Shown here: positions 1 to 45,034 of the stretch, piece after piece
Layout of the letters: each line of letters opens with the position of its first letter
Position numbering within the stretch: position 1 is the stretch's first letter
IMG/VR virus record: IMGVR_UViG_3300007871_000045
Location: 1 to 45,034 of that record
Length of the DNA: 45,034 nt
DNA from: a virus
Reading direction: 5' to 3' (one strand)
Translations under genes and position numbers: made by a program
Notes under the pieces: model-generated
Databases searched by the model: none
Told to the model about the DNA's origin: nothing
What the model saw: only the letters and a program-made list of their open reading frames with translations

Positions 1-99
1 CACGCACGGTTGATGAGGACATCATCATCGTCAACCAGGCCGCAACGCCCCTGCTGCGGGCGATCTCGCCCACCCTGAACAACCTGCCCACACCATGCA
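1..99. repeat. 99-bp direct terminal repeat (left copy)
   Basis: These 99 bases recur without mismatch at the right end of the window. They lie inside the major capsid gene, and joining the ends restores one uninterrupted reading frame. The sequence is therefore a circular or circularly permuted genome opened at an arbitrary point. An exact 99-base overlap inside a gene is what a k-mer assembler leaves when it closes a circle, so it is probably not a biological terminal repeat. Confidence 0.97.
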
Positions 100-1121
100 A
101 GAGCACCAAATACGAGTGGGTAGAAGATGAGTTAGAAATCACCGAAAGCACGATTCAGCCGACCATCACCGCCGGCGACACCTCTTGGAGTGTCGCCAGT
201 GGCGAGGGTGAGTATTTCCTGGCCGGCCACATCTTGCAGGCCGAAGATGAGTTGATGCTTGTCACCACAAAAGGCACGGCCAGTGATACCATCGTGGTCG
301 CCCGTGGCTACGGCTACACGACCGGCGCATCGCACACTGCTGGTACAACCTTGAGGATCGTAGGCCGCCTTCACAATGAGGGTGGCGACGCCACTACAGA
401 CACCTATGGCGTGCCGACCATCCCATATAACAACACCCAGATTTGGCAGCAGCAATTCAAGATGACCAGTACAGAGATGGCAATTCTCCGTTACGGAAAT
501 GTCAACAGGCTGGACTATCTGGAAAGCAAGGCTATCAAAGTCTTGATGGCGTTGATGGAACGCAATTTCATCTACGGCACGCGGGTAACACGTTCCACGA
601 CTGCCGCCATCGCCGCGACCAGTGGTTCATCCGGTGGCTTGATGGATACCACGGCGGCATACATCTACAGCGGAAATCGCAACAACGCCGCAAGCGCGGC
701 TCTGACCCGCAAGATGATCCTGGATTTGCTCCAGGAAATCTTTGGCCTGGTCGGAGTAGAATATATGCCAGACATCATGATGTGCAACGCCTGGGTGAAA
801 CGCAAGGTCAATGATATGTTCGAGACCTATGTGCGCACCGACCGCACCGACGCCACAGGTGGGGCAGTGTATACAAGCTTCATGACCGACTATGGCGAGG
901 TTGACTTGCTGCTGGACCACAACTGTCCAGCGGCCAGGACGTTTTTCTTGCATACTCCCTTCTGCGCCATTGGCCCATTGGAAGGCGAGCAATTCCGCAC
1001 TGTACCGCTTGCAATCACGTCAGCAGGAGCCACCGAATGGCAAGTCTGGGGCGAGTACACCCAGATGATCAAGTGCCCCAAAACTCACGGCGAAATCTAC
1101 GGCATCAGCACCACCACCTAG
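1..1121 (+). CDS. Major capsid protein, C-terminal 95% (start is at 44884)
   Basis: This is the main shell protein of the head. Joined with the piece at 44884 it gives 390 residues; here codons start at base 3. The conserved N-terminal part (TPLLRAISPTLNN, then KYEWVEDEL) resembles SU10-like capsid proteins (DUF5309 type), which have an HK97 fold. A beta-rich insert follows (about residues 80-140: VARGYGYTTGASHTAGTTL). The C-terminal part contains an alpha-rich stretch and ends in a beta strand region. It directly follows the scaffold gene, the standard place for a capsid gene, and precedes a repeat-rich structural protein by 14 bases. The family assignment is from memory of these motifs; the capsid role is supported by the position after scaffold and portal. 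Confidence 0.88.
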   Translation, partial: RTVDEDIIIVNQAATPLLRAISPTLNNLPTPCKSTKYEWVEDELEITESTIQPTITAGDTSWSVASGEGEYFLAGHILQAEDELMLVTTKGTASDTIVVARGYGYTTGASHTAGTTLRIVGRLHNEGGDATTDTYGVPTIPYNNTQIWQQQFKMTSTEMAILRYGNVNRLDYLESKAIKVLMALMERNFIYGTRVTRSTTAAIAATSGSSGGLMDTTAAYIYSGNRNNAASAALTRKMILDLLQEIFGLVGVEYMPDIMMCNAWVKRKVNDMFETYVRTDRTDATGGAVYTSFMTDYGEVDLLLDHNCPAARTFFLHTPFCAIGPLEGEQFRTVPLAITSAGATEWQVWGEYTQMIKCPKTHGEIYGISTTT

Positions 1122-1135
1122 AGAGGAGGGCTTAA

Positions 1136-3739
1136 ATGGGACAGCAAACGAGTAGCGTAACTAGTGCCAGCGACTTTGACCCAACACAGGCCCGACTCAC
1201 TGGGGCTGATGGTGGAACGCCGATTGCCACCGAGATCATCTATGGCCAAGACGACCACGGATGCGATCTGAAACTCTTCGGCGCGACCTCTGGCAAGTAC
1301 ATGATGTGGGACGAGAGTGCAGACAAGCTCATTCTGTACGGCCAGTTGGACGTAGGAGTAGATGACACTGGCCATGACGCCAAGTTCTTCGGCGCTACAT
1401 CGGGCAGCTACATGCTGTGGGATGAAGACAAGGACCGACTTGACCTGATCAAGGCAAAAGTCAGGATCGGCACAGGTGCAGGCGCGACCAATGGCGTTGA
1501 GTTAGACGGCACTGACCCCGACCAACTGCTACAGGCGCACGCCTACATAGACGGCGCGGTAGCCAGTGGCGCGTATGCCGGAGCCTACTTCACAAACACC
1601 GTGACGGCATCGCAGACTAACAACGTCTCAGTGTTCGGTACATGGAGCGAGTTATACCTCACGGGTGACGTTTCCCTCATAAGCAACCATGCGGCAATCT
1701 GGGGCAACCTGGAGATGGCCGACGCAGGAGGGACACTGACACTCCCTGGCGGGGTAGCTTGGCACTCTGCCATCACTGGCACGATCATCAGCCCCGACGG
1801 ACTGACGGTAAGTTCTGGTGGGCTGCTGGCATGCTTCGTGGCAGACAACCAAATGACCTCTGGTTATACCAGCACTGGCGCGACGGTCGCGGGCTACGCA
1901 GTACGCATGGGATCGGGCAAGGCTCGGCTCCCCTACGGGCTATGGATTGACCCCGATTCAGTGTATCAAGCCATCCGCATCGGGGAACTAAGCTCCGACA
2001 CACCTGGGTCGGGCTTGGTTCTCGACAGCACCTACAACGTTGGTATCCAAATCCACGTTGACGACAATGAATTGCCCTTGGGAAGTGCTACGACGGCACG
2101 TGGCATTGACAGCAGATTCCTAAACTACAATTCGCCCAAGAGCGAAACCTGGGGCATCCAGGGCAAGTGCAAAATCAGTGCCCTGGCCCGTACCGCCAAC
2201 GTGGCGGCGGGCGTCGTGGGGGCCTTTGAATCTACAGGCACATGCTCTACTGCAACCGGATCGGGCAACACCTTCGTTACCGGCGTGATGGGACGCTTGG
2301 GCCTTGCTTCAGGCTTCACCATCGGATCGGGCACCTACGCCTGCGGCGTGCTGAGTTTCTACAACACGCTCGCTGCCAACGACCCATCGGGCGAGTACAC
2401 CGTTGCGTACATGGCAACGGCGAGCGACATCGCAGGAGTAGGCGATTGGGACTACGGTCTTTACGTCGAAGACACTGCAATTGGTGTCTACCTCAGTAGC
2501 CCCACCACTGGCATCAGCATTGCCAGTGCGACCGGCTATGCAATTGACATCCAGACAACCGGCCAGTTCCGCATGGGCATCCAGGGAACCGGAATTCCCA
2601 CGGCGACGGACACTCCGCATGCAGTAGAAATCCACGCCGAAACCAACGCAGACGCCATCATCGACAACCCTGGTGGGACGTGGTGTGGCTTCTCAGCCGG
2701 TATCCGCTGTCGGTACGAAATCAGCAAAGCCCAGACCGCGACGGTTGGATTCCAGGCGATCGAGGGTCGCCTGCGGCCAAAGGCGGCTATGGCTGGTGGC
2801 GTTCACTGCGGTATCTCTGGCACTATCGAGGCTGATGGCGCAGTGGCTTTCACTGGCACTGCAACAACTCAGCGGAACGCAGGCAACTTCTGCATTGAGT
2901 TGGGCGAGGGCTGTTCGTTCGGCTCGACTTCCGGCTGGCTTACTGGCGTCACCATTGACTCCAGCATTCACGCTACGCAGACCGGCATGACCAACATCAC
3001 CTACCCCGCGCTGCGGATCAAGAAATCCGACAGCAAACTGGCATGGCAGCACGGCATCTACATCGATGCGGATTCCTGCACAACTGGCATCACCATCGGT
3101 ACGGCCACGACCGGAATGTCTATCGGTGCTGGTTGTACCAGTGCGCTTCAAATCGGGGCGGCAGCGACCACCGCAGGCAGCGGTGTGACCGTCAATGCCG
3201 CAGCCCCAGTCGGCTTCTACTTTGACGATGGCGGGTCAGCACTGACAGCCTGGAGCGAATGCTTTACGGTCGGACTTGTCTTACCAACCGCTTCAACTGG
3301 CGGCACACAGACAGGAATGCCCTCAGCGACACACATCTACATCGACCAACAAGCCAACTACACAGGACCTGCAGGCAACCAGCAAGCCATAACGGCTCTC
3401 TGGGCTGGCTACCTCGTCCGCAACACCTCAACTTTAGATGGATTCGATCAGGGAGGTGCTCACGCAATCCAGGCGTCCGTAGACGTAGCCACGGGCTGCG
3501 AAGTAGCAGACGGAACAACACTCGCCGGGATACAATTTTCCGGCAACTGGTCTCTGGGAACGATCACCGGATACATTGTGCCGATCCACATTCCAGTCAC
3601 AAACGCAAACTGGTCTGCCTTCATGAAAATTGACGAGGCAAATTGCTACCAGGACACGGCAGCCGGCAGCGGTGGTTACAAATACCTGAAAGTCTATCTT
3701 GGGGACACACTCTACACCATCGTTATGGCCACGGCATAA
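1136..3739 (+). CDS. Beta-repeat structural protein downstream of capsid (decoration, fibre or spike candidate)
   Basis: 867 residues, rich in Gly, Thr, Ala and Ser, with no membrane segment and no catalytic motif that I recognise. The N-terminus holds two degenerate copies of a roughly 35-residue unit (GATSGKYMMWDESADKL near residue 49 and GATSGSYMLWDEDKDRL near residue 85). The rest is a long succession of short strand-turn segments such as TGISIASATGYAIDI, as expected of a beta-helix or solenoid. A strong ribosome site (GAGGAGG) precedes the ATG. The position just after the capsid gene suggests a head fibre, decoration or tailspike protein; the sequence alone does not choose. A hairpin follows the stop codon. 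Confidence 0.72.
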   Translation: MGQQTSSVTSASDFDPTQARLTGADGGTPIATEIIYGQDDHGCDLKLFGATSGKYMMWDESADKLILYGQLDVGVDDTGHDAKFFGATSGSYMLWDEDKDRLDLIKAKVRIGTGAGATNGVELDGTDPDQLLQAHAYIDGAVASGAYAGAYFTNTVTASQTNNVSVFGTWSELYLTGDVSLISNHAAIWGNLEMADAGGTLTLPGGVAWHSAITGTIISPDGLTVSSGGLLACFVADNQMTSGYTSTGATVAGYAVRMGSGKARLPYGLWIDPDSVYQAIRIGELSSDTPGSGLVLDSTYNVGIQIHVDDNELPLGSATTARGIDSRFLNYNSPKSETWGIQGKCKISALARTANVAAGVVGAFESTGTCSTATGSGNTFVTGVMGRLGLASGFTIGSGTYACGVLSFYNTLAANDPSGEYTVAYMATASDIAGVGDWDYGLYVEDTAIGVYLSSPTTGISIASATGYAIDIQTTGQFRMGIQGTGIPTATDTPHAVEIHAETNADAIIDNPGGTWCGFSAGIRCRYEISKAQTATVGFQAIEGRLRPKAAMAGGVHCGISGTIEADGAVAFTGTATTQRNAGNFCIELGEGCSFGSTSGWLTGVTIDSSIHATQTGMTNITYPALRIKKSDSKLAWQHGIYIDADSCTTGITIGTATTGMSIGAGCTSALQIGAAATTAGSGVTVNAAAPVGFYFDDGGSALTAWSECFTVGLVLPTASTGGTQTGMPSATHIYIDQQANYTGPAGNQQAITALWAGYLVRNTSTLDGFDQGGAHAIQASVDVATGCEVADGTTLAGIQFSGNWSLGTITGYIVPIHIPVTNANWSAFMKIDEANCYQDTAAGSGGYKYLKVYLGDTLYTIVMATA

Positions 3740-3752
3740 CGATAAAGGCTTT

Positions 3753-3778
3753 GGGGGATGAGCCTTCAATCATCCCCC
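3753..3778 (+). terminator. Hairpin after the beta-repeat gene, possible attenuator
   Basis: A 9-bp perfect stem (GGGGGATGA / TCATCCCCC) with an 8-base loop lies 13 bases after the preceding stop. No T-run follows, so it is a weak candidate terminator. It could reduce read-through from the abundant capsid transcript or mark an RNA processing point. It lies just before an ATG at 3784 that could otherwise extend the next gene, which argues for the later start at 3838. Confidence 0.45.
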
Positions 3779-3837
3779 CATCTATGTCACAGAAAAGTCG
3801 AAATCGAAGAAGAAAAGAGAGAGGTAAACCAAGCGAT

Positions 3838-4146
3838 ATGGAATTCACAGTTGGAGAACGGCTTGCTACACTCAACCTACTGCCACCCGAGGGCAGCTTG
3901 CTCACCATGAAAATCGTACATGACCTGCGCCAAGCTCTAGCCTTCAGCGACGAGGAACTAACTGCCCTGAACTTTCAGCAGAACGATGACCGGCTGACAT
4001 GGCAAGACACCGTTGAGCCAAAGGAAGTCGAGGTCGGCGTCAAGGCAGCAAGCATCATCTATGACTTGCTAGAGAAACTCAACAAAGATGGAAAGATCAG
4101 AGAGGCCCACCTGACCCTCTGTGAGAAGTTTGAGTACACGGAATGA
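3838..4146 (+). CDS. Small conserved phage protein, head-to-tail region
   Basis: 102 residues, acidic and soluble. The order of short helices (ERLATLNLLPPEGSLLTMK, then LRQALAFSDEELTALNF) resembles a small protein of unknown function found in many tailed phages. I chose the ATG at 3838, which follows a GAGAGAGG ribosome site, albeit at a long spacing of about 13 bases. The in-frame ATG at 3784 sits beside a hairpin, lacks a ribosome site and would add a very basic 18-residue tail. The stop overlaps the next start (ATGA), so the two genes are translationally coupled. No function is assigned. Confidence 0.72.
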   Translation: MEFTVGERLATLNLLPPEGSLLTMKIVHDLRQALAFSDEELTALNFQQNDDRLTWQDTVEPKEVEVGVKAASIIYDLLEKLNKDGKIREAHLTLCEKFEYTE

Positions 4147-4427
4147 CCAACCACGATGCGAAGCAAACTGGCTGCTATCCCGTCAGAACCTACCATTGTG
4201 CTAGATGCAAGAAATTGCATCAGTACAAGCGGACACTCAAAGACATTCCACCCACATCGCCCTGTTGTGACGCGCCGTTGAGCCGTGCCTTCGACTTGGA
4301 TGGCGTGAAGTTCCAGACGACCACGCTCATCAAAGATGTAAGGTACAAACTACGCCAAGAGGAAAAAGAGGGGAAGCGGCCACGCGCCATTGATCGCGAT
4401 CTCAATCCCCACTTTGCGACTGTATAG
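4143..4427 (+). CDS. Small zinc-ribbon protein
   Basis: 94 residues. The N-terminal half carries a CxxC pair (HCARCKKLHQY) and, about 20 residues on, a CC pair (SPCCDAPL), the spacing of a zinc ribbon. The rest is charged and basic-acidic (KLRQEEKEGKRPRAID). It is coupled to the upstream gene by an ATGA overlap and stops 4 bases before the next ATG. Such ribbons bind nucleic acid or act as structural knobs. Its place among virion genes suggests an assembly or structural role, but this is inference. Confidence 0.68.
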   Translation: MTNHDAKQTGCYPVRTYHCARCKKLHQYKRTLKDIPPTSPCCDAPLSRAFDLDGVKFQTTTLIKDVRYKLRQEEKEGKRPRAIDRDLNPHFATV

Positions 4428-4431
4428 AATT

Positions 4432-5211
4432 ATGGCTACTTTCACCGAATTGATACAACAGGCCACCTCACTGGAGGAAGCAAAACGCGCTGGCGCATAC
4501 ATCCGAGGCAGACGGACGAGGAGAGCCATACTGGCGAGGCAACAAGCCGCACAAAGGCCAACTCCTGCACCTGCGGCGTCACCAGCACCATATCTACCCT
4601 ACATACAAAAAGGAATGCCTCGGCCACTGCCTGCACCAGGACCAGCACCCAGAGCAACACCAGGGCCTCCACCAGCACAAACGCCGATACCAAGACCAGC
4701 ACCCCCGCCGCCAACAATACCACCCGGCTACCGGAGGGCAGAGGATGGAAGCCTGGTCCCGGAGACCTTCTGGGATCAACCAGTACTCACTCCACAACCA
4801 GCACCACAAATAACACCTGGATGGGGTGGGCCACCATACGCGCCACAACCGCCGCCAGACCCCTTGTACTGGCAGGATATTGAGCCATACCTGCGCGAGA
4901 TAGAAGCATGGTATCCACAACGCAGACAATGGCTAGGCCAACAACCCATGACACCAGAACAAGAGGCTGCCATCAATTGGGACAGAGCACGCTTTTGGTA
5001 CGGCCTAGCTTGGCACGCAAGACCTTATGACACACCCTTGCGTCAATTTGAACAATACATCCAGCCACCAGCGTGGATCAGCCCAGAAGTTTTGGAAGAA
5101 TGGGCTCCAGTGTGGTGGAGAGAACAACTGCGGCGACAGCAACCATATCCATATCGCCCTAGCACTAAACCACAGCAACAAGCTCAGCGAGGTGTAAGAC
5201 CACGCATATAG
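4432..5211 (+). CDS. Proline-rich virion-associated protein with FTEL-QQ N-terminus
   Basis: 259 residues. It begins MATFTELIQQ, nearly the same as the start of the 2000-residue protein at 38131 (MPTFTELLQQ). Residues 45-145 are a proline/alanine-rich linker; the C-terminal third is rich in Trp, Tyr and Arg (APVWWREQLRRQQP) and could be an interaction domain. There is no signal peptide and no enzyme motif. The start at 4432 was chosen because the shared N-terminus begins there; a clear ribosome site is missing, so translation may depend on the upstream gene ending 4 bases earlier. The shared tag suggests that both proteins bind the same partner or are packaged together. Function unknown. Confidence 0.7.
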   Translation: MATFTELIQQATSLEEAKRAGAYIRGRRTRRAILARQQAAQRPTPAPAASPAPYLPYIQKGMPRPLPAPGPAPRATPGPPPAQTPIPRPAPPPPTIPPGYRRAEDGSLVPETFWDQPVLTPQPAPQITPGWGGPPYAPQPPPDPLYWQDIEPYLREIEAWYPQRRQWLGQQPMTPEQEAAINWDRARFWYGLAWHARPYDTPLRQFEQYIQPPAWISPEVLEEWAPVWWREQLRRQQPYPYRPSTKPQQQAQRGVRPRI

Positions 5212-5223
5212 GAAGGATAGGAC

Positions 5224-6195
5224 ATGCACACCCTTATACTCGGCCTCGACGGCCTTGACTACAATCTCCTCAAGGCCACACTGCCCACCATGCCGTTTTT
5301 CAAGGAACTGACCGAGACTGCCGCTTGGGGTATGATGGTGCCCGACATTGCACTCTCACCCCAGTCGTGGGCTACCATCTTCACCGGCTTAGAGGAAACA
5401 AAGCACCACGTCACCAATTTTCATGCCCCTATCACCCGAGCCAAGTGTGCCAACATGTGGCGCATTTTGAACAGTTACAATCTCACCTGTGGCGTTTTCA
5501 ATGTAACCATGACATTCCCGCCAGAGCCGGTCAAAGGGTACATGGTGAGCGGCTACCCCACCAAGATTCCCGACACGTTTCCGCCCAACATCCCGAGTGG
5601 GGACCCCCCGCCCACAGCGAAAGGCCAAGAGAACAGTTGGGACCGCCACCATTGGGCCTTCCGCGAAGGTGCGCGGCTGACTGTAAAGTATGATCCGTTC
5701 TGCAGTATCATTGGTAGTACTCTACCCGACGAATTTGGGCACGGCTTTGAAAACGCTTGGCGCAAAGGGCGCAAGTTCATTCTGGAGGAAATCTACCCTG
5801 TGCTAGACCGCGAGGTTGCCGCCCTGGTTGAAGTCCTCCAACCTACCGTGTTGGCGATCTTCTCCGATCATGGCTGGAATTCCGAGGAGTACAGCGACAC
5901 GCTATACACACCCTGGCACAAGGGCGTGACTAACAAAGACACATTTCGACCCGTCGCCCGTGAGGACTGGGCCTATCACACCAAAGAGGGTGTAGGCTTT
6001 TTCAAAGGGCCTCACGTCCAGCATGATGGCGAACTGGAGGCATTTCCAAATCGCTGCTTCCTGCCCACCATGCTGGACATCTGGAATCTTTTCCCCAGTC
6101 TAGAATTCGACGGCTGGCCGGTGACGAAGTTCGAGTACACCGAGGATGAAAAGCGACAAATCAAGGAAAACCTAAGGGCACTGGGCTATGAGTAG
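5224..6195 (+). CDS. Alkaline-phosphatase-superfamily phosphodiesterase/phosphatase
   Basis: 323 residues, fitting the core of the type I phosphodiesterase/nucleotide pyrophosphatase group. The start LILGLDGLD gives the first metal-binding Asp. SPQSWATIFTG around residue 41 holds the Ser/Thr nucleophile region of the family, and IFSDHGWN near residue 215 is the conserved Asp-His metal pair. KGPHVQHDGE further on may supply the last His. Members hydrolyse phosphodiesters or phosphonates such as nucleotides, phosphate-containing glycans or teichoic-type polymers. The ribosome site AGGAAGGA precedes the ATG. It overlaps the next gene, a glycosyltransferase, by 8 bases, so the two probably act on one glycan or surface polymer. 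Such an enzyme among virion genes is unusual. Confidence 0.82.
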   Translation: MHTLILGLDGLDYNLLKATLPTMPFFKELTETAAWGMMVPDIALSPQSWATIFTGLEETKHHVTNFHAPITRAKCANMWRILNSYNLTCGVFNVTMTFPPEPVKGYMVSGYPTKIPDTFPPNIPSGDPPPTAKGQENSWDRHHWAFREGARLTVKYDPFCSIIGSTLPDEFGHGFENAWRKGRKFILEEIYPVLDREVAALVEVLQPTVLAIFSDHGWNSEEYSDTLYTPWHKGVTNKDTFRPVAREDWAYHTKEGVGFFKGPHVQHDGELEAFPNRCFLPTMLDIWNLFPSLEFDGWPVTKFEYTEDEKRQIKENLRALGYE

Positions 6196-6910
6196 TTTTC
6201 CCGAAAACACGACAGTTGGCTTGATCTTCCAGGGCCGATACACCTTACAGCCCCTAATGTCTTACTGGGGGTTTATGTCGGCCATCCGCATCTTGGCTGG
6301 CAACAATGTCGGCGTCACGCCACTCATGGCGGAGACCCAGACAGAAGGCTACCAGAAGGCAGCCCGCTACTTCTTGGACAAGACGACGCATGACTACTTG
6401 ATCATCCTGGACATCGACGTAACGCCACCCGACTACGGGCTGGAGTACCTCATCAAAGCTTTCGAGTCACAGGAGAAATGTGGCGTCATGGCCGCCCTGA
6501 CATTCTGGCAGCCCAGGGCGACACCAAGCTTGTTCCAAGATGCAGGCGAGGAACGTGTAGATGACTATACCTTTCATCGTTACACGCCGATGATGAATGT
6601 AGTGGGTCGCCACGTAGTCAAGTACCAAGATGAAGCGGAGCGAGGCGAGCCGCTTCTCATGCCACAAACCAATGACTCCATCATCAATGTAGACGTTTTC
6701 AACGGTGGCTTGTTTGTGACGAGCCGCGAGGTCTTGAAAAAAATGGGGCAACTCGCCTTCCATGACCGCGAGGGCGCATCAATAGGCATGTTCACCAACA
6801 AGGTGCGAACCCTGGGCTACAGCGTCAAGGCCGCCCTGCACATCATTTGCAGTGGTGGCGGCGTGAATCACGTCGATTTCCTAAGCTATTATGGAAAGCC
6901 AAAGGGCTGA
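6188..6910 (+). CDS. GT-A-fold glycosyltransferase
   Basis: 240 residues. A Rossmann-like start (TVGLIFQGR) is followed near residue 76 by YLIILDIDVTPP, whose DID matches the metal- and nucleotide-sugar-binding DxD motif of GT-A enzymes. Later segments (VFNGGLFVTSREVLKKMG) resemble the acceptor-side region of family 2-like enzymes. The enzyme would transfer a sugar from a nucleotide donor to a protein, DNA or surface glycan. There is no membrane segment. The start overlaps the phosphodiesterase gene by 8 bases. A role in decorating the virion or host surface is inferred from context. Confidence 0.75.
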   Translation: MSSFPENTTVGLIFQGRYTLQPLMSYWGFMSAIRILAGNNVGVTPLMAETQTEGYQKAARYFLDKTTHDYLIILDIDVTPPDYGLEYLIKAFESQEKCGVMAALTFWQPRATPSLFQDAGEERVDDYTFHRYTPMMNVVGRHVVKYQDEAERGEPLLMPQTNDSIINVDVFNGGLFVTSREVLKKMGQLAFHDREGASIGMFTNKVRTLGYSVKAALHIICSGGGVNHVDFLSYYGKPKG

Positions 6911-6914
6911 CATC

Positions 6915-7226
6915 ATGGAAAACATCATCACATCAATCATACTGCCCTTAGTGGTTGGCGGTTTGCCAGCACTTTTGACATACCTGCTAGGTCGCCGCCA
7001 AGCAAGAAGCGCGGAAACGACGATCAAGGCCAACGCCGCCGCGACACTCACCAAAGCAGCAGCAGAACTCGTCGAAGACATGCGGGCTGAGATTGGACGC
7101 TTACGAAAACAAATCAGAGAGCTTACCGACCGAGTTGAGAAACTGGAACGGGAGAACAAAACACTTAGTCAGCAAAACGAGAAACTAGCAGAGATGGTGA
7201 GCGAAAAGCTCATCATGCGAGGATAG
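6915..7226 (+). CDS. Small membrane-anchored coiled-coil protein
   Basis: 103 residues. One hydrophobic segment lies at about residues 4-24 (IITSIILPLVVGGLPALLTY), followed by basic residues (GRRQAR) and a long charged heptad-type region (residues 45-95) predicted to be a coiled coil. That topology, one N-terminal membrane helix with a periplasmic or cytoplasmic coiled coil, fits an inner-membrane spanin or another lysis accessory protein. No partner lipoprotein is seen. An alternative start at 6891 would overlap the glycosyltransferase gene; I prefer 6915, which begins 4 bases after its stop. Confidence 0.62.
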   Translation: MENIITSIILPLVVGGLPALLTYLLGRRQARSAETTIKANAAATLTKAAAELVEDMRAEIGRLRKQIRELTDRVEKLERENKTLSQQNEKLAEMVSEKLIMRG

Positions 7227-7235
7227 GAGAAGACC

Positions 7236-7610
7236 ATGCCAGGACACAATTTCAGACTTATCGAACGCAAGAGCCAAACCGAAACCGTCAACATCGCCTC
7301 CAGCGGAAACGTGACTACCGAGATCGTCGACATGCGCGACTATTCGCTGTTACTCATCCACATGCCCGCAGGATGGACGAGCGCAAGTATCGGGTTCAAG
7401 GTCGCCAGTGAGGCGGCTGGGACCTTCCTGCCCCTCTACGACGACAACGGAACGTTGGTGCAGGTTGACAGCCCTGCGGTGGACTGTGCCTACTCTGCAC
7501 CGGCTGAGGTAGCCGTTGCCCGTTTCGTCAAACTGTGGTCACAGGATGGCAGTGCCGGCAATACCGCCCAAACCTCGGCACGGGTGTTGCTGGTAGACAA
7601 GAAGGCATGA
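7236..7610 (+). CDS. Small beta-sandwich virion protein
   Basis: 124 residues with alternating hydrophobic strands (YSLLLIHMPAGW, ASIGFKVASEA, ARFVKLWSQDG) and no enzyme motif or membrane helix. The pattern is of a single beta-sandwich or jelly-roll domain. It has a good GGAGAAG ribosome site and stops 1 base before the next start. Its neighbours are a coiled-coil protein and a LamG-like protein, so it probably decorates the head, neck or tail. No family name is claimed. Confidence 0.66.
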   Translation: MPGHNFRLIERKSQTETVNIASSGNVTTEIVDMRDYSLLLIHMPAGWTSASIGFKVASEAAGTFLPLYDDNGTLVQVDSPAVDCAYSAPAEVAVARFVKLWSQDGSAGNTAQTSARVLLVDKKA

Positions 7611-7611
7611 T

Positions 7612-8364
7612 ATGGGCAGCTTGAGCATACTCGGACACGCGATGCTCAATCCACTCATCAGCGGCATCAACTGGGCCTATGCGAGCAAGATCATCGGCTA
7701 TAGCCCAATCGCCTACTGGCCGCTGTGGGAAGCCGGTGGTTCGACCGCCGAGGATCAGAGTGGTAACAGCTACAATGGTACATACCATGATGTCGCCTTA
7801 GCCAATGCAGTAGGGCCAGATGGCGATGATGTTCCTTACTTTGATGGCTCTGATGACGTAGTTGACATCTACAGTGCCGGTCTCAATACTGCCTTCGACG
7901 GTGCAGAGGGAACAATCATCGGTTGGGCCAAAGTTAATGCCACCACTCGCTGGACAGACGGAGCAGATCGCATGTGTATCCAGTTGTGGTCTGACAGTGC
8001 CAATTTCCTCCGCGCCTCAAAGGAGTATCGTGCTAACAGATTCTACTTCCACTACGTCGCTGGTGGAACAGTAGAAAACATCACAATAACCTCTTTCAGC
8101 CCAACGACCTGGTTCCACTGGGCCATGACATGGAGCAAAACGGCAAATGAGGTAAAAGCCTACCTCAGCGGTGCTCAGGCTGGTTCAACCCAAACCACAT
8201 TGGGAACATGGGCAACACCAGGAGACCTCGATAGTGACGCAACTGTTATCGGCGCAAGGGCTATCGCCACACCGATAAACGAATGGTGGGGCTGGCTGGC
8301 CCACATAGCCGTGTTCGACAGCGCATTGTCTGGAGCTGCCATCGCAGACTTGGCGGAGGTGTAA
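7612..8364 (+). CDS. LamG/concanavalin-like jelly-roll protein
   Basis: 250 residues. From about residue 30 the sequence follows the LamG-like fold: YSPIAYWPLWEAGGST, then DQSGNSYNGTY, YFDGSDDVVDI, TTWFHWAMTWSKTANEVKAYLSG and a closing WGWLAHIAVFDSALS. This domain commonly binds carbohydrate. In a phage it would sit on the tail or capsid and bind host or environmental glycans. The first 28 residues are hydrophobic and may anchor it in the virion. AGAAGG lies upstream of the start; the stop is 1 base before the adaptor-like gene. Confidence 0.8.
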   Translation: MGSLSILGHAMLNPLISGINWAYASKIIGYSPIAYWPLWEAGGSTAEDQSGNSYNGTYHDVALANAVGPDGDDVPYFDGSDDVVDIYSAGLNTAFDGAEGTIIGWAKVNATTRWTDGADRMCIQLWSDSANFLRASKEYRANRFYFHYVAGGTVENITITSFSPTTWFHWAMTWSKTANEVKAYLSGAQAGSTQTTLGTWATPGDLDSDATVIGARAIATPINEWWGWLAHIAVFDSALSGAAIADLAEV

Positions 8365-8365
8365 C

Positions 8366-9292
8366 ATGCACAATAGAGCTAATGTGCGACAAATGATCGC
8401 CCGCCGGTTGGGACGATTTGACGTGATCTCAGCTTCAGGTGGCAGCACAACGACTGCCATCTCGACAACCAGATTGTTCCAACCAGACGACTATTGGAAT
8501 GGCTCCCTCCTATACGTCCAAAGCGCCAACAGTGCAGCACCAGAGGGAGAAGAACGAATCGTCACCGACTATGACCAAGCCACCCAAACCCTAACGGTGG
8601 GCCTGGCCTTCACCGCCGCCATCGCCAACGGAGACATTCTGGAAATACACGCGGGGCACACCAGCGTCGTCGAGCTACAGAACTTGATCAGCGATGCAGT
8701 AAAGCAAGCAGGGCAATACTGGTACAAGGAAACATGGGACACAACCACTGTAGATTGGACTGCCGGAACGTACTCATATAGCCTGCCAGCGGAGGTGCGG
8801 CGACTGAGAGAAGTCTACACCAGGCCATCCTCCAGTCATCGCTGGAGGCCGTTCCCCAACTGGGAAGTCAAAGGCCAGACGGGAGCGTACTACCTCATCG
8901 TGTCGAGCGATGGCGGGATAGGTGACATCGCTCTGCACTACGAAGCTGCACTGTCGTGGGACCCAGCCACCGTAACCGACGCTTCAGTCCTAAACATCGC
9001 AAGTGGTTCAGGCACAAATCAGTATGACAGATCGGCAGTCAGCTTCATAGTCGAATTAACATTGGAGAAACTCTACCTCAAATTGGCGAACGAGGGAGAC
9101 GACGCGCACCGCAACTTCTACTGGAACATGGCCCGGCTGGCCAGGGACGAACGATTGAGAATAGCTAGAGACGAGGCCATGCCACCGTTGCCTGGGCAAG
9201 TTCAACGCCTCGGCTGGCAAGAGCACGACCACAACATGCGCGACCGCGCCTACAGCCAACTTGCAGGTGGCGGCACGAAGTCAGGAACATAA
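8366..9292 (+). CDS. Adaptor-like head-to-tail connector protein (candidate)
   Basis: 308 residues. An N-terminal helix (NVRQMIARRLGRF) is followed by a beta-rich module (residues 20-95, RIVTDYDQATQTLTV), a helical segment (VELQNLISDAVKQAG) and a C-terminal helical bundle with many charged residues. This layout matches podoviral adaptor proteins that connect portal and nozzle. It is encoded directly before the nozzle-like protein, overlapping it by a single base (TAATG), and has a clear GGAGG ribosome site. The assignment rests mainly on order and fold-like pattern. Confidence 0.55.
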   Translation: MHNRANVRQMIARRLGRFDVISASGGSTTTAISTTRLFQPDDYWNGSLLYVQSANSAAPEGEERIVTDYDQATQTLTVGLAFTAAIANGDILEIHAGHTSVVELQNLISDAVKQAGQYWYKETWDTTTVDWTAGTYSYSLPAEVRRLREVYTRPSSSHRWRPFPNWEVKGQTGAYYLIVSSDGGIGDIALHYEAALSWDPATVTDASVLNIASGSGTNQYDRSAVSFIVELTLEKLYLKLANEGDDAHRNFYWNMARLARDERLRIARDEAMPPLPGQVQRLGWQEHDHNMRDRAYSQLAGGGTKSGT

Positions 9293-11361
9293 TGGCGAGA
9301 AGCCTAGTCTACGACATAACCCTAGATGGGGAAGGACTAATACTGATCGGCAACGGCCTCGACGTTCAGAGAGTGCAGGCCAACCCCTACGCCGTGAAGT
9401 CGTCAACTGGCTACAGAAGCTACGCCGACTTGGACGAGTGGGCCGTGTGGCAGATAGATACCATGCACCGCGGCATAGGAAGCGAACTGTATGGCGATCC
9501 AGAGGAGTATTGGTATGGCGTAAACATTGACACTCGCTTCAAGAACAAAGTGTTCATCGGCCCACACGGGCAGGGCACCGCCGTCCCCTCCGATAAGACG
9601 GGAGACGTACACTACGGCAAGTTTGGCGACAAGTTGTTCATGAGCATAGACAAAGAAGTCTACGAGTTAGTCAGTGGCACATGGACATTGAGGGAGACAA
9701 CAACAGCCACCGTGACCAGCATGTGTGAGTTCAACGGCTACTTCTATGTCGCCCAGAACACCTCCAATACCATGCGCAAGACTGCCAACGGAACAGCATG
9801 GACAGACGTAGGTGGCACGCCAGCCGCCTACAGACTCTATGTGCATGGCGGGTTTCTCTACAGGTCTGTCAACCAAGCCTTATACTACTCTAACGATCCC
9901 GATGATCCCTCTCCAACCTGGTCATCCATAATGTACGTTGGTGATAGCCAATATGTCATCCAATCCATGATCACTTTTCAAAATGCACTTATCGTCTTTA
10001 AGAACGATGGCGCATGGAAAATCCCTGGCAACCCTGGAGAGATCGATACCGCCTATGAGATCGGAGAACTCAAATGGCGCAACTCGATTGACAATAGAAA
10101 TGGCGTCAAGTGCTGCGTCTGGTCGGATGGCTTCCTGTACGTCACATGGGGGAAGGGCGGCCTGCTGAGATGGACGGGATACACTATTTCTTCTATGGGT
10201 CCAGACACACTCACAGCAGGCAATGTCCCTGGAAGAATTTGGGACTTGATGCCCACCGCCAATTTCCTCTACGCCTTGGTAGGCCAGACTGACCAGCAAT
10301 ACTGCTGGATTCTCGCCTGGAATGGCTCTGGATGGCACACCATAGCGCACAGCGGGACAGAAGGGCGGGGGGCAATATATTTCGATCCAGGGTCAGGCAT
10401 AGGTGGTCAGCTACACTATTGCAGTTATCATGCCACTGATACAGAAAACAAAACGTACTACTTCTATCTACCAAGCGAGATTGGTGACCCAACGACTGGA
10501 AAAGATGCCAGCTACCAGTGGAAAAACGCTGGCGAGCTTCAGGCCTACCTCTACACCCCTGAGTTCACAGCTAACCTACACGACGCGCAGAAAGAGTGGA
10601 GATCGCTTACCATCTGGGCGGAAAATGCAAGCATATCTGGAACGGGCACCCAAACAATCCGCTTCGACTACCGAATTGACACCAACCATAACTGGATAGA
10701 GCTATTCGATCAAACCATTGAGGCCAACGCCCAGGCCCAGAAATCATACACTCATAACTTTCCCGCCAGCGACTTCACCGACAAAGTGCTAACCTCAGTA
10801 TCAACACGCACTGTAACACTCGCCAGCGGTAGCAGTACCAGTGACATGACTGCTGGCGATTGGGTATACTTTGTTGACGTGAACGAGTATCGCATGGTGG
10901 CCAGCGTTACCGACACTACTCACTTTGAGCTACAGTGTCCCCTCGACGGTGCGCCAGCGACCGGCTCTACCATCCGGCCAGGGATACCTTGGGGTCGGTA
11001 CATTCAATTCCGCATCTCAATGACCAGCACCGTTGTCACCAGAACGCCAGTTCTGAAAGCGTGGGCGTTGAAGTACCTGGTCAACGTGGCCGACTACGAT
11101 CTGTGGCAAGCCACTGTGTTGGTCGCCAGCCCACGCGCATTGCGGAACGGCTACACAGACAGAACGCCCATCAGCTCGCAGTTGGCACGGCTCAACGAGA
11201 TTCGCAAGAAGGGCCGTGTGGCATTTGTTGACGAGGTGGGTAACAGCCACACAGTCAAAGTGAGTAACTACAGCCTCCGCCCAGTGCGGCAAAAGACCAC
11301 CGATGACGCCACCAAACCCAGTACAGTCTACTGGGCAAAGCTAACACTTCTGGAGGTCTAA
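9292..11361 (+). CDS. Beta-propeller-like tail nozzle/hub protein (candidate)
   Basis: 689 residues. Residues 85-400 show repeated blade-like units (GKFGDKLFMSIDKEVYEL, MCEFNGYFYVAQN, VHGGFLYRSVNQALYY, WSDGFLYVTWGKGGLL, PTANFLYALVGQ), each a short strand pair with aromatic residues, as in a beta-propeller. The C-terminal 250 residues are beta-sandwich-like. Short-tailed phages carry such a propeller in the nozzle that extends the adaptor ring, and the gene follows the adaptor-like gene. It could instead be a baseplate or fibre hub. No tape-measure gene exists in the window, which favours the short-tail reading. Confidence 0.6.
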   Translation: MARSLVYDITLDGEGLILIGNGLDVQRVQANPYAVKSSTGYRSYADLDEWAVWQIDTMHRGIGSELYGDPEEYWYGVNIDTRFKNKVFIGPHGQGTAVPSDKTGDVHYGKFGDKLFMSIDKEVYELVSGTWTLRETTTATVTSMCEFNGYFYVAQNTSNTMRKTANGTAWTDVGGTPAAYRLYVHGGFLYRSVNQALYYSNDPDDPSPTWSSIMYVGDSQYVIQSMITFQNALIVFKNDGAWKIPGNPGEIDTAYEIGELKWRNSIDNRNGVKCCVWSDGFLYVTWGKGGLLRWTGYTISSMGPDTLTAGNVPGRIWDLMPTANFLYALVGQTDQQYCWILAWNGSGWHTIAHSGTEGRGAIYFDPGSGIGGQLHYCSYHATDTENKTYYFYLPSEIGDPTTGKDASYQWKNAGELQAYLYTPEFTANLHDAQKEWRSLTIWAENASISGTGTQTIRFDYRIDTNHNWIELFDQTIEANAQAQKSYTHNFPASDFTDKVLTSVSTRTVTLASGSSTSDMTAGDWVYFVDVNEYRMVASVTDTTHFELQCPLDGAPATGSTIRPGIPWGRYIQFRISMTSTVVTRTPVLKAWALKYLVNVADYDLWQATVLVASPRALRNGYTDRTPISSQLARLNEIRKKGRVAFVDEVGNSHTVKVSNYSLRPVRQKTTDDATKPSTVYWAKLTLLEV

Positions 11362-11363
11362 CC

Positions 11364-11396
11364 ATGCCGGTCAGGAAGAAAGCAGAGAAAAGATGA
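11364..11396 (+). other. Ten-codon remnant or leader ORF before the homing endonuclease
   Basis: A strong GGAGG site and ATG open a ten-residue frame, MPVRKKAEKR, whose stop overlaps the homing endonuclease start (ATGA). Its first four residues are the same as those of the intact 45-residue protein that begins at 11973, behind the endonuclease. I read it as the original start of that small gene, separated from its body by the endonuclease insertion and now serving to couple translation into the endonuclease. Confidence 0.5.
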
Positions 11397-11998
11397 CATT
11401 AGCCCGTGAAGATGCATCTTGGAAAGAACACATTATCGGTAGTCCATTCAAACTAAAAGGCTTCGGGCGCAAATATGTAAAGATACGTTGCGAAGGATGC
11501 AATAAAATCATTGAGACGCGGCTGGATCACGTCAAGAAGCGCATTTGGGAAAATACACCATTGTACTGTGGGACTTGTGCTCGAAGGCGTACCTACGTTG
11601 AAAGAACAATCAATGCCAACCTAGAGGATTGGCAATGGGCTTACCTAGCTGGCTTTCTAGATGGCGAAGGATGCGTCTGTTGGTCTGGCAACAGCAGCAC
11701 TCCACAACTAAGCATCGCACAGTGTGACAAAACTCCACTAGATAAATTCTCTAGTTGGCTTGGTACAGGAGAAATGTCACTGGATGAGAGAAGTAAGCAG
11801 AACGAAAATTGGACTGATTGCTGGCATTGGCGGATGACAAACTGCATAGACATCCTCTGGCTATTGTGCCAAGTTCACAAATACTTACTCGTCAAAAAGG
11901 ATTGGCTAACCCAGGTTGTGGAGTACCTAGATCAAAGAGTTGATCTGAACGGATCCGAGGATTTACTAGAACATGCCCGTTCGCTATTGTCCAAGTAA
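11393..11998 (+). CDS. LAGLIDADG homing endonuclease
   Basis: 201 residues. LAGFLDGEGCV near residue 84 is the LAGLIDADG helix motif with its catalytic acidic residue; a second, less obvious copy may lie in the C-terminal half (WLLCQVHKYLLVKKDWL). The N-terminus carries two CxxC pairs (RCEGCNK and YCGTCARR), a zinc finger that may help bind DNA. The reading frame is more AT-rich than its neighbours. It starts with an ATGA overlap from a ten-codon remnant and its 3' end overlaps the small gene at 11973 by 26 bases. It probably cuts endonuclease-free relatives at this site and spreads by repair. I see no convincing intron around it. Confidence 0.87.
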   Translation: MTLAREDASWKEHIIGSPFKLKGFGRKYVKIRCEGCNKIIETRLDHVKKRIWENTPLYCGTCARRRTYVERTINANLEDWQWAYLAGFLDGEGCVCWSGNSSTPQLSIAQCDKTPLDKFSSWLGTGEMSLDERSKQNENWTDCWHWRMTNCIDILWLLCQVHKYLLVKKDWLTQVVEYLDQRVDLNGSEDLLEHARSLLSK

Positions 11999-12110
11999 CA
12001 AAAAATACCGCATCGGCAGCGGGCCGTGCATGTACAGAACGCACAAGGCCGCGCAACGAGCATACGAAGCCTACCTCGCCAAGAAGCGCAAGAAAAAGAA
12101 GGGCAAATGA
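11973..12110 (+). CDS. Small basic protein split from its leader by the homing endonuclease
   Basis: 45 residues, MPVRYCPSNKKYRIGSG at the start and a lysine-rich end (AKKRKKKKGK). Proteins of this plan, with a GSG turn and a THKAAQRAYEAYLAK helix, are common small phage proteins of unknown function. The gene overlaps the endonuclease by 26 bases and the next gene by ATGA. The nearest ribosome-site-like GAGG is about 13 bases upstream, inside the endonuclease, so expression now probably depends on translation of the endonuclease. Confidence 0.7.
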   Translation: MPVRYCPSNKKYRIGSGPCMYRTHKAAQRAYEAYLAKKRKKKKGK

Positions 12111-12664
12111 GACGCCGCAGCATCACGACAGACATCACTCGCCCGCCACGCGAGCGGCCAGTGACAACCGGCCTACCACGGATGGGCGGGATACCCGACT
12201 TTCCCAAGACCCCCCGTGGGGTGTACGCTGGCGACCGCGCCGTCGACTGGCGTGAGAGGCAAGCATGGCCCAAGGGCACTCGCTTCATGGAAAAACTTGC
12301 CAGCCTGCCAGAGCGACGGGTGATCTGGTGGCTACTGTACCAAGCCGAACCCAAGCTGGAGCCCTACCGTGACTTCGAGTTTCAGCCGGAGTTCCTCGGC
12401 GGGCGCGTCGTCCACGGGGGCTTGGTCAGCGACTTCGCCATCTACAACATCATCCCAGGACAGATCGTGCTCTGGGAGGTCGAAGGCGCGACATGGCACG
12501 CCGCCGGCTGGCGGCTGTTGCGCGACGAGGCTCGCAGGGTCAAATTGATGGCGTTTCCAGAGGTATTCACCGTCTTGAGATTGAAAGAGATCGACATCAA
12601 CCGCAGCGACGAAGACCGCAACCAGGTTTGTGAAGATGCCATGCGGCTCATCGAAAGAGGCTGA
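12107..12664 (+). CDS. VSR/DUF559-like PD-(D/E)XK nuclease (candidate)
   Basis: 185 residues. The order of motifs fits small restriction-like nucleases of the VSR type: an ER motif at a helix (LPERRVIWWLL), then EFQPEFLGGRVVHGGLVSDF with the active-site Asp, VLWEVEGATWH with acidic and His residues, and a closing basic helix before a beta strand (EARRVKLMAF, then VLRLKEIDI). Such phage proteins are thought to process DNA ends or branches, but their role is not settled. The start was placed at the ATGA overlap rather than at an upstream in-frame ATG (12026) lying inside the preceding gene. Confidence 0.58.
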   Translation: MRRRSITTDITRPPRERPVTTGLPRMGGIPDFPKTPRGVYAGDRAVDWRERQAWPKGTRFMEKLASLPERRVIWWLLYQAEPKLEPYRDFEFQPEFLGGRVVHGGLVSDFAIYNIIPGQIVLWEVEGATWHAAGWRLLRDEARRVKLMAFPEVFTVLRLKEIDINRSDEDRNQVCEDAMRLIERG

Positions 12665-12668
12665 CCAA

Positions 12669-14432
12669 ATGGGATCAATAGATTGGCCCTGGATAAAAGG
12701 CAAGGTCGAGGAGATCGAAGCCTGGCTCACCAGCTTGCAGTCTTGGGGCAACTTCGACCGTATCACCGTCAAGCGGCTTGACCTCACCACGGGTGGAACA
12801 GTAACAATTGACCACGGCGGGCTTCTAGGTCTGACCGACGATGATCACACCATCTACCTCTTGGCCAATGGCACACGCAACCTGACGGGCAACCTGACCG
12901 TAAGCGCGGGTGTGACAATAGATGGCGTGGACATCTCAGTACACGCAGCCAACGCCGATGCCCACCACGCGGGGTTTATCGGCCTAGAGGACAACGCGGC
13001 GACAGCTATCGTGCCGGCGGCGGATGACAGGATTCAGCTTACCGACGATGGAGTAATCAACGCCGACGCCTCTGGCAACACGATTGCTCTTAGCATCGCT
13101 CAGGGGCAAATAGACCACGGCTCGATTGGTGGGCTGGACGGCGATGATCACAGCGCAGTGTACCCCAACTTTGGAGACACGGAGACCATATCCGGCGCGT
13201 GGACGTTCTCAAATGCCATCAAAGCAGACAGAGCAGACGACGCCCGTATCCTAGAGATATATGAGGGTGCAACCCAAAAGTGGGACATCTACAGAGACCC
13301 ATATGATCGCCTCGTCTTCTGGGATGCAGTGAACGAAGAAAACAAGTTTCACTTCGGCCAGAGCAATAACATCCTCCTCATCAACATGGCAGACAACGAT
13401 GTATACTGCCAATTGTCAGGCACGCCAGGCGACATCACTTGGGGCGTCTACAACGACCCTTCCAATCATGGGTTTATAGGGAGCCGCAGTGACATCCCCT
13501 TCGCCATCCGGCAGCACACCTCGCGAAAAGTATGGATTACCTCTACCCAAATGGTCATCAACGAGGACAGCGCCGACTACGACTTCCGCGTGGAGTCCAA
13601 TGGCTCCCAACACGCTCTATTTGTACAGGGGAGCGATGGGTGGATTGGCCTCGGCATAGGAGTTCCCATGGCGAGGCTGCACCTTTATTCCCCTGACGAA
13701 AATACCAATCTTTACTTCACAGTTGGTGACGACCACCACACACCAGCAGTGTGGCTGGCCACCAAATACGACACCGTACCCCAATGGGCAGGGATGGGGA
13801 CAATTGCTGCGGATGGGAGTCTCTGTTTCTCGACTACTGGCAGTTTTTCTACTGCGGGGATAATACTAGAGCGTGACGGTGACGTGCTATTCAACCGGGG
13901 CAACGTCGGCATCAACGATGTCACACCATCCTTCAAACTCGACGTGAACGGCACAGGCCAATTTACTGGCAAGCTGACTCTGGGCGGCGGGACCGATCCA
14001 CCCTACGTCCTCTACGACCGTGAGACCCACAGCTCTATCATCGAGCGCATCAGGAGAGAAGTACCCCCCTCCAAGCTCGGCGGCGCAGTTCTGTTTTTCA
14101 ACAGTCTGACAAAACGACTGGAAGTCTTTGTCCCCCTAGAGGGCAAGTTCTATAACCTGCGCGGCGGACTCATTGAGGCAGTGCATCCCATCACCGAGAC
14201 CTACGAAACGGTTGAAAAGCATTACCTGGACGAGGAGACAGGAGAAGTCAAAAGTTACCCTGTTCCCAAGACCACCACACGACACGTCCTCCGTGAAGGC
14301 TACGAGTTAGAGCCTTGGACGGGCAAATTCATGCACGGTAAGAAAGAAGTGTATCGAGAAGAAGCTACCGAAGTGATCACCACGACGAGAGGAGGTGAGA
14401 AAAAGTGGGCTACGAATCAAAGAACATCGTGA
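12669..14432 (+). CDS. Tail fibre or spike protein
   Basis: 587 residues. The segment GLTDDDHTIYLLANGTRNL and its partner GLDGDDHSAVY are typical of phage tail fibres, as is the GNLTVSAGVTIDGVDIS repeat. Residues 200-450 are short beta segments. The C-terminal 130 residues are more charged (VEKHYLDEETGEV) and might be the receptor-binding end or a chaperone-like tail. The start MGSIDWPW was chosen because it lies 4 bases after the preceding stop; the upstream in-frame ATG overlaps that gene. It would bind the host surface. It lies last in the virion block before the small membrane protein. Confidence 0.8.
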   Translation: MGSIDWPWIKGKVEEIEAWLTSLQSWGNFDRITVKRLDLTTGGTVTIDHGGLLGLTDDDHTIYLLANGTRNLTGNLTVSAGVTIDGVDISVHAANADAHHAGFIGLEDNAATAIVPAADDRIQLTDDGVINADASGNTIALSIAQGQIDHGSIGGLDGDDHSAVYPNFGDTETISGAWTFSNAIKADRADDARILEIYEGATQKWDIYRDPYDRLVFWDAVNEENKFHFGQSNNILLINMADNDVYCQLSGTPGDITWGVYNDPSNHGFIGSRSDIPFAIRQHTSRKVWITSTQMVINEDSADYDFRVESNGSQHALFVQGSDGWIGLGIGVPMARLHLYSPDENTNLYFTVGDDHHTPAVWLATKYDTVPQWAGMGTIAADGSLCFSTTGSFSTAGIILERDGDVLFNRGNVGINDVTPSFKLDVNGTGQFTGKLTLGGGTDPPYVLYDRETHSSIIERIRREVPPSKLGGAVLFFNSLTKRLEVFVPLEGKFYNLRGGLIEAVHPITETYETVEKHYLDEETGEVKSYPVPKTTTRHVLREGYELEPWTGKFMHGKKEVYREEATEVITTTRGGEKKWATNQRTS

Positions 14433-14611
14433 AGAGCAAAACGTTTTGGTTCAACATCCTGGCAGCCTTGGCGACCATCGCCAGCCAGTTTGGGTTTGGT
14501 GACTTCGAGCCAGACAAGGGGGTCGTCGCAGTAGCATTGGGCGTCGTCGCACTTGTCAACATCATTCTGCGCTACCTGACTGACCAGGGCATACACATTT
14601 TGCCCAAGTAG
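14405..14611 (+). CDS. Small two-helix membrane protein, holin-like
   Basis: 68 residues with a GTG start 5 bases after a strong GGAGGTGAG site. Two hydrophobic stretches (WFNILAALATIASQFGF and VVAVALGVVALVNIILRYL) are separated by an acidic turn (GDFEPDKG), the plan of a short class II holin. Basic residues sit at both termini. It overlaps the fibre gene by 28 bases and ends one base before a strong promoter's -35. Position at the end of the late block fits a lysis gene, but no endolysin is next to it, so the role is uncertain. Confidence 0.62.
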   Translation: MGYESKNIVKSKTFWFNILAALATIASQFGFGDFEPDKGVVAVALGVVALVNIILRYLTDQGIHILPK

Positions 14612-14612
14612 C

Positions 14613-14641
14613 TTGACAGACCGCGCTGCCTATGGTAGAAT
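14613..14641 (+). promoter_or_regulatory. Sigma70-type promoter for the 14.6-17.7 kb unit
   Basis: TTGACA, a 17-base spacer and TAGAAT, with TGG before the -10 (extended -10). Predicted transcription start is at about 14648, the exact beginning of a structured RNA. It begins two bases after the stop of the membrane protein, so the downstream replication genes can be transcribed independently of the late block. Confidence 0.85.
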
Positions 14642-14647
14642 GCAGAT

Positions 14648-14775
14648 ACCAGGAACCACAACCGAATAGCCGTGCTAACCAAAGGGTCACTTTCTTGGCC
14701 TGCTTTGCTGTTCCTGGTGCGAACGTCCCCCCCAACGGACTGAAGCAGGCGAGCAGGTCAAGAGAGTGGCCCTTT
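14648..14775 (+). ncRNA. Structured RNA with a long helix and a possible pseudoknot
   Basis: The strand directly after the promoter folds into three helices. A 16-bp helix (14681-14696 with 14760-14775) has only two G-U pairs and no mismatch. It encloses an 8-bp helix (GCCTGCTT 14698-14705 with AAGCAGGC 14743-14750). A 9-bp perfect match (ACCAGGAAC 14648-14656 with GTTCCTGGT 14710-14718) pairs the very 5' end of the transcript with the inner loop, which makes a pseudoknot. No convincing reading frame covers it. It could be a regulatory leader for the leader peptide and helicase operon, or a free small RNA. No known family was recognised. Confidence 0.6.
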
Positions 14776-14807
14776 GACTTGCCTAATAGCAAGAAAGAAG
14801 AGGAACC

Positions 14808-14876
14808 ATGCTATTTAGAATATATGTTTGGCTTTTGACGTTACCCTGCTTCAACTCACACAGGAGGCAACCATGA
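14808..14876 (+). CDS. 22-residue hydrophobic leader peptide
   Basis: MLFRIYVWLLTLPCF followed by NSHRRQP. A good GAGGAA site precedes the ATG and the stop overlaps the next start (ATGA), so it probably couples translation to the next gene. A hydrophobic core with a basic tail could also be a tiny membrane peptide. It lies 32 bases after the structured RNA, which may control its translation. Confidence 0.45.
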   Translation: MLFRIYVWLLTLPCFNSHRRQP

Positions 14877-15073
14877 CTAAGACTGAAGCTAAGACGCATA
14901 GGGAGCGACACGAGTTTCTGCATAGGGCACTCGACGAATTGGTGGCAGACTTCATCCTGCACAATGCCAACAAATCGCCAAGCGACACCACAATCATGGA
15001 ACTGATAACATGGTCTTACAAACAAACACGCGAGTCAGAAGATGAACCACACGCTAGAAAGGAAATCAAGTGA
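14873..15073 (+). CDS. Small helical protein of unknown function
   Basis: 66 residues, MTKTEAKTHRERHEFLHRAL onward, almost entirely helical and charged (His, Glu, Lys rich), ending in a basic tail. No motif is recognised. The ATG has an excellent AGGAGG site and overlaps the leader peptide stop; its own stop overlaps the next start (GTGA). It therefore belongs to one translationally coupled operon with the helicase. Confidence 0.68.
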   Translation: MTKTEAKTHRERHEFLHRALDELVADFILHNANKSPSDTTIMELITWSYKQTRESEDEPHARKEIK

Positions 15074-15453
15074 GACCAGCAAACAGAGTTGAGTTTGGCG
15101 AACATTGGTTTGGCCTGGGATTCAATGGCATAGTGAAACTAAGGGCCGAAGTCCTCCGCGAACGAATGATAGTAATCATCGTAGAGTGGGACAATGGCGA
15201 GACCGAAGAATGGTCGCACTGTGGCGACTTTACCGTTCTTTGGGAAAAGCCCTCCCACGCCGAGCTTACCAGTCTGCCCGATGCGATGGCCCACTACGAC
15301 GCGGGCGTTGCTGCCTTACAGAATTGGGATCTCGAGGAGGCAATCCACGCATTCTCCCAGGCCATCGAGGCGGACCCCGACCTAAGTAAAAGGAGCCCCT
15401 CATGGCAACAACCACAAATACCAAAGTCAAGACCGCCACACCCACCGAAATAG
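15070..15453 (+). CDS. Small protein with a C-terminal TPR-like repeat
   Basis: 127 residues, GTG start overlapping the upstream stop. The N-terminal 60 residues form a beta-rich domain with an acidic strand pair (VEWDNGETEEW). Residues 74-105 (DAMAHYDAGVAALQNWDLEEAIHAF...) fit a tetratricopeptide repeat, a helix pair used for protein binding. The last 22 residues are basic and proline-rich and are encoded within a 52-base overlap with the helicase gene, so they may be a by-product of that overlap. It may bind the helicase or primase; no enzyme motif is seen. Confidence 0.62.
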   Translation: MRPANRVEFGEHWFGLGFNGIVKLRAEVLRERMIVIIVEWDNGETEEWSHCGDFTVLWEKPSHAELTSLPDAMAHYDAGVAALQNWDLEEAIHAFSQAIEADPDLSKRSPSWQQPQIPKSRPPHPPK

Positions 15454-16709
15454 CCCGCATGTACATCTCCCGTCACTGGAACAACGTCATGTTCACCCGT
15501 GACCTGTGGCACCACTACAGCAACGGCGTGTGGAACGAGTGCCCCGACCTCGTTCAAGAGCACCACTTCTGGAACTTGCTGGAAGAGTACGAAAACCGCC
15601 ACCAGTGTCGGCCAGCAATGAATGTCTACCACGCCACGACGCGCAGGTGCAAAGCCAGACTATACGTGCGCGAGGAGCAAGTAGACGCCAGCCATGACTT
15701 GATCAACCTGGCAAACGGCGTCTACAACATGCTGGACGGCAATTTGTACCCGCACAAGGCAGAGTACTACATGACCACCCAGTTGCCCTTCAATTATGAC
15801 CCACAGGCCAAAGCAGAGATGTGGAGCCTGTACATCCTCACCACATTCGTCAAGCCACATTCAACAGAGCATGATCCAGAACTTGCTGCCTTCGTGCAGG
15901 AAGCAATGGGCTACTCGCTCACCACCTCCGTCGAGCACCACGTCGCGTTCTGGTGCTACGGAGAAGGCGCAAACGGTAAAGGGGTCCTCTTCCACGTGCT
16001 GGAAGAACTGGCAGGCAACGCGGCGGTTCCCCTCAATGTAAGCCTACTACGCTATAAGAGGGACACCTACCAACTTGCCGACCTCGCCGGCAAGCGCATC
16101 GCCCTGTGTAGCGAGGCCAGCGCGAGCGATTCCCTGGTGGAAGATGCAATCGTGAAAGCCCTGGTCGGCGGCGATACCCTTCGCGCACGCCAGGCTTATG
16201 GCAAGGGATTCGTCCTTCACCCAGTGGTCAAGCTGTGGTGGGCCATGAACAAGCTGCCAGCCGTGGCCGATACGTCCTATGGCTTCTGGCGACGAACGCG
16301 GGTCATCCCCTTCAACCGGCAGTTCGAGGAACACGAACGCATCCTTGACTTAAAGGAACAACTCTCGCTTGAACTGCCAGGCATCTTCCGGTGGGCGATG
16401 GAGGGCCTGAAGCGATTGAACAAGCGAGGGCACTTTGACATCCCCTCTCAAGTGCGGCTGGCGACCGAAAAGTACAAGAAAGAAAGCAATCCGGTCGCCA
16501 TGTTTGTAGAGAGCGAGTGCATCACAGGGCAGGGAAAGGAAGTCCAGTCCTCGGTAATCTACAGTGGCTACACAGAATGGTGCAAAAGCAATGGCTACAA
16601 GCGCCTCAGCCAGGTTCGTTTCAAAAGCGAGATGGAACGCCTGAAATTCTTCGCCCACCGGAAGGCAGCAGGCGTGTTTTTCGAAGGCGTGGCGATGAAA
16701 TGGCCGTAG
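15402..16709 (+). CDS. D5/P4-type superfamily 3 DNA helicase
   Basis: 435 residues. The Walker A motif GEGANGKGV lies near residue 188; the Walker B/sensor region follows with ALCSEASASD and KLWWAMNKLP, and FWRRTRVIPF is the typical arginine finger region of this family. The N-terminal part (residues 20-170) corresponds to the D5_N region, and the C-terminal part contains a winged-helix-like domain (SSVIYSGYTEWCKSNGYKRL). Family members unwind DNA at the replication fork, usually fused to a primase. Here the primase (PriPol) is a separate gene on the opposite strand at 24254. Start at the ATG with AAAAGGAG upstream. Confidence 0.9.
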   Translation: MATTTNTKVKTATPTEIARMYISRHWNNVMFTRDLWHHYSNGVWNECPDLVQEHHFWNLLEEYENRHQCRPAMNVYHATTRRCKARLYVREEQVDASHDLINLANGVYNMLDGNLYPHKAEYYMTTQLPFNYDPQAKAEMWSLYILTTFVKPHSTEHDPELAAFVQEAMGYSLTTSVEHHVAFWCYGEGANGKGVLFHVLEELAGNAAVPLNVSLLRYKRDTYQLADLAGKRIALCSEASASDSLVEDAIVKALVGGDTLRARQAYGKGFVLHPVVKLWWAMNKLPAVADTSYGFWRRTRVIPFNRQFEEHERILDLKEQLSLELPGIFRWAMEGLKRLNKRGHFDIPSQVRLATEKYKKESNPVAMFVESECITGQGKEVQSSVIYSGYTEWCKSNGYKRLSQVRFKSEMERLKFFAHRKAAGVFFEGVAMKWP

Positions 16710-16953
16710 TTGTGTAGGCTCTATGCAGGCTCTAATTTGTGATCCTACACACAAAAACCACAACCAGTAGTGGTAGCAGTAGCAGTAAGGTACAAGGTAT
16801 AGTATATATGTTGTATATGTAGTGTATGTAGAGTATTGTATACCTTATTATAATTATCCTATAGGCTCTCTGGGACCCTATACGCCATATATAAAAGGTG
16901 TAGGGTGCCTACAAACCCTACATAGCCGTAACCTCTTGCACAGAAAAGGACAA
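16710..16953 (+). other. Noncoding AT-rich region with iteron-like repeats and hairpins
   Basis: No gene fits these 244 bases. An 8-bp inverted repeat (TGTGTAGG 16711-16718 / CCTACACA 16744-16751) opens the stretch. A second (AAGGTATA 16794-16801 / TATACCTT 16839-16846) encloses 37 bases of TG/TA-rich repeats of about 10-bp period. A TATAAT at 16849-16854 lacks a good -35. A third stem (TGTAGGGT 16899-16906 / ACCCTACA 16915-16922) lies near the next gene. The motif TGTAGG or its complement occurs five times. The arrangement next to the replicative helicase suggests an origin or an RNA leader, but this is inference. Confidence 0.5.
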
Positions 16954-17334
16954 ATGAAAACACAGGCCGCCGAACAGATGTTCGATACCGGAAGCTTCCT
17001 TCTGTGGATGAACGTCCATGATGGGTTGATCTTCCTGATCACTGACAAGGAAACCTGGCGCGGATGGCCTGATAAGTGGGATGGTAAGAATTTACCCATA
17101 GACCTGGTAGAATTTCCCGTTGAGCGTGGCTTTGCTTACTTGGTGCGCAAGGCTAACTTGCTGCCAGCCATTGGCCTGCCAATCGAGGGTGAGCACCCCT
17201 ATCAAGCTTTGTGTGAGGAGCACCCCGACGGGTGGGTCATCACCGATTTCTACGGACGCACTTTGGAGTTGCGTCCTGATATGACCTGGCACGTGGCGGA
17301 ATGGCCGGCCATGCAGAAACCAGAGTGGGTGTGA
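16954..17334 (+). CDS. Unknown soluble protein downstream of the helicase
   Basis: 126 residues, Trp- and acidic-rich (ETWRGWPDKWDGKNL), with no motif I recognise. I placed the start at MKTQAAEQM, after an AAAGGA site; upstream codons in frame lie in the AT-rich noncoding region. A pair of beta-hairpin-like segments (GLIFLITDKETW, GWVITDFYGRTLEL) suggests a compact alpha/beta fold. It ends just before a good AAGGAG site for the next short ORF. Confidence 0.68.
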   Translation: MKTQAAEQMFDTGSFLLWMNVHDGLIFLITDKETWRGWPDKWDGKNLPIDLVEFPVERGFAYLVRKANLLPAIGLPIEGEHPYQALCEEHPDGWVITDFYGRTLELRPDMTWHVAEWPAMQKPEWV

Positions 17335-17349
17335 AAGGAGATAATTGAA

Positions 17350-17409
17350 ATGTCAAATGGGTGCGCTTCTGGCAACGCTTTCTTCTCGGTTGGCGTTGGG
17401 AGGTGTTAG
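17350..17409 (+). CDS. 19-residue ORF with strong ribosome site
   Basis: An AAGGAG site lies 9 bases before the ATG. The frame (MSNGCASGNAFFSVGVGRC) is followed without a gap by the next ATG. It is likely a coupling leader rather than a functional protein; the GGGAGG inside its end is the ribosome site of the next gene. Confidence 0.35.
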   Translation: MSNGCASGNAFFSVGVGRC

Positions 17410-17715
17410 ATGCTTGAACTCGATCATATTCTCGAACCGATCAAAGACCTCAATCGTACTGATTTGTGCTTATTTGCCAAATCGCTAAAACGCCACTTGG
17501 ATGGTGCCTCACATTGGGCCGTGGGCGAAATGTTGGAGAGAGCCTGTGCTTATCTCGACGCTTGCGGGTATGTGGCACTGGCACAAAGAGAGGCTAACGC
17601 AGTATGGATTGAATATACTGAGAATACCAGTCTAGAACGCTTTCAGAATAGCTTTGAGAAGATCATGATAGAGGCAATTAAATTTAGGCCACCAAGTGAT
17701 GGGGAGGCAAGGTGA
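17410..17715 (+). CDS. Small helical protein of unknown function
   Basis: 101 residues, all-helical in pattern, mixed charge (LCLFAKSLKRHLDGASHWAVGE), no cysteine pairs and no catalytic motif. The ATG is 7 bases after GGGAGG and directly after the short ORF stop. Its neighbours are the helicase operon and two tiny ORFs. Nothing identifies a role. Confidence 0.62.
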   Translation: MLELDHILEPIKDLNRTDLCLFAKSLKRHLDGASHWAVGEMLERACAYLDACGYVALAQREANAVWIEYTENTSLERFQNSFEKIMIEAIKFRPPSDGEAR

Positions 17716-17716
17716 A

Positions 17717-17836
17717 ATGAACTCACTGACAGCCATTAAGAGGCTTCTGACCCTGTGCAGCGACGCATGGGGGGCACCATTTGTCATGGACGCCTATGGT
17801 GCAATTAGCTCTGATAATGAACTGGGTGAAAGTTAG
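17717..17836 (+). CDS. 39-residue ORF, first of a pair with a shared end
   Basis: MNSLTAIKRLLTL... ends in SDNELGES. The ATG follows a GGGGAGG site one base after the previous stop. The second small ORF (17849) ends in SDNGLGES, and the DNA of both ends is nearly the same over about 26 bases, including GGGTGAAAGTTAGAA. The conserved part may be a duplicated peptide end or a duplicated DNA/RNA element. Confidence 0.5.
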   Translation: MNSLTAIKRLLTLCSDAWGAPFVMDAYGAISSDNELGES

Positions 17837-17848
17837 AAGGGAAGCAAA

Positions 17849-17995
17849 GTGAATAAGGAACATGATTGGCTCGAAGAGGCCCGTAGCTCGACGGATGCTA
17901 GTGTGATTTCTGTCCAGGGTAATATCTGCTACCCTCCACTTGGTTGGATGGAAATTGACAATTTCTGTTCAGATAATGGCTTGGGTGAAAGTTAG
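17849..17995 (+). CDS. 48-residue ORF, second of a pair with a shared end
   Basis: GTG start after AAGGGAAG. The sequence is acidic (MNKEHDWLEEARSS) with two Cys residues and ends SDNGLGES, like its upstream neighbour. It is the last gene on the + strand before the convergent noncoding region. No function is known. Confidence 0.48.
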   Translation: MNKEHDWLEEARSSTDASVISVQGNICYPPLGWMEIDNFCSDNGLGES

Positions 17996-18433
17996 AACTC
18001 GCTAGTGTCGACGACTAACTAAGCAGGGGTAGACAAAGCAATGCAAAGGGAAGTGTATGGGGGGGAGGAGGGGAGGAGAAGAGAAGAGGCTATGCGAAAT
18101 GATACGATGCGCGGCGCGTTATGTCAAGCTACGGACGTGTGCCGCGCAGTTAGTTGGTATAATTGACCATATACCAACCTATTATAGTAAAGTAATATAC
18201 TACTTTACTTTACTTTAGCCGAATGCGAACAGAAGAAAGAGAGAGATGCGCACGAAGAAGGGCAAACATGCAAAGTTATGCATGTGTTTGGTTTGCTAGT
18301 CAACCCACTCATACCATCAGACGTCCACACACGTGAGACAACTTAGAGTTACTCTAAGTTAGAGCAACTCTAAGCTAGGGCCAAAACAAAAAGCGCATCA
18401 ACGACGATGCGCTTTTCACGGTGGGCTATTCGA
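17996..18433. other. Convergent noncoding region with six inverted repeats and a polypurine tract
   Basis: No gene fits these 438 bases. A 31-base pure purine tract lies at 18059-18089, starting with seven G. Then come perfect inverted repeats: 8 bp at 18108-18115/18141-18148, 9 bp at 18153-18161/18170-18178, 9 bp at 18186-18194/18201-18209 (in an AT-rich stretch with TTTAC repeats), 7 bp at 18266-18272/18279-18285, and 9 bp at 18342-18350/18366-18374, the last with overlapping alternative palindromes. The final one is the terminator at 18389-18416. Both transcription directions end here. An origin or packaging-related site is possible. Confidence 0.6.
18389..18416. terminator. Bidirectional intrinsic terminator
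   Basis: A perfect 11-bp stem, AAAAGCGCATC with GATGCGCTTTT, around a 6-base loop. Each strand has a run of T at the 3' end of its stem. It lies between the converging + strand helicase unit and the - strand early block, 17 bases after the last - strand stop, so it can end both. Confidence 0.9.
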
Positions 18434-18628
18434 TTATTCTTCTGGCTCTGGCTCTAGCTCTCGCTCATTGAATGAGAGAAAGTCATCACAATCCAGATGC
18501 TCAAGGGTGACCTCGAAGTCCAACGCTGAATTCATCTCATCGGCCAACTCACGCATGGCTCGCCATATCTGGCTTTCCATCGCATCGGTTGTAGCCGTTT
18601 CCAGAATTTTCCCAATGTAAAATCTCAC
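18434..18628 (-). CDS. Small acidic protein at the end of the early block
   Basis: 64 residues from a GTG start (MRFYIGKILETATTDAMES). The end is strongly acidic (ERELEPEPEE). The overall charge and length resemble small phage inhibitors or DNA mimics, but there is no specific match. It is the last - strand gene before the bidirectional terminator and is probably read from the promoter at 19100-19128. Confidence 0.58.
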   Translation of the reverse strand: MRFYIGKILETATTDAMESQIWRAMRELADEMNSALDFEVTLEHLDCDDFLSFNERELEPEPEE

Positions 18629-18663
18629 CTTGTCTCACCACCTTTCCTCAATTTTTGAAACGC

Positions 18664-19035
18664 TCAAGACTCAAGGCGTAACCGCAACACCTGAGGATCC
18701 CAGTTGAACTGATGACAGCCCTTCTTCTGCTCATGGCACAAAGCATACCACCCATCGGCGTCACGAGACAACTTGCAGATACCATCAGCAGCATTATCCC
18801 ACCGATGCCAGTTTTGGCAATTGCCACATTCGACAGGCAGCGATGGCGGGGATGGGTCATTGGAGAACAATTCGCCTAGGGCCACGACTTCATCCGCTGA
18901 TGGGCCAATGCCGAACGGGTCAAACCGTTCGACGCTGACCGCGTCGGGATGCTGCGCTCGTGCTTCTTCAAGGGACTCAAGATCCACGATTGTACTCGTG
19001 AACCTTTCATCGTCAAACCATACTTTGAACTGCAT
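18664..19035 (-). CDS. Unknown protein with a C-terminal cysteine cluster
   Basis: 123 residues. The N-terminal part (MQFKVWFDDERFTSTIVDLE) is a beta-alpha domain; the C-terminal part has Cys residues in ECGNCQNWHRW, GICKLS and LCHEQKKGCH, arranged to bind zinc. The start at 19035 was chosen for its AGAGGAGAA site directly upstream; an in-frame ATG 12 codons earlier is less favourable. A promoter lies about 60 bases upstream. No function is recognised. Confidence 0.66.
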   Translation of the reverse strand: MQFKVWFDDERFTSTIVDLESLEEARAQHPDAVSVERFDPFGIGPSADEVVALGELFSNDPSPPSLPVECGNCQNWHRWDNAADGICKLSRDADGWYALCHEQKKGCHQFNWDPQVLRLRLES

Positions 19036-19099
19036 TTCTCCTCTCTTTCTTAAGGTGATCACATTGCGCAAGATGCGCTCAACATTGATCTACACCACT

Positions 19100-19128
19100 A
19101 TCATACAGGGAAAAAGTTAGAAGACTGT
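19100..19128 (-). promoter_or_regulatory. - strand promoter with the shared AAGTTAGAAG element
   Basis: Read on the - strand the -10 is TATGAT. The region 17 bases upstream is ACAGTC, far from TTGACA, which suggests a promoter needing an activator. A 19-base element (19114-19132) recurs with few changes at 20566-20584 and 23712-23730. Predicted start about 19094, upstream of the gene at 19035. Confidence 0.55.
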
Positions 19129-19142
19129 GAAGATTTGATAAC

Positions 19143-19181
19143 AAAACGGTTGCGAAATCATTACAACCCCGCAACCGTTTT
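19143..19181 (-). terminator. Intrinsic terminator after the TOPRIM gene
   Basis: A perfect 12-bp stem, AAAACGGTTGCG with CGCAACCGTTTT, with a 15-base loop, nine bases past the stop of the TOPRIM gene. On the - strand it ends in TTTTGTTAT. It may act in both directions. It also overlaps the upstream side of the next - strand promoter. Confidence 0.8.
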
Positions 19182-19189
19182 TATGTTAG

Positions 19190-20509
19190 CTACCGCCCTT
19201 CCCGATGATCTTGGTAATGGCGTAGTTGCTCAAAGTATAACCGGTCAGACTGATAGAGTTTACCATTGTTATCTTGCAAGTCTTCCGCCTGTGGTACGCC
19301 TGGCTTTTCATAGCTTGCCAGTTCTTCTCCGAGTTCACTTCCGATGATTGCCCATTGTACAGCAATCTCGTTTTGCAAATGCTCAATCTCTTGCTGGAAA
19401 CGCTCTGTCAGTTCTGCCCATTGCTCTTGCAGTACATCAATCTCAGGGTGAGACTCCAGTACTGCAAAGCGCATGTTGTCCAGTTCTTGGCGCGTTGCAT
19501 CGTGAGTATCCTGCAATCGGTCAGCAAGGCTTTCATCATAGTAATCCAGAATGTGCAACCTCAAGATGTTTGCCAGTTCGCCAGGGTATAGCGCCTCTAG
19601 CGCGTCAAGTTCAACTTGTCCCTGCCCGTGCGCTAGCTCAAAACTAACCTTGCGCTTGTCGGTGTCTTTAACTGGCACTCTTGGCAAGCGATAGCGGGCA
19701 ATCTGGTCGGCAGTCAAGACAACCGGTTGTAATCTGATGTCCAAACCCTGATAATCATTGGCGAGGAAAAACTCAATTTTACGTGCTACACTAATGGGCA
19801 TACCAATGCCAGCAGGGTCAAAGTCCGCGATGTAGAGTATCCTGACTGGTCTACCCTTCTGTTTTGCCCGTCTCAGGAATTCCCGTACAGCAGTGATGGA
19901 CAACTCACCTAAGCCTGTCACCAGATTGATCTTGTACTCACGGGCAAGAGGTTCTAGTACATCGTTCATGGTGCTTTTCTCTGCCCATAGCTCGACCATG
20001 TATGGTTGCCCATCATTACCATAGTCAATCAGACCACGCAGATCAAACCCTGGCGCGTCGGGCGGTTCGGGTAAGGCAAGTTCAACATCATAGTCCGAAT
20101 CGCCAGTTACCGAGATCCCAACACTGGGCCATGTTGCCCATAAGTCAGCATTGACTATGGCATCTGGATTGCGCCTATCCACAAAACTGTCAGGGGATAC
20201 CAGATCAAGGTAACGCGCATACTTGCCCGCGTTACAAAGGTAGTCCCAACAGTTTTGGGTGTTGGCGTATTGATGCCCATCGTGGCGGGCAATGGGCGGG
20301 TCCTGCGAGACAAGCGCGTAATGCATCCGGCGCAAGTGGACGCCAGTGGTATAATTCATGGCTTGCCATTGGCACAGGAACCATTGCGCCATTGCAATCT
20401 CTGATGGCCTGCCTGTGTAAAATGGGTCGTTACCTGGCGACAATGCCAGTAGTTCATTGACTCTCATTCCTGACTCTTTCGCTATTCTCTTGATCTCAAT
20501 GTAGTCCAT
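19190..20509 (-). CDS. TOPRIM-domain protein, topoisomerase VI A-like architecture
   Basis: 439 residues. An N-terminal winged-helix-like region (residues 25-110, with LRRMHYALVS and a YANTQNCWDYL helix) resembles the DNA-binding part of topoisomerase VI A/Spo11-like proteins. The TOPRIM core follows: VELWAEKSTM supplies the catalytic Glu and ILYIADFDPAGIGM the DxD. The C-terminal 130 residues contain a coiled coil (EQWAELTERFQQEIEHLQNEI). TOPRIM proteins cut or join DNA using Mg2+. I see no B subunit, and the catalytic Tyr cannot be placed, so a nuclease is as likely as a topoisomerase. The start at 20509 lies 40 bases past the predicted transcription start. Confidence 0.72.
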   Translation of the reverse strand: MDYIEIKRIAKESGMRVNELLALSPGNDPFYTGRPSEIAMAQWFLCQWQAMNYTTGVHLRRMHYALVSQDPPIARHDGHQYANTQNCWDYLCNAGKYARYLDLVSPDSFVDRRNPDAIVNADLWATWPSVGISVTGDSDYDVELALPEPPDAPGFDLRGLIDYGNDGQPYMVELWAEKSTMNDVLEPLAREYKINLVTGLGELSITAVREFLRRAKQKGRPVRILYIADFDPAGIGMPISVARKIEFFLANDYQGLDIRLQPVVLTADQIARYRLPRVPVKDTDKRKVSFELAHGQGQVELDALEALYPGELANILRLHILDYYDESLADRLQDTHDATRQELDNMRFAVLESHPEIDVLQEQWAELTERFQQEIEHLQNEIAVQWAIIGSELGEELASYEKPGVPQAEDLQDNNGKLYQSDRLYFEQLRHYQDHREGR

Positions 20510-20551
20510 CCTATTCTCTCTTTCTATTGGTGGGTTGATCAATCTACCACC

Positions 20552-20580
20552 ATCATACCAGTAAAAAGTTAGAAAATTGT
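20552..20580 (-). promoter_or_regulatory. - strand promoter for the TOPRIM gene
   Basis: TGG-TATGAT is an extended -10 read on the - strand. The -35 (ACAATT) is poor. The spacer contains TCTAACTTTTT, shared with the promoter at 19100. Directly upstream lies an array of 11-base repeats (20588-20631), which suggests activation by a DNA-binding protein. Confidence 0.65.
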
Positions 20581-20587
20581 GGAGATT

Positions 20588-20631
20588 GCGTTACAAGCGC
20601 GTTACGGAATCGCAACAATCCCGTAATTGTC
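20588..20631. repeat. 11-bp repeat array upstream of the TOPRIM promoter
   Basis: Four consecutive 11-base units: GCGTTACAAGC, GCGTTACGGAA, TCGCAACAATC, CCGTAATTGTC, the last two degenerate. GCGTTACAAGCGCGTTAC differs by one base from the array at 21942-21959. One unit per helical turn, ending next to a promoter, is the design of an activator or cooperative repressor site. Confidence 0.65.
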
Positions 20632-20806
20632 AATCGCCCGTCACCAACCAACGCAATGCTCGCTCCAAGTGATTGCATCCGAGGCGCGTTGCCCGGCGTG
20701 ACCTGGCTATGGCAATAGCACAATTGATAAGCACTGCCAATGCCTGACTCGTCATGATCATGCTGGCTATGGCAAGCCATTGGTCGGCGGTTGATGTGCG
20801 TTTCAT
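20630..20806 (-). CDS. Small membrane protein
   Basis: 58 residues. After MKRTSTADQW comes a hydrophobic segment of about 22 residues (LAIASMIMTSQALAVLINCA), then a basic tail (ARSRRATRLG). One membrane helix with positive C-terminus inside is likely. The ATG follows GGGGAGAAAGTGAGAGG. It is the last gene of the unit that begins at 21860 and its end touches the repeat array of the next promoter. Function unknown. Confidence 0.55.
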   Translation of the reverse strand: MKRTSTADQWLAIASMIMTSQALAVLINCAIAIARSRRATRLGCNHLERALRWLVTGD

Positions 20807-20839
20807 CCTCTCACTTTCTCCCCTGCCAGTGGAATTTAT

Positions 20840-21037
20840 TCATTGCCTTCTTCCTTCTAGTATCCAGAAGACTCTCTCCTTAGACCATCGTTTCAATCGC
20901 TGGAGAGGGTCTTTTTGCCACAACTCCCAGGCTTTGGGTGTTTCCATGAAAACCTGGTCGGCGTTGACTTCGATGATCATGGTAGCAGTAGTGATAGCTC
21001 CAATGTCTGGATGTTTTTTGCGATAGAACTTACTCAT
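20840..21037 (-). CDS. Small basic protein coupled to the 276-residue protein
   Basis: 65 residues, MSKFYRKKHPDIGAIT onward, with a basic, Trp-rich C-terminal half (ELWQKDPLQRLKRWSKERVFW). Its start overlaps the upstream gene's end by 8 bases, so it is translated with it. Alternating beta and helix pattern; no motif recognised. Confidence 0.66.
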   Translation of the reverse strand: MSKFYRKKHPDIGAITTATMIIEVNADQVFMETPKAWELWQKDPLQRLKRWSKERVFWILEGRRQ

Positions 21038-21860
21038 TGCTCATCCCCAGTCTGGTGTAGCCGTCATACAAGTCAATCTCTGCCTGGCGTCCATTCTGCC
21101 TTATGCAGATTTCGATTTTCTTCTTGGTGTGTCGTCTCTCGGTGTTTCGACATGGACAGAAATTTTTCGTCATTGTTCCATTTCCCAACCCTGCATCGTG
21201 CTTTTTGGCAATACCTTCTGTCCACGTCAACCCTGGCGTGGTCTTGCGCATGGCCTGCACGGTCTGCCCGTTGACTTGCACGTCTTGCCAGACTTGGCCT
21301 TTTTTCCCCCTGGGCAGCAGTGCATCAACCTGGTGGGCAATCTTGAGGTACCGAGGCGCAACGAGATCAAAATTGCTGATTGACCATTCACTGTACTCAA
21401 GCGCTACTCGATCTACGTCATCCTTGGCGATGGGCATGAGAAGCGCAATCACCTTGCCATTGCTGGCTTTCAACTGACCATCACAGGCATTGGTGTAATG
21501 CCAATCGACGTGAGGGTCCCTCTTGAGAATGGCAGAGACGTAACGGGCATTTGCCCAAATTTTCACGTCCTGCCCATCGGTGAACATGACTTCAATCCAA
21601 TGGCTTGCGTCACCAATTGACTTGAGCATGACGGGCCAGACCTGGGGACCTGTAGCTTGTACCCATTCCCACAGCTTCAGATCATCGCCATCACTGACCA
21701 CATCGTCGAGATCGGCTAAACCCTCTGGCACATCTTCAAAGAAGGCCATAAAGCCATTCCCCCACCAACCTGTACCAGATGTTAGCTTTTGGCTTTGAGT
21801 ATATATCTGATAGTCGGTGTAGGCTTTCGCCATCTTGCGAATCATTTCGCTTGCTATCAT
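21030..21860 (-). CDS. Unknown 276-residue early protein with Cys/His end
   Basis: 276 residues in two parts. The first (residues 1-115) is acidic and helical; the middle has a beta-rich segment (VIALLMPIAKDDVDRVALEYS) similar in feel to phage proteins that process DNA or nucleotides, with no catalytic motif that I can place. Near residue 230 NFCPCRNTERRH could bind zinc. A GGAGAGG site is 5 bases upstream and a promoter with an 11-bp repeat array lies about 45 bases upstream. Unknown function; its separate control and the length suggest an important early product. Confidence 0.68.
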   Translation of the reverse strand: MIASEMIRKMAKAYTDYQIYTQSQKLTSGTGWWGNGFMAFFEDVPEGLADLDDVVSDGDDLKLWEWVQATGPQVWPVMLKSIGDASHWIEVMFTDGQDVKIWANARYVSAILKRDPHVDWHYTNACDGQLKASNGKVIALLMPIAKDDVDRVALEYSEWSISNFDLVAPRYLKIAHQVDALLPRGKKGQVWQDVQVNGQTVQAMRKTTPGLTWTEGIAKKHDAGLGNGTMTKNFCPCRNTERRHTKKKIEICIRQNGRQAEIDLYDGYTRLGMSNE

Positions 21861-21904
21861 CCTATCCTCTCCTTTCCTATCCTATGTGTTGGTTGATTTG
21901 CCTA

Positions 21905-21933
21905 ATTCTACCACGAGACGCGAGATTCTTGTG
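21905..21933 (-). promoter_or_regulatory. - strand promoter for the 276-residue gene
   Basis: Extended -10 TGG-TAGAAT on the - strand, with CACAAG at -35 after a 17-base spacer, so the -35 is weak. Three 11-base TGTAAC repeats begin inside the -35 and run upstream, suggesting an activator that touches RNA polymerase. Confidence 0.68.
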
Positions 21934-21974
21934 TTACAATTGCGTTACAGGCGCGTTACAATTCCGTCACTTTG
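21931..21974. repeat. 11-bp repeat array upstream of the 276-residue gene
   Basis: Units GTGTTACAATT, GCGTTACAGGC, GCGTTACAATT and a degenerate CCGTCACTTTG follow each other without gaps. The first overlaps the -35 box. The array shares GCGTTACARGCGCGTTAC with the one at 20588. The 11-base period places sites on one face of the helix. Confidence 0.75.
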
Positions 21975-21983
21975 CGCAAAAGC

Positions 21984-22016
21984 AAACCTGCCAGCTATAT
22001 TAGCCTGGCAGGGTTT
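21984..22016 (-). terminator. Intrinsic terminator of the 23.6-22.0 kb unit
   Basis: A stem of about 14 bp with two single-base bulges and a 3-base loop (AAACCTGCCAG...CTGGCAGGGTTT), 5 bases past the stop of the small zinc-binding gene. The - strand transcript continues with TTTGCTTTTG. It separates this unit from the repeat-controlled promoter just beyond. Confidence 0.75.
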
Positions 22017-22020
22017 TGAC

Positions 22021-22155
22021 TTACTTCTTTGTGGTGATTGTACCACTACCTCCACACATTGGGCACGTGGTACTCACAGTCTCTCCCTTGCGTAGGGGAT
22101 GGGGACTTGTGAGCTTCCCGGTACCCCTGTATGTCGGGCACACTTTCTTGGGCAT
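22021..22155 (-). CDS. Small DnaJ-like zinc-motif protein
   Basis: 44 residues. It starts MPKKVCPTYRGTGKL and later has TCPMCGGSGTI. The second motif is a full CxxCxGxG as in DnaJ zinc domains; in the first the second Cys is Tyr (CPTYRGTG). One motif alone may bind zinc poorly, unless dimers share it. The start lies two bases after the preceding stop. It is the last gene before the terminator. Confidence 0.68.
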   Translation of the reverse strand: MPKKVCPTYRGTGKLTSPHPLRKGETVSTTCPMCGGSGTITTKK

Positions 22156-22156
22156 T

Positions 22157-22270
22157 TTATTTCTTCTTTCTTGGCATACGTTTGATCTGGTGTCTAAGCC
22201 TGGGAGACCGTCTGATCTTGACCTTGTTCTTGCTCGATTGTCTGCCAGGTTTTGGCTTCTTCTTGGTCAT
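22157..22270 (-). CDS. 37-residue highly basic protein
   Basis: MTKKKPKPGRQSSKNKVKIR followed by more Arg and Lys, ending RMPRKKK. Almost half of the residues are basic, so it probably binds nucleic acid or another acidic partner. Its ATG overlaps the stop of the preceding gene (ATGA) and its stop precedes the next start by one base. Confidence 0.6.
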   Translation of the reverse strand: MTKKKPKPGRQSSKNKVKIRRSPRLRHQIKRMPRKKK

Positions 22271-22647
22271 TCCCCCAAACCCCCTGGCAATTTCCCTGGG
22301 TCGCTGCTTTTCAAGGCGGCGACGATTGCGTCCACATGTTGCCGCAGGTTGGTCGGCAGTTCCTTCTTCCACCACATCAGCCAGTTGGCGACACGTTGGC
22401 AGACCTCGCCAGCCTGGGCGACGACCGGCTGGCTATCGCCTCTGACGATTGCCAGTTCACCACGCGCCAGCATGGTGAGCAACGTCCGATAGCTGGCGAC
22501 ACGATGGCCAGCAGCTTTGGCCCTACGCCCGTACTGAGTAGTTGCCCCGACTTCCTCTGCTAGTCGGTCGAGAGCCTCCCAGTATTGTTTCTGCATCCAG
22601 TGGGACTGGCTAACCATGTTTGCCTTGCGCCATTCTTCAGTTGTCAT
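22267..22647 (-). CDS. Unknown helical early protein
   Basis: 126 residues starting MTTEEWRKANMV after a GGGGGG site. Helical and mixed in charge (YRTLLTMLARGELAIVRGD, then VCQRVANWLMWWKKELP). It overlaps the end of the upstream gene by 11 bases and the next by ATGA. No motif; an antirepressor or host-takeover protein would be a guess. Confidence 0.62.
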   Translation of the reverse strand: MTTEEWRKANMVSQSHWMQKQYWEALDRLAEEVGATTQYGRRAKAAGHRVASYRTLLTMLARGELAIVRGDSQPVVAQAGEVCQRVANWLMWWKKELPTNLRQHVDAIVAALKSSDPGKLPGGLGE

Positions 22648-22828
22648 GATCCCCCCTATTCTTTTGATGCTGTTCCAGTGCCTCGGTGTAGACCTCGCGC
22701 CGTTCGTCACGGGTGAAGCCATTGACTTTCATCCGTTGCCAGAGAAAGCGCACGACTTCCAGGTAGTCCCATCGTGGCGGGCACGAGTAGGTGACAAGCC
22801 ATTGGATGGCTGTTGATTTGTCAGTCAT
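22637..22828 (-). CDS. Unknown small early protein
   Basis: 63 residues, MTDKSTAIQWLVTYSCPPRW onward, a compact helical pattern with basic residues (RMKVNGFTRDERREV). The start lies two bases after the preceding stop. No motif is recognised. Confidence 0.6.
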   Translation of the reverse strand: MTDKSTAIQWLVTYSCPPRWDYLEVVRFLWQRMKVNGFTRDERREVYTEALEQHQKNRGDHDN

Positions 22829-22830
22829 GA

Positions 22831-23256
22831 TTAGCCCCACTTTGCTTGTTTCCATGCTGGCAGGTCCCGCACGATGTCAACCGCCAAGTGATGATGTACT
22901 CTCTTCATCAATTGATAGAGAGACATTTCCGGCACGTCTTCCTCTGTGCATTGATACATCCAGCACCCCAGTGACTTGAAAGCCTGCATCCTGGTCAGCG
23001 GCATGACGGGCAGGTAGATGTAGTCGAAAGGCCGAAACTTCTTGGCCTCATCTTCACCGTATCGCACATTGACCGCCTTGGCATTCAGGTTGAACATCTC
23101 AATACCCAGGCTCTCTCTGCCTTCCTCAGTGGTCACATCAAAGCCGTGCTCTGCCAAGATTCTGTTGGGCCAGTATCGACCATTGCCCAGACTCTTGACG
23201 TAAAAGAAAGCGATCACTCCATTGATCGTCTTGTCGTCAACCACGAAAGCACTCAT
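22831..23256 (-). CDS. Conserved MSAF-type phage/bacterial protein of unknown function
   Basis: 141 residues. The start MSAFVVDDKTINGV is one I associate with a widespread small family in phages and bacteria, whose later LNAKAVNVRYGE, QAFKSLGCWMYQC and closing histidine-rich helix (KRVHHHLAVDIV) also fit. No catalytic role is known to me. GGAAGGATAGG lies upstream of the ATG. It is the second gene of the unit driven from 23669-23697. Confidence 0.7.
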   Translation of the reverse strand: MSAFVVDDKTINGVIAFFYVKSLGNGRYWPNRILAEHGFDVTTEEGRESLGIEMFNLNAKAVNVRYGEDEAKKFRPFDYIYLPVMPLTRMQAFKSLGCWMYQCTEEDVPEMSLYQLMKRVHHHLAVDIVRDLPAWKQAKWG

Positions 23257-23261
23257 TTTTC

Positions 23262-23618
23262 CTATCCTTCCTTTCCTTCTTGTTGCAGGGCAGTGTCAAT
23301 TGCCTGCCGCGCCATATCAATCGCGTCGCTTAGCACACCAGGTGCAAACATCGCCCTGAAGCTCTCTGGCTGTCCGAGCATATTTTTGTCCTGCGTCCAG
23401 ACTGTGACGGTCTTGCCCCAGGTTCCCAGGTGGCCGTGACCGGTCCAAATCAACTCCACACTGGCTGCTGCACGGACTGCAAACGAGTAGCCAAAACTAT
23501 TGGAGCCGGAGGTATCCGTGATGCGGATTTCATATCCACGGTAGTCCTCCAGTGCGCGACAGGTGGCCGAGTTGTAGCCAGCGGCCAATGCGTCTTTGAC
23601 GGTCTCAAAGTGTCTCAT
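23262..23618 (-). CDS. Unknown first gene of the consensus-promoter unit
   Basis: 118 residues. A beta-rich middle (YRGYEIRITDTSGSNSF, then VELIWTGHGHLGTW) is flanked by helices; there is no recognised motif. It has a very good GGAGG site and lies 45 bases past the predicted start of a perfect consensus promoter, so it is probably made early and in quantity. Confidence 0.66.
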   Translation of the reverse strand: MRHFETVKDALAAGYNSATCRALEDYRGYEIRITDTSGSNSFGYSFAVRAAASVELIWTGHGHLGTWGKTVTVWTQDKNMLGQPESFRAMFAPGVLSDAIDMARQAIDTALQQEGKEG

Positions 23619-23668
23619 TGTAGCCTCCTATCCTATCCGGTCGGCCTAGTTAGCCAACCCGTGACACA

Positions 23669-23697
23669 ATTATACCACAGGTTGACTAACTTGTCAA
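23669..23697 (-). promoter_or_regulatory. Perfect consensus sigma70 promoter (- strand)
   Basis: On the - strand: TTGACA, 17 bases, TATAAT, with TGG before the -10. This is the full consensus. It drives the genes from 23618 down to 22021. The 19-base element seen in two other promoters lies just upstream, at 23712-23730, in the end of the preceding gene. Confidence 0.92.
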
Positions 23698-23714
23698 GGG
23701 GTTTTTGACATAAG

Positions 23715-23921
23715 CTAGAAGATTCTGAAGTGGGTTTCAGAAGTGTTGTCTATCTCTGCGAGGTATTTTTTCACTGCCCAGACAGTGCCAGGGGAAAAGA
23801 GCGAGGCTAGAATTGCATCAATGACCGGCCCGGCTCTGTCAACCGTCAGGCGTGAGATCAAAGCAGTTTCCGCCAATGCGTCTCTAATTGCAAATCTTAC
23901 CGTGGCTTCTGCATCGGTCAT
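23715..23921 (-). CDS. Small helical protein
   Basis: 68 residues, MTDAEATVRFAIRDALAETA onward, helical, slightly acidic start. The ATG overlaps the region just before the upstream stop (its stop is at 23923), so translation is coupled. It ends about 20 bases before the consensus promoter's -35. No motif is recognised. Confidence 0.6.
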   Translation of the reverse strand: MTDAEATVRFAIRDALAETALISRLTVDRAGPVIDAILASLFSPGTVWAVKKYLAEIDNTSETHFRIF

Positions 23922-23922
23922 C

Positions 23923-24090
23923 TTAAATACTCCTTTGCTTTCGTTGGTGCTCCTGCGCGGTGATAGGGCCAGCGTGGGCAATCGTGCCATCCCGCCAGAC
24001 CTCGGCGGGTGGCCTGCCATGCGTGGCTTGGAACGAGGCTATGACTTCGTCATCGGTGGCATCAAGGGTGTAGGCTTCCCAAAGTTTCAT
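23923..24090 (-). CDS. 55-residue early protein
   Basis: MKLWEAYTLDATDDEVIASF starts at an ATGA overlap with the upstream gene. The pattern DATDDEVIASFQATHGRPP, then VWRDGTIAHAGPI suggests a small alpha/beta domain. Coupled neighbours on both sides support that it is real. No function is known. Confidence 0.62.
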   Translation of the reverse strand: MKLWEAYTLDATDDEVIASFQATHGRPPAEVWRDGTIAHAGPITAQEHQRKQRSI

Positions 24091-24287
24091 TCTTCCCACT
24101 CATTCTTGACTGTCGTCAGCCCGCCATGATCGCGCCAGTACTTGAGCATTTTGACATCGTGCTCAAACTGAAGAGCCAGGTTGTACTTCCCTAGCTCACA
24201 GAGATGTTCACATATTCCTGGAGCGTTGCCGATGATTCTGAAGATTGCCTCTTTTACTCGCTCATCATTGGCTTTACTTGTGACCAT
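24087..24287 (-). CDS. Small early protein overlapping the PriPol gene
   Basis: 66 residues from MVTSKANDERVKEAI, after a GGAGAGG site that lies inside the end of the primase gene (34-base overlap). It is helical, with two Cys residues (GICEHLCELG). No motif is recognised; the overlap suggests joint translation with the primase. Confidence 0.6.
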   Translation of the reverse strand: MVTSKANDERVKEAIFRIIGNAPGICEHLCELGKYNLALQFEHDVKMLKYWRDHGGLTTVKNEWEE

Positions 24288-25090
24288 CTTGGACTTACCT
24301 CTCCGCCAGCTATGCAACTGGCGATAGTCGCCATTGCCTCACATCCTGGCAAGCCTATCGCCATTGCGCCGGCCAGTAGTTCTTGCTTGACTGCGCCTCG
24401 GTCTAAGTCGCCCTGGGCCACAAGTTGGCCAAGGACAAAGGCACATCGGCATAGGGTATGATTGCGATTGCCCTCGGTGGCCTGCGCCAGCCGGTCAAGC
24501 TCGCCCTCCAATGCGGCTTGTGCGTAGGCATTGCCGCCACCTGCATTGCGCCAAGCTGCATCAAGGGCGTTGATCGCTGGCGGGCGCGGCTCTGGCTTTG
24601 GCTCGTAGTCGGGTAGCAAGTCTTTGATACTCTCAATGCGCTGGATGCCTGAAATGCTACCAAAGCCCTCGTACTGATGCCCTGATGGATGGATAGTTGG
24701 CGGGGCCAATACATACCCACCGTTGCCTTTGACATCTACTTTATCACCATGCCAACAGTGGGCAGGCTCATCTACAAAAAAGTAGAAGTGAAGGCCGCTT
24801 CTAGTTTGGACTATGTATGTTTGGTCTATGGCAGCGTGTTTGGGATGATCAAGAATCCAACTCCACATCTTGTGCTCATCGTCCCAGTCAATCACCGCCA
24901 GCCCACGCCAGCCTGTGACCACAGCCAGCCCATAGCCGCCAGAGCTAAACCACGCTCGCAGCTTGTTGGTGGAAGGCATCTCCGACTGGTAGCGTTTCCA
25001 TGCTAGGGCGGGCTTCTTGCTGCCGGCCAGGATGGGGATAGTAGCAATACCAAGGGCCCGCCACTGGAGGGCTGCTTCAAGAGTGTTCAT
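24254..25090 (-). CDS. PriPol-type DNA primase/polymerase
   Basis: 278 residues. The N-terminal domain (about residues 5-190) matches bifunctional primase/polymerase: IPILAGSKKPALAWK at the start, GLAVIDWDDE with the metal-binding acidic residues, TRSGLHFYFFVDE with the SGxHxY motif, and VLAPPTIHPSGHQYEG. The C-terminal part (RNHTLCRCAFVLGQL) is a short helical extension, typical of the linker before a helicase, but no helicase is fused. It makes primers for replication, presumably with the D5-like helicase at 15402 on the other strand. The start is 2 bases after the preceding stop. Confidence 0.88.
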   Translation of the reverse strand: MNTLEAALQWRALGIATIPILAGSKKPALAWKRYQSEMPSTNKLRAWFSSGGYGLAVVTGWRGLAVIDWDDEHKMWSWILDHPKHAAIDQTYIVQTRSGLHFYFFVDEPAHCWHGDKVDVKGNGGYVLAPPTIHPSGHQYEGFGSISGIQRIESIKDLLPDYEPKPEPRPPAINALDAAWRNAGGGNAYAQAALEGELDRLAQATEGNRNHTLCRCAFVLGQLVAQGDLDRGAVKQELLAGAMAIGLPGCEAMATIASCIAGGEVSPRWSQVKPMMSE

Positions 25091-25091
25091 G

Positions 25092-25307
25092 TCATTCGTC
25101 GCCTCGCACAAACTGAAAGCCTGTACATCCTATGCTCTTTAGCACATTGTCTATGTAGCTTGCCATGTCTTGCTCTTGCACTGTTAGGTCCACACGAAAC
25201 TTGTGGCCACAGTAAGTACATTGGGCCATCGTCTCATCGTCTTGCTCGACTATGACACCGCCCGCACGTTTGCAGGAAGGACAAGGTGTGTCGGTTATAG
25301 TTGTCAT
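25092..25307 (-). CDS. Zinc-ribbon protein
   Basis: 71 residues. Two CxxC pairs (PCPSCKRAGG and CTYCGHKFR) 20 residues apart make a standard zinc ribbon; the C-terminal part is helical with two acidic clusters. Directly upstream of the primase gene, so it may assist replication or bind nucleic acid. That link is inference. Confidence 0.75.
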   Translation of the reverse strand: MTTITDTPCPSCKRAGGVIVEQDDETMAQCTYCGHKFRVDLTVQEQDMASYIDNVLKSIGCTGFQFVRGDE

Positions 25308-25308
25308 G

Positions 25309-25524
25309 CTATGCTGCCCTCACCAATGGTTTGATCTGGTACATGGGAATCATATCGATTACCTCAGCTCTGATCATGGCCTGCAACATGCGCTCAGTGT
25401 CCGCCACTGGCAACTCAATCTCGATGGCGACATCATAGGCGGACATCAGTCCTCCCAGTGCCATGAACTCAAGGGCGTCATTTTCCTGCACTACTGTCCA
25501 GGTGCATTTTTTGCCTTGTGTCAT
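25309..25524 (-). CDS. Small winged-helix-like protein
   Basis: 71 residues. The segment SAYDVAIEIELPVADTERML followed by QAMIRAEVIDM has the order of a helix-turn-helix and wing, so DNA binding is possible. It lies one base from the zinc-ribbon gene. Weak evidence. Confidence 0.58.
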   Translation of the reverse strand: MTQGKKCTWTVVQENDALEFMALGGLMSAYDVAIEIELPVADTERMLQAMIRAEVIDMIPMYQIKPLVRAA

Positions 25525-25533
25525 GTCGCCTCC

Positions 25534-25926
25534 TCAGCGGAACGGCCAGAGTTGCAATCCTCGCTCTATCTTTATCCCACGCCCCACTGTTCCCCAGTCC
25601 AGCGCCGTGGGGTAGCCGACTTCAACAATGACGTTGTTGTCCTGCATCCACTGACCGCCTGTCAATCCGTCTGCCCTGAGTTGCGGCCCTGCGCAATCCA
25701 CTACCAAGAATTTCTCCCAGGGTCCGCCGCTGGCAGGACGTAGCCACCACACCTCACCGATACGAGAGCAGTCTTGCACGGCGATGTATCCCGCCACAGG
25801 TGGCAGGGTTGCCGGCAGTTGTTCCCATGACTGGCGATTGGCAACCACTTGCTCCATTACGCCAGGGGCGTATTGGCTCGCTAGTCCTGTGGCTATTACC
25901 GTGATCGTGACCACTGCCTTTGCCAT
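25534..25926 (-). CDS. Exported or membrane-anchored beta-barrel protein, RlpA-like (candidate)
   Basis: 130 residues. A short hydrophobic N-terminus (AVVTITVIATGLASQYA) may be a signal or anchor. The rest (residues 40-120) has the order of a double-psi beta-barrel: GYIAVQDCSRIGEVWWL, then EKFLVVDCAGP and VEVGYPTALDWG. RlpA-like barrels bind or cut peptidoglycan. In RlpA-type lytic transglycosylases the active site Asp lies in a VxDxGP-like strand; VVDCAGP fits. It could be the missing lysis enzyme, though it sits in the early block. Confidence 0.5.
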   Translation of the reverse strand: MAKAVVTITVIATGLASQYAPGVMEQVVANRQSWEQLPATLPPVAGYIAVQDCSRIGEVWWLRPASGGPWEKFLVVDCAGPQLRADGLTGGQWMQDNNVIVEVGYPTALDWGTVGRGIKIERGLQLWPFR

Positions 25927-25940
25927 CAGTTAGCCCTCCA

Positions 25941-26501
25941 TCATCCAAACATGACAACTTTCTTGCCATTGGGGGAGCTGACAAACAGCACATCGTCACG
26001 CTCCACAATGAGCCAATCATCGGGTACTGGCGTCCCGAATTGGCAGAACTCAAACCAACTCGACAGGCCATAGCTCTGATAGCTGGCGACGTTTTGCTTG
26101 ATGTACTGGAGGAGTGTCCACCCTGAGTCTTCGCTTAGGTCAGGATCGGCAATGACCAAAAGGAGCGAAGCACTTTGTTCATTCACCCAAGTCCGTAACT
26201 CCAGACCATGTCCTCGCGCCCACTCAACGATGTTTCTCAAGTGAGCCACATTGTACCCACGGTACGGAAAGCCATAAGCATGGTAGGTCATGGAAGGGAT
26301 ACCTAGCCTGCGGCGAAACTCATGGCTCCGCCGCAGCTTTGCCAAAAAAGCGTCAACATCGTGGGTGATCTCGTCGTATCCCTCTGTAGCGCCCTGAAAG
26401 AGATCAAACAGTGGCTCTCCTTCTTTGGCGTCAACATTGACTACTCCTGTGTGGGTAGTCGTGTGTTCCCCGCGTGGAAAGACCGGGTGGTTGTACCTCA
26501 T
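25941..26501 (-). CDS. Unknown 186-residue early protein
   Basis: 186 residues. A His-rich N-terminus (GEHTTTHTGVVNVDAKEGEP) is followed by a mixed alpha/beta domain with a basic helix (LAKLRRSHEFRRRLG) and a hydrophobic strand (SASLLLVIADPDLSED). No motif is recognised. Placed directly after the VWA gene, two bases from its stop, so it may belong to the same cassette. Confidence 0.62.
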   Translation of the reverse strand: MRYNHPVFPRGEHTTTHTGVVNVDAKEGEPLFDLFQGATEGYDEITHDVDAFLAKLRRSHEFRRRLGIPSMTYHAYGFPYRGYNVAHLRNIVEWARGHGLELRTWVNEQSASLLLVIADPDLSEDSGWTLLQYIKQNVASYQSYGLSSWFEFCQFGTPVPDDWLIVERDDVLFVSSPNGKKVVMFG

Positions 26502-26502
26502 G

Positions 26503-27066
26503 CTATCCCTCCAACATCAGCCGCTCAGCCGTAGCCGCCAGTTCCCTGACGGCCTCCGCCGTCGCAAACCGACCGCCCGCTGACTGAGCAAGCTTCTCAA
26601 GAAACTTTTGTCCAGAGCCGCCCTCTGGGCCAACGTAGATGCAAGAGATCGCGCCCTTGAACTTGCGGGCCTCGGCCAGGGCTTCCTCTTTGTCGTTTGG
26701 TGTGCCATCCGAGATGATAAAGAACTTCATTCCGTCTACATCGGCCACCCGTGAGAACTTCAACGCGCCAGCCAGGTCGGTCCCGCCGCCCAAGTAGGGT
26801 GGTTGCCCACCAGGGACAAACTGCACAGTGCTAGAAAACGCGATCACGGCCAGCTTGCCGGGTTGGTTGGCTTGCAGGTGCTCAAGTTCTTCGAGCAGCA
26901 CGTCGTAGCGTTTCTTTCCCCCTCGGCTGTCGTGGGCGCCCATGCTACCTGATGTGTCGCAAATGACGACGGCATCGGCACCCAAGAACGTCTCTGCCAG
27001 AGATTGATTGCTTCCTTGGGCAACATCGGCAAGACTGCCGACCGCAGTGGTTAGAGCTTTATTCAT
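26503..27066 (-). CDS. von Willebrand factor A-domain protein
   Basis: 187 residues. The MIDAS metal site is complete: DTSGSM (DxSxS) near residue 33, GGGTDL with the Thr, and ISDGTP with the Asp. VWA domains bind protein partners through a divalent metal, often in chaperone-like or cell-surface complexes. The start overlaps the preceding stop (ATGA). A J-domain protein is encoded 0.5 kb upstream, so a chaperone-type assembly is one possibility. The protein ends in a helix (AVRELAATAERLML). Confidence 0.88.
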   Translation of the reverse strand: MNKALTTAVGSLADVAQGSNQSLAETFLGADAVVICDTSGSMGAHDSRGGKKRYDVLLEELEHLQANQPGKLAVIAFSSTVQFVPGGQPPYLGGGTDLAGALKFSRVADVDGMKFFIISDGTPNDKEEALAEARKFKGAISCIYVGPEGGSGQKFLEKLAQSAGGRFATAEAVRELAATAERLMLEG

Positions 27067-27275
27067 TCTTCTCCCTCCAGCAAGCCACCAGGGGCATGAT
27101 AGTGTGCCTGGAGCTCCGCCCATGTGCCTGGAAATGCCAACTTGAGCCTCTCCAGATTGGTGGAGTCTGCTTCCCGCATCGCTGCCATGAGCAGCGCGTA
27201 GAACGGGTTGGCAGAAAGCTCAAGATGTGCGCTGCGGGCTAATTGTATTGATGCTATGTATTCAGCTTTTCCCAC
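27063..27275 (-). CDS. Small conserved early protein next to VWA gene
   Basis: 70 residues from a GTG preceded by GAGAAGG. The body (NPFYALLMAAMREADSTNLE then LKLAFPGTWAELQAHYHAPGG) is a familiar small phage protein of unknown function. Its end overlaps the VWA start by ATGA. A partner of the VWA protein is possible, as the two are translationally coupled. Confidence 0.68.
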   Translation of the reverse strand: MGKAEYIASIQLARSAHLELSANPFYALLMAAMREADSTNLERLKLAFPGTWAELQAHYHAPGGLLEGEE

Positions 27276-27498
27276 TACTTGCCTTCTCAATGACCTTGAG
27301 CGCGTCGTACAAGTCAAGCCGCGCTTGTTCAATAGTGTCGCTATAGTAATCAGGTAAAGTTGATACTTTCACCAGCCTGCAAATGGCTTTTACGACCTCA
27401 CCAAGCAAACCATCGCCCGTGACATAGCCACACATGATGGAATTTCGATTATCAGGGTCTTCGACATTGTTGGCTCTGATGTGTCCAATCTTACTCAT
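27262..27498 (-). CDS. Small early protein
   Basis: 78 residues from MSKIGHIRANNVEDPDNRNS. It overlaps the next gene by 14 bases. A helical middle (GLLGEVVKAICRLVKVS) and an acidic C-terminal helix (DLYDALKVIEKAS) form its body. The upstream ribosome site is weak (AAAGAAA). No motif is recognised. Confidence 0.6.
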   Translation of the reverse strand: MSKIGHIRANNVEDPDNRNSIMCGYVTGDGLLGEVVKAICRLVKVSTLPDYYSDTIEQARLDLYDALKVIEKASSGKS

Positions 27499-27525
27499 GA
27501 TTGTTTGCCAGTTCAATTTCTTTGG

Positions 27526-28386
27526 TCACGGTTGGACCCACTTTGTCTTAAAATGATCTCCGCCTCTAGGCCAGTAACTTACCATTACACGCCCAAAGGG
27601 ATCAAGAAAATCTTCCCACTGAAGAATCCGACTAACCACGAACCGACCAAGTTGCTCTTTGCCCTCGGCCAATATGTAACCACACCGGAGAGGGGGAACC
27701 CATTGAGCGGCGTAGTCGTCGTAACGCTTGTGCTGCTTTTGCATCTTGGCTGCCAATGTCAGGCCAGCGTCATACTTAGCCCGCTGACCATTTAAGACCT
27801 CCCAGGCGGTTTGAATTCGCCTGAACTGTTCAGTGGCACCATCTTCCTTGTTGATGTCTGGGTGCCACTGACGGGCAGCGCGGCGATAGGCTTTCTTGAT
27901 CTCCGGCTGAGTTGCCCTTCGCCCCACGCCCAAGACGGCGTAGAGCGTGGGTGCTGCACTCGGCTTTGGCTCGCCATCGCCGTCGCCCATCTCAAACCAA
28001 TTCCTCAAGACTTTGAGAGGGAAGACAGCATTCCAGCCACCGTTCACCCATCCCATCGCTGTGGGCTTACCATCACCGCGATCTTTGGCTTTGCCAAGAT
28101 ATTCCAAGCGCAAAAGCTGAGTGCTGGCGGGCCGGTGCGTAGCCACACGCGCCTGTTGCGGCACCGCGATCTTTAGTCCAAGGAAGGTGAGAGCGAGGTC
28201 GGCGCAGATTTGGGCAGCCGCCGCCGACACCCGCCAGCACTTCTCGGCGGAATCCCACTTACGCTCTACCGAGGGGATAAGAGCTTTTAACTCGTCTACG
28301 AGACCACGGTTAAAGCTGGAGAAAAATTGCACTGTCCCATCACGCATCAGTACAAGTCGAGCGTGATTGAATTGTTTTAGTCTCAT
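27526..28386 (-). CDS. J-domain protein with HARP-like N-terminus
   Basis: 286 residues. The N-terminal 60 residues (FNRGLVDELKALIPSVERKW, then WRVS) resemble the short HARP-type module found before some helicases and in archaeal proteins. The middle (about residues 168-230) is a J-domain: TLYAVLGVGRRATQPEIKKA with the HPD motif in RQWHPDINK. The C-terminus is basic and aromatic, with no Gly/Phe or zinc region. It probably recruits DnaK-type Hsp70 of the host to phage proteins. I chose the ATG at 28386, after AGAGG; an open frame extends upstream through a structured leader to 28554, so a longer form is possible. Confidence 0.82.
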   Translation of the reverse strand: MRLKQFNHARLVLMRDGTVQFFSSFNRGLVDELKALIPSVERKWDSAEKCWRVSAAAAQICADLALTFLGLKIAVPQQARVATHRPASTQLLRLEYLGKAKDRGDGKPTAMGWVNGGWNAVFPLKVLRNWFEMGDGDGEPKPSAAPTLYAVLGVGRRATQPEIKKAYRRAARQWHPDINKEDGATEQFRRIQTAWEVLNGQRAKYDAGLTLAAKMQKQHKRYDDYAAQWVPPLRCGYILAEGKEQLGRFVVSRILQWEDFLDPFGRVMVSYWPRGGDHFKTKWVQP

Positions 28387-28443
28387 CCTATGATAACCTC
28401 TTGTGAGGGAAACGACAGATATTCTCATTGTAATTCCAAACTG

Positions 28444-28518
28444 CTGGCAGGCGGGGGGCCAAATGGTGGGTTTCCCTGACAGGGATGCTTCGTTGGTTGA
28501 TTTGTACCCGCCTGCCAG
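28444..28518 (-). ncRNA. Structured leader RNA before the J-domain gene
   Basis: A perfect 12-bp stem (CTGGCAGGCGGG 28444-28455 with CCCGCCTGCCAG 28507-28518) encloses 51 bases that include a second, 5-bp hairpin (TCCCT/AGGGA, 28473-28485). It lies between two - strand genes, 58 bases before the J-domain start. It may be a regulatory leader or a stabilising element. An open frame crosses it, so coding cannot be excluded. Confidence 0.5.
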
Positions 28519-28534
28519 TATCCTCAATGGATCG

Positions 28535-28747
28535 TTAGGGGTTGCGAATGTCATTGGCCTGCACCAGCGCCCACGCCACGACTTTCAGTATCCTCAACAG
28601 GGTAGCATCGATGTGTAACTCTATGTGTTCCAGGTCACGGGTCAAATCCCTCCCTGCAAATTGCTCTGCTTTTCCCCTCGCTGCTTTCACGTCGTCGTGA
28701 GCGGCTCGGAGGAGATTGATGATTTCAATCATGTGTGTCAACAACAT
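28535..28747 (-). CDS. Small coiled-coil-like protein
   Basis: 70 residues, MLLTHMIEIINLLRAAHDDV onward, heptad-like and charged in the middle (KAARGKAEQFAGRDLTRDLE), hydrophobic at both ends. I used the second ATG, with an AAGGA site 8 bases upstream. An in-frame ATG seven codons earlier sits directly after a hairpin. Confidence 0.58.
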   Translation of the reverse strand: MLLTHMIEIINLLRAAHDDVKAARGKAEQFAGRDLTRDLEHIELHIDATLLRILKVVAWALVQANDIRNP

Positions 28748-28769
28748 GTTGCAATTCCTTTTTGTCATG

Positions 28770-28801
28770 GGTAGGGCCGGTTATCAGGCCGACCCTACCC
28801 A
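28770..28801 (-). other. GC-rich hairpin between two early genes
   Basis: An 11-of-12 bp stem (GGGTAGGG-C-CGG with CCG-A-CCCTACCC) and an 8-base loop. It spans the stop of the 110-residue frame and lies 22 bases before the next gene's start. No T-run follows, so it is more likely an RNA stability or processing element than a terminator. Confidence 0.5.
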
Positions 28802-29127
28802 ACAAGGAGGAGAAGGAAAAGGCCCCTTTGCCGGTGGGGGTGAGGCTGGCGAGGGTGGGGCCTTATAACTCGATACGAGAAAGAATTGATTCTATTCCAT
28901 TGATGGCAGTAAGCAACTGACTGTTCACTGCGCACAGTTGGCTTCAAAGGGACGAGTTCCCCAAATTCTGGCACTTTGACCTTTTCATCTACTGGAAGTT
29001 CAGGCGAAAGCACTGAGACCAATCGCGCCTCAGTCCCTTCAACCATGTCCGCCAAGCGGTCAACCAAATCACCAAGATTATTGACTTGTTCCGAAACCTG
29101 GGGCGTCTGGGTCACTTCTTTGCTCAT
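28795..29127 (-). CDS. Small early protein with a suspicious C-terminus
   Basis: 110 residues in this frame. The N-terminus (MSKEVTQTPQVSEQVNNLGD) and the following helix (LADMVEGTEARLVSVLSP) look real and are coupled by ATGA to the nuclease gene upstream. The last 45 residues, with RPHPRQPHPHRQRGLF, look like non-coding translation. In the neighbouring frame the same DNA reads LTAINGIESILSRIEL and then stops at 28863, a clean helix, so a frameshift or a sequencing error is possible. Confidence 0.5.
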   Translation of the reverse strand: MSKEVTQTPQVSEQVNNLGDLVDRLADMVEGTEARLVSVLSPELPVDEKVKVPEFGELVPLKPTVRSEQSVAYCHQWNRINSFSYRVIRPHPRQPHPHRQRGLFLLLLVG

Positions 29128-29930
29128 AGCTTTTTGCCTCTACAGAGGTCCCAAAAGCTACAATACTTCGGGCTACACTTCCAAGACGTAGGCGCTGGTG
29201 GGAAGATGCCAGCTTCAATGGCCCGCCAGACCTCACCGACGACCTGAGTCATCCAGAACAATTGCCCAAAGTCGCGGTGGGTCTCCAAGATCTGCACCTT
29301 GGGGTTTTTGGTCTTGGTGAAGATCATGTATCGAAATGCCAACCCAGGGTTGAGATCATAGCCCTCTTGATTCAAGGCAGCCAAGTAAAAGTCGGGCTGG
29401 ACCTCCGTGTCTTCCTTGCCTCTACTCCACGCCCGCCCTGCTGTCTTAAAGTCAATCGGCACACCGTCGCTTGCCAGCATGTCGATGTAGCCAATCACTG
29501 GTATTGGTACACCAGGTACTTTGAGAGTCACGCGCCGCTCCATGATGACGCTTTCCTCTGGCTTGGTGGCTATTGTGTCCACAACAATCATCGGCTGGAT
29601 GGCGTCCACAGCCTGAACAATCTCAGGTGTGGAGAGCATCCTCTCACCCAATTGTGTGTAGTAGTCAAGAGGTTTCTCCCACCTTATCTCACGCTTTTGC
29701 TCATTTAGAACATCGCGCCAGGTGGGGTGCCATATCTCGGCAAGTGGCCGCACCTGGTCAGGGTGGAGAGCCCTCGCCGCCACGTAGGTCTGCACCGTCT
29801 CGTGAACGGCACTCCCAAACGGGAGGTTCACGCTGACCGGTACGTCAGGCTTGATGATATATCTGAACTCCCACGACTTGGCGCAGTAGAGATAGGTATT
29901 CACACTGCTGTACGAAAGGTGTCTAATCAC
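29124..29930 (-). CDS. PD-(D/E)XK nuclease with Fe-S cysteines (RecB/Cas4/AddB-like)
   Basis: 268 residues from a GTG start with GGGAGG. SYSSVNTYLYCAKSW at the N-terminus brings the first Cys. The active site lies in GYIDMLASDGVPIDFKTAG, with the Asp, then D-x-K. Three more Cys (WKCSPKYCSFWDLCRG) at the C-terminus complete a 4Fe-4S cluster pattern. Such single-domain nucleases process DNA ends, usually 5'-to-3' resection. It lies beside a RecT-like annealing protein, which needs single-stranded ends, so the two are probably a recombination pair. Confidence 0.85.
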   Translation of the reverse strand: MIRHLSYSSVNTYLYCAKSWEFRYIIKPDVPVSVNLPFGSAVHETVQTYVAARALHPDQVRPLAEIWHPTWRDVLNEQKREIRWEKPLDYYTQLGERMLSTPEIVQAVDAIQPMIVVDTIATKPEESVIMERRVTLKVPGVPIPVIGYIDMLASDGVPIDFKTAGRAWSRGKEDTEVQPDFYLAALNQEGYDLNPGLAFRYMIFTKTKNPKVQILETHRDFGQLFWMTQVVGEVWRAIEAGIFPPAPTSWKCSPKYCSFWDLCRGKKL

Positions 29931-29975
29931 TGGCTTCCTCCCGTAGGATGATGTCAGGCTCCGGTATGCTTTGGC

Positions 29976-30770
29976 TCACGCTTTGGCCTCCAGCTTCTCT
30001 TTCACCGCCTGGCATTCCTCGCTGGTGGCGGGGATACGCCCCTCGTTGATGGCAACGATCTGCTCAGCCGGCCATTGCTCCAGCAGTTGTTCGAGTGTCA
30101 AGAGAGGCCTGGTTATTGCCTCCTCAGTGACGATGGGCTGAGACGGAACTGAAATGCCATCTGAGGCAGTGACAATTGCCTTTGGCACACCTGCTGCTGA
30201 TTCTTCTCTGGCGGTGTACAGGGTTGCCACTGGCTCCCCGCTCTCGTCAACCTCTGCGCCTAGTTCCTCTGGCCGGTAGAGACCTTGACTCACATCCGCG
30301 AACACCACATCTTGAACGTAGCCTAGGGCACGCCAGTAGCACACTTGCTCTGGGTAATGCCTCCAGTTGGCTTTGCTCAGTAGCTCCGCTCGTTTAGCGT
30401 CATCGAGGGTGAACCGGCGCATAGCCTGCACACCATTGGTGCGCCTCAAGGTGATCTTCCAGCCATAGAATTTCCCTGCACTGGTGAGACGCTCCTCTTT
30501 GTACTCGGCTAGTTCTGGATGGCCCACGATCTTCGCCCACGTCAATTTTGGGGCAATGGATGGTTTCTTGTCAATGATGTAGACAGTGCTAAGTGCCGAT
30601 GTAACTGGCACGCCATGCTCCCAGGCAACTAACATCTTCATGGCAGCTTCTTGCTGCCGCACACCAAACTCGCGGGACTCTTGAGCCACAGACGCAATGC
30701 TAAGAATTAGTTGCCAGTCCTCGGTCCGTAGACGATTGAGACGATTGACTGGCACGAGTGCTTTACTCAT
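29976..30770 (-). CDS. RecT-like single-strand annealing protein
   Basis: 264 residues. The central part reads as the RecT family: KMLVAWEHGVPVTSALSTVY then IIDKKPSIAPKLTWAKIVG, GWKITLRRTNG and NWRHYPEQVCYWRALGYV. It would bind single strands and anneal them to complementary DNA. The start overlaps the ERCC4-type nuclease gene by 8 bases. The acidic end is rich in glutamate. Assignment is by motif order and by the neighbouring nucleases. Confidence 0.78.
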   Translation of the reverse strand: MSKALVPVNRLNRLRTEDWQLILSIASVAQESREFGVRQQEAAMKMLVAWEHGVPVTSALSTVYIIDKKPSIAPKLTWAKIVGHPELAEYKEERLTSAGKFYGWKITLRRTNGVQAMRRFTLDDAKRAELLSKANWRHYPEQVCYWRALGYVQDVVFADVSQGLYRPEELGAEVDESGEPVATLYTAREESAAGVPKAIVTASDGISVPSQPIVTEEAITRPLLTLEQLLEQWPAEQIVAINEGRIPATSEECQAVKEKLEAKA

Positions 30771-31455
30771 CTGATACCTCCTTCAAATTGACTGCTAGAA
30801 TTTGCTCGTCATTCAGGCCATAAGCCTGGCGTGTTGCTGTGCATTTGGCCGGCCCGATGCCCTTCAACTCGGCGGCGTGCCCATCGGTGAGAGCCGTCAC
30901 CGCCCACCCAGCCGTCTGATACTCCTTGAGTAGGGCTGCGGCATGAGCTGGGCCGATGCCATCAATTGCCGTCAGAACCTTCTCAGCGGGGCTTGCCATG
31001 ATCGCCTCTCGGCGGCGTTCGACTCTAACGGGGCCACGGTCGCGGTTGGCAAGCCATTGGAGGGTTTCGGCATAGTCACCGCCCACGAGGTTTCTGACCA
31101 CGGTAACACCAAGCTGTTGCACTGTAGCAAGCGCCCCCTCGATTTGACGTGCTGTCCACTTAGTGGTCTTGCCACCTATTTGATAGCGATTCATCACAAA
31201 GATAGGATACCCAGTCACCACCAAGTAGCACCAGGGCGAAATCTCAACCATCTCTGCACACTGGGCAAACAGCCTGCCATCAGCGATGCTCGCCAGCAGG
31301 TCGGGAATGGTCTTGCGCTCCACGATGATTGTGGTATCCTCAACGGCAAGCCAGGTGTCGCCGGTGGGAAGCTCAGTGACCGTGGTCGGCACGCCTTTCC
31401 AGGTGAGGGTCTTTACCCAATCAGGTTCGCGGCTGTCAATCAAGATTGCCTTCAT
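30763..31455 (-). CDS. ERCC4-type (XPF/MUS81-like) structure-specific nuclease
   Basis: 230 residues. The active-site motif is complete: IDSREP at the N-terminus and VERKTIPD (ERKxxxD) near residue 50. The nuclease domain spans residues 1-140. Two helix-hairpin-helix motifs (IDGIGPAHAAAL and LKGIGPAKC) follow, giving non-specific DNA binding. It would cut flap or branched DNA made during recombination or replication. Start with GAGGG upstream. It is coupled with RecT-like and PD-(D/E)XK genes. Confidence 0.92.
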   Translation of the reverse strand: MKAILIDSREPDWVKTLTWKGVPTTVTELPTGDTWLAVEDTTIIVERKTIPDLLASIADGRLFAQCAEMVEISPWCYLVVTGYPIFVMNRYQIGGKTTKWTARQIEGALATVQQLGVTVVRNLVGGDYAETLQWLANRDRGPVRVERRREAIMASPAEKVLTAIDGIGPAHAAALLKEYQTAGWAVTALTDGHAAELKGIGPAKCTATRQAYGLNDEQILAVNLKEVSDE

Positions 31456-31509
31456 CCAATTCCCTCAAGAAGGCCAGCTTAGATGGCAATCGATCAATTG
31501 GCCCTCTGA

Positions 31510-31671
31510 TTATAGGCATCTCACCCAAAAAGACAAAAAGATTGGTTCAGGAGGACAACTTGCCAAGAACGCCTCGGCCTCCCGCTCATCTCGCTCTTCG
31601 GCCAGGGCAAGGGCTTCTTGATAAGTCAGGTGCTCGCTCTCTGGCACGTAGGCCAGGATCATTTCAATCAT
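31510..31671 (-). CDS. 53-residue acidic early protein
   Basis: MIEMILAYVPESEHLTYQEA followed by an acidic helix and a hydrophobic end (EPIFLSFWVRCL). The ATG at 31671 overlaps the end of the small membrane protein and has GGAAG upstream; a TTG start seven codons earlier is less likely. Function unknown. Confidence 0.58.
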   Translation of the reverse strand: MIEMILAYVPESEHLTYQEALALAEERDEREAEAFLASCPPEPIFLSFWVRCL

Positions 31672-31786
31672 ACCGATTCTTCCTACTTTCAAGGAATGTG
31701 TATGTCAGAAAGCCAACTATGAGGCTTGCGGCAGCACTCACTATGCCAAGTATAGCATACCACTCAATGAGAGACACTTCGATCAT
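31664..31786 (-). CDS. 40-residue membrane protein
   Basis: MIEVSLIEWYAILGIVSAAA then SLIVGFLTYTFLESRKNRYD. One long hydrophobic helix and a basic end indicate a single-pass membrane peptide. It overlaps its upstream gene by ATGA and its downstream gene by 8 bases, so it is embedded in the early operon. It may act on the host membrane early in infection; that is a guess. Confidence 0.62.
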   Translation of the reverse strand: MIEVSLIEWYAILGIVSAAASLIVGFLTYTFLESRKNRYD

Positions 31787-32487
31787 GCTGTGCCCTCCAT
31801 CAACGCTACTACTTCTGGGCTTTCGATGTCGAAGTATTGCTTCAGGAGAGAGCTAGCTTCCAAGAGCCTCGCCATCTCTATCACGACACCCGATGGGTCT
31901 GCCGCTGCCCCCTGCGCTTGCTTCCACAGGTTCGGTAGAAACGCAGCCAGCGTCGCCCGCATCGGATCGACCTTCTCAGGCTCGTTGAACGGCAGGTCGG
32001 CCACGGGACTGCCGCCGACCTCCGCGCCGGTGTCGGCCTCGTAAGCGGCACGGCAGGTGGCCTCGTCGGGGAAAATGCCATCGAACTTCAGGCACGTGAA
32101 AACATCGTTGTCTGGCTGTGGCGTCAGCAAGCCTGTCGCCCACATGCCATTAAACTCACGCAGGGGATTGAACTGCCCAACCGTCAGGCCCTTGATGCTT
32201 GCAATGGTTGGTACCAAGACTTCAATCGAGGGCCTGATGACCTTCTTGAAGTCCTGTGCCCAGTTGACAGTCCCCCGCCCGATGAGAGGCATAACGGGGT
32301 CCACGTGAGCGACAGTGAATTCTATTGCCGTGCTGGTACGTGCTCTCTGCCCATGTACATTCGGGTCATAGGGCACGCGGCCCTGGCCTTTCACCAGCAC
32401 ACACTTGAACGCACTGATCGAGACCTGTCCGTAGAACCGCTCTGGTTCATCGGTCATTGCTGTGTCGTAAGGGTCATACTGCTTCAT
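31783..32487 (-). CDS. Putative ssDNA-binding protein of the recombination module
   Basis: 234 residues. The first 110 residues are beta-rich (YGQVSISAFKCVLV, AIEFTVAHVDPVMPL), as in an OB fold, and the C-terminal half is helical and acidic at the end (FDIESPEVVALMEG). There is no enzyme motif. It is the second gene of the early operon, next to ERCC4, RecT-like and PD-(D/E)XK genes, where a single-strand-binding protein is usually found. Assignment is by context and fold pattern only. The start overlaps the regulator's stop (ATGA). Confidence 0.5.
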   Translation of the reverse strand: MKQYDPYDTAMTDEPERFYGQVSISAFKCVLVKGQGRVPYDPNVHGQRARTSTAIEFTVAHVDPVMPLIGRGTVNWAQDFKKVIRPSIEVLVPTIASIKGLTVGQFNPLREFNGMWATGLLTPQPDNDVFTCLKFDGIFPDEATCRAAYEADTGAEVGGSPVADLPFNEPEKVDPMRATLAAFLPNLWKQAQGAAADPSGVVIEMARLLEASSLLKQYFDIESPEVVALMEGTA

Positions 32488-32678
32488 GCTTTCTCCTCCG
32501 CTTTGTTTATGCCTGCTTCGACTTCGCGTTGTATGGCCGGCAACTCAGCCCGCCATGTGCGTTCAATAAGTATGGCCAAAATCTCGCTTTGGGTCATGCG
32601 CCGCCTTGCGGCTACTATCTTGAGTTTGCGTATGGCGTCCCCGGAGAGGACGTATTGAACTTTTCTTGTTTCTTCCAT
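32484..32678 (-). CDS. Ribbon-helix-helix (CopG-like) transcription regulator
   Basis: 64 residues. RKVQYVLSGDAIRKLKIVAA then RRRMTQSEILAILIE fit a ribbon-helix-helix protein: a short beta strand and two helices. Such proteins dimerise and bind palindromic DNA. As the first gene of the early operon it probably controls this operon and the late promoter. The palindrome at 32944-32958 between the two promoters is a likely target. Confidence 0.78.
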   Translation of the reverse strand: MEETRKVQYVLSGDAIRKLKIVAARRRMTQSEILAILIERTWRAELPAIQREVEAGINKAEEKA

Positions 32679-32692
32679 GAGTGCTCCTAATC

Positions 32693-32875
32693 TTACCTGT
32701 GCCGCCGCACCGTCTCTTTAGGTTTATGTAGCCCCTCACGTGACGGCAGGGCTTCAACCAAGGCTATGCTGCTGTGGTCGGTGTGCTCTCCCTGATCGCC
32801 AGCCCTTGTGGAGTGAGGAATGTCGTTACCTCGCACACCCGTTACCGCTGGCTTGACCACACTTGTGATGAGCAT
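32693..32875 (-). CDS. Possible 60-residue leader ORF
   Basis: An ATG at 32875 opens MLITSVVKPAVTGVRGNDIP and runs to 32693, within the 230-base leader between the early promoter and the regulator gene. A GGCAGAGG site is upstream. The composition resembles non-coding sequence in the second half, and no family is recognised. It may equally be an untranslated leader. Confidence 0.3.
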   Translation of the reverse strand: MLITSVVKPAVTGVRGNDIPHSTRAGDQGEHTDHSSIALVEALPSREGLHKPKETVRRHR

Positions 32876-32912
32876 GGCATGGCCTCTGCCGTTCGAACCA
32901 CACCACATAGGA

Positions 32913-32941
32913 ATTATACCACACATTCTACACATTGTCAA
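32913..32941 (-). promoter_or_regulatory. Early promoter (- strand), perfect consensus
   Basis: On the - strand: TTGACA, 17 bases, TATAAT, with TGG in front of the -10. Transcription starts at about 32907 and would cover the regulator, recombination and replication genes. It lies back to back with the late promoter, with their -35 boxes 29 bases apart. Confidence 0.93.
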
Positions 32942-32943
32942 TC

Positions 32944-32958
32944 CCTAATTTATTTAGG
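32944..32958. promoter_or_regulatory. Palindrome between divergent promoters, candidate operator
   Basis: CCTAA, five bases and TTAGG form a short perfect inverted repeat in an AT-rich stretch exactly between the two -35 boxes. A dimeric regulator bound here could control both directions. The ribbon-helix-helix protein at 32484 is a plausible binder. Confidence 0.45.
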
Positions 32959-32970
32959 TGTGGATCGCAC

Positions 32971-32999
32971 TTGACCACGGCGGTACGGGGTGATATAAT
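32971..32999 (+). promoter_or_regulatory. Late promoter (+ strand)
   Basis: TTGACC, 17 bases and TATAAT with TGA before the -10: one mismatch from consensus. The predicted start falls at or next to 33006, the first base of the first late gene, leaving little or no leader. It is presumably the main promoter of the virion genes. Confidence 0.88.
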
Positions 33000-33005
33000 G
33001 GGAGT

Positions 33006-33218
33006 ATGGCAAAGCGCAAGACGCGCAAGAAGAAGAAAAAGAAAAAATGGATCGCTGGAGCAATTAAGCGACCTGGAGCGTTGACCGCTGCCGCCAAGCG
33101 GGCAGGTGCCCTCACCAAGCGAGGCACGATCAAAGTCTCTTGGCTCCGACAGCAGGCCAAGAAGAAAGGTCGGCGGGGAAAACAAGCGCGGCTGGCCCTG
33201 ACGATGCGCAAGTTCTAG
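33006..33218 (+). CDS. Small very basic protein, possibly from a leaderless transcript
   Basis: 70 residues. MAKRKTRKKKKKKKW is followed by a helical, Arg/Lys-rich body (AAKRAGALTKRGTIKVSWLR). It would bind nucleic acid strongly; DNA packaging or condensation near the terminase is possible. Only six bases (GGGAGT) lie between the -10 and the ATG, so the mRNA is probably leaderless unless transcription starts unusually close to the -10. Confidence 0.7.
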   Translation: MAKRKTRKKKKKKKWIAGAIKRPGALTAAAKRAGALTKRGTIKVSWLRQQAKKKGRRGKQARLALTMRKF

Positions 33219-33227
33219 GAGCAGAAG

Positions 33228-33710
33228 ATGGCTAAAGATGGCAAGAGCAAATCGAGTCGGGTTGCAACTGGCATGGCAAATTCTTTGGGTCGGACGCTCA
33301 CCGCCATCGACTACCACAACCTTGAACTCATCCGGGAGGGCCTACGGAAGCATTGGCTCTGGTACACGGATGAGATGACTGAAGAGGACTTCAAGGCCAT
33401 CGTTCGAGCCAGAATTAAGCAAGCCAAAACTCAAACCGCACAAGGGAATAAAGCCACAGAAATCTTGTTCCGCTATGCTCTGGGGAGCGAGGCCCCCTCC
33501 GCCGATGGTGGGAAAAAGGCAAGGATTCAAATCCTCATCGAACAACTCATCCAAAACGCTCCAGCCCCAAGTGCTGAGGAAATTGAAGCTGTTGAAGCTA
33601 TTGAAGGCGAATGGGTACACACCCCACCCGGGGCAGCTGCCAATTCATCTTCATCCGGCGAGACTGAAACTGGTAGCGGGCGGGGAGCGGGCGGGGAAGT
33701 CGCGGCTTAG
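33228..33710 (+). CDS. Terminase small subunit (candidate)
   Basis: 160 residues. An N-terminal helical domain (TAIDYHNLELIREGLRKHWL, then EEDFKAIVRARIKQAKT) could bind DNA and oligomerise. The last 45 residues, rich in Gly, Ser and Ala (SSSSGETETGSGRGAGGEV), are encoded in a long overlap with the terminase large subunit and look like overprinted sequence. A TAGGAG site precedes the ATG. Position before the large subunit supports the assignment, as similarity is weak. Confidence 0.66.
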   Translation: MAKDGKSKSSRVATGMANSLGRTLTAIDYHNLELIREGLRKHWLWYTDEMTEEDFKAIVRARIKQAKTQTAQGNKATEILFRYALGSEAPSADGGKKARIQILIEQLIQNAPAPSAEEIEAVEAIEGEWVHTPPGAAANSSSSGETETGSGRGAGGEVAA

Positions 33711-34944
33711 TGGCGTCGAGCCAGTGCTACATGTCCTAGACGACGCAGACGAGCCAGATAAATTGGTTTGGTTTGTCGCCGGAATCTATGAACTTGCTAA
33801 GCCAGAGTTCAACTATGCTCACGAAGACCTCAAGAGACTGGGGCTGGTCGACAACAGCTACCTACCCCGATTGGGCAGCAGAGAGGTATATGGACCTGGC
33901 TACAGGATGCTTACCAAGTCATCGGATGACATCTTGCGACTGGCAGCGGAGGCACCGAGCTTTGTGGTCATGTGTGAGGCTGCACAGCAGAGCCGAGAGA
34001 CGTTCCTGCGATTGAGAGGCCGCGTCGCTGAGCGGCGTGGCTCCATGATCCTGAGCGGCACATTCGAGGGCAGCCTAGGGTGGATGCCAGAAATGTGGCG
34101 CGAGTGGCAGCGGCCAAACAAAGATGGTGGGGTATCATTCTCACTCCCGACTTGGAGTAACACGGCAATTTTCCCAGGCGGCGAGCATGACCCAGAGATC
34201 GAGGCCCTGCGGGCAAGCTACCCACCAGCGCTTTTTCAAGAGAGATTTGGAGCAAGGCCCTGCCCGCCGAGTACATTGGTCTGTCAGGACTTTGACTGGG
34301 ACATCCACACCAGAGACAATATTGTCCCCGACTGGGATGAATTCGAGAGCGAGATAGAGCTTGCCATTGATCCGGGATACAACAATCCATACGCAGTGCT
34401 GGCCTGCTGGCGGGTGGGCGATTACGTTCTGGTGGTGGATGAAATCTATCGCCGCCGAACATTAGGCGGGGAGATCATCAACATCGCGAAAGGTCGCCCC
34501 TGGTGGCCCTACACGACTGGTGGCGTGATCGACGTTACAGCCAAGGCTCACCATGCTCAAAAATCCCAAGTTGAGATTTGGGAAGAACTGACCCATCTCC
34601 GCCTAAGATCGCAGTATGTTCCAATTGAAGATGGGATCACGCGCTACCAATCATTCCTAAATGCACCAGGCTACTCAGGTGGCACAATTGGCGTGCCGAG
34701 AGCAAGAATCTTCTACGACCGAAAGCTTTGCCCTAACTCAATTGCCGAACACGGCAAATACAGATACCGAGACATCAATGAAGATCGGCCTGCGAACGAG
34801 AAGCCAATTGACAAAGACAATCACGCCATGAAAGCAATAGCCTACTATTTGGTGGACGTATTTGGCTACACACCAAGTTTGCGTGTGCCAGCCGAAGCGG
34901 TGTGGCGGCCAAAATTTCCAAGGCGACAAGGGGTCTACGCATGA
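33571..34944 (+). CDS. Terminase large subunit
   Basis: 457 residues from GTG 33571. LVAGGERAGKSRL near residue 35 is the ATPase Walker A. FVVMCEAAQ is the Walker B position, with Cys where Asp is usual but the catalytic Glu kept. MILSGTFEGSLGW is the coupling motif. The RNase H-like nuclease follows (ELAIDPGYNN, GGVIDVTAKAHH, IDKDNHAMKAIA). It cuts and pumps DNA into the head. The start is uncertain: an ATG at 33475, GTG 33571 or TTG 33592 (the last with GAGGA 11 bases upstream). All lie inside the small subunit gene, so the Walker A is encoded in the overlap. Confidence 0.88.
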   Translation: MLRKLKLLKLLKANGYTPHPGQLPIHLHPARLKLVAGGERAGKSRLSGVEPVLHVLDDADEPDKLVWFVAGIYELAKPEFNYAHEDLKRLGLVDNSYLPRLGSREVYGPGYRMLTKSSDDILRLAAEAPSFVVMCEAAQQSRETFLRLRGRVAERRGSMILSGTFEGSLGWMPEMWREWQRPNKDGGVSFSLPTWSNTAIFPGGEHDPEIEALRASYPPALFQERFGARPCPPSTLVCQDFDWDIHTRDNIVPDWDEFESEIELAIDPGYNNPYAVLACWRVGDYVLVVDEIYRRRTLGGEIINIAKGRPWWPYTTGGVIDVTAKAHHAQKSQVEIWEELTHLRLRSQYVPIEDGITRYQSFLNAPGYSGGTIGVPRARIFYDRKLCPNSIAEHGKYRYRDINEDRPANEKPIDKDNHAMKAIAYYLVDVFGYTPSLRVPAEAVWRPKFPRRQGVYA

Positions 34945-36695
34945 AAGTCAAGAACATTGCAGCCGTTGACGACCTCCACGCGCGAATGTCAGGCAGGTAC
35001 ACAGACTCTCGCAAGTCGTGGGTCTATGATGAGAATCTGTACTACATGAACCACTATGCCACATGGGATGAAGCCACGCCAGGCGAAGAGCGGATCATGG
35101 TCAACAAGCCAATCAACGTGGTAGACATCGCCCATGCCATCCTTAGCTTGCACCCGCCCAAAATCACTGCTCAACCGATCACCCCCTCACGGCGAAGCGA
35201 CCGCACTGCTGATCGTGTGGAGAAGTTCATAGCCGGTTGCCTCTACGTGAACAACCTGCGCTACGAGGGAAACCAAATCGCAAGGGCTCTGTTTGACCAA
35301 GTGCTGTATGGGCGTGGCGCGATGTTCAGTGGTTGGGACCCCGACTTGGAAGGCGATGACTCGGAATACTCCGAGTTGCCTCTTATCATTAGGTATGTCA
35401 ATCACAAAAACTTGATGTGTCTCCCTGGCGGCAAGAAGAAAGACCTCGCCCAAATGTATGCCTGCTGGCGACGTGCCGAGGACTTAGAAGGTGAGTGGGG
35501 CAAGACAATCAAAATTGCCACGGAAAAGGGAGGCAAGCGCAAGGCTGAGCCGGAGGAGGAGTTGCTCTATAAGGACCTCTGGTATTGGAACAACGGCACT
35601 GTCTACCACTGCGCCGCCGCCGGCGCGACGTGGCTCAGGTCACCAGTTGACATGCCATACTACGACCGCCTGCCCTACACCGAGTTTGTAGGCAGAGATA
35701 CCACTGCTGAGAAACTGCACTTGCGTAAACTCGGAGTGTTGTTCCCTCTCAGGGAAGCAATCAGCATTTTGGAACGCTGGCTTAACCAAGGTAGCGCAGT
35801 AGTAGCGGCCTTTGCCGACCCCCCCATCCTGCACGATGAGAGTGTTCAGATCAATACTGCACCAGGTGCTACCATCCCCGTTCGAGTGCGTGAGGGCAAG
35901 AGACTCAATGACTATGTGCAGCAAATGACCCCCAGTGACGCCGCGCCAGGTGTGTACAGGTTCATCTCAATTGCCGCAAACATGGTCGAGGAGGGCAGCT
36001 TTAGCCGGTGGGCCTACGCCAACGTCGAGCCCGAATCCGGACCCGTCGTCCAAGGCATGAACGCCAACGACAGAATGAGGCTCATGCCCTTCATGCGCAA
36101 TGCTGAACTTGCCATCAGCAGTGTCATCCAAAAAGCATTACAGTGTACCCATGCTTTTGCCAAAGCCGACCCTGGCGAGCGCAATCTCCAAGTGTTCAGT
36201 GAGGGCGAGCGGTCGGCCATCGCCCTGAAAGCCGACGACCTGCGTGGCTGGCTGGTGACGGCCAAGCTCTCTGACGAGTTACCGATGGACGTAGCCCGCA
36301 ACTGGGCTATCGCGAGTAATGCAGTTCAATCACGGCTGCCCATCAGCAAGTACACCATCCAGCAGAAGTTGTTAGGCATCGAGCAGCCAGCCGACGAGGA
36401 ACGCCGGCAGATGGTCGAACAGTTCATGGACAATCCAGCCATCATCAACGCGGCATTGCAAATCGCTCTAGCGGAGGGCAACGAGGAACTGAGAGAGCGC
36501 ATCATGCCGGGGCTGGCAGAAACGCAGCCCGTGGGGGCAACACCGCCGACACCCACAGGGCCATACACCAGTGCTACTCACCCACAGATGGGACAGCCCA
36601 TGCCACCGCCTGAATTGCAAGCAACGCCGCCACCTGGCGCACCCCGCGCGTTGGAGGGCGTAGCACCAGGAGCACCAAGAGGGCCACAGCCATGA
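34941..36695 (+). CDS. Portal protein
   Basis: 584 residues. The start overlaps the terminase stop by ATGA. The N-terminal half (VNKPINVVDIAHAILSLHPP then KFIAGCLYVNNLRYEGNQ) and the long helical middle (LREAISILERWLNQGSAVV) are typical of SU10-like or P22-like portals: a wing with strands, a stem helix and a C-terminal crown. The tail from residue 535 is proline-rich and low in complexity. Twelve copies would form the ring that threads DNA and receives the adaptor. Position after terminase confirms it. Confidence 0.88.
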   Translation: MKVKNIAAVDDLHARMSGRYTDSRKSWVYDENLYYMNHYATWDEATPGEERIMVNKPINVVDIAHAILSLHPPKITAQPITPSRRSDRTADRVEKFIAGCLYVNNLRYEGNQIARALFDQVLYGRGAMFSGWDPDLEGDDSEYSELPLIIRYVNHKNLMCLPGGKKKDLAQMYACWRRAEDLEGEWGKTIKIATEKGGKRKAEPEEELLYKDLWYWNNGTVYHCAAAGATWLRSPVDMPYYDRLPYTEFVGRDTTAEKLHLRKLGVLFPLREAISILERWLNQGSAVVAAFADPPILHDESVQINTAPGATIPVRVREGKRLNDYVQQMTPSDAAPGVYRFISIAANMVEEGSFSRWAYANVEPESGPVVQGMNANDRMRLMPFMRNAELAISSVIQKALQCTHAFAKADPGERNLQVFSEGERSAIALKADDLRGWLVTAKLSDELPMDVARNWAIASNAVQSRLPISKYTIQQKLLGIEQPADEERRQMVEQFMDNPAIINAALQIALAEGNEELRERIMPGLAETQPVGATPPTPTGPYTSATHPQMGQPMPPPELQATPPPGAPRALEGVAPGAPRGPQP

Positions 36696-36952
36696 GCGAC
36701 GATGCCATTTTCAACACGATGATCGACGCCGCCAAGACTGCGCTTGATGCCCGTATTGAGCAGTTCGAGACGCTGTTCAAAGACGCACGTGGTGGGCCGC
36801 GTCTTACAAAAACACAGAAGATCATGGAGTTCAAGGAATTCCTTGCTCTGCCGTCCAACGTCCAAAATGTCATCATGGGCAAGATGCTGGCCCGTGGTGG
36901 CGATCCAGAAAAGTGGTTTGAGGATCGCCAGAAGCTAATGGAGGAATCATAA
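36692..36952 (+). CDS. Small protein between portal and LysM gene
   Basis: 86 residues, helical and charged (FNTMIDAAKTALDARIEQFE, then KTQKIMEFKEFLAL). It overlaps the portal gene by ATGA and the next gene by one base. No motif; a head-completion or assembly role is inferred from position. Confidence 0.66.
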   Translation: MSDDAIFNTMIDAAKTALDARIEQFETLFKDARGGPRLTKTQKIMEFKEFLALPSNVQNVIMGKMLARGGDPEKWFEDRQKLMEES

Positions 36953-38127
36953 TGCCAAACGGACATTGGCTCACGCCGTATGGCGAAGTGACACAACATG
37001 GAGTAGGCCCAACCACCTACGGCGCGTTCGGCGCTGGTATGCCTGGCGGCGGACTAGTACCCATCATCCCGACGACGACGCAAGCCGCACCTTGGCAAGC
37101 CACATGGGAAGCGGGGCAGGCCCCTTGGTCTACTGCTACCACCGCCAGTAGTAGCGGGACTTACGTTGTCCAGCCTGGCGACACGCTTTGGGCAATATCA
37201 CGCCAATTCGGGACAACCGTGCAGGCCATCGCGGCTGCCAATGGCATTGCAAACCCTAACCTGATCTACCCTGGGCAGCAACTCATCATTCCGGGCGTGG
37301 GCGGAGGAGCTCCACCGGCGCAACAGCCACCAGCGGGCGGCGGAGGAGGCGCAGCACCACCAGCAGGCGGCGGCGGAGTAGCTGGCGGGGGTCCCCCACC
37401 AGCGGGCGGTGCCTATTGGAGTGGGCCATTGCCAACACCGCCAACGGGCGACTATTGGACATATACCCTTCAGTGGGGGGACACCCTCTGGTCGCTGGCG
37501 CAACGCTATGGGACGACCGTAGAGGAACTTGCCCGACTAAATCAAATTCCCGACCCCAACCGCATTGCGGCAGGGGCACAAATCTATATCCCTGGAGCGG
37601 CACCGCCAGGTACACCACCAGGAGGAGGAGGGGGAGGTGCTCCTCCCGAAGAACAGCCAGCAGTGCCCTCATGGTGGGGGGCGGAGGTCTTTGGCGAGGA
37701 GGGATGGGTGTACCTGCCAACTACCCCTGGGGAGCAACCCACCCAATGGCAAGCGGGAGAGGGTGAATATACCGCGCCGCCTGTTGGCCCTGGCTGGTAC
37801 AACTTACGCGGGGTGGAGTACTTCAATCAGCTTCCTCCTCAGTGGCGCGACTGGCTAGGCCAGGTTATGCAAAGCCAGCAAGAGTATTGGGAAAGCCCGA
37901 CCATTGCGCCCATCCAGTGGATGCCCTCCACAGCGGCCTATCAACGTGCTCCGCTCCATGTGTGGGAGCCTCTGGCCGGCGGCACGGCTGGCGGCCAGCA
38001 CGCCATGCAGCCGCCAGGGACACCCTATGCTCCACCAGGGATGCAACGCATAGAAGAAGAAGTCTGGGAAGAACCACCAGAAGAGTCTCCTCCCACTTAC
38101 GCTGGTGGCGGCCTGTACGTCTATTAG
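36952..38127 (+). CDS. Virion protein with two LysM domains
   Basis: 391 residues. LysM domains lie at about residues 70-115 (YVVQPGDTLWAISRQFG... LIYPGQQLIIPG) and 170-214 (YTLQWGDTLWSLAQRYG... AAGAQIYIPG), separated by a glycine/proline-rich linker. LysM binds N-acetylglucosamine chains of peptidoglycan. No hydrolase domain is attached; the C-terminal 170 residues are aromatic and proline-rich and may hold it in the virion. It lies between portal and the giant internal protein, so it is probably ejected or exposed during entry to bind the cell wall. Confidence 0.88.
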   Translation: MPNGHWLTPYGEVTQHGVGPTTYGAFGAGMPGGGLVPIIPTTTQAAPWQATWEAGQAPWSTATTASSSGTYVVQPGDTLWAISRQFGTTVQAIAAANGIANPNLIYPGQQLIIPGVGGGAPPAQQPPAGGGGGAAPPAGGGGVAGGGPPPAGGAYWSGPLPTPPTGDYWTYTLQWGDTLWSLAQRYGTTVEELARLNQIPDPNRIAAGAQIYIPGAAPPGTPPGGGGGGAPPEEQPAVPSWWGAEVFGEEGWVYLPTTPGEQPTQWQAGEGEYTAPPVGPGWYNLRGVEYFNQLPPQWRDWLGQVMQSQQEYWESPTIAPIQWMPSTAAYQRAPLHVWEPLAGGTAGGQHAMQPPGTPYAPPGMQRIEEEVWEEPPEESPPTYAGGGLYVY

Positions 38128-38130
38128 ACC

Positions 38131-41100
38131 ATGCCAACTTTTACTGAATTGCTCCAACAGAGACAAAGACGACCACGACCACAGATCGACTACGATACCG
38201 GCGACGTAGGCCGGATCATCCATGAGACTGTGGCGCAAGCCGAGGCTACCTACCCTCCAGGATGGCAACCCACCACCGCGCCGTATTACCAACCTACCCT
38301 TGGGCAGCAGTTAGCCACGGGTCGCCCGCCAGGGATTGAGGCTCCCATGGCCGCACCGCCACCCACCGAAGCGCCGCCAACCATACCGCAATTTGAACCT
38401 CCGGCCTGGGCACGAGAGCCGGTCCCCGAAACGTGGGGGGAAGCAGGGGGATGGTTTTTGCGTCGTCAAGCCGTCCACGCGCAAAGTTGGTTCAACGAGG
38501 CCGAGCAAGAAATCCATGCCGGTGTCACTGAGACGCCTATGGAATCTATGGGTGAGGAAGCAGAGAGACTCATCACCCTGGGTGAGGAAGCCGCCGCTAC
38601 GTTTTGGGAGAGACCACGACTGGGTGCTCTCGCTGCTGTAGGTGTCAGAGCAGCAGGTATGCTCGCTGGAGCCGTCACCGTCCCACTGGCTGGGCTCAAG
38701 GGAAGAACACTTTTCGGCCTACCAATATTTGACGCGATGAGAAAAGGCACTGAGGGAGCACTGGGTATGGCCGTGGCAGGTCTGAATGCCATCGACGCTG
38801 CTGGCGAGCAGGGCGTGATAGGTCTCGGTGCAGAGTTCACGGGTTGGCTACTGCAAGGCAAAGAGTTCGATTTCACGCCTCAAGAGTTTGTGGCTGGTAT
38901 GAATAACTACACTAAAGGATGGACAGCCGCCAGTACCTACATGGAGGAACTGTGGAACAGCAGGATGGTTGAGGGATTGACCCTTCCCAAGGCACATGAC
39001 CGCGCTTTAGTAGAATCAGCCGAAGCATATGTCGCATTGGAAGACATGACTATGGAGGCCATCCGGGGAGGCGCCTCCCCGGAGGAAATCGAAGCCAACA
39101 GCGTGCTATCCAACCCCGTGGCTGAATTGGTCGGCAGGCTCGTCCTCGACCCGCTCAACATGATCCCCTCATCCGCTGGGCGGCGTATGCGTATGGGCAT
39201 GAGCAAAGAAGCTGCCATGAAGCTAGTGGGCCAGGAAGACTTTGCTGATTATGGTCGCATCCTAGAGACCATGAAGGCCGAGGGCGCTGCCAACGTCGCT
39301 GGTGGTTTCAAAGGACCGGTCTGGAAGCTGCTACATCCCTTCCGCTCAGGCAATCGTGGTCTGGCCGGTGAGTTGGGAGAACGAGTATCTTTAACACTCG
39401 CTGCCGCTATGGAGAAAGCGGGCGCTGGCGACCCAGGTGATCTAGAGCGCGTCTTGCGTGAGTTCGTCGCCGCTGGTGGGAAGGGCGACGAAGCAATTGT
39501 AGCCCAACAGTTCCTCAAGAGTCAACTGGGCGATCTTCCAGTGTCGCGAATGGGGAAACAGACGACGTTATTCTTGAGAGAATTGGCTACAGACCCCAAA
39601 ACCGGTGAGTTCTCACTAGCCGTCGTAGACGATTGGTTCACGAAGGCCAAGACGCCCAACGAGGCAATCAAAAACATGCTGGGCGGCTGGGAGAAAGCTG
39701 TCGAACGAATATACCCACAGCCCAAGAAGAACATAGTCCGGCGGGGACAAGACTTCTACCGTTCTATCTTGAGCAGGTACGAGTACATGGGCCTAAACCC
39801 AGGATGGGCCTGGAGAAACGCTGCTGGCAATACTAGTATGTCGATGTTAGGCGGCTACCAACCATTTGAAGGCGCAGATGTGATAGAGGAATTTGCTAAG
39901 CGGTGGGGCGATGTCCCCCTCAAGCTGCGCAAGGGCTACGGTGGGCTTGGAGCGAGATACCTCGGCATTGAGATACAAAATGCACTGGGAACAATAGGTG
40001 AAGAATTCAGAGCCGTCCGCACCAAGGACATACCAAAGTCGATGCTCAAGGACTTCTGGAAGAGATTGGCAAAGGGCACTTTCATGCTCAAGCCCTCGGA
40101 GTTATTTGAGACCGCTGCCAGTGAGAGAATCGTCCACCAAGCCTTGGGCTTCTTCTGGAAAGATCACTGGAATATCAAGTTGCCCGATTGGGTGGGCAAC
40201 TTGTTCCCCTCCAAGGCGCAAGCCACTGCCTTTGAGCGAATGGCAGGCGATGCCATTAGCCAAAAAGAACTGTATGGTGCGCTACAAGCCTCGCGCCTGG
40301 GACGCAATTTTCCCAATGAGATTCTAACTCGCCTGGACGACCTACCTGGCGGGCTGCGGCAGAAGATACTGCATGCCAAATTGCAAGCCACCGATGCCGA
40401 CGACTTTGCCCGCAGGATGCAGGGTCTCAGTGGAGAGGTAGATGACTGGCTGGTCAAGCGGTTGGATGACCTCGCGCCAGAGATAAGCAAAAGCGATGAT
40501 CTCTTGATGGAGGCCGCCAAAGCTGAGGAAAAAATCATCGAAGACATCGAAGATGCTGAGGAGGCCGCACGAGTGGCAGGCATTCTCCAGCCCGACGAAT
40601 TCAAGAAACAACTCGTCAAAGATCGCGCCACTAGCATGGCTTGGAGCGAGAAATTAAAACGCCACGTCGAGGCCAATCCTGAAGATGGGGCAGCTACAAC
40701 CAACCTCTTGGTGGATCACATGCAGGCTGGCGCACCCACTGCCAAACGGGTCGACTTGGCCCGTGATCGCACTTTGGCTATAGTCCGTTCGCACCCAGGG
40801 CCACAATACCAAGCTCTCAGAAGCCGCACCTGGGAGAAATATTTCACTTACTCGCGCGGTGAGTGGCGTCGGTACTGGGACGACTTCAGCCGCAAGGCCG
40901 ACGAGTTCATAGCCAGCCGCCGCCGTGGTGAGCAATTGGCCTTTCCTGGCATGGAGCCTGCACAGCAAGAAGAAATGGCAAAGTTAATTGACGAGTGGGT
41001 TGAAACTCTCTCTACCACACGGCACGCCGTAGCAACCATCAGTGCCGATGATACCCGCCAGATATTGGATGAATTAGCTGAGGCAGGACAGAGAATCCAC

Positions 41101-44100
41101 TGGGGCGACATGCCAGAGCTAAGTTCCGAAGTTGTCGAGGGCATCACTCGTTGGCTGGATGACGAGATCGTGCCCCAGATGCACACCACGAAAGCCATCG
41201 GCAACCGTGTTGCTCTAGCCGAGCGCGATTACATCTTGTACAACTATGGTGAGGACTTACACATCGACGCTGCTCTGAGCTATCTGTTTCCCTACCCTAC
41301 TTGGTACAGAAATACCGCCATGAATGTCCCCCGATTGTTGCTCTACAATCCCAAGTACCTTGAGGGCTACCTGGACTTCAAGGAAGCCATGCGCCAGATC
41401 AATGAGGAGGCACAGGGTCTTCCCTGGTGGGAAGGCCAAATCAAGGTGCCGGGGACAGACTTCTATTTCAACCTGGAAGCCAGTCTGAACCCGCTCTACA
41501 ACATGATCACCGAATTTCACGATCCAATGAGGACAAAAACAATCCCAGGTCAATGGCTAGAACGGATCGGTAATGTTGGGCCATCGCTGGACGTCGCACT
41601 CTGGGCACTCTATGCCTATTGGCGATTCAAAGCAGGAGAGCCAGAGGAAGCGCGGGCGGCTATGGGCTACCTGGGCACACCAACCAAAGCCTTCCGCTAT
41701 GCCACTGCCCTACTGGGCCTCGGTGAAGGCCGTGGCATCACGCTCGAACCGTGGCTGTGGGATGATCCTCTCTCTTTCGCTGGACTCGACCAATACGAGC
41801 GGTTTCAGGTTGGGCGCATATTCAAGCAAATGGAGAACGAGGGCGCGGCTACTGTCGAGCAGCTTTGGGATGCCGGCAAGATGCAAAGCGGCGATATTTG
41901 GAATGAAGCCGTGGCACGGATGACCAAGGAGCGTGCCCCAGGACTCTTCCTCAGTTGGTTCGTCGGTATTGGCTTCAAGCCACGCAAGGCTTATGACATC
42001 CAAATACAGAAAGCAAGAAACGCCCAGTATGAATTTTATCAACATGCCGAGACCGCCTACGACATGAGCACCGACGAGGGCCAAGCGGCATACAAGGAAG
42101 CGCAGAAAGCACTCTATCGCTATTATCCGTTTCTATCTTACATAATGCTGGTTCGCCGTGGCGAACTAGAGCGCGACAAAGCCTACACTTGGGAAGTACT
42201 AAATCGCCTGCCGCCAGGTAGCAACGGGGCAGCCATCAAGACCGCCGCTGGCGTAGACGACCCAATCATTGACCTGTTCTATGAGACAAGGGGAGACTTC
42301 TCGACCTGGGAGGACATGGACAGGGCAGCGTTCATGGCAAGCATCGAAGCGATGGGTGCCATTCTCGGTGTCCCAGACAAAGAACAGCAGCAGGAATGGG
42401 ACAGAGCCATCAAAATCTACGGTGAGGTCAAAGCTGCTCTGCGCCGTGTCTACGGCGACGACATTTGGAACCTCAACGACAGCTATTGGAAAACCCGCGA
42501 CGTGGCGGGCAACGACGCCGCCAAAGCGTTCGCAGACGGCAACCCACGATTGTATGACTTCTGGGACGCCCGCAACCTTGCCATCACGGAGAGTCCAATC
42601 TTGTTGTCCTACTGGGGAAGCCTTGATACCCTAGAGCGCGTCGGGGAAAATTTGCTGGAAGAAGAGGTGCTGCGTCGGTGGCCTAATTATGAGGAAGCCC
42701 AAGCGGGCTACTTCAAGGAATTCGACAAGGACGAGTGGCGAGAGCAGAGGGACTATCGCCGCGAGTACATCAAGCAATATCCCTGGCTTCCTGACCTGTG
42801 GGACTTCAAGGACAACATGCGTGAGGAGATCGCCGTCGTCATTGAAGAGTTCGCCAGCGAGATGAAACCACCCCTTGGCCCTGTCATCCGACCAGATGCC
42901 GAGCTAGAGAGCGTTCTCGTGCAGCGCATCCTGGATGTGGTAGGAGCCAAACTCAAAGCTCACGAGATGCTCAGGGGACCATCTCTTTTCGCTGGCATGG
43001 GTAAACAAATTCTTCAGGGAATGATAGCCCAACCAGAAGGAGAAGAATTCCTAAGAAAGCTCTTTCTAATGGGGCCATTCACTGAGCAAGCCATAGACTA
43101 CTTCGAGGAAGAGATCGAAGTTAAGTTCGGCCCTGAGATCGAAGGCGGATTTTACCCAGGGCCAACAGATTTCTGGGTGCAGTTGGGAAACACAAAAGCT
43201 GAAACTGCAATCCATGAACTGACTCATGCGTGGTGGGAACCCAGGCGTGGTAAGAGGAAAGAAGCCTTTGTCAAAGCAGTCATACGCTTTGCAGGAGAGG
43301 TGATAGAGCCTCGGTCAGAGGGAGAAATGAGGGTACATAATCTCGCTTGGACTTATGTTAACGGCGATCCCAATGATCCCTCTTTTCACGAAGGTATGAA
43401 AATAAGCAAGGAGAAAGCCAAAGGATACGACCTCGCCTTCGCCAACGGCACTTATTGGAACGATCATGAAATGTTTGCTGGCCTAGCAAGTGGTTGCATG
43501 GGAGATGTCAGGCTACTACCCTACTACCTCTACCAATTCTACAAAGACCTCTTCGTCAGATTGCCCCCAGAGCAACCCTTCTACCTGGAAATGCCGTGGG
43601 AGCCAGAGGTGACTTTCCCCCGTTACCCCATCGGCGCACAGGAAGGCACGCTGGCGGGCGCATTCCCAGAGACCACAGGGGCGGCAGAAGAGGCACTTGA
43701 CGGGGAAGCTCCATCTGTGGTATCATATGAAGGAGCAGCGGCGGGTGCAACACCAGCACCAGCAGGCGCACCGCCTGTCACGCCACCCGCAGAGGCACCC
43801 CCTGCTGCCCCATCCGTCGAATGGCCCGAAACGCTCTCTTGGCAATTCGTCAAAGAGTACCTAGGCCAAACATCGTTTGGCCTCATTCAACACTTTAACA
43901 CAGGATTGCCACTAGGTGAGCCTATTAAAGCTCGCTTAGAGGAAATATATGCGGAGTACCCACTAGGCTTTACAGACCTTGCCTCATGGCTAGGGTTTGT
44001 GAGGACACTGTGGAGGGCTTCGCTCTTCTCCAGGGGAGGACTCGGCGGCGTCACTGGCCTGAGAGAACAACCCAGACCATTGAGTTGGACTTCCGGTGCC

Positions 44101-44133
44101 GGCGCAGGCCGACGCTTCACCCCCTGGGGCTAA
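38131..44133 (+). CDS. 2000-residue internal/ejection-type protein with C-terminal zinc metalloprotease motif
   Basis: 2000 residues, the longest gene. It starts MPTFTELLQQ, shared with the protein at 4432. Residues 165-245 are hydrophobic and glycine-rich and could insert in a membrane (AAVGVRAAGMLAGAVTVPLA). Coiled-coil-like stretches occur near 790-830. At H1695 the motif IHELTHAWW is a zincin active site (HExxH); about 95 residues later NDHEMFAGLASG offers the third metal ligand. The C-terminus is proline-rich. A large protein before scaffold and capsid in a short-tailed phage is normally an internal protein ejected with the DNA, forming a channel; the protease could clear the host envelope or process virion proteins. 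It may also be called a polyvalent protein. No tape-measure features are seen. Confidence 0.75.
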   Translation: MPTFTELLQQRQRRPRPQIDYDTGDVGRIIHETVAQAEATYPPGWQPTTAPYYQPTLGQQLATGRPPGIEAPMAAPPPTEAPPTIPQFEPPAWAREPVPETWGEAGGWFLRRQAVHAQSWFNEAEQEIHAGVTETPMESMGEEAERLITLGEEAAATFWERPRLGALAAVGVRAAGMLAGAVTVPLAGLKGRTLFGLPIFDAMRKGTEGALGMAVAGLNAIDAAGEQGVIGLGAEFTGWLLQGKEFDFTPQEFVAGMNNYTKGWTAASTYMEELWNSRMVEGLTLPKAHDRALVESAEAYVALEDMTMEAIRGGASPEEIEANSVLSNPVAELVGRLVLDPLNMIPSSAGRRMRMGMSKEAAMKLVGQEDFADYGRILETMKAEGAANVAGGFKGPVWKLLHPFRSGNRGLAGELGERVSLTLAAAMEKAGAGDPGDLERVLREFVAAGGKGDEAIVAQQFLKSQLGDLPVSRMGKQTTLFLRELATDPKTGEFSLAVVDDWFTKAKTPNEAIKNMLGGWEKAVERIYPQPKKNIVRRGQDFYRSILSRYEYMGLNPGWAWRNAAGNTSMSMLGGYQPFEGADVIEEFAKRWGDVPLKLRKGYGGLGARYLGIEIQNALGTIGEEFRAVRTKDIPKSMLKDFWKRLAKGTFMLKPSELFETAASERIVHQALGFFWKDHWNIKLPDWVGNLFPSKAQATAFERMAGDAISQKELYGALQASRLGRNFPNEILTRLDDLPGGLRQKILHAKLQATDADDFARRMQGLSGEVDDWLVKRLDDLAPEISKSDDLLMEAAKAEEKIIEDIEDAEEAARVAGILQPDEFKKQLVKDRATSMAWSEKLKRHVEANPEDGAATTNLLVDHMQAGAPTAKRVDLARDRTLAIVRSHPGPQYQALRSRTWEKYFTYSRGEWRRYWDDFSRKADEFIASRRRGEQLAFPGMEPAQQEEMAKLIDEWVETLSTTRHAVATISADDTRQILDELAEAGQRIHWGDMPELSSEVVEGITRWLDDEIVPQMHTTKAIGNRVALAERDYILYNYGEDLHIDAALSYLFPYPTWYRNTAMNVPRLLLYNPKYLEGYLDFKEAMRQINEEAQGLPWWEGQIKVPGTDFYFNLEASLNPLYNMITEFHDPMRTKTIPGQWLERIGNVGPSLDVALWALYAYWRFKAGEPEEARAAMGYLGTPTKAFRYATALLGLGEGRGITLEPWLWDDPLSFAGLDQYERFQVGRIFKQMENEGAATVEQLWDAGKMQSGDIWNEAVARMTKERAPGLFLSWFVGIGFKPRKAYDIQIQKARNAQYEFYQHAETAYDMSTDEGQAAYKEAQKALYRYYPFLSYIMLVRRGELERDKAYTWEVLNRLPPGSNGAAIKTAAGVDDPIIDLFYETRGDFSTWEDMDRAAFMASIEAMGAILGVPDKEQQQEWDRAIKIYGEVKAALRRVYGDDIWNLNDSYWKTRDVAGNDAAKAFADGNPRLYDFWDARNLAITESPILLSYWGSLDTLERVGENLLEEEVLRRWPNYEEAQAGYFKEFDKDEWREQRDYRREYIKQYPWLPDLWDFKDNMREEIAVVIEEFASEMKPPLGPVIRPDAELESVLVQRILDVVGAKLKAHEMLRGPSLFAGMGKQILQGMIAQPEGEEFLRKLFLMGPFTEQAIDYFEEEIEVKFGPEIEGGFYPGPTDFWVQLGNTKAETAIHELTHAWWEPRRGKRKEAFVKAVIRFAGEVIEPRSEGEMRVHNLAWTYVNGDPNDPSFHEGMKISKEKAKGYDLAFANGTYWNDHEMFAGLASGCMGDVRLLPYYLYQFYKDLFVRLPPEQPFYLEMPWEPEVTFPRYPIGAQEGTLAGAFPETTGAAEEALDGEAPSVVSYEGAAAGATPAPAGAPPVTPPAEAPPAAPSVEWPETLSWQFVKEYLGQTSFGLIQHFNTGLPLGEPIKARLEEIYAEYPLGFTDLASWLGFVRTLWRASLFSRGGLGGVTGLREQPRPLSWTSGAGAGRRFTPWG

Positions 44134-44154
44134 AACTAAATAGAGGAGCCTATC

Positions 44155-44871
44155 ATGCCCAACGAGTTAGATACGGGAACTTCACCACCAGTGGAGGAAC
44201 CCACAACGACGCCCGAAGGCGAGGCCCCGCCGGAACCAAAACTGGTACCCGTGGAGGACTTGCGACGCCTTCAGGCTGTCAAAGACCGCGAAGTCGCCGC
44301 CGCCAAGCGCGAGGCTGAGACATCACGCCAACGGCTCGCAGCAATTGAAGCCTCAATGGAATCACTGGCCCGCCAGACGATGGACCCGCAAGATGCACAG
44401 CAGTTCATCGCCAGCCAACGTGGGCAGCGCCAACAGGCTGACTTGCAGCAACAAGCGGGAATGGCACGCAAGTACGAGGACATCTTTCGCATGTCCCGCG
44501 AAGGTGGCGTGCCTATCGACGAATTTGAAGCTGTGCGCGCCAATCCTGCGGCCACACCCGAAGACGCCCAGAGAGTCGTCACCGACTTCTGGCGGAGGAA
44601 GGTCGAGGCCGCCGAGCGCGAAGCAGCACAGCGAGAGAAAGAGGCAGCAGTGACAGCGCAAAAAGTCCAACGGCAAGAACGCACCGAAAACGGTGCAGAC
44701 CGGATCGGCACTCCGGCGGAGCCTACGGAAGGTTCTCAAGACCTAGAGGCCCAGTACAGGGAAGAAGCGCAAGTGTTCAAGAACGCTGCACTACGAGGTG
44801 AACGCGGGGACTGGACACAGAGACTTCTCGACCTCAAGATCAAGTACAGAGGATTGGGCCTTAAAATCTAA
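44155..44871 (+). CDS. Scaffolding protein
   Basis: 238 residues. A proline-rich acidic start (PPVEEPTTTPEGEAPPEP) is followed by long charged helices (RDREVAAAKREAETS-type heptads, EAAQREKEAAVTAQKVQRQ) and a basic end (DLKIKYRGLGLKI). This low-complexity helical plan, directly before the capsid gene, is the signature of a scaffold that guides head assembly and is then removed. GAGGAG lies before the ATG; 12 bases separate it from the capsid gene. Confidence 0.85.
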   Translation: MPNELDTGTSPPVEEPTTTPEGEAPPEPKLVPVEDLRRLQAVKDREVAAAKREAETSRQRLAAIEASMESLARQTMDPQDAQQFIASQRGQRQQADLQQQAGMARKYEDIFRMSREGGVPIDEFEAVRANPAATPEDAQRVVTDFWRRKVEAAEREAAQREKEAAVTAQKVQRQERTENGADRIGTPAEPTEGSQDLEAQYREEAQVFKNAALRGERGDWTQRLLDLKIKYRGLGLKI

Positions 44872-44883
44872 GGAGGCCGTTTC

Positions 44884-45034
44884 ATGGCAGGAGTGAATTT
44901 TCCAAAAACGACACTGGGCGATACCACCACCACAGCACGCACGGTTGATGAGGACATCATCATCGTCAACCAGGCCGCAACGCCCCTGCTGCGGGCGATC
45001 TCGCCCACCCTGAACAACCTGCCCACACCATGCA
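44884..45034 (+). CDS. Major capsid protein, N-terminal part (continues at base 1)
   Basis: Starts MAGVNFPKTTLGDTTTTART after an AAGGAGG site. The last 99 bases are the terminal repeat, and the frame continues at base 3 of the window. The full product has 390 residues. See the entry at 1-1121 for its features. Confidence 0.88.
   Translation, partial: MAGVNFPKTTLGDTTTTARTVDEDIIIVNQAATPLLRAISPTLNNLPTPC
44936..45034. repeat. 99-bp direct terminal repeat (right copy)
   Basis: Identical to bases 1-99. Removing one copy closes the capsid gene and the genome at about 44,935 bp. Confidence 0.97.

Follow-up and report, generated by a model that had tools for sequence, protein, structure and literature searches.

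A leader RNA encoded between the late genes and a helicase operon in the window (the whole 45,034-nucleotide stretch of viral DNA that was analysed) shares its architecture with elements in other phages: a sigma-70-like promoter is followed by a 5′ segment complementary to the loop of a 20–33-bp hairpin, and the start codon usually lies 11–37 nt past the stem. The family comprises 13 elements, namely that of the window and 12 more from about nine other phage lineages, and the order of promoter, 5′ segment, hairpin and start codon is identical in all 13. The design looks like a kind of RNA switch for phage replication that has not been described before, and it supports the original prediction for the window (a pseudoknot or two-state switch, riboregulatory in nature and of no known family); its function is untested. 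For uncultivated phages it provides a conserved RNA family at the step that decides on DNA replication, where regulators are unknown.

The window leader and its operon

The window record looks complete, with a 99-bp terminal repeat and ends that are bridged by a contig of the same phage; a same-phage contig is identical to the window across 14300–15300. A region within the structural genes (2472–3838) has no match in the same-phage contig, though its flanks match at 99–100%, which suggests mosaic exchange. The late genes extend to a 68-aa gene (14405–14611), and two bases past its stop begins a sigma-70-type promoter (14613–14641, plus strand), consisting of TTGACA (14613–14618), a 17-nt spacer and TAGAAT (14636–14641). 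This near-consensus promoter, present where it was originally predicted, scores 11/12 and is among the five best promoter-like sites of the window; the start of transcription expected from it is 14648, for which there are no expression data.

Behind the leader (14648–14807) follow, all on the plus strand, a 22-codon ORF with a Shine-Dalgarno-like GAGG (14800–14876; ATG at 14808), which overlaps the next start (14873) as ATGA, a 66-aa protein (14873–15073) with no family above cut-off, a 127-aa protein (15070–15453) with a weak TPR match, and a D5-type replicative helicase (15402–16709; Pfam D5_N and Pox_D5, PHROG DNA primase). The helicase expected to follow the leader peptide is thus in the operon, but not directly behind the leader, from which the leader ORF and two small genes separate it. 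The sequence AGGAACCA at 14801–14808, at the ribosome site, repeats 14651–14658 and can form 6 bp with the loop of the long hairpin.

The 5′ end of the transcript (K1, ACCAGGAAC, 14648–14656) is the perfect 9-bp partner of 14710–14718 (K1′), a pairing that can be extended with 14659–14661/14705–14707. Folding places a small linker hairpin (UAGC-CGU-GCUA) at 14667–14677, ahead of the long hairpin H2, whose arms (14680–14704 and 14752–14776) form 25 bp, 22 of them Watson-Crick and three G-U. The H2 loop (14705–14751) holds K1′, a GUCC/GGAC mini-helix and a competing GCAGG copy at 14743–14750, and a further small hairpin (CUUGC...GCAAG, 14778–14793) lies between H2 and the ribosome site. The start codon is 31 nt past the H2 stem. 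After the stem the sequence reads ACUUGCC, without the U-tract found in most other elements, such that the criterion for an intrinsic terminator (a GC-rich stem with a U-run) is not met.

All the pairings predicted originally exist, including the 16-bp helix 14681–14696/14760–14775 with its two G-U pairs, the inner helix 14698–14705/14743–14750 (8 bp, perfect) and the equally perfect crossing helix 14648–14656/14710–14718; counting them as three independent complementarities was, however, an overcount. The stem is one continuous 25-bp helix with rival registers, as AAGCAGGC (14743–14750) and AGCAGGTC (14752–14759) compete for one 5′ strand and the inner helix is an alternative register of the repeated GCAGG. 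The window therefore has two strong features, H2 and the 5′/loop pairing that crosses it.

The 163-nt leader folds at −67 kcal/mol (z = −5.7), with none of 200 shuffles as good. The 9-bp match is unusual when the 5′ part and loop are dinucleotide-shuffled (P = 0.0035); the total energy of the 5′/loop duplex is not (P = 0.26). Freeing the H2 loop costs about 3 kcal/mol (−57.7 to −54.7) against a duplex worth −16.4 kcal/mol, on which basis the pseudoknot would be thermodynamically reasonable, by our own estimate made without a pseudoknot program.

No reading frame accounts for the element: none of its frames matches Pfam, and no common frame was seen in the other elements. Rfam scans of the window and nine other loci, at gathering and permissive thresholds, returned only chance microRNA-type matches and no C4 or IsrK RNA, consistent with the absence of a known family. 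Ribozyme and tRNA-like readings were rejected, there being no Rfam or ARAGORN match. Nothing shows a free phage RNA, which had been raised as an option. No description of such a leader was found in the literature, subscription journals being mostly outside the scope of the search.

Relatives, conserved motif and covariation

The collections searched contain no close relative of the window copy, no similarity to the window DNA was found in annotated phages, and scans with single proteins (helicase, terminase, capsid, 66-aa gene) gave nothing, or only the same phage at 99–100% identity. The helicase nearest to that of the window (L015, 56%) sits in another operon without such a leader. More remote phages were reached by a helicase profile, and their loci were scanned for a hairpin with an upstream promoter and a 5′ segment matching the loop; this gave L016 (two elements, with a weaker third, G004c, in the same phage), L175/L176, L057 and later L028. 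In the first hairpin scan seven loci had matches with the 5′ segment and none with a mirror-image 3′ segment, and in a loop-swap control over 69 promoter-linked hairpins a 5′/loop match (kiss) of at least 8 bp was observed in 14 versus 3.2 expected (duplicate loci included). Loci reached by a capsid profile yielded no further convincing element.

L057 and L175 have in common a 5′ part with UUGGCAG and a loop with CUGCCAA. Viral contigs were scanned for this pair together with a −10 and part of a −35 element, which gave 22 contigs: eight of the L057 type, L175, four new long-hairpin lineages (L260, L261, L264 and L265) and nine background matches without the hairpin, which were discarded (L259, L263, L266, L270, L272, L273, L274, L277 and L278). 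The motif scan of 400 Chloroflexota genomes found none.

In most relatives K1 makes up the loop of a small hairpin (H1), and a second segment (K2) often comes after it; the expected transcripts of the window and L028 begin at or close to the kiss. An H1 loop UUGGCAG with CUGCCAA in the H2 loop is common to six lineages, four of which came from scanning for that very motif. The closing stems of H1 vary by lineage yet pair (GCG/CGC, GUG/CAC, CCG/CGG, UUGUC/GACAA), and other phages retain the leader architecture with different sequences. The promoters of the other elements mostly score 9–12 of 12, with a weaker −35 in L264 and in the annotated phage genome MW202674; a Shine-Dalgarno sequence and start codon 11–37 nt past the stem are found in 11 of the 13 elements, and a U-rich tail stands directly at the end of the H2 stem in most, being absent in the window and G004c.

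The window copy fulfils three of the five criteria used for the family, with a promoter of 11/12, a 5′ segment making at least 7 perfect bp with the loop (here 9) and an H2 of at least 20 pairs (here 25) ahead of the Shine-Dalgarno sequence and start; the U-tract at the H2 end is lacking. Its K1 has no enclosing stem, leaving it without H1 and without UUGGCAG, and the criterion for the core subgroup is not met. It may be regarded as a divergent member at most, whose membership rests on architecture and position.

Covariation in the pairing is seen between L264 and MW202674, which are 78% identical over the element. The kiss UUGGCAG/CUGCCAA of L264 is replaced by UUGGCGG/CCGCCAA in MW202674, a double compensatory change, and four further double changes fall in two hairpins of the H2 loop. 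Over 48 pairs, 96.9% of cells are standard, compared to 43–45% when the partners are slid by 1–3 columns. The original prediction would have been refuted by arms that vary without compensation; the opposite was found, in the 5′/loop helix and in the loop hairpins. This covariation is strong but small evidence, as it comes from two sequences with a structure written from one of them. A third relative in this group, MW202520, has the kiss UGGCGGG/CCCGCCA, and its T9 tail stands ahead of a gene for a primosomal protein.

In 13/13 elements the sense strand gives a better fold than the antisense, and the H2 stems contain 44 G-U versus five A-C pairs, a count that is somewhat biased in that the scoring favours G-U; the strand was set by the promoter. 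These observations bear on whether the element might be a chance structure or a feature of the DNA (an origin hairpin or attachment site) rather than a functional RNA. Inverted repeats near replication genes can be origins, and there is no close relative for the window copy itself; the compensatory changes, the G-U bias of the sense strand and the constant position between a promoter and a start codon nonetheless make such an explanation very improbable, and for the family it is already largely refuted.

Alternative folds and possible modes of action

When transcripts are folded as if ending just before the H2 3′ arm, the 5′ part pairs with the loop region in 10 of the 13 elements (state 1; 15 pairs in the window, 22 in L057 and 20 in L016a), whilst full transcripts form H2 in all 13 (state 2), in support of the two-state switch envisaged originally. 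L260, L265 and G004c show no state 1 in the truncated-transcript model, and for any single element the shuffle control gives state 1 only modest support. In the truncated folds, full 5′/loop pairing leaves a linker to H2 of 0 nt in L057, 3 nt in L264 and 4 nt in L261, by our estimate too short to span a finished H2; in these three the two states should exclude each other, if the model holds, whilst the short kiss alone can persist.

As most H2 hairpins end in a U-tract, we propose that the leader acts in cis as a co-transcriptional attenuator or timer of the phage replication operon, a reading that is inferred without expression data and to which we give about an even chance. During the advance of the polymerase, K1 and K2 would pair first with the newly made H2 loop, keeping the H2 5′ arm open. 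The emerging 3′ arm would then zip H2, after which only the short K1 kiss could stay, as a pseudoknot. In most elements H2 and its U-tract resemble an intrinsic terminator, and the ratio of the states, presumably set by elongation speed, a factor or a second copy of the RNA, would determine entry of the polymerase into the replication genes. In the window copy, without a U-tract, H2 would probably have another output, be it cleavage by RNase III, polymerase pausing or regulation of the neighbouring ribosome site.

RNase III processing, or stabilisation of the mRNA by a 5′ hairpin with the 5′ end tucked into its loop, could also be the main purpose of H2. The near-perfect duplexes of 25–33 bp, a 5′ end that coincides with the kiss or lies close to it (window and L028), and the missing U-tract of the window copy would all suit such a role, which we consider quite unlikely since it leaves the U-tract of most elements and the conserved UUGGCAG/CUGCCAA kiss unexplained. 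The RNase III hairpin of the lambda N leader is likewise long and belongs to an early phage operon; to our knowledge it has no conserved loop kiss.

Of known systems, the immunity leader of satellite phage P4 (seqA–CI RNA/seqB–seqC) and the P1/P7 C4, N15 and IsrK RNAs are closest, and by analogy the P4 leader may be taken as the nearest. As in P4, where transcription terminates prematurely, the new leaders precede replication genes and have a promoter-proximal segment complementary to a structured RNA that comes later in the leader; the window satisfies this P4/C4-type criterion, its upstream segment being complementary to the loop of the structured RNA. Unlike the new elements, the P4 stretch scanned has no comparable 20–33-bp hairpin there and no near-consensus promoter; the P4 promoter position used for this comparison is an assumed one.

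A P4-like RNA immunity in trans is accordingly conceivable, if unlikely: the loop of an excised H2 (like P4 seqB) would bind newly made leader transcripts at their 5′ segment (like seqA), stop transcription of the replication genes and exclude relatives. The order of promoter, target, complementary structured RNA and replication genes agrees with that of the P4 leader (PMC4825925), and, with linkers below the estimated minimum in L057, L264 and L261, an intact H2 would more readily pair in full with a 5′ segment in trans. The third complementary site (seqC) of P4 is nevertheless missing from the new elements: in none of those tested do the 600 nt downstream contain a 7-nt site identical to the 5′ segment. 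An immunity specificity should diversify, yet UUGGCAG is found in six lineages, and no integrase or repressor was seen among the window proteins scanned. Equally tentative, and in our judgement doubtful, is a combined reading, under which these leaders would form a widespread class of phage RNAs not described before. The transcript's own 5′ hairpin would read the loop of a leader terminator, and this would have two roles: timing the expression of the replication genes in cis, and providing in trans a sequence-specific RNA immunity able to diverge by compensatory change.

HK022 putL and putR are likewise cis-acting structured RNAs right behind early phage promoters, and a put-like antitermination, in which the folded leader would bind RNA polymerase and cause it to ignore downstream terminators, would fit elements that are promoter-proximal, structured and located in early operons; those of L264, L282 and MW202674 lie near repressor-like, erf, SSB and replication genes, as in the lambdoid nutR/putR region. 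Put RNA is, however, about 70 nt long with two stem-loops that bind the β′ zinc domain (PMC9378689), without a long hairpin or loop kiss, compared to the 20–33-bp hairpin and kiss here, and most H2 hairpins are themselves terminator-like, which renders this reading rather improbable.

Attenuators and riboswitches with terminator/anti-terminator folds share with the preferred cis-acting attenuator the two alternative leader folds, one ending in a U-tract; they differ in that the upstream segment of the new leader targets the terminator loop and not an arm, and in that there is no recognisable ligand domain. By analogy, the leader would act as an attenuator with a loop that the 5′ end of the same transcript reads, and we found no described family for it. 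The family may connect P4-style RNA immunity, put-style antitermination and attenuation, and its alternative folds, its testable kissing helix and the naturally occurring compensatory pair L264/MW202674 lend it to direct experiment.

Replication genes, hosts and further observations

Replication genes lie downstream of most elements: a D5 primase/helicase in the window, L057, L175/L176 and L016b, an O-like initiator and DnaB in L260 and L265, and a primosomal protein in L282. This association is partly ascertainment, because the first-round elements were sought within about 5 kb of a helicase; L260, L265 and the L264/MW202520 group were found without that requirement. Two helicases related to that of the window occur in Anaerolineae MAGs, from which a Chloroflexota host would be possible but is not shown, and other elements are located in lambdoid-like phages.

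In L175 an HNH endonuclease gene (641–1174) separates the RNA element from the primase gene; L176 (1031) lacks this gene, which suggests that it may be a mobile insertion. Five related phages or prophages carry, immediately behind the D5 helicase, arrays of short repeats with inverted copies (TGTAGGGT, GGTTACAG and CTGCTACC units; L015 6359–6495, L178 5120–5296, L179 5302–5427, L180 6660–6817 and L181 6078–6244), which are candidate replication origins. Transcripts from two other promoters of the L057 phage (L226 6236 and L227 4307) start with GGCUUUGCGAAGCC, the 3′ half of which could pair in addition with a longer hairpin further downstream; these may represent a second type of leader with two states.

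The minus strand of the window has two promoters of 12/12, at 32941–32670 (−) and 23697 (−). The roughly 230-nt untranslated leader behind the former folds no better than shuffles, and no common motif was found between the window leader and the leader at 32906(−). An 11/12 promoter at 18127–18058 (−) would give a transcript that is rich in pyrimidines and antisense to the small genes of the plus strand, which is a G-rich tract there. Within 17800–18000, two similar stretches (GATAATG...TGGGTGAAAGTTAGAA) lie close together at the ends of adjacent small ORFs.
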